A stretch of DNA of 36,975 bases from Gammaproteobacteria bacterium (GTDB lineage Bacteria > Pseudomonadota > Gammaproteobacteria > Steroidobacterales > XN24), in NCBI GenBank assembly GCA_024640085.1, contig JAHEFR010000024.1, positions 1 to 36,975 of the forward strand. Direction: 5' to 3'. Made by a program: the position numbers and the translations under genes. Every line of letters starts with the position of its first letter. The stretch's first letter is position 1. The notes under the pieces are model-generated. The model had not been told where the DNA came from and did not search any database. It was given only the letters and a program-made list of their open reading frames with translations. Below are positions 1 to 36,975 of the stretch, piece by piece.

Positions 1-1598
1 AACGATCTCTGGATAGCGGCCTCGGTATCGTTATCCACCGCGGACGTGGCCTCGTCGAGGATGAGGATCGGCGGGTTCTTCATCAGCGCCCGCGCGATGG
101 ACAGCCGCTGGCGCTGGCCGCCGGAGAGTTTCTGGCCGCGCTCGCCGACGACGGTCTCGTACTTTTGCGGCAGGCGGTCGATGAATTCGGTGGCCTCCGC
201 CGCCTCGGCCACCTCCCTGATCTTGTCCGGTGTGGCATCCGGACTGCCGTAGGCGATGTTCTCGGCGATGGTGCCCTGGAACAGGAACACGTCCTGGCTG
301 ACCAGCCCGATCTTGCGTCGCAGGCTATCTAGACTGACGTCGACGATGGGCTGGCCGTCGATCAGGATCTTTCCCGAGTCCGGCTGATAGAAGCGCAGCA
401 GCAGCTTGATCAGGGTGCTCTTGCCCGAGCCGGTCTGTCCGACGAAGGCGATGGTGCTGCCGGCCTCGACGGTGACGTCGATGTCGTGCAGGACCTGTTC
501 GCCGGTGCCGTAGGCGAAATTGACGTGTTGGAACTCGATCCTTCCCTGCACCTGCTCCAGGGACCTGGCATCGGCCCTGTCCCGGATCGAAACCGGCGTC
601 TCGATGAGATCGAGGATTCGCCGGGACGAGGCCATGGCGCGTTCGTAGAGATCCACCGTCTCGGCGATCCGGGTCAGCGGCCACAGCAGGCGCTGGGTCA
701 GGAACACCAGCACGCCATAGGCGCCGACGTTGAGGGTGCCCTCCAGGGTCATCCAGCCGCCCAGGAGGAAGGTGGCAACGAAGCCTGCCAGGATCGCCAT
801 ACGGATGACCGGGATGAAGGCGGAACTGATGGCGATGGCCTTGCGGTTGGCCTGCACGTAGGAGGCGCTGTCCTGACGGATGCGGTCGGCCTCGAAGCGT
901 TCGGTGGCGAAGCTCTTGATGGTGGTGATGCCGGAGACGTTGGCCGAAAGCCGCGAGCCGAGACTACCGACCCGCTCGCGGACGTCGGCATACAGGGGCT
1001 GGGCCCGGCGCTGGAAGTAGAAGGCGCCAATGATGATCAGGGGGATGGGGGTGAAGGCGATCAGCGCGATCAACGGCGAGATGATGAAGAACACGCCGCC
1101 CACCACGACGACGGTGGTCACCACCTGGACCAGGTCGCTGGCGCCGCCGTTCAAGAACCGTTCCAGCTGGTTGACGTCGTCGTTGAGGATGGTCACCAGG
1201 TTGCCGGTGCTCTTGTCCTCGAAATAGGCCAGGTCGAGTTTCTGCACGTGCTCGTAGGCCTCGAGCCGCATGGCGTGCTGCAGTTCCTGGGCCAGGTTGC
1301 GCCAGCCGATCAGCAGCAGGTATTCGAACAGGGATTCGGACATCCACACGATCAGCGTGAGCCCGCCGAGGAACGCCAGCTGCCATTTCGGGTCGGCGAT
1401 GCCGATCGCGGCCACGAAGGAGTCCTTCTGCCGGACGACCACGTCGATGGCGATGCCGATCAGGATCTCCGGCATCACGTCGAAGATCTTGTTCATGACC
1501 GAGTAGAAGGTGGCGAACACGATCCGCCGCCGGAAGCCGCGGGCATAGCGCAGCAGGCGGACGAGGGCGGCGAACGAGGTTTGGGCGGCCGTGGTCAT
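1..1598 (-). CDS. ABC exporter, fused permease and ATPase (3' end beyond window)
   Basis: Half-transporter of the MsbA/multidrug type: an N-terminal six-helix membrane domain fused to a nucleotide-binding domain, expected to work as a dimer that exports a lipid, drug or peptide across the inner membrane. About 532 codons are visible. The ATPase signatures are Walker A GQTGSGKST with Lys393, a Q-loop in LVSQDVFLF, the signature LSGGQ at 491-495 and Walker B ILILDEATSAVD with catalytic Glu516. The switch-histidine region and the last 50-70 residues lie outside the window. The start ATG at 1598 is followed by a soluble, basic N-terminus (MTTAAQTSFAALVRLLRYAR). The substrate cannot be read from the sequence, and no partner half-transporter is visible on this side. 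It is transcribed away from the 108-bp region that ends at the first 30-bp repeat. Confidence 0.93.
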   Translation of the reverse strand, partial: MTTAAQTSFAALVRLLRYARGFRRRIVFATFYSVMNKIFDVMPEILIGIAIDVVVRQKDSFVAAIGIADPKWQLAFLGGLTLIVWMSESLFEYLLLIGWRNLAQELQHAMRLEAYEHVQKLDLAYFEDKSTGNLVTILNDDVNQLERFLNGGASDLVQVVTTVVVVGGVFFIISPLIALIAFTPIPLIIIGAFYFQRRAQPLYADVRERVGSLGSRLSANVSGITTIKSFATERFEADRIRQDSASYVQANRKAIAISSAFIPVIRMAILAGFVATFLLGGWMTLEGTLNVGAYGVLVFLTQRLLWPLTRIAETVDLYERAMASSRRILDLIETPVSIRDRADARSLEQVQGRIEFQHVNFAYGTGEQVLHDIDVTVEAGSTIAFVGQTGSGKSTLIKLLLRFYQPDSGKILIDGQPIVDVSLDSLRRKIGLVSQDVFLFQGTIAENIAYGSPDATPDKIREVAEAAEATEFIDRLPQKYETVVGERGQKLSGGQRQRLSIARALMKNPPILILDEATSAVDNDTEAAIQRS

Positions 1599-1705
1599 CG
1601 CAGGATGATAAAGGAAACGGCGAGAGATCTATTCTGCATGATCCGGGGCAGCGCCTGCTTGGGGTGCGCCACAGCCCTCCCGGGAATCCATGCGATACAC
1701 AAGAC

Positions 1706-1735
1706 AAGCTATAAAGCTATGACCGGCACCACCGG
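1706..1735 (+). repeat. 30-bp direct repeat, copy 1
   Basis: Perfect 30-bp match to 2755-2784, in the same orientation. It begins AAGCTATAAAGCTATGACC and ends CACCACCGG, and contains a tandem AAGCTAT motif. This copy ends three bases before the stop codon of the exported dehydrogenase. The flanking bases differ on both sides, so the repeat is sharply bounded. Confidence 0.9.
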
Positions 1736-1738
1736 CTA

Positions 1739-2701
1739 CTACTGCGCCGCCACGGCCTCCGCCAGCATCTCCTGCAGCGCCTCGAGACTGTAGCTGAAGG
1801 GCTGATCGGCGTTGAGCTGGGCCACCCGCGTCAGCACCGTCCGGATGGTGATCTCCGCTTCCTCCTGGTCAGGCGTCACCATGTAGCGGAGTCTCGGCTG
1901 CTCGTCGAACAGCGCGTGCAGGGTCGCCTCGGCCACCGCGTCGGGCTCCTTGAGGTCGGCAAAGCGTGTCAGCCGCTCATCGAGCTGCGCCTGCTCTTCG
2001 GCCGTCAGCTGACCGGGCTTTTCCGGATCCTTGCCCATGGCGTGCAGCACCACTTTTCTCCGGATCTCCGACTTGAAGCCGCCGGGCTCGATGACGCTGA
2101 CGAGGACGCCGGACTCAGCCATCTCCGCGGCCAGGGCGTCGGTATAGGCCTCGACCGCGAACTTGCTCATGCTGTAGGTGCCGCCCCTGGCGCCAGAAAC
2201 GAAGCCCGAGATGGAGCCGATGGTGGTGGTGCGGCCCTTGTTGGCGACGAGCAGGGGCGCGAAGGCCTTGTTGACCCGGTAGGGACCGTAGACGTTGACG
2301 TCGAAGACGAAGTCGATGTCCTTCTCAGGTGTCTCGTTCATTGGGGAGAAGACGGCGACACCGGCGTTGTTGACGACCCCGTGCAGGCCGCGGCCGGCCT
2401 CCGTGATACGGGCGACCGCCGCGTCGATGTCCTCCTGGACAGTCACGTCGAGACGGATGGACTCGACGTTCTCGATCTCGTTCAGCGCGGCCAGGTCTTC
2501 CGGCTTGCGGGCGCCCGCATAGACGAAGTAGCCCTTGCTGGCCAGCACCTCGGTGATCTTGAGACCGATGCCCGAACTGGCACCGGTGACGAGGACGGCC
2601 TTCTGGCTCTCCGTCTCCTGAGCCGAGACAGTGGCCGGCACAGCGCCGAGTGACGCGGCGAATACGCCGACAAGAATCGAAGTCCGGAAAAGCTTCTGCA
2701 T
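1739..2701 (-). CDS. Exported short-chain dehydrogenase/reductase (SDR)
   Basis: A 320-residue classical SDR oxidoreductase carrying an N-terminal Sec signal peptide. Seen: a basic start MQKLFR, a hydrophobic stretch to about residue 20 and a VSA cleavage site near residue 27. The Rossmann cofactor motif TGASSGIG follows at 39-46, then NNAG at 111-114, a catalytic Ser at about 163 and the YxxxK pair Tyr176/Lys180. All catalytic residues are kept. The C-terminal ~90 residues are helical and acidic. A signal peptide on an NAD(P)-dependent SDR is unusual, because free nicotinamide cofactor is not normally available in the periplasm; it may fold with bound cofactor, or the leader may act as a membrane anchor. 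The substrate is unknown. An AAGGG ribosome binding site lies 7 bases before the start. The whole gene sits between two copies of a 30-bp direct repeat. Confidence 0.88.
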   Translation of the reverse strand: MQKLFRTSILVGVFAASLGAVPATVSAQETESQKAVLVTGASSGIGLKITEVLASKGYFVYAGARKPEDLAALNEIENVESIRLDVTVQEDIDAAVARITEAGRGLHGVVNNAGVAVFSPMNETPEKDIDFVFDVNVYGPYRVNKAFAPLLVANKGRTTTIGSISGFVSGARGGTYSMSKFAVEAYTDALAAEMAESGVLVSVIEPGGFKSEIRRKVVLHAMGKDPEKPGQLTAEEQAQLDERLTRFADLKEPDAVAEATLHALFDEQPRLRYMVTPDQEEAEITIRTVLTRVAQLNADQPFSYSLEALQEMLAEAVAAQ

Positions 2702-2735
2702 GAGTTAACCCTTCAATCTGGTCGTGGACCCGGTA

Positions 2736-2764
2736 TTGGATCCACTATATCAATAAGCTATAAA
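2736..2764 (+). promoter_or_regulatory. Candidate promoter for the VOC gene, with its -10 inside the repeat
   Basis: TTGGAT at 2736-2741, a 17-bp spacer, then TATAAA at 2759-2764, which is a good sigma-70 -10 element with a weak -35. The transcript would begin about 2771, inside the 30-bp repeat, and run into the VOC gene at 2810. The first repeat copy has the same -10 but no recognisable -35. This is inferred from consensus only. Confidence 0.4.
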
Positions 2765-2784
2765 GCTATGACCGGCACCACCGG
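2755..2784 (+). repeat. 30-bp direct repeat, copy 2
   Basis: Identical over 30 bp to 1706-1735, with 1,049 bp between repeat starts. It lies in the divergent region between the dehydrogenase start (2701) and the VOC gene start (2810). The 3' half holds an inverted repeat, ACCGG-N5-CCGGT, whose last base is changed in copy 1. It may be operator-like or simply the boundary of an inserted segment. Confidence 0.9.
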
Positions 2785-2809
2785 TTGAAACGGCGAGAGG
2801 AGGGGCACA

Positions 2810-3250
2810 ATGAAAATAGAATCTCTCGGACATGTGGTCCTCAAGGTGACGGACCTCGAGCGGGCGGAACGGTTCTACACCGGTGTCCTCGGCATGGAGG
2901 TATGCGCGCGGTTCGACGAACAGGGCATGAGGATGAGCTTCTTCAGCCTCGGTAATCATCACGATCTCGCGCTCTTTGAGGTGTCAGGTGAGGAGGCCAG
3001 CGGCGGTGAGCAGGCCGCCGGCCTGCATCACGTGGCGTTCTGTCTCGGTCAGTCCCTCGATCGCCTGGTGGAAGCCAAAGAGCAACTGGAGGCGGCCGGA
3101 GTCGAGGTGGACCCCACCGATCATGACGTAACAAAGTCGCTGTATTTCAGCGATCCGGACGGCAACCTCATCGAGGTGTACGTGGACGTATCGGATGCAT
3201 GGCGGCAGGAGCCGCAGCGGATCGCCACGGTGAAGCCGCTGGCGCTCTGA
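2810..3250 (+). CDS. VOC superfamily protein (glyoxalase/dioxygenase-like), 146 aa
   Basis: Small metalloenzyme of the vicinal oxygen chelate fold, made of two beta-alpha-beta-beta-beta units. Members include glyoxalase I, extradiol dioxygenases and epimerases. Likely metal ligands are His8 in LGHVVLKV, His73 or His74 in GLHHVAF and Glu122 in LIEVYVD, in the order expected for a catechol-dioxygenase-like VOC protein. The motif FSDPDGNLIEVY near the C-terminus is typical. A strong ribosome binding site (GAGAGGAGG) precedes the ATG. It is divergent from the exported dehydrogenase, and the two could share a regulatory region, but a common pathway is not shown. A second, only distantly similar VOC protein occurs at 12105. 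The exact reaction cannot be assigned. Confidence 0.88.
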   Translation: MKIESLGHVVLKVTDLERAERFYTGVLGMEVCARFDEQGMRMSFFSLGNHHDLALFEVSGEEASGGEQAAGLHHVAFCLGQSLDRLVEAKEQLEAAGVEVDPTDHDVTKSLYFSDPDGNLIEVYVDVSDAWRQEPQRIATVKPLAL

Positions 3251-3425
3251 CGCCCGCGGTCGGGACTACGACTGCACCTCGACGGTCGCTTTGAGGTGCG
3301 GTGTCGCGAACATCGATTTGGTGACCAGGCAGGTCTACTCGGAGCGGCCAGGTCAGGACAAATACACAATCAAACCAGTTGGTTGGCGTGGTCCGAGCCC
3401 ATCGTTGGAACTGGCGTGGCGCCGC
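3251..3425. other. Intergenic region with a possible 22-codon gene tail
   Basis: A 175-bp convergent spacer between the VOC gene and the metallopeptidase. On the minus strand, 3334 to 3266 reads TCLVTKSMFATP and continues to an end in KATVEVQS and a TAG stop, with a stop codon directly upstream. It reads like a genuine protein C-terminus, perhaps OsmC-like, but it is too short to name. I treat it as a possible gene relic. Confidence 0.2.
3274..3299. terminator. Stem-loop between convergent genes
   Basis: GCACCTC at 3274-3280 pairs with GAGGTGC at 3293-3299 across a 12-base loop, just after the VOC gene. There is no T-run, so it is at best a weak or Rho-assisted terminator. Confidence 0.25.
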
Positions 3426-4301
3426 TCAGAGACTGTCGTAGGGCATCTCGAACGTGTCGCCGTCCTCGATCCGGCCGCTCTCGAGCCCGCGCCGGAACCA
3501 GCGCATGCGCTGCTCGGAGGTTCCGTGGGTGAAGGCGTGGGGGACGACACGACCCTGGGTCTTCGCCTGGAGGGTGTCGTCACCGATCTGGTTGGCGGCC
3601 CGCATGGCCTCTTCGATGTCGCCCCGGTCGAGGTAGTGCTGGTTGCGGTTGGCCCACACGCCGGCCAGGTAATCGGCCTGCAGTTCCAGGCGCACGGAGT
3701 ACTCGTTGTAGTCGGGACGTCCGCGCATGGCGGCGACCTGTTCGGAGATGCCGAGCAGGTTCTGCACGTGATGGCCGATCTCGTGGGCGATCACATAAGC
3801 CTGGGCAAAGTCGCCCGGGGCATCCAGCTGGTGCTCCAGATCATCGTAGAACCCCAGGTCGATATAGACCCGGCGGTCCGAGGGACAGTAGAAGGGGCCC
3901 ATGCGCGCGTCGCCCAGCCCGCAGGCCGTCGGATACTGGCCGCGATAGACGACGAGTTCGGGCTCCTGGTACTGGCGGCCGACACGGGTGAATTCCTGGG
4001 ACCAGATATCCTCGGTATCCGCCAGGACGACCCTGACGAACGCCAGGCGTTCCTCTTCCTCCGGCGTCGGCTGGTAGTCGACCTCCCGGACCTCCCCACC
4101 CCCATGTAGCGCGGCCGGGTCGAGCAGACCCATCTGCCAGCCGATGAAGCCGAGCACCAGCAGGGCCAAGATGCCTTTTATGCCAAAGGTCCGGCCTACC
4201 AGGTTCACCAACGGGCCGAGTCCCGAGCCGCCGCCACGGACTACGCGGCGGCGGCGGGCGTCCTCCACGTTCGTGCTGGCTCGACGGCCTTTCCACTTCA
4301 T
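3426..4301 (-). CDS. ypfJ: Membrane-anchored neutral zinc metallopeptidase (YpfJ-type)
   Basis: A 291-residue protein of the YpfJ/neutral zinc metallopeptidase family. The opening MKWKGRRASTNVEDARRRR is characteristic of the family, and a single membrane helix follows at about 42-60 (GILALLVLGFIGWQMGLL). The zincin motif HEIGHH lies at 173-178 with catalytic Glu174, and the downstream LELQADY supplies the third zinc ligand, Glu206. The family also has a conserved pair of cysteines (ACGLG and FYCPSD), both present here. I start at the ATG at 4301, which has a TAGGA ribosome binding site; a start nine codons upstream lacks family similarity. The protease domain probably faces the periplasm. The physiological substrate of the family is not known. 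It is convergent with the VOC gene and co-directional with the CPBP gene 108 bp upstream. Confidence 0.92.
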   Translation of the reverse strand: MKWKGRRASTNVEDARRRRVVRGGGSGLGPLVNLVGRTFGIKGILALLVLGFIGWQMGLLDPAALHGGGEVREVDYQPTPEEEERLAFVRVVLADTEDIWSQEFTRVGRQYQEPELVVYRGQYPTACGLGDARMGPFYCPSDRRVYIDLGFYDDLEHQLDAPGDFAQAYVIAHEIGHHVQNLLGISEQVAAMRGRPDYNEYSVRLELQADYLAGVWANRNQHYLDRGDIEEAMRAANQIGDDTLQAKTQGRVVPHAFTHGTSEQRMRWFRRGLESGRIEDGDTFEMPYDSL

Positions 4302-4409
4302 CGTCCTACCCCGTGAATTCCCGGACATTCCCGGTCGCCGATAGTCTACAGGCAGCGGATCGGGTCGGGTGATGAACTCAACGGCGTGATCCGACCCCTG
4401 TCCGCCCCG

Positions 4410-5084
4410 CTAGGTTCCAAACGTGCGTGACAGCCAGGAAGCCGTCAGCACGGTCGTATCGATGATTCCGTGTGACAGCACGAGCGGGACAAGGGTTCGT
4501 CTGCCCCGCGTCATGAAGTAGGCCGCCAGGGCTGTGCCGGTGGTTGCGGTCATGACCATGCCGGTTGCCCCCTGGGAGGCGTGACCGGCGCCGAACAGGA
4601 TCCCTTGCGCCAGGCTGACCACGACGACATTGGCGCGCCCGTGGAGGCCGAAGAGCACTTCCAGGCGGGCGAGCAGCATGCCACGGAACACCAGTTCCTC
4701 GCCGAAGGCGATGAACACCCAGGTCAGGATCGTAACGTCCAACAGGAACAGCCAGGCGTTTTCGGGAAGCTGGCTCACGGCCGTCGATTGCTCGGGCATA
4801 CCGAAGACGAATCCGGCCAGCATGCCGCCTGCCAGCATGCTGAGCCCGGTGACCCCTATGACTTCGAGGGTGCGTGAACGGAGCTGTTTGCCGCGGAATG
4901 TCGTGCGCCAGCCGATGTCGGCGAGGGTCTGTCCCCGCCATCGCAACACGGCGAGTACGGTCAGGATGCCGGTCGCCATCGCCAGGATGCCGACGTACTC
5001 GACGCCGCGGAATCGCAGTGACCATACAGACGCAACCGCGGCGAGGAGTATTGCGGTGTCTACCAGGGCTTTCGTTCTGTTCAT
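4410..5084 (-). CDS. CPBP family intramembrane metalloprotease
   Basis: A 224-residue polytopic membrane protein of the CPBP/Abi family, related to CAAX prenyl proteases. Motif 1 is GEELVFRG with Glu129, Glu130 and Arg134. Motif 2 is FGAGH with His168, and motif 3 is LSHGIIDT with His205. All residues expected for the glutamate/histidine metal site are present, so the enzyme is likely active. Several hydrophobic helices flank the motifs. In bacteria the family processes peptides, anchors bacteriocin immunity or cleaves regulators; the substrate here is unknown. A GGGAG ribosome binding site precedes the ATG. It is divergent from the TetR regulator at 5144 across 59 bp containing a perfect palindrome, so TetR control of this protease is the simplest reading. 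Confidence 0.9.
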   Translation of the reverse strand: MNRTKALVDTAILLAAVASVWSLRFRGVEYVGILAMATGILTVLAVLRWRGQTLADIGWRTTFRGKQLRSRTLEVIGVTGLSMLAGGMLAGFVFGMPEQSTAVSQLPENAWLFLLDVTILTWVFIAFGEELVFRGMLLARLEVLFGLHGRANVVVVSLAQGILFGAGHASQGATGMVMTATTGTALAAYFMTRGRRTLVPLVLSHGIIDTTVLTASWLSRTFGT

Positions 5085-5103
5085 ACCTGCGCTCCCGGAC
5101 AGG

Positions 5104-5132
5104 TTGTTATTCGGAATAAATAGAATTAGAAT
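5104..5132 (+). promoter_or_regulatory. Candidate tetR promoter
   Basis: TTGTTA at 5104-5109, a 17-bp spacer and TAGAAT at 5127-5132. The predicted transcription start is about 5139-5140, only 4-5 bases before the tetR ATG, which implies a nearly leaderless mRNA. The -10 lies inside the palindromic operator. Confidence 0.5.
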
Positions 5133-5143
5133 CGTATTCTAAT
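5125..5143. promoter_or_regulatory. Palindromic TetR operator
   Basis: Perfect inverted repeat ATTAGAAT-CGT-ATTCTAAT, with 8-bp arms and a 3-bp centre, ending at the base before the tetR ATG. Size, symmetry and location between a divergent TetR gene and its neighbour fit a TetR-dimer binding site. It covers the predicted -10 and the start region, so bound TetR should block its own transcription and could also affect the protease gene. Confidence 0.7.
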
Positions 5144-5803
5144 ATGAAGCCGAAACCCAGGTCAAAAAGCCCCGTTAACGCTCCGAGGCAGACGCGCTCC
5201 ACCCGGACCCAGGAGAAGATCCTGGCGGTCGTGGAGAAGCACTTGCGTGCCGGGACGTTCGATCGCGTCTCGGTGCAGGATGTCGTCACCGAAGCTGGCT
5301 GTTCCGTCGGTGCCTTTTACGGCCGCTTTGCCAACAAGGCTGCTGCTGTCTATTACTTCTACGATGTCCGCTGCACCAGTCTCGAGAAAAACGTCGAGGC
5401 GGTACTGGACCCCAAGCGACCGGAGCCGCTCGCGGATTTGCTTGCCGAATTCACCCGGACAGTCGTCCGGCGAACCTTTGATTACGCCGCGATCATCCGG
5501 TCGGACGCGTTGCGCATCGCATCCGGTCCCGCCAATCCGTTCACGCGCCGGGCGCGGGACCTCAATGCGCGGCTGCAACGGGCACTGCAGCGCTGCCTGC
5601 ACGCCCGCAGCGACGAATGCTCCGTTACCGCTAGTGACGAGACGGCCTTGTTTGTGCTCGCCCTGGTGGGTGGGCTGTCACGTGACGCCGTCGTCAATGG
5701 CGGGCGACTGGTGGAGAGTGCCGGCACGTTCGGTGCCGAGCGGTTTACCCGGGAACTGACGCTGGCGGTGACCCGGTATCTCGGCGTCCGGCCACCAGAA
5801 TGA
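5144..5803 (+). CDS. TetR/AcrR family transcriptional regulator
   Basis: A 219-residue one-component repressor. The N-terminal helix-turn-helix domain spans about residues 20-66 with the recognition region DRVSVQDVVTEAGCSVGAFY. It is followed by an all-helical ligand-binding and dimerisation domain, here unusually rich in Arg and Ala (for example RRARDLNARLQRALQRCLHA). The N-terminus is basic (KPKPRSKS). No Shine-Dalgarno sequence precedes the ATG because the operator palindrome abuts it; leaderless translation, or a start further in, is possible. It is divergent from the CPBP protease and 111 bp upstream of the MFS gene in the same direction, so either may be a target. The ligand is unknown. 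Confidence 0.9.
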   Translation: MKPKPRSKSPVNAPRQTRSTRTQEKILAVVEKHLRAGTFDRVSVQDVVTEAGCSVGAFYGRFANKAAAVYYFYDVRCTSLEKNVEAVLDPKRPEPLADLLAEFTRTVVRRTFDYAAIIRSDALRIASGPANPFTRRARDLNARLQRALQRCLHARSDECSVTASDETALFVLALVGGLSRDAVVNGGRLVESAGTFGAERFTRELTLAVTRYLGVRPPE

Positions 5804-5914
5804 CACGCCATTCCGGTTCTTGAACCAGGCCCCTGGCGGGGTTGCTTTCGATCGCCATCATTGACCCGGTCGCGGTAACATCCCGTGTCGCTTGTCACCA
5901 GAAGAACACCAAAT

Positions 5915-7636
5915 ATGGTCCACAGGCTCATCCTCGCCGACAACCCCCGGGTGCGATATGGCACCGGGGCGATCATGTACTTCGCCCAGGGGATCCCCTA
6001 CGGCCTTATGAACATCGCCATCCCGGCGTGGCTGGCGAGCCAGGGCATCGGCGCCGGCCAGATCGCTTCGTTCCTGGCCGTGATCGTTCTGCCCTGGGCA
6101 TTCAAGCTGCTTTCCGGCCCGCTGATGGATCACTACGAGTTCCTGCCCATGGGCCGGCGCCGACCGTGGGTGCTGGGGGCGCAGCTGGGGCTGACGCTGT
6201 CCTTCTTCGGCCTGGTGTTCGTAGAGAACCCGGCCGAACAGATCGGGCTGCTGATGTTGCTGGGGGTCTTGATCAACGTCTTCGCCGCCACCCAGGACGT
6301 GGCCGTCGACGGCATGTCGATCGACCTGACGCCCGTGGAGGAGCAGGGCCGGTTGAACGCCTTCATGGCTTTCGGCAAGGCGATCGGCTGGAGCTTGACG
6401 GCGGCGGTATCGGGCGTGCTGCTCGTCGCGTTTGGTCTTGGGGTCACGGCGATAGTGGCGGCGGCCGTGGCCGGCATCGTGTTACTGGGTTTCACGTTCA
6501 CTCTCGAGCGCGAGGGTGAACGCAGGCTTCCCTGGAGCCGGGGCGAGGCGGCGCTGGCGCCGCGGGAAGGCAAGTCATTCTCTGGATTGTTCAAGGGGCT
6601 CAACGCGGTCTTATGGACGCGCGTCAGCCTGGTCCTGATGCTGGTGATGTTCTTCGATGGGCTGGTGAGCGGCTACGGTCACGCGCTGATGCCCATCGCA
6701 GCGATCAATCTGTTCGGGTTCACGACGCCGCAGTGGTCACAGCTGGTCGCCGTCATGGGTCTGACGGGCGCCGCCGTCGCGCTCGGCTTCGGTCCGTTGA
6801 TCGATCGCTACGGTGCGAAACGCATGCTGTTGCTGACGATCTCGCTGGTCGCCATCCACGCCTTCCTCCTCGCCCAGACACAGTTCCTGTGGAAAGACAC
6901 GCTCTACGTCAAGGTCATGCTGTCGATCTGGATCCTGCTGGGCCCGGTAACCATGGTCTCGATGATCGCGTTGGCCATGGCGATCTGTTCCAGCGTCAAT
7001 TCGGCGACCCAGTTCGCGATCTACATGTCCCTGGCCAACCTCGGCGCGGCCGCCGGCTCCAAAATCTACGGCATGGTGTCCGACCAGGCGTCCTACGGCG
7101 AGGCGTACATCCTGCTCGGTGCCCTGACCGTCGTCCTGATCGCGGCGCTGTCATTCCATCGCCATCGTCATGCTCATCACCATGGCGGCCGACGTAAGAC
7201 GGGTCCGGCTTATCCTGTCGGCATGAGCACCGGCGGGGCTGGCATGTACTGGTCGGGCGCCATGCGTTGCCCCAAGTGCCGGGCCGATATGGAACAGATC
7301 GAGATCGAGGGCATCGAGATCGACCGATGCGAGACATGTCGCGGGCTATGGTTCGACGCCGGTGAGGTCGAGTTGCTGCGGAACCGAAAGGTCGCCGCTG
7401 AGATCGACATCGGGCTGGTTGCTACAGGAAAAGCACAGAACGCCATCGACCATTATCGCTGTCCCCGCTGTGGCGGAGGGATGACCCGCATGGTCGACCC
7501 GAAGCAGCCCCACATCTGGTACGAGCAGTGCAGCGCCTGCCACGGTTCGTATTTCGACGCCGGCGAATTCACCGACCTGGCCACGATGTCGCTTTCGGAT
7601 GTCTTCAAGCGCTTCACGACGCCTGAGCGCCAGTGA
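5915..7636 (+). CDS. AmpG-like MFS transporter fused to twin zinc ribbons
   Basis: One open frame joins two parts. Numbered from the GTG at 5885, residues 1 to about 430 form a 12-helix major facilitator with AmpG/SLC33-like features (FAQGIPYGLMNIAIP, MGRRRPWVLG, ATQDVAVDG). A histidine-rich linker (HRHRHAHHHGG) follows. Residues 460-583 then hold two zf-TFIIB-type zinc ribbons. The first has CPKC (462, 465) paired with CETC (482, 485); the second has CPRC paired with CSAC, and each is followed by a WFDAGE- or YFDAGE-like motif. The zf-TFIIB unit is normally a free-standing protein of about 100-130 residues, and internal ATGs at 7223, 7243 and 7262 could start it separately. I prefer the ATG at 5915 for the transporter; the GTG at 5885 has no better ribosome site. 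AmpG itself imports anhydromuropeptides; that substrate is not proven here. Confidence 0.85.
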   Translation: MVHRLILADNPRVRYGTGAIMYFAQGIPYGLMNIAIPAWLASQGIGAGQIASFLAVIVLPWAFKLLSGPLMDHYEFLPMGRRRPWVLGAQLGLTLSFFGLVFVENPAEQIGLLMLLGVLINVFAATQDVAVDGMSIDLTPVEEQGRLNAFMAFGKAIGWSLTAAVSGVLLVAFGLGVTAIVAAAVAGIVLLGFTFTLEREGERRLPWSRGEAALAPREGKSFSGLFKGLNAVLWTRVSLVLMLVMFFDGLVSGYGHALMPIAAINLFGFTTPQWSQLVAVMGLTGAAVALGFGPLIDRYGAKRMLLLTISLVAIHAFLLAQTQFLWKDTLYVKVMLSIWILLGPVTMVSMIALAMAICSSVNSATQFAIYMSLANLGAAAGSKIYGMVSDQASYGEAYILLGALTVVLIAALSFHRHRHAHHHGGRRKTGPAYPVGMSTGGAGMYWSGAMRCPKCRADMEQIEIEGIEIDRCETCRGLWFDAGEVELLRNRKVAAEIDIGLVATGKAQNAIDHYRCPRCGGGMTRMVDPKQPHIWYEQCSACHGSYFDAGEFTDLATMSLSDVFKRFTTPERQ

Positions 7637-7643
7637 AGAGAGA

Positions 7644-7658
7644 TTGCTCTCCGACCCC
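7644..7658 (+). repeat. Dispersed repeat, copy 1 (TTGCTCTCCGACCCC)
   Basis: 14 of 15 bases match TTGCTCTCTGACCCC at 19393-19407, and the same motif forms the right arm of the palindrome at 29333-29359. Its end overlaps the stop codon of the gene stub at 7658-7729 and it is followed by TATTTTTCCG. A GAGAG-ATTG-CTCTC stem (7638-7651) followed by T-rich sequence could also act as a weak terminator for the transporter gene. Confidence 0.55.
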
Positions 7659-7729
7659 TATTTTTCCGCCAGGTAAAGCATCGCTATCCTGACGACGTTG
7701 CGACGCTTGAGTTCCGCGAAAATCGACAT
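7658..7729 (-). pseudogene. N-terminal stub of a TolB-like/TPR membrane protein
   Basis: The minus strand reads MSIFAELKRRNVVRIAMLYL and then AEK-stop. The first 20 residues match the N-terminus of the TolB-like/TPR family represented in this window by WEEIKRRKVVRVVVAYVIVG (12601 onward) and WSELRRRKVVKAAVVYVIVA (near 22670). The similarity ends in the middle of the first membrane helix, where the dispersed repeat begins. I read it as a gene truncated by deletion or repeat insertion. The remaining sequence from 7730 to 7899 shows no gene that I can support. Confidence 0.6.
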
Positions 7730-7899
7730 GCGGGCGGGGCCCTGAGTGAATGTGCGCCCGATAATGGAGGAAAGGCGGAAGGTTGTCGACACGATGGGAG
7801 CCCGCAAATCTCTTTGCAACGGCCCTGCAACATCAAGCACCAACAGCTGGAGGGCGCTCCTCGACGAAGCTGGCGGTGGCCGTGATCTGCGGGGTCAGG

Positions 7900-9333
7900 T
7901 CAGTGCCCGGATACCAGCTGCCCCAGGGTTTCGAGTCCGGCCTCGATCCGGTCGGACCAGGGGTGGCCGAAACTGAGCCGGATGAAGTTACGATAGCGAC
8001 GCGAGGGTGAGTACAGCATGCCCGGGCAGATGCTGATGTTCTCGTCCAGGGCTTGTCCGAACAGGTGTCCGCCGTCCACCTTCCGGGGCAGCTCCAGCCA
8101 TAGCACCGAACCGCCCTTGGGCCGCGACACTTTCGTCTCGCCAGGGAAGTGCCGGCCTATCAGCCCGGTCATGCGTTCCGCGTTCTGTTCGAGCACCGGC
8201 CGCAATGCGCGGATATGGCGGTCGTATTCCCCCGAGGCCAGGTACTCGGTCAGGGTCATCTGCTGCAGCAGACCGCAGGAGCAGGACAGGGCGCGCTTGA
8301 GGGTGCGCACCCGTTCCTCGTAGCGGCCGGGCAGCAGCCAGCCCACGCGATAGCCGGGCGCCACCGTTTTGGAGAAGGAGCCGACCGTCAGCACCAGGCC
8401 CTTCTCGGAATAGAAGCGGGCAGGGCTGGGGCGTGTGCCGTCGAATCGCAGGTCACCGTAGACGTCATCCTCGATCAGCGGGATGTCGTGGGCCTCCAGC
8501 AGGGCAACCAGTTCCTGGCGGTGTTCGTCCGGCGTCGCCGACCCCAGGGGGTTGTTCAGAGCCGAAGCAAACAGACAGACCTTGATGTCGTGGCGATCAA
8601 TCGCCGACCGCAGGCTCGATAGCATCAGCCCCTCCTCGGGACAGGTCTCGATCTCCAGCGCCAGCATGCCCAGGCTCTCGATCAGTTCCAGCGCGCCGTG
8701 ATACGTGGGTGTCTCCACCGCAATGACGTCGCCCTCGCGAGCCACCGCCATAAGTGCCAGCGACAAGGCCTCCTGACCGCCGTTGGTGATGATCACTTCC
8801 TCCGGTTCCACGGCGCCGCCGAGTTCCAGGTAGCGATAGGCAATCTGTCGCCGCAGCGACGGTTCGCCGTCGGAAGGTGCGTAGCCGATGCTGCGCTCCT
8901 CGGCGCGGGCCATGACCCGTTTCATGGCCCGGTTGAGACCCTTGGCGGCAGGTTTCGCCATGGAGGGATTGGCGATGCCGAACGGCAAAACACCGGGCCG
9001 GTGGATGCCCTCGTAGACGCGATCGATCAGGCTGCGGCAGCGCACCGGCGCGGGCTTGCAGTCGCGGCACGGGGCCGGCTTCATCAGCGCATTGCGTGCC
9101 CGCGCCCGGACATAGAAGCCCGACTGGGGCCGGGACTCCACGCGTCCCTGTCGTTCGAGTTCCACATACGCCTGGCGGACGGTTGGGACGCTGATGGACA
9201 GTCGGTCGCTGAGTCGTCTCAGCGAGGGCAATCGATCGCCGGGCTGCAACACGCCTGACGAGATCTGGCCTGAGATAAATCTCGTAACCTGTTGATAAAT
9301 GAAATCTGTACCCTGTCTGCTAATCGTCGGCAT
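7900..9333 (-). CDS. MocR-type regulator (GntR wHTH fused to PLP aminotransferase fold)
   Basis: A 477-residue MocR/PdxR-class regulator. Residues 1-78 are a GntR winged helix (GVLQPGDRLPSLRRLSDRL, VPTVRQAYVELERQGRVES). A linker with a Cys cluster (CRDC at 89-92 and Cys99) follows. Residues 115-475 form a type I aminotransferase domain with NNPLGSATP, IEDDVYGDL and the PLP-binding Lys322 in GSFSKTVAPGYRVGW. The domain is used mostly as a PLP or amino-compound sensor. It is divergent from a DMT exporter at 9637, a common arrangement in which the MocR protein controls the transporter. A strong divergent promoter precedes it, but no clear Shine-Dalgarno is seen. The inducer is unknown. Confidence 0.93.
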   Translation of the reverse strand: MPTISRQGTDFIYQQVTRFISGQISSGVLQPGDRLPSLRRLSDRLSISVPTVRQAYVELERQGRVESRPQSGFYVRARARNALMKPAPCRDCKPAPVRCRSLIDRVYEGIHRPGVLPFGIANPSMAKPAAKGLNRAMKRVMARAEERSIGYAPSDGEPSLRRQIAYRYLELGGAVEPEEVIITNGGQEALSLALMAVAREGDVIAVETPTYHGALELIESLGMLALEIETCPEEGLMLSSLRSAIDRHDIKVCLFASALNNPLGSATPDEHRQELVALLEAHDIPLIEDDVYGDLRFDGTRPSPARFYSEKGLVLTVGSFSKTVAPGYRVGWLLPGRYEERVRTLKRALSCSCGLLQQMTLTEYLASGEYDRHIRALRPVLEQNAERMTGLIGRHFPGETKVSRPKGGSVLWLELPRKVDGGHLFGQALDENISICPGMLYSPSRRYRNFIRLSFGHPWSDRIEAGLETLGQLVSGH

Positions 9334-9636
9334 GGTCTGAATTGTGTAGGTAACATTTATGATAAATTGGCGCTGTTATACATACACATCGGGCGTATAG
9401 TCAACCGTAACGTGAAGGCCGGTGGGTAAACAAGGCAGGAGGAGAGGGGTGGATTTCCAACACATACCCGCGATCAATGCGCACTCGAAGTGGCTGAATG
9501 AGGGCGGCGGCCGCATGTCCCGGTCGACGCTGTTCGGAGACGGCTTCCTCGGCTGTCTGCTGGACTTGGGACGCAGACTGTCACAAGAATCTGACCCGTG
9601 CTGTCAGAGCATTGCTCCGGCGGGAGGCGGACGGCG
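9334..9636. other. Intergenic region between mocR and the DMT exporter
   Basis: A 303-bp divergent spacer. Its AT-rich left part (9334-9410) holds the overlapping promoters. The remainder is GC-rich; a 72-codon frame from a GTG at 9422 is open but resembles no protein family I know and has no convincing ribosome site. A long (about 230-base) leader for the exporter mRNA is the likelier content. Confidence 0.5.
9373..9404. promoter_or_regulatory. Overlapping face-to-face promoters of mocR and the DMT exporter
   Basis: Minus strand: TTGACT (9404-9399), an 18-bp spacer, then TATAAC (9380-9375), a near-consensus sigma-70 promoter for mocR. Plus strand: CTGTTA (9373-9378), a 17-bp spacer, then TATAGT (9396-9401), a weaker promoter for the exporter. 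Each -10 overlaps the other promoter's -35, so polymerase binding should be mutually exclusive. A MocR dimer bound here could switch between the two. Confidence 0.55.
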
Positions 9637-10587
9637 ATGACGAACATCCTGCTCTACGCCCTGGCGGTCCTGATCTGGGGATCGACCTGGTTCGCCATCG
9701 AGTTCCAGCTCGGGTCCGTCGCCATCGAAGTGTCCCTGGCCTACCGCTACCTCGCCGCGGCCGCCCTGTTGTTCGCCTGGTGTCTAGCGACCGGACGCCG
9801 GTTGCGGTTCGACGCCGTCTCGCACCGGTACTTCGCCCTGCTCGGCGTGTTCCTGTTCGGTGTCAACTACGTGCTGGCCTATTACGCCCAGGTCCACATC
9901 ACCTCGGCGCTGGCGGCGATATCGTTCTCCTGCATACTGTGGATGAACATCGTCAACTCGCGGCTGTTGCTCGGCACCCGGATCGAGCGCTCGACTTACG
10001 CCGGGGCCGCGCTCGGTATCGTCGGCATCGTGGTGTTGTTCTGGCCCTCTGTGCACAGCCTCTCGTTATCCGATGAAACGCTCATCGGTGCCTGCCTCGC
10101 CATGGCGAGCGCCGCAATCGCGTCATTCGGGAACATCATTTCCCAGCGGGCACAGCAGCGGGGTCTGCCAGTGGTACAGGCCAACGCCTGGGGCATGCTT
10201 TACGGGGGGATACTCCTCACCCTCGTTGCCTTGCTCGAAGGCAGGCCGTTCAATTTCGATTTCAGCACCGGGTACGTCGTGTCCCTGGCGTACCTGACCG
10301 TCTTCGGATCCATCATCGCCTTCGGTGCCTATCTCACGGTGCTGGGTCGAATCGGCGCCCATCGGGCGGGCTACGTGTTTGTGATGTTCCCGATCGTGGC
10401 CGTGCTGATCTCGGCGCTTTTCGAAGGGCTGGAGATCGACTGGCACATCATCGTGGGAGCGGGTATCGCTCTGGCGGGCAACCTGCTGATCCTCGCGAGA
10501 CGGCACCGCAAGGCCGTGCCGGTGGCGCAGACCCGTGCCGGCGGTCCGGTATCGGCGACCGCCATGAGCCCTCGCTCGACGAGCTGA
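9637..10587 (+). CDS. DMT/EamA family transporter
   Basis: A 316-residue inner-membrane transporter with about ten hydrophobic helices in two EamA repeats. The first begins ILLYALAVLIWGSTWFAIEF, and the second begins near LIGACLAMASAAIASFGNII. The family exports metabolites, amino acids or drugs. The ATG at 9637 has a GGAGG ribosome binding site and starts directly before the first helix; a longer version from 9598 adds only polar residues. It is divergent from the MocR regulator at 9333, which probably controls it, suggesting export of an amino compound sensed through PLP chemistry. The C-terminal 30 residues are polar and presumably cytosolic. The exact substrate cannot be told. Confidence 0.92.
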   Translation: MTNILLYALAVLIWGSTWFAIEFQLGSVAIEVSLAYRYLAAAALLFAWCLATGRRLRFDAVSHRYFALLGVFLFGVNYVLAYYAQVHITSALAAISFSCILWMNIVNSRLLLGTRIERSTYAGAALGIVGIVVLFWPSVHSLSLSDETLIGACLAMASAAIASFGNIISQRAQQRGLPVVQANAWGMLYGGILLTLVALLEGRPFNFDFSTGYVVSLAYLTVFGSIIAFGAYLTVLGRIGAHRAGYVFVMFPIVAVLISALFEGLEIDWHIIVGAGIALAGNLLILARRHRKAVPVAQTRAGGPVSATAMSPRSTS

Positions 10588-10683
10588 AGGGAATTGCGCG
10601 GCGGTGCGGACCGGGCTGCCTACGACGCCACAAATACCTTCGTGTCCAGGGGCCGGGTGGAGGTCCTGGGGTTGGCGATCAGG

Positions 10684-10703
10684 CAGAAAGCTCCGGCTTT
10701 CTG
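10684..10703. terminator. Stem-loop between convergent genes
   Basis: CAGAAAGC-TCCG-GCTTTCTG: an 8-bp perfect stem with a 4-base loop. It lies between the ends of the DMT exporter (+) and the membrane protein (-) and could serve both. No long T-run follows on either strand. Confidence 0.4.
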
Positions 10704-10712
10704 ATCCGCATG

Positions 10713-11819
10713 TTATTTGAGCGGCTGCAAGTCCCGTTCCAGCGTCTCCGCGTCGATCTCCGAGATGCCGAGGGTGTCACGCAGGCGGTTGAGCAGTGCG
10801 CGCTCCTTGTCGGAGACGCCGTCGCCTGCCTGAGCTTCGACCAGGGCCGCCTCATACACCTGCAGCTTGCGGAACGCCGTGTACTCCGGCGTGTTGCGCG
10901 TGTTGGGCATGGCCGCGCTGGCGACACGCTCGGCGAATCGCTGCAGGGGTGCCAGGAAAAACATGATGACTGCGGCCGCCAGCAGTCCCGCGACATTGCC
11001 AAGCTCAGACGACAGGAACCGGTCCGCCCCCTCGGAGACGACGTAGACGATGGCCACGATCACGCCGGCGAGGGTCGACTGCTTGATGGTCCAGCGGATG
11101 CGCAGGTCGATGTCGAAGAGCTGGGTCCGCAGGATGCCGTAGGCGATGAGCGGTACCGCCAGCAGTGTGCCGAGCGCGTAGACGACGTAGATCGGGCTCG
11201 ACGCGTCGGAGTCCACTACCTGGTATTCCCCGGCCCAGATCATCCAGATGGCGCTGCCGTAGACAAAGCCCCAGCAGATGTCCCGGATGCCGAAGGCGAT
11301 CACGAAGGCGCGAGCGCGGCTGCGGGCGGGGCCGGTCGCCGAACGCCACGCATGGATCGACGCCAGCAGCGCGAATACGAAGAGCAGGGTGAGCGAGAAG
11401 TAAAGCCAGGTTGCCCCGAACTCCAGCGGCGTCTCCAGGACAGCGAAGAAGAGCACTCCTGCGGCGCCCAGCATGCCGATGCGCATGCCTCGTTTTCCGA
11501 AGGGAAGAGTCAGGCGCGTCTGCAGGGCTGCGGCGAGGAATGGCGGATAGAGCGCGAGCATCGCGCAGTCGCCAAGCGTGTGGATGATTTCCTCGGCCTT
11601 GAAGAACACCGGATACATTTGATGCGCCCGCGCTTCCGGGGTCAGAAACAGATCGAAGAAACCAGTCGAGATGAGGGTGGCGCCTTCGACGACCAGCAGG
11701 AGCGCCAGTCGTCTTCCCGCGCTGCCGGGGATGCCAACGCGGAAGAGCACGACCGCCAGCGACCAGCACATCGCCGCGGCAACGACCGCGAGGATCCCGA
11801 CCGGGTCGATCTGAAACAT
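10713..11819 (-). CDS. Multi-pass membrane protein resembling a 7TM sensor module
   Basis: A 368-residue membrane protein with about 8-9 hydrophobic segments between residues 5 and 295. The stretch YGILRTQLFDIDLRIRWTIK followed by a hydrophobic helix closely resembles the end of membrane sensor regions found in some bacterial histidine kinases (commonly YGILRYRLFDIDLVIRRTL). No kinase, GGDEF or other output domain follows. Instead the C-terminus (about 300-368) is a soluble helical hairpin, DGVSDKERALLNRLRDTLGI, reminiscent of TerB-like or EF-hand-like modules. It may be a sensor that signals through a separate partner. Downstream on the other strand is a LytTR DNA-binding remnant, possibly unrelated. 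No Shine-Dalgarno is obvious. Function unassigned. Confidence 0.8.
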   Translation of the reverse strand: MFQIDPVGILAVVAAAMCWSLAVVLFRVGIPGSAGRRLALLLVVEGATLISTGFFDLFLTPEARAHQMYPVFFKAEEIIHTLGDCAMLALYPPFLAAALQTRLTLPFGKRGMRIGMLGAAGVLFFAVLETPLEFGATWLYFSLTLLFVFALLASIHAWRSATGPARSRARAFVIAFGIRDICWGFVYGSAIWMIWAGEYQVVDSDASSPIYVVYALGTLLAVPLIAYGILRTQLFDIDLRIRWTIKQSTLAGVIVAIVYVVSEGADRFLSSELGNVAGLLAAAVIMFFLAPLQRFAERVASAAMPNTRNTPEYTAFRKLQVYEAALVEAQAGDGVSDKERALLNRLRDTLGISEIDAETLERDLQPLK

Positions 11820-11866
11820 GGGCAGGTCCTGTTAGAGCCCACGAAAGTAACGAGATTCTATCTTGT

Positions 11867-12037
11867 CACCGGGCCCGCCGGGTGTCCCTTCTGATCGCGG
11901 AGATGCGGGCCGTGGACGGCAGACAACGCATCTTCCTCAAAGGCGGCGCGGGCATCCCGCTGAGCCGCGGCTACCGTGAGGCGCTCGATGTGACGATTTT
12001 GGATCCGAGACGAGGGCCGGAGAAGAGTTCATCCTGA
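11867..12037 (+). pseudogene. C-terminal remnant of a LytTR DNA-binding domain
   Basis: One frame reads HRARRVSLLIAEMRAVDG, then RQRIFLKGGAGIPLSRGYRE, and continues to a TGA at 12035-12037. This matches the second half of a LytTR domain, which in intact proteins reads roughly HRSYLVN, then a hydrophobic strand, a polar turn, LkdGtelPvSRRYR. The frame stays open upstream to about 11840 but has no start codon, response-regulator receiver or first half of the LytTR domain. I therefore call it the leftover 3' end of a LytTR regulator gene. It overlaps no other supported gene and lies directly upstream of the VOC gene. Confidence 0.6.
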
Positions 12038-12104
12038 GTGCGAAGGGTGGTCAGCGGAATCCCTTTCCGCTACGTTCACAGACACCAAACCGGAGGGGAA
12101 GATC

Positions 12105-12476
12105 ATGGAACTGGGAGCATTTTCCGTCAGCCTGAGCGTCAAGGACCTCGAGGCATCCCGAGACTTCTACACCAAGCTAGGCTTCGAGCCGATCGCCGGC
12201 AGCGCCGACGACCACTACCTGATCCTGAGGAACGGGGACCACGTCATCGGGCTGTTCCAGGGCATGTTCGAAGACAACATCCTGACCTTCAATCCGGGCT
12301 GGGATCAGCACGGCGGCGAAACCAATCCTTTCACCGACGTCCGCGAGATTCAGAAAGAGCTGAAGCAGCAGGGGCTCGATCTGGCTACCGAGGCCGACGA
12401 GGCCTCAGAGGGGCCGGCCAGCATCACGATCATCGATCCCGACGGCAACCCGATCCTGATCGATCAGCATCGGTAG
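12105..12476 (+). CDS. VOC superfamily protein, 123 aa
   Basis: A compact VOC-fold protein starting MELGAFSVSLSVKDLEASRD, a typical first beta-alpha unit, and ending ASITIIDPDGNPILIDQHR, a typical last strand pair. The usual first metal-binding histidine is replaced (FSVSLSV instead of GHVxLxV), and the last ligand position is Asp in LIDQ rather than Glu, so a classical metal site is doubtful. Proteins of this type are often annotated as glyoxalase/bleomycin-resistance-like and may bind ligands rather than catalyse. A GGAGGGG ribosome site lies 6-8 bases before the ATG. It stands alone: the TolB/TPR gene begins 91 bp downstream. Confidence 0.85.
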   Translation: MELGAFSVSLSVKDLEASRDFYTKLGFEPIAGSADDHYLILRNGDHVIGLFQGMFEDNILTFNPGWDQHGGETNPFTDVREIQKELKQQGLDLATEADEASEGPASITIIDPDGNPILIDQHR

Positions 12477-12567
12477 CGCATCCGGACCGGCAGCGTTGCT
12501 TGATCTTGCCGTGGTTTCGGTCATCATCAGAATCGCCGGAATGTCCGTTCAGAGCGGGTAATCCCAG

Positions 12568-14142
12568 ATGACAGACGATAAGTCCGGTGCCACCGGACTG
12601 TGGGAGGAAATCAAGCGCCGCAAGGTGGTGCGGGTCGTCGTTGCCTACGTCATCGTGGGCTGGGGGTTGATCCAGGTCGCCGATGCCACCCTGGAGCCGC
12701 TGCGCCTGCCGGATTGGGCGGGCACCCTGGTGATCTGGCTGATCGCCCTCGGTTTCCCCATCGCGGTGATCCTTGCCTGGACGCTGGACATCACGCCGAA
12801 GGGCATCCAGGTGACCAAACCCGCCGGGGAGGAGAAGACACCGGAACCGTCGGCGCAGTCATCGCCCGCCGAGGCGTCCATCGCCGTGCTGCCGTTCGTG
12901 AATATCGGTGGGAGTCCCGACGACGAGTATTTCAGCGATGGCCTGTCCGAGGAGTTGATCAACCTGCTGGTGCGCCTGCAGTCCCTGCGGGTCTGTTCGC
13001 GCACCTCGTCTTTCGCCCTGAAGGGCAAGGACGTCGACATGCCGACGATTGCCGACCAGCTCGGCGTCCGGCACGTGCTGGAGGGCAGCGTGCGGCGCGC
13101 CGGCGAGCGGGTCCGGATCACCGCCTAGCTGGTGGATGCCGTCGATGACCGGCACCTGTGGTCGAAGACCTTCGACCGGGAGCTCAAGGATATATTCGCC
13201 GTCCAGGATGAGATCGCGGCGAGCCTGTTCGCCGAACTCAAGCTCACCCTGAGCGCCGACGAGCGACAGGCCATCCAGCCCACCACCGACAGCGTTCAGG
13301 CGCTGGATTGCTACCTGCGCGGGCGCGAGCTCTATCATCGTCCCGGTCACCTGGAACCAGCTGGCGAGCAGTTCAAACAGGCCATCCGCAACGATCCGAA
13401 TTACGCGTTGGCCTGGGCGGGGCTCACGTACGTGTGCGTCGATACCTATTGGTACAAGGACAAGGAAGCGGGCTGGCTCGAGCAGGCGGACGAGGCCAGC
13501 CGCAAGGCCGTCGAACTGGCGCCGCACCTGGCCGAACCTCATGCGGCCCGCGGCCTGTCCCTGCGGGCGGCAGAGCAATTCGACGAGGCCGATGCCGAGT
13601 TCGACCGGGCCATCGCCATCAACCCGCGCCTGTTCGAGCCGATCCATTTCCAGGCCCAGATGGCGCGCAGTCTGAAGCAATATGAGCGGGCGGCCGCGCT
13701 GTTCGAACGGGCCGCCCAGGTACGGCCGGAGGACTACCAGGCCCTGGCGCTGGCGGCGAACATGCACGAGTTCATCGGCGATCTGGATCGCGCCCGGGAG
13801 CTGGCTCCGGAAGTGATCGATCGGATCAAGCGGGCACTGGACCTCAATCCTCAGGATTCACGAGCGATGATTCTTGCCACGGGCGCCTGCTACTTGCTCG
13901 GAAGGAACGACGAAGCGCTGGAATGGGTTGCCAGGGCACAGGTCACCTCACCGAAGGCCAATGGAGTGATGTACAACTCCGCCTGTTTCTACGCGCGGCT
14001 GGGGCAGACCGAGAAGGCGCTGGATTTCCTGGAGAAAGCGGTGGCGTTGGGCAGCCGCAACAAACGCTATTTCGACAGCGACAAGGACCTGGACTCGCTC
14101 CGCGACCACCACCGTTTCAAGGCATTGATGGATACCCTTTAA
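12568..14142 (+). pseudogene. TolB-like/TPR membrane protein interrupted by an amber codon
   Basis: Reads as one 524-residue protein except for TAG at 13126-13128 (codon 187). Both halves are in the same frame. Order: cytosolic WEEIKRRK, a membrane helix at about 20-38, a second at about 53-74, a Pro/Glu-rich linker, a TolB-like domain from about 104 (SIAVLPFVNIGGSPDDEYFS, DGLSEELINLL, LEGSVRRAGERVRIT), then TPR-type helical repeats to the end. In the paralogue at 21072 the residue at the stop position is Gln (VRIVAQLIDA), so CAG to TAG is a one-base nonsense change. Downstream codon usage and domain integrity are preserved, which suggests a very recent mutation, a sequence error or suppression. 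A GTG or ATG reinitiation could yield the TPR part alone. The function of the family is unclear; it is probably an envelope signalling or scaffold protein. Confidence 0.8.
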
Positions 14143-14165
14143 GACGGTTCCGCGGGGTGCCGTCT
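14142..14165 (+). terminator. Stem-loop after the TolB/TPR gene
   Basis: AGACGG at 14142-14147 pairs with CCGTCT at 14160-14165, immediately after the TAA stop. It has a 6-bp stem, a 12-base loop and no T-run, so it is a weak terminator candidate. The remaining sequence to 14351 holds no gene I can support. Confidence 0.3.
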
Positions 14166-14351
14166 CTCCGGCTTCAGGAAATCTTCATAATCTCTTTGGC
14201 CAGTCTTCAGGCGCCCCGGTGCCCGTCCCGCTAGGTTTCAGCTTATCCGGACACACCAGCATGGCGGTTCGGCAACGGCACCGGGCGGCTCGTCACAGCC
14301 GGTTTCCACCCCGGTTTGTCCGGCCGGACCTCGGCACAGGGAGACAGGCAG

Positions 14352-15932
14352 ATGAAGACGGGACATGCGGGAATCATTGGGATGGCGGCGGCGCTGGCCA
14401 TGCTCATCGCGGGTTGTGGCGACAACGGCAACGTGGACATCAACGTCACGAACAACGTGCCGCCTGTGCCAGTCCCGGTAGCGGAGCCGATCATTTCGGT
14501 CGGCATCAGCAGCGCGGCGAACAGCATCATCGTCAATGGCGTGCGTTACCGGACGGACAACGCGCGGGCGTCTGTTGACGGGCAGGCTGGCGACATCGCG
14601 GACATCCGCCCCGGCCACGTGGTGGCCGTGAGCGGTACCCTCAATGCCGATCAGGTGACCGGGACCGCCGACACCATCGAGGCTCAGACGGCGCTTCGGG
14701 GACAGATTGACGGCATCGACGGCCAGACCGGGACGATATCCATGATGGGTCAGACCGTATTGACCGATCCCGGGACCGTGTTCGGTCCGGGCATCGACCC
14801 GCCGGGCGCGGCCGGACTCCGCACCGGCTCGCGAGTCCTGGTCAGCGGGATGCCGGACTCCGCCGGGGAGTTGCTGGCGACACGGATCGACGTCGCACCG
14901 CCAGGGACAGACGTCCGCCTCTGGGGCAAGGTGTCCGGGCTGAACCTCGCCGATCTGTTGTTTCACATCAACGGCCAGCTCGTCGACTACGGAGGCGCGG
15001 CTTTGATCGATCTGCCCGGCGGGATGCCGGCCAACGGCCAGAGCCTGGTGGCCGTCGGCGCACTGCGAGACGGCATCCTGGTCGCTGATGAGCTCTTGGG
15101 TGCATCAGGGCTGCCGGCAGCTCCCGGATTGCGGGTCCAGATCTCCGGGTTTGTCACCCGCTTCAGTTCCGTGACTGACTTCGACGTCCTCGGGATCCCG
15201 GTGACCACCGGTGTCGGGACGGCGTATTCCAGTGGCAGTGCCGGCGACCTGGCGCTCGACTCGCGGGTCTTCATCGATGGCGACATCGTCGCCGGAAGCC
15301 GTTTGTTGGCCGGGCGCCTTGCCTTCATCGACACCGTCGGCGAGACGGAGATGCTCAGGTATGACTTCCAGGATTTCGACGAGATAACCATAGGCGGTGC
15401 GTTCGACGCGCGCATCACCAGCGACGCCGGATTCTCTGTCGACGTGACCGTGGATCAGGCCGCGATCAATCAACTCGACGTCTGGCAGCAGGGAACACGC
15501 GTCAACATCGGCATCCTGGGCGAAACGAGCCAGTTCGACACGCTCGAAGCAGCGGTGAGTGCGCCGACACTCGAGCGCCTCGAATTGACCGGGGTGGTGA
15601 ATGGCTGGCTGTCCGGCTTCAGCCAGGCACAGCTGAATGTTGCGCTATCGGGGGTCAGTGCGCTGTATGGAGAAGCGGACGCCATCACCAGCCTTGCGGC
15701 CAGCGTAGACGGTGTCAGCCAGCTCGACTTTGGTAATGTCCGGCCAATCTCCGCCGCTTCCGTCAACGTCAGCGGCGTGAGTAGCGCCACGCTCAACATG
15801 GGGATCGGCGCCAGCCTGAGCGGGACCGTGACCGGGACCTCGCGCCTGTTCTACTACGGGACCGATGTCGACCTGAACGTCCTCGAGGATGCAACCGCAT
15901 CGGTGGTTCGGCTGGGGGCGACCCGGCCCTGA
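14352..15932 (+). CDS. Lipoprotein with DUF5666 repeats and a GIN-type (DUF2807) C-terminus
   Basis: A 526-residue lipoprotein. The signal peptide ends in LIAGC, with lipidated Cys22. From about 45 to 335 it has repeated small beta units of the DUF5666 type (VGISSAANSIIVNGVRYRTD, DIRPGHVVAVSGTL, LRTGSRVLVSG), which resemble OB-like barrels. From about 345 to the end the sequence FDEITIGGAFDARITSD, followed by regular polar strand repeats (LNVALSGVSALYGEA, VSGVSSATLNMGIGAS), matches the DUF2807/head-GIN beta-helix. The combination suggests an elongated envelope or surface-exposed beta protein; the ligand is unknown. The start ATG at 14352 has a GGGAGA ribosome site and begins the signal peptide exactly; longer versions do not. 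It is convergent with the CadC-like regulator. Confidence 0.85.
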   Translation: MKTGHAGIIGMAAALAMLIAGCGDNGNVDINVTNNVPPVPVPVAEPIISVGISSAANSIIVNGVRYRTDNARASVDGQAGDIADIRPGHVVAVSGTLNADQVTGTADTIEAQTALRGQIDGIDGQTGTISMMGQTVLTDPGTVFGPGIDPPGAAGLRTGSRVLVSGMPDSAGELLATRIDVAPPGTDVRLWGKVSGLNLADLLFHINGQLVDYGGAALIDLPGGMPANGQSLVAVGALRDGILVADELLGASGLPAAPGLRVQISGFVTRFSSVTDFDVLGIPVTTGVGTAYSSGSAGDLALDSRVFIDGDIVAGSRLLAGRLAFIDTVGETEMLRYDFQDFDEITIGGAFDARITSDAGFSVDVTVDQAAINQLDVWQQGTRVNIGILGETSQFDTLEAAVSAPTLERLELTGVVNGWLSGFSQAQLNVALSGVSALYGEADAITSLAASVDGVSQLDFGNVRPISAASVNVSGVSSATLNMGIGASLSGTVTGTSRLFYYGTDVDLNVLEDATASVVRLGATRP

Positions 15933-15961
15933 AATGAATGTAGGGCCGGCGTGGGCGAGCG

Positions 15962-15982
15962 ACCCGGTCGGATTGGCCGGGT
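15962..15982. terminator. Stem-loop between convergent genes
   Basis: ACCCGG at 15962-15967 and CCGGGT at 15977-15982 form a 6-bp GC-rich stem with a 9-base loop between the lipoprotein gene (+) and the CadC-like regulator (-). There is no T-run. It is a weak bidirectional terminator candidate. Confidence 0.3.
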
Positions 15983-16042
15983 TCCGGTACCGGGCGATGG
16001 ATTTCGCCGCAAGCGTCCCTGACGCCGTTGGGCGGACCGGTG

Positions 16043-18214
16043 TCAGTCGCAGATGACCTTGTCGTCCGCCGGGTGGCAGAGATCGGGCCAGCCGTAGGCG
16101 TCCCAGTAGTCCCTCAGCCCGCTGATCTCGATCAGGGTCTGGAAGCGCGGGTCGGCCCGAAATTCGCGCAGTTCCGGAAACCAGAGATTCTCGAGGCGAA
16201 GCTGGTGCTTTCTTGCGGCTGGGAGCACAACCTTGTAGGCCCGGTCGACCTGTCCCAGGAACCCGTAAAAAATCACGGCGGCGTCGCCGGAAAGTCCATC
16301 CCCGGACTCCCGTTGCGCCAGGAATTCCAGGGCCTCTGGCATGCGTTGAGGATCGGCCAGGGCGAGGAGCACAGGCTCTGGCCACAGCCGGCCCGGGAAC
16401 TCGTCCCTGGCCTCGGCATGGACCCGGATCGCCTCATCGTACTGCCCCATGCGCAGGTAGTGGATCCCGGTCAGGTTGACCGTGTGCCAGTATTTCAGAC
16501 CGAGTTCGGTGGAGAAATTCAGGTGCTTGATGGCCAGGTCGTCCTCGCCCAGCAGCGTATATACAAAGCCCAGGGAATGGTGAGTCAGGGGCGCGAGGGG
16601 GTCCAGGTCCACGGCGCGGAGCAGAGCCGCGCGGCCGGCGTCGAGCCTTCCGGTCGAGATCAGGAGGAAGGCGTACCATGTCTGGGCAAGGGGGTCGGTG
16701 GGCTCCAGTTGCAGTGCGATGTCAAAGGCTGCCCGGGCCTCCTCCCATTGCCAGGTCTCTTCGGCGATCCCGCCGAGGACGGCATGAGGTTCGCCCAGCG
16801 TGGGATCGAGGTCGATGGCCCGGTGCACGGCCTCGCGCGCCTTGGCGTCGGTTTCCGGTCGTGCTTGCCGGGTCCAGACAGGCGTCAGCGCATAAGCCGC
16901 GGCGAGGGAGGACCATGCCCTGGCGAACTCCGGATCCAGTGCCACGGCCTGCTTGAACTTCTCGATGCTGCCGAGCACCCCGTCCGTGCCTCGCTGGTGC
17001 AGCAGGTGGCGGCCCTGCAGATACAGTTCATAGGCCTCGATATTGCTGGTCGGCAGGGCGCCAAGGATCTTGCTAGACGCTTCTGGCCCGAATTCCAGGC
17101 TCAACGATCGCACGATGGCATCCGAGATGTCCCGTTGCACGTCGAAGATGTCGGCCAGAGAGCGTTCATAGGTCTGGGACCAGAGGTCGAAGCCCGTGGC
17201 GGCATCGGTCAGGCGGGCGCTGATTCGCAGGCGGTTCCCGGAACGCCGGACGCTGCCCTCGAGCACGGTGGTGACGCCCAGTTGGCCGGCGATGTCAGAG
17301 ATGTTTTCCACGCGGCCTTTGAAAAAGAAAGAGGACGTGCGCGCGGCGACCTTCAGCCCGGGGACCTTCGAAAGCTTGTAGATCAACTCCTCGGACAAAC
17401 CATCGGTGAAGTATTCGTTGTCCGGATCGGCGCCCAGGTTGACGAACGGCAGCACCGCGATGGATCGTGGTTCGATGGTCGGCGCCGTGACCGCTGCCTG
17501 GTCGTCGATGACGTGAGAGAGTAGGCCGTACGTGACGCCCATGAGGCCGAGTGCCAGCAATGCGATGACAAGGTAGTCCGTCAATCGGAGCGCTTTGTCG
17601 GCAGCATCCGGATTCAACGGCCGGGTGCGGACGATGCCCCGGGGGGTGATGTCGAATATCCACCCGAAGACCAGCGCCAATGGCAGGCCCGCGATCGCGC
17701 CGATGAATACATAGCGCAGCAGGCTGGCTTCGATTCCCCACGCCGGGAAAGCGATCTCGGACACTTGCAGGATGACCCAGGCGGCGACCACATAGAGCCC
17801 CGCCACATGGAAGATGCCCCGGCGTTGTGCCTCCCTGAGGATGCGCTGCGCCAAGGACGTCGTGTGTTCGGCGCCGGCCGCCGGGGCTTCGGCACCCAAT
17901 CTTGCCACCGGCACCACAAGGCGATAACCGCGTCCCCGGACCGTCACGATGCCGCGGGACGCCGGGTCCTTGTCACCCAGCGCGTCGCGGAGCAACTTGA
18001 TCCGCTGGACAACCGTTTCGTCGGCGACGACCACATCTCCCCAGACCGACTGCATGAGTTCCCGGGTGCTGACCACGTTGGGCGACCGGCGGACCAGGAC
18101 GACCAGGAGCTTGAAGGAGAGATTCGGGAGATGAATCTCTCGCCCGTCCCGTTGCAGGGTGTTGGCATCGACGTCCAGGATGAGGCTGCCGACTCTGTAT
18201 CGCTCTGACGCCAT
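16043..18214 (-). CDS. CadC-like membrane regulator with TolB-like and TPR domains
   Basis: A 723-residue one-component regulator. Residues 1-103 are an OmpR/CadC winged helix (FKLLVVLVRRSPNVVSTREL, VWGDVVVADETVVQRIKLLR, GRGYRL). Residues 135-235 hold three hydrophobic helices. From about 250 a TolB-like domain begins (SIAVLPFVNLGADPDNEYFT, DGLSEELIYKL, LEGSVRRSGNRLRIS), and from about 395 to 690 there are TPR-type repeats. With a cytosolic N-terminus and three helices, the TolB/TPR part should lie in the periplasm, as in CadC-type sensors. The ATG at 18214 is preceded by GGAGAGC; the GTG three codons upstream would place that site inside the gene. The ligand and target genes are unknown. The short C-terminus ends with two Cys (LCHPADDKVICD) that could form a disulfide. 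A CDF gene lies upstream in the same direction. Confidence 0.92.
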   Translation of the reverse strand: MASERYRVGSLILDVDANTLQRDGREIHLPNLSFKLLVVLVRRSPNVVSTRELMQSVWGDVVVADETVVQRIKLLRDALGDKDPASRGIVTVRGRGYRLVVPVARLGAEAPAAGAEHTTSLAQRILREAQRRGIFHVAGLYVVAAWVILQVSEIAFPAWGIEASLLRYVFIGAIAGLPLALVFGWIFDITPRGIVRTRPLNPDAADKALRLTDYLVIALLALGLMGVTYGLLSHVIDDQAAVTAPTIEPRSIAVLPFVNLGADPDNEYFTDGLSEELIYKLSKVPGLKVAARTSSFFFKGRVENISDIAGQLGVTTVLEGSVRRSGNRLRISARLTDAATGFDLWSQTYERSLADIFDVQRDISDAIVRSLSLEFGPEASSKILGALPTSNIEAYELYLQGRHLLHQRGTDGVLGSIEKFKQAVALDPEFARAWSSLAAAYALTPVWTRQARPETDAKAREAVHRAIDLDPTLGEPHAVLGGIAEETWQWEEARAAFDIALQLEPTDPLAQTWYAFLLISTGRLDAGRAALLRAVDLDPLAPLTHHSLGFVYTLLGEDDLAIKHLNFSTELGLKYWHTVNLTGIHYLRMGQYDEAIRVHAEARDEFPGRLWPEPVLLALADPQRMPEALEFLAQRESGDGLSGDAAVIFYGFLGQVDRAYKVVLPAARKHQLRLENLWFPELREFRADPRFQTLIEISGLRDYWDAYGWPDLCHPADDKVICD

Positions 18215-18471
18215 GCTCTCCACGGATTTCCGATGTCCGGCCTGTGTTGTCCGTGCCGGGAACCCGATCTGCCACCTCGGGGGGTTGTTCCGGCGATGCC
18301 CGGTCGGCTTGTTGCCAATGAATTATGGACCCGGACCGGAGAAAGCACCGGATCCAGCCTACCGACGCGTGGTTGCGCTCCAGGTGCAGGCCAGGAAACA
18401 AGCGGGGTCGGACCACGCCAACTGTCTGATCAGTCTCGGAATCTGAATCCAAGGAGCGGTCATTTGGTCAC

Positions 18472-19101
18472 TCAATGAGGAGCGTCCGGCACCGGGTGGT
18501 GCAGTTCGGACCAGGCACCACTGATGACCCTTGCGGACGACCTCAGGAGCAGCGCGGCCAGCAGAGCGCCGACGACGACGTCGGGCCAGCCCGCGTCGAA
18601 GGCCCATACGCCAGCGGCGGCAACGATGACCGACAGGTTGGAGGCGATGTCGTTGCGCGAGCACTCGAACACCGAGCTCATGTTGATGTCGTCGTTCCGG
18701 TGCCGCCACAGCAGCAGCAAGCACAGCCCGTTGGCGGCGAGGCCGGCGACGCTGAAAAGGGTCATGATCTCGTAGGACGGCAGCACCGGATCGATCAGGT
18801 GGCGGATCACCTGGACGATCACGACGGAGGCGGCGAGGAAGATGAGCCCGCCCTTGAACAGGGCGACCCGCGCCTTGGCGGTCGAACTCTGGGAGACGAC
18901 CACGAGACTGAGCCCGTAGGTCAGTGCATCGCCCAGGTTATCCAGACTGTCGGACAGAAGGGCGGTGGATTTGCCGTAGATGGCGGCGGCCACGATGGCG
19001 CCGAACATGATGGCGTTGATCCACAGCACCCTGACCAGGGTTCCGCGTTGCCTGTCGCGCAGACTCGCGACGTGGCTACTGGTGTCGCAGCAGGATTTCA
19101 T
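18472..19101 (-). CDS. Cation diffusion facilitator family transporter, short form
   Basis: A 209-residue membrane protein with six predicted helices and a Cys-rich N-terminus (MKSCCDTSSH). Helix 2 carries LLSDSLDNLGDALTYG, with Asp54 and Asp58 at the positions of the CDF metal site. Helix 5 carries ECSRNDIASNLSV, where Asp151 is kept but the usual His four residues before it is Cys147. The C-terminal cytosolic metal-sensing domain of standard CDF proteins (about 80 residues) is missing; the protein ends in HHPVPDAPH. A thiolate ligand could shift preference toward soft metals, but that is inference. It probably exports divalent metal using the proton gradient. The 257 bp downstream to the CadC-like gene contain no other supported gene. 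Confidence 0.88.
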   Translation of the reverse strand: MKSCCDTSSHVASLRDRQRGTLVRVLWINAIMFGAIVAAAIYGKSTALLSDSLDNLGDALTYGLSLVVVSQSSTAKARVALFKGGLIFLAASVVIVQVIRHLIDPVLPSYEIMTLFSVAGLAANGLCLLLLWRHRNDDINMSSVFECSRNDIASNLSVIVAAAGVWAFDAGWPDVVVGALLAALLLRSSARVISGAWSELHHPVPDAPH

Positions 19102-19471
19102 TCAGATCGTTACCGTAAACGGGTCACCCGCCTATTGTTCCGCAAGTCAATGGGTTCCACCAAGCCCCGATCCCGATTGACGCAGCCGATCCGCGTCTCC
19201 GTCTCGCCTGACTGGTGGCGGGCGATCCGGGGTCCGGAGATCCAGTCACTTGGGCGAGGGCCACGTCGGGCCGCGCGCCCGCGACGCTGTGGAACGGATG
19301 CTGATGCCGATGTGGACACAGGCGCGCGCCGAATTGAACCTGGACAAACAGGTCCCTGACCCCAGCTGATGCAAAGGTCCGTCCCGGAAAAATTGCTCTC
19401 TGACCCCGATTGAAACTAGCATCGACGCGGATGTCGATCCGTTCCCCCCTGTCCATCTCTGGAAGCGCGGC
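19102..19471. other. Gene-poor 370-bp region with a possible degraded coding tail
   Basis: No intact gene is supported here. On the plus strand a frame reads DAVERMLMPMWTQARAELNL and ends DKQVPDPS-stop at about 19370, while an overlapping frame upstream reads SVSPDWWRAIRGPEIQSLG. Both look protein-like and could be a frameshifted relic of one gene, but I recognise no family. The region also contains a dispersed repeat copy at 19393-19407. Confidence 0.3.
19393..19407 (+). repeat. Dispersed repeat, copy 2 (TTGCTCTCTGACCCC)
   Basis: Exact match to the right arm of the palindrome at 29333-29359 apart from its outer bases, and 14 of 15 to 7644-7658. It is preceded by GGAAAAA, and the complement of that sequence also follows copy 1 (TTTTTCC). 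The paired left arm is missing here. Confidence 0.55.
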
Positions 19472-20491
19472 GTGAGTCGAGCTCCTGGCCCGGCGCCCGG
19501 CGGCGCCTTGCTGGCGGCTCTGCTGGCCCTGGCATCGGCCGGGCAGGCCCTCGCCCTATCGGACGGAGCCATGGATACGGGTGGGATGAACGACGAGGCT
19601 CTGGAGGAGGCAGAGCAGGAGGCGCCGGGCCGGTTCCAGCGGATCGTGGACGCGGTCCACGGCGGACTGTCCTCGGCGGTGGAAGCCTCTGCCCAGAGGG
19701 TGGACGCCTTCTTCGCCGACGACCGGTTTTATGCCGATACCACCGACACCTATGTGCGGGTCAGCGGCCAGACGACCTTCGAGGGCGGCGAGGACACCAA
19801 GTCCGAGGCCCGCGTCCGGGCGCGACTGGATCTCCCCGGCACCCGCGAGCGTCTCAGGCTGTTTGTCGAGGGCGGAGATCCGGACGAGGTCGAAGGGCAA
19901 GGCTCGGACTCCGTCGCGAAGGCCCTGGAGGACAACGATTACAACATCGGACTGGAAGGCAGCCTGGTGGACACCGGGAAGTGGAACATCCTGCCCGGCA
20001 TCGGGGTTAAGGCATCCAGCACTCCGGATCCCTTTGTCCGGATACGCGCAGTCCGCTACGAGCAAATGAAGGTCTGGCTGAGACGATTCTCCGCCGGCGT
20101 CGCCCAGTACCTGGATGACGGCACCCAACTTCAGACACGACTGGACTTCGACAGGCAGGTCAACGACGACTGGCTGTTCCGGTCGGCCAGCCGAATCCGC
20201 TACCTGGGCAACGACAACCGGGTCGAATTCAATCAGCAATTCTCCATGTTCCAGAAGATCAACGACCGGGTGGCGATGGCCTATGACGTGGGTGCTCAGG
20301 CCGACGATGACCACAATGCGGACGTCAACGAGGTCTACACGCAGGTACGGGCCCGATTCCGCGCCTACAGGAAATGGCTGTTCCTGGAGGTCAAGCCGCA
20401 GCTCGTGTTCCGCCACGACGAGGACTTCGACCCGAGCTTCCGGTTTTCCGTGCGCGCGGACGTCGTCTTCGGGGCGCGCTACCGCGACTAA
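19472..20491 (+). CDS. Predicted outer-membrane beta-barrel protein
   Basis: A 339-residue protein with a signal peptide (hydrophobic 10-28, cleavage likely after QALA). A short acidic helical segment follows (EALEEAEQEAPGRFQRIVDA), and then from about residue 88 come alternating amphipathic strands (TYVRVSGQTTF, SEARVRARLDLPG, KWLFLEVKPQLVFRHD) to the end. The last residues FRFSVRADVVFGARYRD show the strand pattern of a barrel terminus, although they end in Asp rather than the usual aromatic residue. No family could be named. The start is a GTG at 19472 behind GGAAG; the next downstream Met would cut off the signal peptide. Its stop overlaps the stop of the convergent small gene by 4 bp. Confidence 0.75.
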   Translation: MSRAPGPAPGGALLAALLALASAGQALALSDGAMDTGGMNDEALEEAEQEAPGRFQRIVDAVHGGLSSAVEASAQRVDAFFADDRFYADTTDTYVRVSGQTTFEGGEDTKSEARVRARLDLPGTRERLRLFVEGGDPDEVEGQGSDSVAKALEDNDYNIGLEGSLVDTGKWNILPGIGVKASSTPDPFVRIRAVRYEQMKVWLRRFSAGVAQYLDDGTQLQTRLDFDRQVNDDWLFRSASRIRYLGNDNRVEFNQQFSMFQKINDRVAMAYDVGAQADDDHNADVNEVYTQVRARFRAYRKWLFLEVKPQLVFRHDEDFDPSFRFSVRADVVFGARYRD

Positions 20492-20802
20492 CCGGCCGAG
20501 CCCGGCGTAGGGGCCGCGCTCTCGTCCGGCGCGTCCGGGCCCGGACTCGAGGACGAATCGCCGTCCAGGTCGTCCCGACCCGGACAGTGCAGCCTCAGCG
20601 CGGTGTACTCCATGCCGGTGGTCGGCTCGATCCACTGGTACGGAAGGACCTCGACCTCGGTGGGGCAGGGGCCGGGTTTGGTCTGCGCCGCGAGGCGCGC
20701 CCACTTGGCTTCCTGGGATTCATTGTCTTCGGCCGTGTCGGCGTAGGTCCCGAATGGGGTGAGCAACACGCACAGCGCCAGGGCGATCGTCGTCTTTCTC
20801 AT
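20488..20802 (-). CDS. Small secreted protein, 104 aa
   Basis: Begins with a clear signal peptide, MRKTTIALALCVLLTPFGTYA, with cleavage before DTAED. The mature part has a polar helix (ESQEAKWARLAAQT) and two Cys (KPGPCPTEVE and LRLHCPG) that may form a disulfide. It ends in a low-complexity acidic Ser/Asp/Pro tail (DLDGDSSSSPGPDAPDESA). I do not recognise the family. A GGAAGG ribosome site precedes the ATG. It is convergent with the barrel protein, with the last 4 bp overlapping, so the two transcripts must interfere or end within each other's coding sequence. The upstream region is unusually AT-rich and probably carries the promoter. Confidence 0.72.
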   Translation of the reverse strand: MRKTTIALALCVLLTPFGTYADTAEDNESQEAKWARLAAQTKPGPCPTEVEVLPYQWIEPTTGMEYTALRLHCPGRDDLDGDSSSSPGPDAPDESAAPTPGSAG

Positions 20803-20930
20803 GACCTTCCTCCGATGCGGGGTTGCCGCAGCCCATCATCCGGCGGTATTCGCCTCCCCGAATGCTTCCTGCAGACCCCATATCAGCCAGGACGTCCACC
20901 GCCGCTCGGTGCCCAGCCGGTCACGATATT

Positions 20931-20943
20931 ATTGTTCGACAAT
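20931..20943. promoter_or_regulatory. Palindrome in an AT-rich island
   Basis: ATTGT-TCG-ACAAT within an AT-rich stretch (about 20925-21000) that contrasts with the GC-rich surroundings. It lies 130 bp upstream of the small secreted protein, the only gene reading away from it, and is a candidate operator. On the minus strand TTGGCA (near 20980) with a 17-bp spacer to TATGTA is a possible but weak promoter. Confidence 0.35.
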
Positions 20944-21009
20944 TCAGAATATTACATAACGCATTTAACCTGTCTTGCCAAGTGCGTCACGCTTTTTGAA
21001 ATTGATGGG

Positions 21010-21038
21010 GCCGGACCGCGAGGGACCGCGAGTCCGGC
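21010..21038. terminator. Stem-loop downstream of the third TolB/TPR gene
   Basis: GCCGGAC at 21010-21016 and GTCCGGC at 21032-21038 form a 7-bp stem with a 15-base loop containing a direct repeat of GACCGCGAG. It lies 33 bp past the TolB/TPR stop on the minus strand. No T-run is seen, so it is only a terminator candidate. Confidence 0.35.
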
Positions 21039-21071
21039 GGCATGGGACAGAAACGGGGCAGGGCGCGTCGG

Positions 21072-22703
21072 TTACGCGCGGTAGGTCGGGAGTTTCTCGA
21101 CCAGTTCGATGAAACGCGGGTGGTCACGGATGTTGTCGAAGTCCGCGTCATTTTCAACCCACTCACGGTAGATGGTGCCCATGGCCTGCATGCGCCGCTC
21201 GAACAACTCGATGGCCGTGTCCACCTCGCCGATGTTGGAGTAGTAACACACGGCATTGTGCAGCACGCCGCCGTCGTTGGGCGCGAGTTCGACGGCGCGT
21301 TCCGTCATGGCGCGACCGTCGTCGGTACGGCCGGCGTGATGGGCCATGCAGCCGCCCAGCATCAGTGCCCGCAGATCGTCGGGGTTCAGCGCCAGGCGCC
21401 GGTCAACAGCCTCGAGTCCGATACGGTTCGCCTCCAGGGCCTCTTCCTCCCGACCGAGGGAGAACAGGGCCTGCGTGCGGAGGGCGGCGGCCTGGAACTC
21501 GTCCGGCCGGGCTTCGTGGGCCCGTCCCCAAAGCTCGGCGGCATGTTCCAGGTTGCCCTCGGCAAAACGGGAGCGGCCATAGGTATAAAGCGCATCGTAG
21601 TTCATGGGATCCAGGGACAGCGCCTTCTCGAACTGCGTGGCAGCGCCTTCGAAGTCACCCCTGGCCGACAGCACGTAGCCGCGGGCGGAATGCGCCTCGG
21701 CCAGGTCCGGCGCCAGTTCCAGAGCCTTGCGGCTGGCGGCATCCGCTGCTTCCAGCCTCTCGGGCGCCGGGTCAATCCACTGGGCGACGATGCTCTCCGT
21801 ATCGGCCAGGCCTGCGTAAGCGCGCGCGAATCCCGGATCGATCTCGATGGCCTTCTGAAACATCTCGCGGGCGAAATTCAGATCCCTGGTGGTCACCTGG
21901 TGGAAGTACTGGCGGCCCCGCAGATAATAGTCGTAGGCTTTTATGTCGCTGGTGTTGCCACCGCATTCGACACAGGTCTCCGGATCCAGGTTCATGGCGT
22001 CGACGATGCGCTTGGCGATGTCTGTCTGTACGGCGAAGATGTCCTCCAACTCACGGTCGTAGCTGTCGGACCACAGGTGGGCGTCGTTGGCCGCATCGAT
22101 GAGCTGGGCGACGATGCGCACCCGGTTGCCTGCCCGGCGGACGCTGCCTTCCAGCACGATGTCGACACCGAGTTTGTGGGCGATGGCTGGCACGTCCAGG
22201 GTCGTGTTCTTGAAAGAAAATGACGAGGTGCGCGAGACCACTCTCAGGTCCGGCTGCTTCGCCAGCAGGTTGAGAATCTCCTCGGTGATTCCATCGCTGA
22301 AGAATTCGTTCTCCGGATCGCCGCTCATGTTGGTCAGTGGCAAGACGGCGATGGCCCGGCGATTGTCCGAGCGTGCCTTCGGCAGGCTGAGGGCGGTGTG
22401 TTCGCCGTTTCCCTGGGAGGCGGATAACGAAAACGCTGGTTCGGCATCCGTCTTCTTCACTTCGCGCTGCAGGCCCTGGGGAGACACCTCGAAAGCCCAG
22501 GCCAGGACCAACGCCAGCGGGAATCCGATGGCGGCGAGGACGATCACCAGAGTCAGGGACCACTCAGGCAGCCGCAGGGGCTCGAACACGACCTCGGCGA
22601 TCTGGATCAGCAGCCAGGCGACAATCACATAGACCACTGCTGCCTTGACGACCTTGCGTCGCCGAAGCTCGCTCCAGAAAGTCTTCGCTCCCGATTCGGC
22701 CAC
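21072..22703 (-). CDS. TolB-like/TPR membrane protein
   Basis: A 543-residue paralogue of the genes at 12568 and 16043, without a DNA-binding domain. Order from the chosen start: WSELRRRKVVK (10-20), a membrane helix at about 21-40, a second at about 50-71, then a linker. The TolB-like domain begins at about 117 (AIAVLPLTNMSGDPENEFFS, DGITEEILNLLAK, LEGSVRRAGNRVRIVAQ). TPR-type repeats follow from about 255 to 530 (IDPGFARAYAGLADTESIV, LAPDLAEAHSARGYVLSARG). A CVEC motif sits at the domain junction. I start at the GTG at 22703, which lies just ahead of the conserved region; a frame open for 140 more codons overlaps the divergent SRPBCC gene and has no family similarity. Likely an envelope protein with the TPR part outside the membrane; the partner is unknown. 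Confidence 0.88.
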   Translation of the reverse strand: MAESGAKTFWSELRRRKVVKAAVVYVIVAWLLIQIAEVVFEPLRLPEWSLTLVIVLAAIGFPLALVLAWAFEVSPQGLQREVKKTDAEPAFSLSASQGNGEHTALSLPKARSDNRRAIAVLPLTNMSGDPENEFFSDGITEEILNLLAKQPDLRVVSRTSSFSFKNTTLDVPAIAHKLGVDIVLEGSVRRAGNRVRIVAQLIDAANDAHLWSDSYDRELEDIFAVQTDIAKRIVDAMNLDPETCVECGGNTSDIKAYDYYLRGRQYFHQVTTRDLNFAREMFQKAIEIDPGFARAYAGLADTESIVAQWIDPAPERLEAADAASRKALELAPDLAEAHSARGYVLSARGDFEGAATQFEKALSLDPMNYDALYTYGRSRFAEGNLEHAAELWGRAHEARPDEFQAAALRTQALFSLGREEEALEANRIGLEAVDRRLALNPDDLRALMLGGCMAHHAGRTDDGRAMTERAVELAPNDGGVLHNAVCYYSNIGEVDTAIELFERRMQAMGTIYREWVENDADFDNIRDHPRFIELVEKLPTYRA

Positions 22704-22965
22704 TGACCGCCGCTCCGCGCTATTCCCAGCCGGAATAATAACAACGGTTGGGGAGGCGGACCCGGATTTCAATGCCCCTGCCGGAGCCCTTCCGACAGTA
22801 AACCGGAGGCGGCTCTGGTGCTGATGGCGGTTCCGGCGCCTTTCCACCCCGGGCCGTTCCCGGGATTCATCCGGTCTCGACTTCGGCCGCTGACCTGATT
22901 TTTGGGGAATCCGGAGGTACCCTGGCGACGAATCCATTGGCACATTCCCCGGACCGAACGAACGG

Positions 22966-23913
22966 ATGACCCACACCCTGGACACACATATCCGGATACC
23001 CCTTCCCCGGGAGGACGTGTTTCCGTTCTTCTGTGACGCGTCCAACCTGGAGAGGATCACGCCGGATGAACTGCATTTCGAGATTGTTACGCCGCCGGTC
23101 GAGATGAAAGAAGGCGCGCGCATCCGCTACCGTCTGAAATTATGGGGTGTGCCGTTTCACTGGGAGACGATCATCCGCCGCTGGGAGCCCCCGTTTCGCT
23201 TCGTGGACGAACAGGTTTCGGGACCCTACCGCCGGTGGGTGCATCGCCACGAACTCGTCGAGACACCCGACGGAACGATGATCTACGATCATGTGGATTA
23301 CGAATTGCCTTTGGCGCCCCTGGGTGACCTGTTTCATCCGTTGCTGCGGCGGCAGCTCGCCCGGATCTTCCGTTACCGCCACAATACCCTTCACAAGCTG
23401 TTCGCCAGCGATGACTACCCTACTGCGCCGCTGCTGATCGACGCCGCGCCGGCGCTGATGCCGGCGTCTCTTTGGGATCCCGCGCCCGCCGCAACGCCCC
23501 CTGCAGGAAATCCCGGGGGAGAGAGCTGGAAGATAAAACTCCTTTACGACGGCGCATGCCCCTACTGTCGCCGGGAAATGCACTGGCTGAAACGCCGCGA
23601 CCGGACAGACGCGATACTCCTCGAAGATATTGCAGCCCCAGAATTCGACCCCAGCCGCTACGGCCTCACTCAGGAGATCGTTGACGGAAAGATCCACGCC
23701 CTGCTGCCCGATGGGCGCATGGTCACCGGCATGGAGGTTTTCCGCCGCCTGTATACCGCCGTGGGCCTTGGCTGGCTGATGGCGCCCACCGGCTGGCCGG
23801 TGTTCAGGCCGGTGTTCGATTTTGGCTACCGGCTGTTCGCCCGCTATCGTCACCGACTCGGTGGCAGGGCGGAGCGGGACTGCGAAGAGGCCGCCTGCCA
23901 GTCGCGATCCTGA
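22966..23913 (+). CDS. SRPBCC-DCC fusion protein (ligand-binding plus thiol-redox domain)
   Basis: A 315-residue protein with two domains. Residues 1 to about 150 are an SRPBCC/START-like ligand-binding fold (THTLDTHIRIPLPREDVFPF, FEIVTPPVEMKEGARIRYRL, YDHVDYELPLAPLGDLFHPL), typical of cell-division-inhibitor-like SRPBCC proteins. A Pro/Ala-rich linker spans 150-185. Residues 188-305 are a DCC (DUF393) thiol-disulfide-oxidoreductase-like domain with IKLLYDGACPYCRREM, where Cys198 and Cys201 form the CxxC pair, and GKIHALLPDGRMVTGMEVFR. The DCC motif is usually DGxCxxC and is satisfied. Each part is usually a separate protein. No signal peptide or ribosome site is obvious; the ATG at 22966 fits the start of the first strand. 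The substrate is unknown. Confidence 0.87.
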   Translation: MTHTLDTHIRIPLPREDVFPFFCDASNLERITPDELHFEIVTPPVEMKEGARIRYRLKLWGVPFHWETIIRRWEPPFRFVDEQVSGPYRRWVHRHELVETPDGTMIYDHVDYELPLAPLGDLFHPLLRRQLARIFRYRHNTLHKLFASDDYPTAPLLIDAAPALMPASLWDPAPAATPPAGNPGGESWKIKLLYDGACPYCRREMHWLKRRDRTDAILLEDIAAPEFDPSRYGLTQEIVDGKIHALLPDGRMVTGMEVFRRLYTAVGLGWLMAPTGWPVFRPVFDFGYRLFARYRHRLGGRAERDCEEAACQSRS

Positions 23914-24093
23914 CTGGTTTCCACCGGAGAATTGCGGTGAGTGCGCGCTATTCCACGACGAACCGCGTGGAAATCATGGTCCCGGACACCGTATTCTGGT
24001 GCGGAACCACAACATCGAGATATTGCCGGAATCCCAAGCCTGCCGATGCGGATGCCGCGGGAGGCCTCGGCGGTGGAGGGGAGGAGAGAGCCG

Positions 24094-26829
24094 ATGACGA
24101 AACCGCGGACGGCGCACCTGCGGGTTACGCCAGGATCGGCCGTGTTGACGTTGTTGGTGATCCTGACGGCCACCGCCTGCGGTGGAGGGGGAGGCGGTTC
24201 CACATCGGGTTCCGGTAGCAATCCGTCATCCGGCCCCGGGCCATCGCCGTCTCCCGGCCCTGCCATCGGGACCTCACTGCCCGGCCCGCGGCCAAGCGCC
24301 AAGCCCCGGTCCTATGTGACCTTCGAGAGCGGGCAGGTTCGGCCGTTAGCCCTGTCGTCCGATGGCCAGCGACTGTTCGCCGTCAACACCCCGGACAATC
24401 GGCTGGAAATCTTCTCTCTCGCCGGGGGAGATCCCGTGTACCAGGAATCGGTCGCCGTGGGCATGGAACCCGTGGCGGTTGCCGCGGGCCCGGCCGGAAC
24501 GGTGTGGGTCGTCAATCATCTGTCGGACAGTGTCAGTATCGTGGCGACCGACGTTTCTCCCGCCCGGACCATAGCGACACTGCAAGTCGGCGACGAACCG
24601 GCGGACATCGTCGTTGCCGGCAGCGACGGCGGCCGGGTATTTGTGACATCGGCCCGGCGGGGACAGAACAATCCGGTCGATCCACGTTTCGGAACGCCGG
24701 GCACGGCCCGGGCGCTGGTCTGGGTCTTTGACGCCGCGACGGTCCTCGACGAGGGCGAGACGGCGCCTCTTTCCATCCTGGAGTTGTTCGGTGACACGCC
24801 GCGGGCCCTGGCGGTGAATGGGGACGGATCGCGGGTCTACGCCGCAATCTTCCGGTCCGGTAACAGCACGACGGTCCTCGGCCCCAACAAGATCTCGAAG
24901 ATGCCACCGCGCAAGAGTGCCGATGAAGTCACCCAACCCGACTCCGGCGTGATCGTCCGGAGCGTGAACGGTCACTGGGTAGACGAATCCGGTCAGATCT
25001 TCGACCAATCGGTCCCATTCACGCTGCCCGACCTGGACGTGTTCGAAATCGATGCCAACGGTGCTCCGCCGAGGACGATGGATACCTTTCGGGGGGTCGG
25101 TACCACGCTGTTCAACATGACGGTCAATCCCGTGGACGGTACGGTCTACGTCTCCAACACCGAGGCCCGCAATCACGTCCGCTTCTCCGGCCGCTCCGTG
25201 GCCGGTAGTACGACGGTTCGCGGGCGCGTGGCGGACAACAGGGTGACGTTAGTGAGTGCTGCCGGCGTCCGGCCACGGATGCTCAACAAGCACATCGACT
25301 TCGATCGCGAGGTGGGGACCGCCGCCGAACGGGCGTTGAGTCTCTCCTCACCGATGGGGCTGGCGGTGAGCGCCGACGGCAAGCGTCTCTACTTGGCTGC
25401 CTTCGGCTCCGCCAAGGTCGCAGTCTTCGATACGGCGAGCCTGGCGGACGACAGCTTCCAGCCGGACGCCAGCGCCCAGGTCGAACTATCCGGCGGCGGT
25501 CCCAGCGGCCTGGTGCTCGACGAGGGACGTGGCCGCGCCTACGTGCTGACCCGGTTCGACAACAGTATTTCCGTGATCGACCTTGCGGCCAATGAGGAAG
25601 TCGGGCACCTGGGGATGTTCAGTCCCGAACCGGCCAGCGTGGTGCAGGGACGCCCGTTCCTCTACGACGCGCGGATCACTTCCAGTAACGGCAACGATTC
25701 ATGCGCCACCTGCCACCTGTTCGGAGACACCGACGGCCTGGCATGGGATCTCGGCAATCCCGGCGCGGCGGTAAAGGGCATCCCCAACACATTCATCAAT
25801 ATCTCGCCGCCCGCTGATCCCCAGACTTTCCATCCCATGAAGGGGCCGATGATGACCCAGTCCATGCGCGGACTCAGGGGGCACGGCCCGATGCATTGGC
25901 GTGGCGATCGGACCGGCGCGAAGCCGGTAGGTGGCGAGACGCTCGAGGAAGCGGCGTTCAAGGAGTTCAACGAGGCTTTCGACGACCTGATGGGTCGGGA
26001 CGGACCCATCAGTAATACCGACATGCAGACGTTCACCGACTTCTCGATGCAACTCACGTTCCCGCCAAACCCGGTCCGGGCTCTGGACAACACGCTGAAC
26101 GAGCAGGAGCAGCGGGGCGCCGACCTGTACCGCACCGGGGTCGTGCGCATCCAGACGGGGGTTCGGGAGGTCTGTATGCAATGCCATGCGATCTCGCCCT
26201 CGAAGCTGCAGTTCGGTACCGCCGGGCTGATGGCGGACAACTCGCAACCCGGAGAGCGGAACTTCAAGATCCCGCACTTCCGTGATTTTTATCAGAAGGT
26301 CGGCATGTTCGGCTGGGGGTTCAACTCGCCTCCCGCCACCGGCCGGCAGGTGCGCGGATTCGGTTACAACCACAACGGTGCGACGTCGAGCAATTTCATC
26401 ATTGCGGACCTTGGCATGCCTGCGGACGACCTAGCCGCGTTGCGCGCCTTCCTGTTTGCATTCCCGACCGAGTCGGCCCCGATCCTCGGTCAGCAGGTGA
26501 CCCTCCGACACGATAACGCTGACCAGATCGAGGGAAGGCTCGCCCTGTTGGTGGTTCGCGGCATGCTGGAGACGGACATCCCGGAATGCGAACTCGTCGT
26601 AAAAGGCGTCGTCAGCGGATCGCCGTCGGGTTGGGTAATGGACAGGGACGGCACGTTCACGCCCGACCGCGGCGCAACACCGGTCAGCCTGGACGATCTC
26701 AGGGCCATCGCTGCGCAGCCAGGCCAGCCACTCACCTTCACCTGCGCTCCCTGGGGATCGGGTGAACGCATGGGGATCGACCGGGACCTGGACGGCACCC
26801 CCGACGGCGAGGACCCGACGACCGGCTAG
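24094..26829 (+). CDS. Lipoprotein with beta-propeller and two c-type heme motifs
   Basis: A 911-residue exported redox protein. The signal peptide ends TATAC, with Cys29 as the likely lipid anchor, followed by a Gly/Ser/Pro-rich tether. From about 70 to 520 come YVTN/YncE-like beta-propeller repeats (LSSDGQRLFAVNTPDNRLEI, VSADGKRLYLAAFGSAKVAV, RAYVLTRFDNSISVIDLA). Two covalent heme sites follow: CATCH at 537-541 and CMQCH at 694-698. The region between them resembles di-heme cytochrome c peroxidase/MauG-type proteins. The C-terminus GIDRDLDGTPDGEDP is a calcium-loop motif. The ATG at 24094 has an excellent ribosome site (GGAGGGGAGGAG); the longer open frame from 23941 starts before the signal peptide without family support. 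The role is probably periplasmic electron transfer or oxidation of a bound substrate; the substrate is unknown. Confidence 0.88.
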   Translation: MTKPRTAHLRVTPGSAVLTLLVILTATACGGGGGGSTSGSGSNPSSGPGPSPSPGPAIGTSLPGPRPSAKPRSYVTFESGQVRPLALSSDGQRLFAVNTPDNRLEIFSLAGGDPVYQESVAVGMEPVAVAAGPAGTVWVVNHLSDSVSIVATDVSPARTIATLQVGDEPADIVVAGSDGGRVFVTSARRGQNNPVDPRFGTPGTARALVWVFDAATVLDEGETAPLSILELFGDTPRALAVNGDGSRVYAAIFRSGNSTTVLGPNKISKMPPRKSADEVTQPDSGVIVRSVNGHWVDESGQIFDQSVPFTLPDLDVFEIDANGAPPRTMDTFRGVGTTLFNMTVNPVDGTVYVSNTEARNHVRFSGRSVAGSTTVRGRVADNRVTLVSAAGVRPRMLNKHIDFDREVGTAAERALSLSSPMGLAVSADGKRLYLAAFGSAKVAVFDTASLADDSFQPDASAQVELSGGGPSGLVLDEGRGRAYVLTRFDNSISVIDLAANEEVGHLGMFSPEPASVVQGRPFLYDARITSSNGNDSCATCHLFGDTDGLAWDLGNPGAAVKGIPNTFINISPPADPQTFHPMKGPMMTQSMRGLRGHGPMHWRGDRTGAKPVGGETLEEAAFKEFNEAFDDLMGRDGPISNTDMQTFTDFSMQLTFPPNPVRALDNTLNEQEQRGADLYRTGVVRIQTGVREVCMQCHAISPSKLQFGTAGLMADNSQPGERNFKIPHFRDFYQKVGMFGWGFNSPPATGRQVRGFGYNHNGATSSNFIIADLGMPADDLAALRAFLFAFPTESAPILGQQVTLRHDNADQIEGRLALLVVRGMLETDIPECELVVKGVVSGSPSGWVMDRDGTFTPDRGATPVSLDDLRAIAAQPGQPLTFTCAPWGSGERMGIDRDLDGTPDGEDPTTG

Positions 26830-27100
26830 GGACTGGCCGATGGGTGCAGCAGGGCCTTTCGGGTTGCGGCGAACATCCAGATCGTGCGGTCTGGAAAAAT
26901 GTCGTCCCGGGATCTGATGCCTCGAGACCGCTCGTCCCGGGGTCCGCCAACTAGCCAGACATTGGAACCCCGGCACCGACCAAAGGCCCCTTGACAGCGG
27001 AATGGTCGGCGTGGACCCTGATGCCGACAACAAGCGGCCCGATCTGAGTCGACGCCGGCCAGATAAGAAAACGGGGCCCATGAGGGAACGGGGGAAGTCC

Positions 27101-27496
27101 ATGACGACTCGAGATGCATCCTGCAGTTGCGGGCAGCTCCGGCTGACGGCCTCGGGCGACCCGGTGCGGGTGTCGATCTGCCATTGCCTGGCCTGCCAAA
27201 AGCGTACCGGCAGCACCTACGGCGCCCAGGCCAGGTTCCCGACGGAGCAGGTGGAGATCGAAGGCGAGAGCACGGAGTACATCCGTATCGGCGACAGCGG
27301 CAACCACATCAGTTTCCATTTCTGCCCGAGATGTGGATCCACCGTGTACTACCAGATCCACGATGCGCCGGACATGATCGCCGTGCCCATCGGCGCGTTC
27401 GCCGACCCGGACTTTCCGACGCCGCGGGTTTCTGTTTACGAGGCGAGAAGGCATGACTGGGTGGTCGTGCCCCACGATGTAGAGCATTTCGACTAG
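27101..27496 (+). CDS. GFA family zinc protein (Gfa/CENP-V fold)
   Basis: A 131-residue protein of the glutathione-dependent formaldehyde-activating enzyme (GFA) family. The conserved zinc ligands are present: Cys8 and Cys10 (CSCGQ), Cys27, Cys29 and Cys32 (CHCLAC) and Cys75 and Cys78 (CPRCGS). The pattern CHCLACQKRTGSTYGAQ is typical. The founding member is a formaldehyde-glutathione adduct-forming enzyme, but most family members have no tested function, so the name should be used cautiously. The ATG at 27101 has a GGGGGAAG ribosome site; an upstream ATG at 27080 is less favourable. The 271 bp in front contain a TTGACA box at about 26992 but no good -10. Confidence 0.9.
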   Translation: MTTRDASCSCGQLRLTASGDPVRVSICHCLACQKRTGSTYGAQARFPTEQVEIEGESTEYIRIGDSGNHISFHFCPRCGSTVYYQIHDAPDMIAVPIGAFADPDFPTPRVSVYEARRHDWVVVPHDVEHFD

Positions 27497-27634
27497 GGCG
27501 GTGCCAGGGGCGGTGATCGGCACCAGCCCGGGCCCAAGCGGCCGCGGGGCGGAAAACCCTGATGCGTGCGCATTGTCGAAGAGAATAGATGGGGACTTCA
27601 GGGTCCTCGCCGGTGATACCGGGGGAGAGAAAGG

Positions 27635-28120
27635 ATGACGACAGGCCTCAGGCCCATGAGCGAGGAAGCGTACGACGAGTACGTCAACAACTCGGTGCCC
27701 AACTACGCCCGCGAGAAGGTGGCCTCGGGCGAGTGGCAGGAGGAAGCATCGGTCGAGCGCGCCCGGGACGTCTTTAACGAGATGCTGCCCCAGGGGCTCG
27801 ACACGCCGGACAACTACCTGTTCGAAGTCATCGACGAATGGAACGACACGGCGGTGGGGGTCTTATGGATCACCGTCAGGGAGCGGGGAGGGCAGAAGAT
27901 CGGCTTTATCTGCGACGTCTATATCGATTCGGATCAGCAGAGCAAGGGCCATGCTTCCCGCGCGCTGCGCGCACTGGAGGACAAGGTCCGGTCGATGGGG
28001 CTTTCAGGGATCGGGCTGGAGGTATTCGGCCACAACGAGTCGGCCTACCGGCTGTACAAGCGATTGGGTTACGTGCCGGTGAACTTCTTCATGTTCAAGA
28101 CACTGGACCTGCAGGGATAA
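27635..28120 (+). CDS. GNAT family N-acetyltransferase
   Basis: A 161-residue acyltransferase using acetyl-CoA. The GNAT fold is visible in the order: N-terminal helical region (EEAYDEYVNNSVPNYAREKV), central strand GFICDVYIDSDQQSKGHASR with the acetyl-CoA-binding QQSKGHAS loop, the following helix (ALRALEDKVRSMGL) and the C-terminal IGLEVFGHNESAYRLYKRLG motif. Sequences like this are common in small GNAT proteins whose acceptor can be a small molecule or a protein N-terminus. A GGGGGAGAGAAAGG ribosome site precedes the ATG. It ends 13 bp before the convergent cysB gene. Confidence 0.9.
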   Translation: MTTGLRPMSEEAYDEYVNNSVPNYAREKVASGEWQEEASVERARDVFNEMLPQGLDTPDNYLFEVIDEWNDTAVGVLWITVRERGGQKIGFICDVYIDSDQQSKGHASRALRALEDKVRSMGLSGIGLEVFGHNESAYRLYKRLGYVPVNFFMFKTLDLQG

Positions 28121-28133
28121 ACGTTAGCCGGCC

Positions 28134-29135
28134 CTAGTCTTCCGCGGCCGCGACCCCGTTGCCGATGCCCCGCAAGGGCAGATCCACGGTCACCAGGGAC
28201 GCCACCTGCTCGTGATTGTCGCATTCCACGGCGCGGCCGATCCGGGCCTGGGTCCAGTGGGGCGCAAACAGTTCGACGAACTCGTACATCCACTGCCGCC
28301 ACACCAGTTCCCGCGGGAACCCGAGCCATGTGGTCAGTCGCGGGAACAGGCCTTCGCCGTCCATGGCCACCAGATCCTCGTCGCATCCGGAGGCCATGCT
28401 GGCGACCACGCCGACACCGAGCCCCATGCGCACGTACGTCTTGATGACGTCCGCGTCGCGGGCGGTGAAGGCCACGTTGGGCGTCAGGCCCGCCTCGCGG
28501 AATGCCTTCAAAAGCGATGACTCGTGCCGGGTGCTGAAGGTGTAGGTAACCAGGGGGTGCTGTGCCAGTTCCTCAAGTGTCGGCGGCCGGCCGGTCCCGG
28601 CCAGCGGGTGATCGCGGGGCACGATGATGCTGCGGTCCCAGCGGTAGCACGGCAGCAGCACCCAGTCGGGAAACAGGGTTTCAGAGCCGGTGGCGATTGC
28701 AAAGTCCATCTCGTGGCCGACGGCCATGTCAGCGATCTGCTCGGAGGTGCCCTGGTGCATATCCAGGCGTACGTCCGGGTATCGTTCGCGGAATTTCGTC
28801 ACCACGTCCGGCAGCACGTACCGGGCCTGGGTATGGGTGGTGGCGATGGCAAGGGTGCCGCCTTCTTCCCGGTAGCGCTTGCGTGACATGCCCTTGACCA
28901 CGGCGACCTCGGCGATGATGTTCCTGGCTCGCCGGATGACCTCCTCGCCTTCGGGAGTGATGCCCTCCAGGCTCTTCCCCTTGCGGATAAAGATCCTGAG
29001 TCCCAGTTCCTCTTCGAGGAGCTTGAGTTGCTTGCTGACGCCCGGCTGGGAGGTGAACAGCTTCTCAGCGGCCGCGGTGATGTTGAGGCCGTTCTCCACG
29101 ATGGCGAGCAGGATTGTGAACTGGCGCAGCCGCAT
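28134..29135 (-). CDS. cysB: CysB-type LysR regulator of sulfur assimilation
   Basis: A 333-residue LysR-type regulator closely matching CysB, which activates sulfate assimilation genes in response to N- or O-acetylserine. The DNA-binding domain (1-62) carries NITAAAEKLFTSQPGVSKQL and LEEELGLRIFIRKGKSLEGI; CysB proteins share TSQPGxSKQ followed by LEDELGxxIF. The effector-binding domain has THTQARYVLPDVVTKFRERY, TFSTRHESSLLKAFREAGL and MGLGVGVVASMA, all CysB-like. Its length is close to the 324 residues of E. coli CysB. It is divergent from the cysteine synthase gene at 29426 and shares the 290-bp intergenic region with it, the classic setting for CysB control. The C-terminus (GIGNGVAAAED) is slightly longer than usual. 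Confidence 0.93.
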   Translation of the reverse strand: MRLRQFTILLAIVENGLNITAAAEKLFTSQPGVSKQLKLLEEELGLRIFIRKGKSLEGITPEGEEVIRRARNIIAEVAVVKGMSRKRYREEGGTLAIATTHTQARYVLPDVVTKFRERYPDVRLDMHQGTSEQIADMAVGHEMDFAIATGSETLFPDWVLLPCYRWDRSIIVPRDHPLAGTGRPPTLEELAQHPLVTYTFSTRHESSLLKAFREAGLTPNVAFTARDADVIKTYVRMGLGVGVVASMASGCDEDLVAMDGEGLFPRLTTWLGFPRELVWRQWMYEFVELFAPHWTQARIGRAVECDNHEQVASLVTVDLPLRGIGNGVAAAED

Positions 29136-29254
29136 CGGAAGTTTCGTGTCCGCCCTTGCCCCCGGTTACCGGTTTTGAGCAGTCGATCCTGCACGGGGTT
29201 CCGTGGTGCGTCAAACAACCGGCGCCACGCGTCCCCTTCGGCCGGGCCTTTATA

Positions 29255-29272
29255 ACTTCCGGACATGGAAGT
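29255..29272. promoter_or_regulatory. Candidate CysB operator near the cysteine synthase promoter
   Basis: Inverted repeat ACTTCC-GGACAT-GGAAGT (perfect 6-bp arms, 6-bp centre) with a LysR-type T-N11-A layout, extended by imperfect TTATA/TATAA flanks. It overlaps a possible plus-strand promoter, TTTATA (29249-29254), a 17-bp spacer and TATAAG (29272-29277). Its position between divergent cysB and the cysteine synthase gene makes CysB the obvious candidate binder. Confidence 0.5.
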
Positions 29273-29332
29273 ATAAGAGGATCATATTGCCCCCGCGTCG
29301 GCGAGGGCGTTAGCGTGAGGTGGGGATGCAAG

Positions 29333-29359
29333 GGGTCAGAGAGCAATGCTCTCTGACCC
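29333..29359. repeat. REP-like palindrome, copy 3
   Basis: A 27-bp inverted repeat with 13-bp perfect arms, GGGTCAGAGAGCA and TGCTCTCTGACCC, around a single base. Half-copies occur at 7644-7658 and 19393-19407. Short extragenic palindromes of this size resemble the REP sequences mobilised by REP-associated tyrosine transposases, but no transposase is in the window. As RNA it would form a very stable hairpin in the cysteine synthase leader, 67 bases before the start codon. Confidence 0.7.
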
Positions 29360-29425
29360 TCGCTTAACTGCTCTTGACCGAACACCCCTGGCTACCGGGA
29401 TACCCAACCAAAAGGAGTCGATCCC

Positions 29426-30391
29426 ATGATCTACGACAGCATCTGCGACACCATCGGCCGAACGCCCATCGTCAGGTTGCATCGCACCGGCCCGGACCAC
29501 GTAGAGCTCTACGTGAAAGTGGAATCCTTCAACCCCATGGCGTCGGTCAAGGACCGGCTGGCCTACGCCATCATCCGTGACGCCGAGGACAGGGGCGTCC
29601 TCGAGCCCGGACAGACGGTGATCGAGGCCACCTCCGGCAATACGGGCATCGCCCTGGCGATGGTGTGCGCGGCGCGCGGCTACCCGTTTGTCTCCGTGAT
29701 GGCGGAGTCTTTCTCCGTCGAGCGGCGCAAGATCATGAAGGCACTGGGCGCCAAGGTGATCCTGACGCCGCCCGCCGAGCGAGCCACCGGCATGGTGCGC
29801 CTGGCCGAGGAACTGGCCGGGCGTCACGGCTGGTTTCTTGCACAACAATTCGAGAACCCGGCCAACCCGGCCTACCACCGCAACACGACCGGCCCGGAGA
29901 TCCTGCAGGATTTCGCCGCCCGCCGGCTGGACTACTGGGTGACCGGTTACGGTACCGGGGGGACCATGACCGGCGCCGGCGAGATGATCAAGCTTGCCCG
30001 CCCCGAAGTGACCATCATCGCCACGGAGCCTGCGGGCGCTGCGCTGCTGATGGGCAATGAATGGAAACCCCACAAGATCCAGGGCTGGACGCCTGACTTC
30101 ATCCCGGACGTGCTCAATCACGACGTTTACGACGAGATCCTTCCGGTTACCGACGAGGAGGCGATCGAAACGTCACTGCATCTGTCGCGCAATGAGGGCA
30201 TCTTCGCCGGCATCTCCGCCGGCGGCACCGTGGCGGCAGCGCTGAAGGTGGCGGAGAAGGCGGCGGCAGGCGCTGTGATCCTGGCCATGCTCCCCGACAC
30301 CGGCGAGCGCTATCTCTCCACGCCGTTGTTCGAGAACATCACCGAGGACTCGGACATCGACTGGCTGAAGAGCCTGGAAGGCGGCGACTGA
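29426..30391 (+). CDS. cysM: Cysteine synthase (O-acetylserine sulfhydrylase family)
   Basis: A 321-residue PLP enzyme that makes cysteine from O-acetylserine and sulfide. Seen: the PLP lysine Lys42 in MASVKDRLAYAI, the substrate loop TSGNTG at 69-74, the phosphate-binding GYGTGGT at about 174-180 and the C-terminal Ser region PDTGERYLSTPLF. The family includes CysK, CysM and related synthases; the motif NPMASVKDRL (CysK usually has NPxxSVKDRI) and the position beside cysB favour a true sulfhydrylase, but CysK and CysM are not safely separable here. AAAGGAG precedes the ATG. It is transcribed away from cysB and most likely activated by it through the site at 29255. Confidence 0.9.
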   Translation: MIYDSICDTIGRTPIVRLHRTGPDHVELYVKVESFNPMASVKDRLAYAIIRDAEDRGVLEPGQTVIEATSGNTGIALAMVCAARGYPFVSVMAESFSVERRKIMKALGAKVILTPPAERATGMVRLAEELAGRHGWFLAQQFENPANPAYHRNTTGPEILQDFAARRLDYWVTGYGTGGTMTGAGEMIKLARPEVTIIATEPAGAALLMGNEWKPHKIQGWTPDFIPDVLNHDVYDEILPVTDEEAIETSLHLSRNEGIFAGISAGGTVAAALKVAEKAAAGAVILAMLPDTGERYLSTPLFENITEDSDIDWLKSLEGGD

Positions 30392-30440
30392 GGCGGGTAC
30401 TGCCGGATCCGGGCGGTCGGGAGTCGAATCAGATCTGGTT

Positions 30441-30830
30441 ATGCTGAAGGAGGCCGCTTTCTACCTCGGGTTCGGTTCATTGCTGACCCACGAACTCGAC
30501 GCCATGAGCAATCACGAATGGCGCTTGCTGCCTGTGTTGCGCGCGTTGCCGGACGAGACCGGGATGATGGTTTTCGTGGCTCTGCATGTACCGTTGTTCG
30601 CCGTGCTGCTGGCCCTGGTGGCGAGCTCGCGGCCACGGATGCGCCGCCTTTCCCGGCTTGCAGTCGCCGGGTTCCTGGTGTTGCACGCGGGTCTGCACGT
30701 CCTGTTCATGGGCCATCAGGGGTACGAGTTCTCGTCGTGGTTGTCGGAGACCCTGATCTTCGGCGGTGCCCTGTGCGGGGTGGTCTATCTAGTGCTGGCC
30801 CTTCGCGAGGGCCGGGCGCCGACGTTCTGA
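30441..30830 (+). CDS. Small four-helix membrane protein, 129 aa
   Basis: Hydrophobic protein with about four membrane helices: LKEAAFYLGFGSLLTHELDA, MVFVALHVPLFAVLLALVAS, LAVAGFLVLHAGLHVLFMGH and a last helix ending VVYLVLALREG. Conserved-looking polar residues inside helices (THELDA, HVPLF, LHAGLH and GHQGYEF) suggest ligand or metal contact. Similar proteins exist as a small family of unknown function in bacteria; I cannot give a confident family name. It stands 49 bp after the cysteine synthase gene in the same direction and may be co-transcribed. The ATG is followed by CTGAAGGAGG, but no strong ribosome site precedes it. Confidence 0.75.
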   Translation: MLKEAAFYLGFGSLLTHELDAMSNHEWRLLPVLRALPDETGMMVFVALHVPLFAVLLALVASSRPRMRRLSRLAVAGFLVLHAGLHVLFMGHQGYEFSSWLSETLIFGGALCGVVYLVLALREGRAPTF

Positions 30831-30971
30831 GCGACCGGTCGCCGCCCGAAAGCCCTGGCGCGGTGAGCGGCCGCCCGGCATCATCCGGTCAGACCTTGTT
30901 GACTTTCCGGCGCAGCGATGAGGGGTGCATGAGCCCCGGCGAACGCGCCGGATCCGATACGGAGCGCTGAC

Positions 30972-31622
30972 ATGAACGACATCCTGCCGCCCGGGCCGAT
31001 GCTGATGGCGTTTCTCGCGGCCAGCCTGGTGCTGGCCGTCGTGCCCGGTCCCGGGGTCCTCTACATCGTCGTCCGCACTCTGACCCAGGGCCGGACTGCC
31101 GGGCTCGCCTCGGTGGCCGGTCTGGCGCTGGGCAATTTCGGCAATGCGCTCGGCGCATCCATCGGCCTCGCCGCGGTCCTGGCCGTATCGTCTGCTGCGT
31201 TCCTGGTGGTGAAGTGGACCGGCGCCCTGTACCTGATCTGGTTGGGCGTCAGGGCTATCCGCCGGCCGGTCAGGGCGACGGATCCATCCGTGGCGACCGC
31301 GCGAGCCGACGTCAGGCGCGTGTTCAGCGACGGCTTCATCGTCGCGCTGCTGAACCCCAAGACGGCTGTTTTCTTCGCCGCCTTCCTGCCCCAGTTCATG
31401 GGGACCGAATCCATCCCGGTGCTGCAGGGCATGGTGCTCGGTGGTCTGTTCGTGGCCATCGCCGCCGTCACCGACACCCTCTACGTCCTGGCGGCCGGAA
31501 CGGGCGCCCGGGCCCTGGCGAGCCATGCGTCCGCCGCTTCGGCCGGACGTTATCTCTCCGGTGGAGCGCTTATCGGTCTCGGGTTGATGACCGCACTGTC
31601 GGGAGGCCGCGCGGGCAAGTAG
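30972..31622 (+). CDS. LysE/RhtB family exporter
   Basis: A 216-residue inner-membrane exporter of the LysE/RhtB family, which exports amino acids such as homoserine, threonine or lysine. Typical features: an N-terminal helix with AVVPGPGVLYIVVRTLTQG (the conserved PGP motif), GLASVAGLALGNFGNALGAS, and the central GFIVALLNPKTAVFFAAFLP motif found in nearly all members. Six helices are expected. The start ATG at 30972 directly follows the stop-like TGA of a short frame and has a GGAG site (ACGGAGCGCTGAC). It lies 141 bp after the small membrane protein. A Cys or Ser/Thr precursor substrate is plausible given the cysteine synthase nearby, but this is conjecture. Confidence 0.9.
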   Translation: MNDILPPGPMLMAFLAASLVLAVVPGPGVLYIVVRTLTQGRTAGLASVAGLALGNFGNALGASIGLAAVLAVSSAAFLVVKWTGALYLIWLGVRAIRRPVRATDPSVATARADVRRVFSDGFIVALLNPKTAVFFAAFLPQFMGTESIPVLQGMVLGGLFVAIAAVTDTLYVLAAGTGARALASHASAASAGRYLSGGALIGLGLMTALSGGRAGK

Positions 31623-31789
31623 CCGCGAAGCCTGTATCGGCAGGTCCCACTGGATTCGGCGCCCGGCCGGCCTCGGGCTGCCTGTTGCCGGACATATCCC
31701 AGAAGCATCGGTGAGGCAGCCGACGCCGCCGGGGAGACAAGGATGGCTTTGGGGTTTTCGGGAATCCCCTCCATCTCGGGCGGCATCGG

Positions 31790-32941
31790 CTACTTGTCAC
31801 CGCCGGAATCCCGGTCGTTCGGCGACTGTTCTTTGCCGGCAGGTTCTCCGCCTGCCCCGCCATGGGTTGGCTCGCCACCGGAGTGCTCGACGAACAGCGT
31901 CTGGGTCGGATAGGCGAACTCGATACCCTCGTCTTCGAATTGCTCGTGGATGGCGAAGTTCACTGCCTGCTGGATGTCCATGTACAGGTTGTAATCCGGC
32001 TCCAGCACGTAATAGACGCTCTCGAAGTCCAGTGAGAAATCTCCGTAGCCCTTGAAGTGAGACCGGTCAAACCGGGTCTTTTCCCGGGACTCGATGGCGT
32101 TCCTGATGATCTGCGGGACTTTTTTCAACTTGTCCCGGGGCGTCTGGTAGGTAACCCCCAGGGTAAACAGGATCCGCCGCTCGCTCATCCTCCCGTAGTT
32201 CCGGATCCGGCTGCTCAGCAGGTCGGCATTGGACATGACCAGTTGCTCGCCGGTCAGGCTCCGCAATCGCGTGGTTTTCAGGCCCACGTTCTCGACGCTG
32301 CCCATGTAATCCCCGACGATGACGAAATCGCCGACGGCGAAAGGCTTGTCCAGCACGATGGACAGGGAGGCAAACAGGTCGCCGAGGATATTTTGTACCG
32401 CCAGGGCGACGGCGATGCCGCCCACGCCGAGGCCGGCCACGAGCGCGGTAATATCGACTCCCAGATTTTCCAGGATCAGCAGCACCACCACCGACCAGAC
32501 CGCCAGCCGTCCGACCCAGCTGGACACGTTGAGGGCCGCGACGCTGCCCGGATCCTCCTTGCGGCGCTTCTCCATGGCGCGCTTGAGCCAGAACTGGAGC
32601 AATTGGCTGCCCCACAGCCCGCCCTGGACGATCAGCGCGATCAGGGTCACCGAAACGACGATGGTCCTGACCTTGTCGGTGAGCGTCAGGACAAGCGATC
32701 CGAAAAACACTGCAAAGATCAGCAGGGCCAGGGCCTTGGTATTGGTGATCAGCTCGACCGCCGCATCGTCCCAGAACGTCTCGGTACGTGCGGCGAGCTT
32801 CGCCAGGCGTGATCGAAGCAGCGGTTTGACGATGAAGAAAAGGACCAGGAAAGCGAGCGCGATCCCTGCCGAGAAGAGCCACTGTTTGCCTGTGTTGCCC
32901 AGAAACTCGATCTGGAGCAGGTTTTGCATCATTTCCATCAT
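31790..32941 (-). CDS. Mechanosensitive ion channel, MscS family
   Basis: A 383-residue channel of the small-conductance family that releases solutes during hypo-osmotic shock. Seen: three N-terminal helices and then the conserved pore helix and beta domain: NLGVDITALVAGLGVGGIAV, ALAVQNILGDLFASLSIVLD, PFAVGDFVIVGDYMGSVENV and TGEQLVMSNADLLSSRIRNY. All match MscS. The C-terminal 40 residues are low-complexity, Gly/Glu-rich (EHSGGEPTHGGAGGEPAGK). Four start codons are clustered (MMEMM at 32941-32929) behind GGGAG; 32941 or 32938 fits. The longer open frame to 33031 is basic and lacks family similarity. It is convergent with LysE and shares its direction with the Fe-ADH upstream. Confidence 0.93.
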   Translation of the reverse strand: MMEMMQNLLQIEFLGNTGKQWLFSAGIALAFLVLFFIVKPLLRSRLAKLAARTETFWDDAAVELITNTKALALLIFAVFFGSLVLTLTDKVRTIVVSVTLIALIVQGGLWGSQLLQFWLKRAMEKRRKEDPGSVAALNVSSWVGRLAVWSVVVLLILENLGVDITALVAGLGVGGIAVALAVQNILGDLFASLSIVLDKPFAVGDFVIVGDYMGSVENVGLKTTRLRSLTGEQLVMSNADLLSSRIRNYGRMSERRILFTLGVTYQTPRDKLKKVPQIIRNAIESREKTRFDRSHFKGYGDFSLDFESVYYVLEPDYNLYMDIQQAVNFAIHEQFEDEGIEFAYPTQTLFVEHSGGEPTHGGAGGEPAGKEQSPNDRDSGGDK

Positions 32942-33141
32942 TTCTCCCGCCGGGTATGGGGTGAGTCGGCGGCGCCCACAAGGGGCTGCGAATGCCTGCG
33001 GGGCTCGCGCGCAGGCGCCCCGTGCGGCCACGGTTTCCCGACCCGGATCGTCCGTGACAAAACAGGAATTCTAACAAGAGCAGCGGATACGACTCTCCGC
33101 TGACGACCGGGGGCGAGCCGGCCGGGGGGTCCGGGGACTCT

Positions 33142-33161
33142 CTGCGGAAGCGATTCCGCGG
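33142..33161. terminator. Stem-loop just after the alcohol dehydrogenase
   Basis: CTGCGGAA-GCGA-TTCCGCGG: an 8-bp stem (one G-T pair) with a 4-base loop, 3 bases past the dehydrogenase stop on the minus strand. No T-run follows, so it may act as a Rho-assisted or processing hairpin. Confidence 0.4.
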
Positions 33162-33164
33162 GCC

Positions 33165-34376
33165 CTACGCGAGCATCTTCGCGATCAGGCGCTCGCAGGC
33201 AGGCTGGTCCATGTAGCGAGGCACGGCGTAGGTGAAGTGAGCCTCCTTCAGTGCCGCCCTGGCGATGCCCGGGATATCCGACTTCTTCAGTGCGTCGAGC
33301 TTGTCCGGAATACCGAACTGTTCGTTCATGGACCGGATGTGGTCGATGAATTTCGTCGCCAGTGCCTGGGGCCGGTCGCCCTTCTTCTTGAGGCCGGCAG
33401 CCTCGCCCAGGGTGGCCAGCCGGCGGATGCAGCTTCGCTTTGAGAAATCCAGCACGTAGGGCATGACGATGGCGTTGGCCACTCCGTGGGGCGTGTGATA
33501 GTAGGCGCCGAAGTTGTGGGCGATGGCATGGACATAGCCGACACCGGCCCGGGTGAAGGCCAGCGCCGCGTAGTAGGAGGCAAAGGACATGGCCTGGCGC
33601 GCCTCCAGGTCCTTACCCTTGCTCACTGCCACCGGGAGGTTCGCCATGATCAGCCGGGTGGCGGCCAGGGCGTAGCCGTCGGTCTCCGGCAGGGCGTTGG
33701 CCGAGATGTAGGCCTCCACCGCGTGGGTCAGGGCGTCCATGCCGGTGGCGGCGGTGACATGGGGCGGGAGGCCGGTCATCAGGGCCCCGTCGAGGGCCGC
33801 CATCATGGGCACCAGCTTCGGGTCCATGATGGGCGTCTTCTTCCTGCGCTTCGGGTCCGACACCACGGCGGCGATGGTCACCTCGGAGCCGGTGCCGGCG
33901 GTGGTCGGGATCACGTACAGGGGGAGGGGCGCCGAAAAAACCTTGAACATGCCCTCCATCCTGGACACGGGCTTGTTGTTCGTGGCACGGGCGGCGATGA
34001 CCTTGGCCGCATCGATGGGCGATCCACCACCCACTGCCAGGATGGCCTGGCAGCGCTCTCGCTTGAGCACTTTCAGGCCGGCTTCGATCTGGTCGACCGT
34101 GGGATCGGGCAGGACGCCGTCGTAGACCACGGCGCGGACCCCGAGAGCTTCAAGTTTCGCCTCGATATCCTCGAGCAAGCCGATCTTTACCAGCATGGCG
34201 TCGGTCACGATCAGCACCCTCTGGACGCCCATCAGCGCCATCGCCTCGCACAGCTTCAGGGACGAGCCGGGCCCCGAGAACAGGGTGGGCTTGGGGAAGG
34301 GGAGGGTCTTGGCCACCCCCTTCAGAGTCTTCATCAGGCCCTGGTAGCCTGCCACCTGGATGCCGAAGGGGATCAT
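33165..34376 (-). CDS. Iron-containing alcohol dehydrogenase
   Basis: A 403-residue group III (Fe-dependent) alcohol dehydrogenase, interconverting alcohols and aldehydes with NAD(P). Cofactor motif GGGSPIDAAKV at 116-126, PTTAGTGSEVT at 157-167 and metal ligands Asp214 and His218 (MDALTHAVEAY), His287 (AHNFG) and His297 (TPHGVANA), matching the Asp/His/His/His site of the family. The length is usual. The first 20 residues (MIPFGIQVAGYQGLMKTLKG) are slightly longer than in some members; the ATG at 34376 has no strong ribosome site. It is divergent from the acyl-ACP-reductase-like gene at 34615, so a shared pathway that makes a fatty alcohol is plausible. Substrate specificity cannot be read from the sequence. 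Confidence 0.93.
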   Translation of the reverse strand: MIPFGIQVAGYQGLMKTLKGVAKTLPFPKPTLFSGPGSSLKLCEAMALMGVQRVLIVTDAMLVKIGLLEDIEAKLEALGVRAVVYDGVLPDPTVDQIEAGLKVLKRERCQAILAVGGGSPIDAAKVIAARATNNKPVSRMEGMFKVFSAPLPLYVIPTTAGTGSEVTIAAVVSDPKRRKKTPIMDPKLVPMMAALDGALMTGLPPHVTAATGMDALTHAVEAYISANALPETDGYALAATRLIMANLPVAVSKGKDLEARQAMSFASYYAALAFTRAGVGYVHAIAHNFGAYYHTPHGVANAIVMPYVLDFSKRSCIRRLATLGEAAGLKKKGDRPQALATKFIDHIRSMNEQFGIPDKLDALKKSDIPGIARAALKEAHFTYAVPRYMDQPACERLIAKMLA

Positions 34377-34403
34377 GACGGGGCCTCTCGCGTTGTGATT
34401 GGA

Positions 34404-34422
34404 CCGGCCGCACGCTGGCCGG
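34404..34422. promoter_or_regulatory. Inverted repeat in the divergent control region
   Basis: CCGGCC at 34404-34409 and GGCCGG at 34417-34422 around a 7-base centre, about 30 bp from the dehydrogenase start. It could be an operator, or a hairpin in the dehydrogenase mRNA leader. Confidence 0.35.
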
Positions 34423-34438
34423 GAAGTTCAGATTACCA

Positions 34439-34466
34439 AGTATAGGGACTCCCCACACCGGCCCAA
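34439..34466 (-). promoter_or_regulatory. Candidate promoter for the alcohol dehydrogenase
   Basis: On the minus strand TATACT (34444-34439) is a good -10. TTGGGC (34466-34461) with a 16-bp spacer is a modest -35. The expected start is about 34432, giving a 55-base leader that contains the inverted repeat at 34404-34422. Confidence 0.4.
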
Positions 34467-34501
34467 ATCTCCCCCGAGGACTCGGCGCCCGGTCCCGGCG
34501 G

Positions 34502-34507
34502 TATAAT
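34502..34507 (+). promoter_or_regulatory. Consensus -10 element for the acyl-ACP-reductase-like gene
   Basis: An exact TATAAT, unusual in this GC-rich region, with a weak -35 (AGGACT, 19 bp upstream). It predicts a transcription start near 34514 and a leader of about 100 bases to the ATG at 34615. It shares the 238-bp divergent region with the dehydrogenase promoter. Confidence 0.45.
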
Positions 34508-34614
34508 CGACTGTTCCGGGTCGCCGCGTGCCGGATGCCGCAATCGGCGGTGGCCAGACGCGTCGGGACCGGCAGCCCCGCGACAGTGACGGGGCGAACG
34601 CAGCGGAGCCAGCC

Positions 34615-36846
34615 ATGAAGAAAGTCGTCAGCGTATCACTCGGTCCCTCCAGCAAGGACTACAAGTTCGAGACACGCTTCCTGGGACAGGAGTTTCAAGT
34701 GCGGCGTGTCGGCACGGACGACGACGAAGGCAAGGCATGGGAGATGCTGCGCCGCTACCAGTCCGAGGCCGATGCCATCGGGCTCGGCATGATCCGCGAT
34801 CATTACGACATCGGTTCCAGGCGTCAGGTCCACAGGGAGACGGAGCGTCTGCTCAAGGTCGTCACCCGGGTGCCGGCCACCACCGGCGCCGACCTGCGCC
34901 GGCTGCTGCAGGTGCGGGCGGTGCGCTACGTGCAGAGGAAGCTGGTCAACTACTTCGACAACAACCTGGTGTTGTTTCTGTCGGGAATGGTGAATTTCGA
35001 CATGGCCCTGGCCATGTCCGATTACACACCCAACCTGAAGTTCGCCGACGCGGTGCTGGACACCGGCGCGCCGGCCATCCTGACCTCTCTCGATCAGCTC
35101 GAGATCTACGCCCGCGGCGCCCAGTTTGCGTCGTCCCTGCTGCCGACCCAGAAACTGTCGAAGTTCCCCGGCCTGTCCACGCTGCGCAGGGAGATCATCA
35201 CCCGGGAGATGGCCAAGTGCCATGTCATCGTCGGGACTTTCGACGACATCGCCGCCCTCGGCAAGCCCGAGAACCTGGAGGGCAAGACCCTCATCACCTC
35301 GGCCATCGATGACGACCGGCTGGAGTTCTTCCGGGAATGCAACGTCAACCTGGTGGTGGATGTCTCGCCCAATCTGTTCGATCGCGTAGTAGGCCTCAGC
35401 ACCATCCAGGCGATGATCCTGGCAGCCCTGGACACCACCAGCGAGGAGCTGTCGGATAACGACCTGGAAGAGATCGTGGACGAGCTCAGGATCGAGCCCC
35501 GCCTGCTCTATCCCACCGGCGAGTTCCGCAACATCCGTCGGTTCGCATTCGTGGTGCATCCCCTAAGCCAGGAATACATCCGCAAGGGGTTCCCGGTGCC
35601 GAAGGGCACGCCCAAGTTCGTCATGGATCAGGTGGAGAAGGTCGCCGCCCATATGCCGCCGATGGTCTACTGCAAGATGGACAACATCATCTCCCCCACC
35701 GGCGCCGAGGCCGAGGGCTGGCTGATCTCTGTAGGCGGTACACCCAAGGAGATGCTGAGCCGCAGTCCGGAGTTCACCTACCGTCGCCTGCTGGCCGCCG
35801 CGAAGATGGCAGAGAAGATGGGTGCCCAGATCCTCGGGCTGGGCGCTTTCACCAAGGTGGTGGGCGACGCCGGTGTTACGGTGGCGCGCCGGGCCACCAT
35901 CCCGGTTACCACCGGCAACAGCTATTCCGCCTCCGGCGCCCTGTGGGCCGCAGCCGACGCCATGCGCCGCATGAACCTGGTCAGAACGGACGAGAGCGGC
36001 AAGGTCCAGGCCAAGACCATGGTCATCGGCGCGTCCGGGTCCATCGGCTCCGTCAGCGCACGGCTTCTGGCGATGGCGTTCGACGAGGTCTACCTGGCTG
36101 GCCGCACGCTCAAGAAACTCGAGGCGCTGAAGAAATCGATCCTGGAGGAGACACCGGAAGCCAAGGTGGTGGCCACCGTGGACTACGAGCAGTACCTGGG
36201 CGACATGGACATGATCGTCACGTCGACCTCGGGAGCGGGGAAGAAGATCCTGGACATCACCAAGGTGAAGCCGGGCTGTGTGATCACGGACGTGGCGCGC
36301 CCCCTGGATCTGCCACCGGAGGAGGTGGCCAAGCGGCCCGACGTACTGGTGATCGAGTCCGGCGAGATCGAGCTGCCCAGCGACGTCAACATGAAGGATA
36401 TCGGCCTGCCGAAGAACGTGATCTATGCGTGCCTGGCGGAGACCATCGTGCTGGCCCTGGAGGGACGCTTCGAGGTGTTCACCATCGGTCGTGACACGGA
36501 GTGGCAGAAGGTCAAGGAGATCTACAAGCTGGGTCTGAAGCACGGCATGAAGCTGGCGGCGATCTCCGGCGTGAACGGCGTGTTCAGCGACGAGGACATC
36601 GCCAGGGTCGTGCAACTCGCCAGGGAGGCGCGCAAGACATGGAAGCCCGGTGGCAGCCGATCGGCGAAACGGGGCGCGAAGGCGGCAGCACGCAAGAAAA
36701 CGGCCAGGAAGAAGGTGTCCGTCGCCCGAAAGCCCTCGGCCAGCAAGAAGGCATCGGGGAGGAAGACCTCACCGAAGAAGACGGCGGCAAAGAAATCCCG
36801 GGGAAAGACGTCCGCGGCCCGCAAGAAGAAGGCTGCCAGAACGTAG
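34615..36846 (+). CDS. Acyl-ACP-reductase-like protein with novel N-terminus and basic H1-like tail
   Basis: A 743-residue protein in three parts. Residues 1 to about 305 (MKKVVSVSLGPSSKDYKFET onward) have no family I recognise. Residues about 310-660 resemble cyanobacterial long-chain acyl-ACP reductase (AAR): FAFVVHPLS at 310, then ILGLGAFTKVVGD, IPVTTGNSYSASGALWAAAD, the Rossmann loop GASGSIGS from 472, YACLAETIVLALEGRFEVFT with Cys606 at the position of the AAR active-site cysteine, and LGLKHGMKLAAISG. Residues about 679-743 are a Lys/Ala/Arg-rich tail with KKTA, AAKKS and one SPKK, like eukaryotic H1 or bacterial H1-like tails. AAR makes fatty aldehydes from acyl-ACP with NADPH. The ATG at 34615 has GGAG 7 bases upstream; an earlier start at 34528 lacks support. 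It is divergent from a Fe-dependent alcohol dehydrogenase. Confidence 0.82.
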   Translation: MKKVVSVSLGPSSKDYKFETRFLGQEFQVRRVGTDDDEGKAWEMLRRYQSEADAIGLGMIRDHYDIGSRRQVHRETERLLKVVTRVPATTGADLRRLLQVRAVRYVQRKLVNYFDNNLVLFLSGMVNFDMALAMSDYTPNLKFADAVLDTGAPAILTSLDQLEIYARGAQFASSLLPTQKLSKFPGLSTLRREIITREMAKCHVIVGTFDDIAALGKPENLEGKTLITSAIDDDRLEFFRECNVNLVVDVSPNLFDRVVGLSTIQAMILAALDTTSEELSDNDLEEIVDELRIEPRLLYPTGEFRNIRRFAFVVHPLSQEYIRKGFPVPKGTPKFVMDQVEKVAAHMPPMVYCKMDNIISPTGAEAEGWLISVGGTPKEMLSRSPEFTYRRLLAAAKMAEKMGAQILGLGAFTKVVGDAGVTVARRATIPVTTGNSYSASGALWAAADAMRRMNLVRTDESGKVQAKTMVIGASGSIGSVSARLLAMAFDEVYLAGRTLKKLEALKKSILEETPEAKVVATVDYEQYLGDMDMIVTSTSGAGKKILDITKVKPGCVITDVARPLDLPPEEVAKRPDVLVIESGEIELPSDVNMKDIGLPKNVIYACLAETIVLALEGRFEVFTIGRDTEWQKVKEIYKLGLKHGMKLAAISGVNGVFSDEDIARVVQLAREARKTWKPGGSRSAKRGAKAAARKKTARKKVSVARKPSASKKASGRKTSPKKTAAKKSRGKTSAARKKKAART

Positions 36847-36975
36847 CACCGGATGCCGTCGCAGGCCCCGAGTCTTACGGACCAGGCACGCGACTGGGCC
36901 GCGTGTTCGTCACCGGGGCGGGGTTGCTCGAGGTCCTGGAAGACGGCGATCCTAGGCTCCTGGCCGGGATTAGGA
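36847..36975 (+). other. Possible start of another gene, cut by the window end
   Basis: After the previous stop, one frame reads GRVFVTGAGLLEVLEDGDP from a GTG at 36903 to the window end and stays open. It is 129 bp of sequence and too short to assign. An ATG at 36853 in another frame gives a less protein-like reading. Confidence 0.25.

Follow-up and report, generated by a model that had tools for sequence, protein, structure and literature searches.

AAR-long, the 743-residue product of a gene on a Gammaproteobacterial contig, is apparently a reductase of the acyl-ACP reductase (AAR) superfamily, with a further AAR-like half that seems to be inactive and, in this lineage, with a histone-like tail. 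We propose that it probably reduces acyl thioesters in the synthesis of wax esters (or fatty alcohols), acting with an iron-containing alcohol dehydrogenase (Fe-ADH) and WS/DGAT, and that it most likely supplies fatty aldehydes for storage wax. Inference gives good support to both the chemistry and the pathway. The initial annotation named no pathway; the genome context suggests one leading to wax ester or fatty alcohol. The window (the whole stretch of DNA analysed, 36,975 nucleotides) is an entire contig, from a genome of 3.19 Mb that is 95.8% complete. The features discussed below are:

34615–36846, plus strand: AAR-long gene (743 aa, putative two-headed acyl-thioester reductase), coordinates including the stop
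34615–35520, plus strand: putative pseudo-AAR half, residues 1–302, with an AAR-like fold and without the glycine loop or catalytic Cys
35521–36630, plus strand: predicted catalytic AAR-like core, residues 303–672, from a structural match to AAR 6jzq and the PigE and TIGR04058 profiles
36028–36051, plus strand: GASGSIGS dinucleotide loop, residues 472–479, GA[TS]G[AS]IG in 40/40 aligned rows
36430–36432, plus strand: codon of Cys606, in YACLAET, Cys in 40/40 rows and aligned with the Cys of AAR and PigE
36631–36843, plus strand: Lys/Arg/Ala-rich, histone-H1-like tail, residues 673–743, from composition, modelled as disordered
33165–34376, minus strand: iron-containing alcohol dehydrogenase, divergent neighbour (Pfam Fe-ADH 6.9e-47, ADH_Fe_C 3.3e-48)
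34377–34614, no strand: divergent intergenic region between the Fe-ADH and AAR-long genes, read from the sequence

The reading frame comprises 743 codons, from the ATG at 34615 to a stop codon that ends at 36846. Further upstream, at 34528, the frame also contains a GTG; the ATG is favoured because M1 is kept in at least 90% of an alignment of 40 sequences. Since homologues are present at 44 loci in other genomes, AAR-long is not a chance reading frame. Five of these 44 loci (L008, L030, L042, L043 and L045) were removed from the first alignment for ambiguous letters or truncation, L012 was also removed from the second, and the third used 27 of the 40 rows. An AlphaFold model of the full-length protein, built with 40 sequences, had a mean pLDDT of 81. 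The division into three parts, with extensions at both ends of an AAR-like core, was borne out (residues 1–302, 303–672 and 673–743). The initial annotation regarded this architecture as undescribed. At the level of titles and abstracts, no published description of the two-part protein was found in the open-access literature; the two-part body itself is widespread in bacteria.

The nearest named rows to the window protein in the gene tree are metagenome-assembled genomes of Gammaproteobacteria and Chromatiales. The window genome also encodes one paralogue (36% identity, locus L002 on contig C54). L002 and a second locus, L052, encode more distant two-part AAR-like proteins, 36–38% identical, which do not adjoin the Fe-ADH of the AAR-long neighbour cluster and have a small gene alongside, which we take to resemble the GFA family. 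Nine other genomes (G205, G208, G242, G290, G292, G305, G340, G356 and G372) carry two AAR-long genes near each other on one contig, the second copy being 43–56% identical to the window protein; such pairs may reflect a division of labour.

Structure prediction, which could have shown no AAR-like fold in the core, returned that fold clearly: the AlphaFold model aligned with AAR 6jzq at Z 32.3 (326 aligned positions of the 345-residue chain, 3.2 Å), and Z scores of 29–32 were obtained for AAR crystal structures and the carmabin terminal domain (TAD), compared to about 12 for the next other family. Likewise, the six best Foldseek matches were all AAR chains (E 1.9e-18 to 3.8e-17). At the sequence level, the core also matched the AAR and PigE crystal structures. 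Its best NCBIfam model was PigE (6.5e-56; 190.2 of 850 bits, over positions 2–364 of an 837-position profile), and it matched the AAR model TIGR04058 at 2e-19 with 70.1 bits against a cut-off of 449.7. The motifs by which the core had first been recognised, GASGSIGS at 472, Cys606 in YACLAE and TTGNS (residues 432–436), are all in place, and both the loop and Cys606 are kept in all 40 aligned sequences. By alignment, Cys606 is the counterpart of C294 of cyanobacterial AAR, which is described as holding the acyl chain as a thioester with NADPH seated above it (PMC7089970, in part). From the AAR fold, the conserved loop and Cys606, the core is expected to reduce acyl thioesters to aldehydes. The six Pfam matches of AAR-long included no aminotransferase family, no NAD_binding_4 (PF07993), no HMG-CoA reductase domain (PF00368) and no phasin family. 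In a plasmid collection, 16 records matched AAR-long, in the reductase part only; 13 were annotated as PigE-kind aminotransferase proteins and the remainder were unannotated. The N-terminal half of L044 had no match in the same collection.

The N-terminal extension of about 305 residues had been called unrecognised. This holds for sequence searches, as Pfam gave nothing for residues 1–305 at E values up to 10, the profile of this half had no match among PDB chains within the same limit, and its 39 members gave weak, scattered matches (best E 0.0063 in NCBIfam and 0.015 in Pfam). It does not hold for structure. Modelled alone with AlphaFold (pLDDT 89.5), the N-terminal half had AAR as its best structural match (Z 14.1, 252 aligned residues, 4.3 Å), with the next fold at Z 10.8. 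Four AAR and five carmabin entries topped this comparison, at Z 13.1–14.1 over about 250 residues from end to end. We consider the AAR fold of this half a moderate result, since Foldseek alone ranked glutamate dehydrogenase first, a carmabin domain sixth and AAR nineteenth. At the position of the glycine loop, the N-terminal half has VLFLSGM.N[YF] as its typical sequence, in which a single glycine (Gly124) is invariant. Column 262, taken as the Cys position from the order of the secondary-structure elements, holds N in 29, S in four, Y in four, D in two and A in one of the 40 rows, and never Cys. We therefore read the N-terminal half as a putative, catalytically dead AAR-like domain, and the likeliest reading of the models is that AAR-long joins a pseudo-AAR half to a working AAR half.

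An origin of the two halves by duplication was not supported by sequence, as their profiles did not match each other (hhalign probability 1.7%, E 0.029; single-domain family against core, 0.8%; all from shallow profiles with Neff 2–3). An internal duplication is thus argued from predicted structure, on which a common origin is likely. The alternative that the N-terminal half is an unrelated module is no longer the leading view, AAR being its best structural match. Conservation of the motifs RxGTDGD and PVTTG suggests that this half may still bind a ligand. Single-domain relatives occur in Chloroflexota, as judged by profile comparison: the N-terminal profile matched 33 of 201 genomes in a Chloroflexota sample, the matched reading frames being about 700 residues long in some cases and about 300 in others, and nine aligned short forms matched the profile at 1.8e-44 (hhalign). 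At two Chloroflexota loci (L068 and L079), the short form adjoins genes for a MobA-like nucleotidyltransferase and a PAP2 phosphatase; at a third (L075), a nucleotidyltransferase neighbour was assigned by similarity clustering only. These single-domain relatives perhaps take part in polar-lipid head-group synthesis.

The genes around AAR-long point to its pathway. Here and below, counts for 47 distinct loci exclude the paralogue loci L002 and L052 and the duplicates L001, L047, L048 and L049. An Fe-ADH gene, which we propose encodes a fatty-aldehyde reductase, adjoins AAR-long in 20 of the 47 loci, in varying orientation, and in 14 of 17 loci of the Pseudomonadota group (one of which, L012, is cut upstream). 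In the window the two genes are divergent, and the region between them presumably holds both promoters. At six loci outside Pseudomonadota (L020, L035, L037, L040, L041 and L042) the Fe-ADH is 611–648 residues long. The one long form scanned (L040, 5769–7604) is an Fe-ADH fused to an SCP2 lipid-binding/sterol-carrier domain, and by eye the C-terminus of the L035 protein resembles the SCP2 form. A WS/DGAT gene lies within 3 kb of AAR-long in seven of the 47 loci; HHxxxDG is present in all seven proteins, and Pfam confirmed the four that were scanned. Elsewhere in the window, three proteins (12568–14142, 16043–18223 and 21072–23123) look alike by eye, each showing repeats as well as a membrane segment. 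In the first, the coding sequence is apparently interrupted by an in-frame stop, giving two reading frames in one frame.

Across genomes, WS/DGAT was found in 46 of 48 distinct genomes with AAR-long, the exceptions being G229 and G232. These 48 are the 52 genomes searched (50 with WS/DGAT) minus the duplicates G001–G003 and minus G005, which is without AAR-long. In a sample of the class (which includes G000 and G177), WS/DGAT was found in 12 of 185 genomes, and full-length AAR-long in two of 185 (from a tally of six), both with WS/DGAT; this sample is not a matched background because the 48 genomes span several phyla. In the order sample, drawn around a Desulfobacterales genome, WS/DGAT was present in 19 of 23 AAR-long carriers compared to four of 123 other genomes (Fisher p 2e-16, ignoring kinship among genomes). 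Without the eight genomes that had initially been found by way of their AAR loci, the counts were 11 of 15 and four of 123 (p 3e-10, again ignoring kinship). In these counts, G247 and G368 (weak or partial) were not taken as AAR-long carriers (from a tally of 25), and G339 (weak, over the cut-off) was taken as having WS/DGAT. The two genes lie at most 5 kb apart in seven of the 19 genomes (G205, G242, G292, G305, G340, G356 and G372). Ten class-sample genomes, as well as G005, which belongs to the same family as the window genome, have WS/DGAT and no AAR-long, so AAR-long is one wax route among several. It should also be noted that WS/DGAT can make triacylglycerol too.

The window genome itself has three WS/DGAT genes. 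Roughly 4% of it could be absent from the assembly, which applies to the negative results that follow. No match to the HMG-CoA-reductase family was found in it, hence no FcrA was found. FarA and AcrB both, we assume, carry NAD_binding_4 (PF07993). The only match to this family in the window genome is weak and partial (6.8e-13), so FarA and AcrB are probably absent, as judged from sequence. PF07993 singled out the known reductases only in part: at the limit used it matched 42 of the 48 AAR-long genomes and also eight of 14 control genomes, and for this reason we drew our own line for a strong match at E < 1e-25. By that line, 23 of the 48 AAR-long genomes have a strong match, including the close relative G192; 15 of 48 have an HMG-CoA-reductase-family gene; and 15 of 48 have WS/DGAT with neither strong marker. 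In the titles and abstract openings of the open-access papers surveyed, no AAR-type enzyme is named in native wax-ester synthesis. SDR reductases like Maqu_2507 are reported beside ws/dgat, and the term acyl-ACP reductase does not occur in the excerpted text of that source (PMC10351704).

These observations are consistent with a pathway in three steps. Fold and residues suggest that Cys606 would accept an acyl chain from acyl-ACP or acyl-CoA, and that NAD(P)H, bound at the loop of residues 472–479, would, on the model of cyanobacterial AAR, reduce this thioester and release a free fatty aldehyde. Gene context points to the adjoining Fe-ADH as the enzyme that would turn the aldehyde into a fatty alcohol, and co-occurrence, with some adjacency, to WS/DGAT as the enzyme that would couple the alcohol to acyl-CoA. 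The N-terminal half, as a predicted non-catalytic AAR-fold domain, probably pairs with the core, where it could serve to hold the acyl chain or the acyl carrier, to gate it or to receive it.

Three other explanations were weighed. The same chemistry might lead, above all in Desulfobacterales, to alkyl-glycerol or plasmalogen-like ether lipids, or to a different alkyl product. Twelve of the 47 loci, almost all from the Desulfobacterales group, have a gene of one cluster 0.4–2.9 kb from AAR-long; the one scanned member of this cluster is an FGGY-family kinase by Pfam, which we read as a putative glycerol kinase, and an ether-lipid product would account for such a neighbour. It would also suit the four of 23 AAR-long genomes of the order sample that are without WS/DGAT (five of 24 if the G368 fragment is counted). 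However, WS/DGAT co-occurs strongly with AAR-long within that same order and in the Pseudomonadota carriers, and no ether-lipid gene was found among the chosen neighbours scanned with Pfam, so we think this product improbable. Alternatively, the pathway could run in reverse, with the Fe-ADH oxidising fatty alcohols and the AAR-like enzyme making acyl-CoA during the use of alcohols or alkanes. In principle both alcohol dehydrogenases and thioester reductases can work either way, which is the argument for such a direction; against it, the partner identified by co-occurrence, WS/DGAT, is a biosynthetic gene, and AAR is known as a reductase (PMC7089970, in part), which makes a degradative role harder still to credit. 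Least credible is a polyketide or peptide thioester substrate, as for PigE or the carmabin terminal domain, with WS/DGAT incidental: PigE is the best NCBIfam model and the scores of the carmabin TAD structures come close to those of AAR, but the PigE cut-off is far from reached (190 of 850 bits), there is no aminotransferase family match and the linkage to WS/DGAT is strong. We therefore retain the supply of fatty aldehydes for storage wax as the preferred role of AAR-long.

The third part of the protein is restricted to a subset of its relatives. The basic tail with its SPKK motif was confirmed: its 71 residues contain 30 Lys or Arg, an SPKK and no Asp or Glu, and a pLDDT of 31–37 indicates disorder. 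We surveyed 458 non-overlapping reading frames of at least 120 residues (some surely not genes) from the 52 loci L001–L052 and the window. Thirteen end in a tail of such make-up, of which 12 are AAR-long (eight distinct, the others from duplicate loci) and one is another reading frame. A long, strongly basic tail, of 43 to 150 residues and differing in sequence, is present in 11 of the 16 Pseudomonadota-group loci with a complete end (the window, L003–L015, L050 and L051), although the tail of L008 is possibly affected by ambiguous bases. In the same group L012 has a weaker tail, L013 has a short one and L006, L007 and L011 have none. Outside it, only L035 has a long basic tail of the same make-up; in most Desulfobacterales-group relatives the chain stops after 10–20 residues, and a cluster of Lys is often present there. 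L017 and L035 run longer. The tail of L017 has 22 Lys or Arg but 19 Asp or Glu, and that of L012 has nine Asp or Glu; neither was called basic, and both are among the 11 rows marked as tailed in the gene tree. On these distributions the tail is not a family-wide trait; in the loci compared, long basic tails are mostly found in Pseudomonadota, and the tail is a lineage-specific addition that most likely binds polyanions.

Because the enzyme is expected at the site of neutral-lipid synthesis, a tether is a fair guess for the tail, and our leading one is that it would link the enzyme, bound to droplets, to the nucleoid, much as other granules are tethered by PhaF and AlgP. As far as the sequence tells, the tail may equally bind acidic ACP, polyphosphate or membrane. 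A fuller version, in which the tail of this pseudo-AAR/AAR reductase anchors wax droplets, spreads them over the nucleoid and so has them shared out at division, is doubtful, and we offer it tentatively. We know of no described positioning system for wax droplets, nor of one with a lipid-synthesis enzyme as its tether, and the literature searched contained no report of either.

A ParA-like gene lies downstream of AAR-long in 18 loci, 16 of which are in the tree and fall in one clade; Pfam identified a ParA/MinD-type ATPase gene in L018 (7987–9089). L018 and the 17 other loci also have, downstream, a small protein of about 127 residues without a Pfam match, giving an orphan partition-like pair. 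Five genomes of the order sample (146 in all) have the ParA-like gene; each of the five carries AAR-long (p 7e-5), and each had already been reached through AAR loci. The gene was found in none of the 18 other AAR-long genomes, 15 of which were not reached in that way. In G208 and G222, the ParA-like gene and AAR-long are on different contigs. A general link to ParA is thus weakened, as the gene falls in a single clade of the tree and is missing from the other carriers of the order sample. The gene tree shows that the distributions of tail and ParA are confounded with phylogeny. In some Desulfobacterales relatives, which lack the long tail and have the ParA-type ATPase gene directly downstream, this ATPase could represent another solution to droplet positioning.

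In a survey of 1,093 bacteria, FarA was reported in 1%, AcrB in 31% and FcrA in 26% of WS/DGAT carriers, so that even without overlap some 42% of WS/DGAT bacteria have none of the three (Acr1 was not counted), and the fatty-aldehyde reductase acting after Acr1 is called unknown (PMC11948995, in part). We put forward AAR-long with its Fe-ADH as a candidate to fill both of these gaps, within Desulfobacterales and part of the Pseudomonadota. Its N-terminal half adds a domain family without a useful Pfam or NCBIfam match, which stands alone in some Chloroflexota. The tail raises the possibility of a physical tie between storage-lipid synthesis and the nucleoid; if the tether reading is true, enzyme and organelle tether would be combined in one chain on nascent wax-ester droplets.

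Compared to known systems, AAR-long stands closest to cyanobacterial AAR (TIGR04058; PDB 6JZQ, 6JZU, 6JZY and 6JZZ), with which its core shares the fold, the dinucleotide loop and the catalytic Cys, and which is also the best fold match for its N-terminal half. Cyanobacterial AAR is a single chain of about 340 residues, as the initial annotation had stated, and its partner is ADO (PMC7089970, in part), whereas AAR-long has 743 residues in two AAR-like halves and a tail, adjoins an Fe-ADH and does not reach the curated AAR cut-off. The reductase domain of PigE (prodigiosin; PDB 4PPM) is the closest curated sequence family and has its Cys at the same position; unlike AAR-long, which falls below the PigE cut-off, PigE serves pigment synthesis and has an aminotransferase after the reductase part. 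The carmabin TAD (PDB 9E4S, 9E4U, 9E4X, 9E50 and 9E56) shares the fold of the core (Z 29–30), but is 17–18% identical to it and belongs to an amino-acid-adenylation protein.

In predicted role, the conversion of acyl thioesters to alcohol or aldehyde for WS/DGAT, AAR-long resembles FarA, AcrB, FcrA and Acr1, which are other protein families; FcrA is described as reducing fully to the alcohol and Acr1 as stopping at the aldehyde and needing a partner enzyme (PMC11948995, in part), and an AAR would likewise stop at the aldehyde and need one. In its basic, disordered, histone-H1-like C-terminus, AAR-long resembles PhaF, PhaM and AlgP, whose C-termini are described as histone-like and DNA-binding (PMC9239181 and PMC13052382, in part). 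The likeness lies in the make-up of the tail: these proteins are granule-associated tethers and not AAR-fold enzymes, and the phasin body of PhaF is absent from AAR-long by Pfam. Finally, MLDS, a major droplet protein of Rhodococcus that we liken to AAR-long by its description, provides a precedent for a link between neutral-lipid droplets and DNA (PMC5504291, in part).
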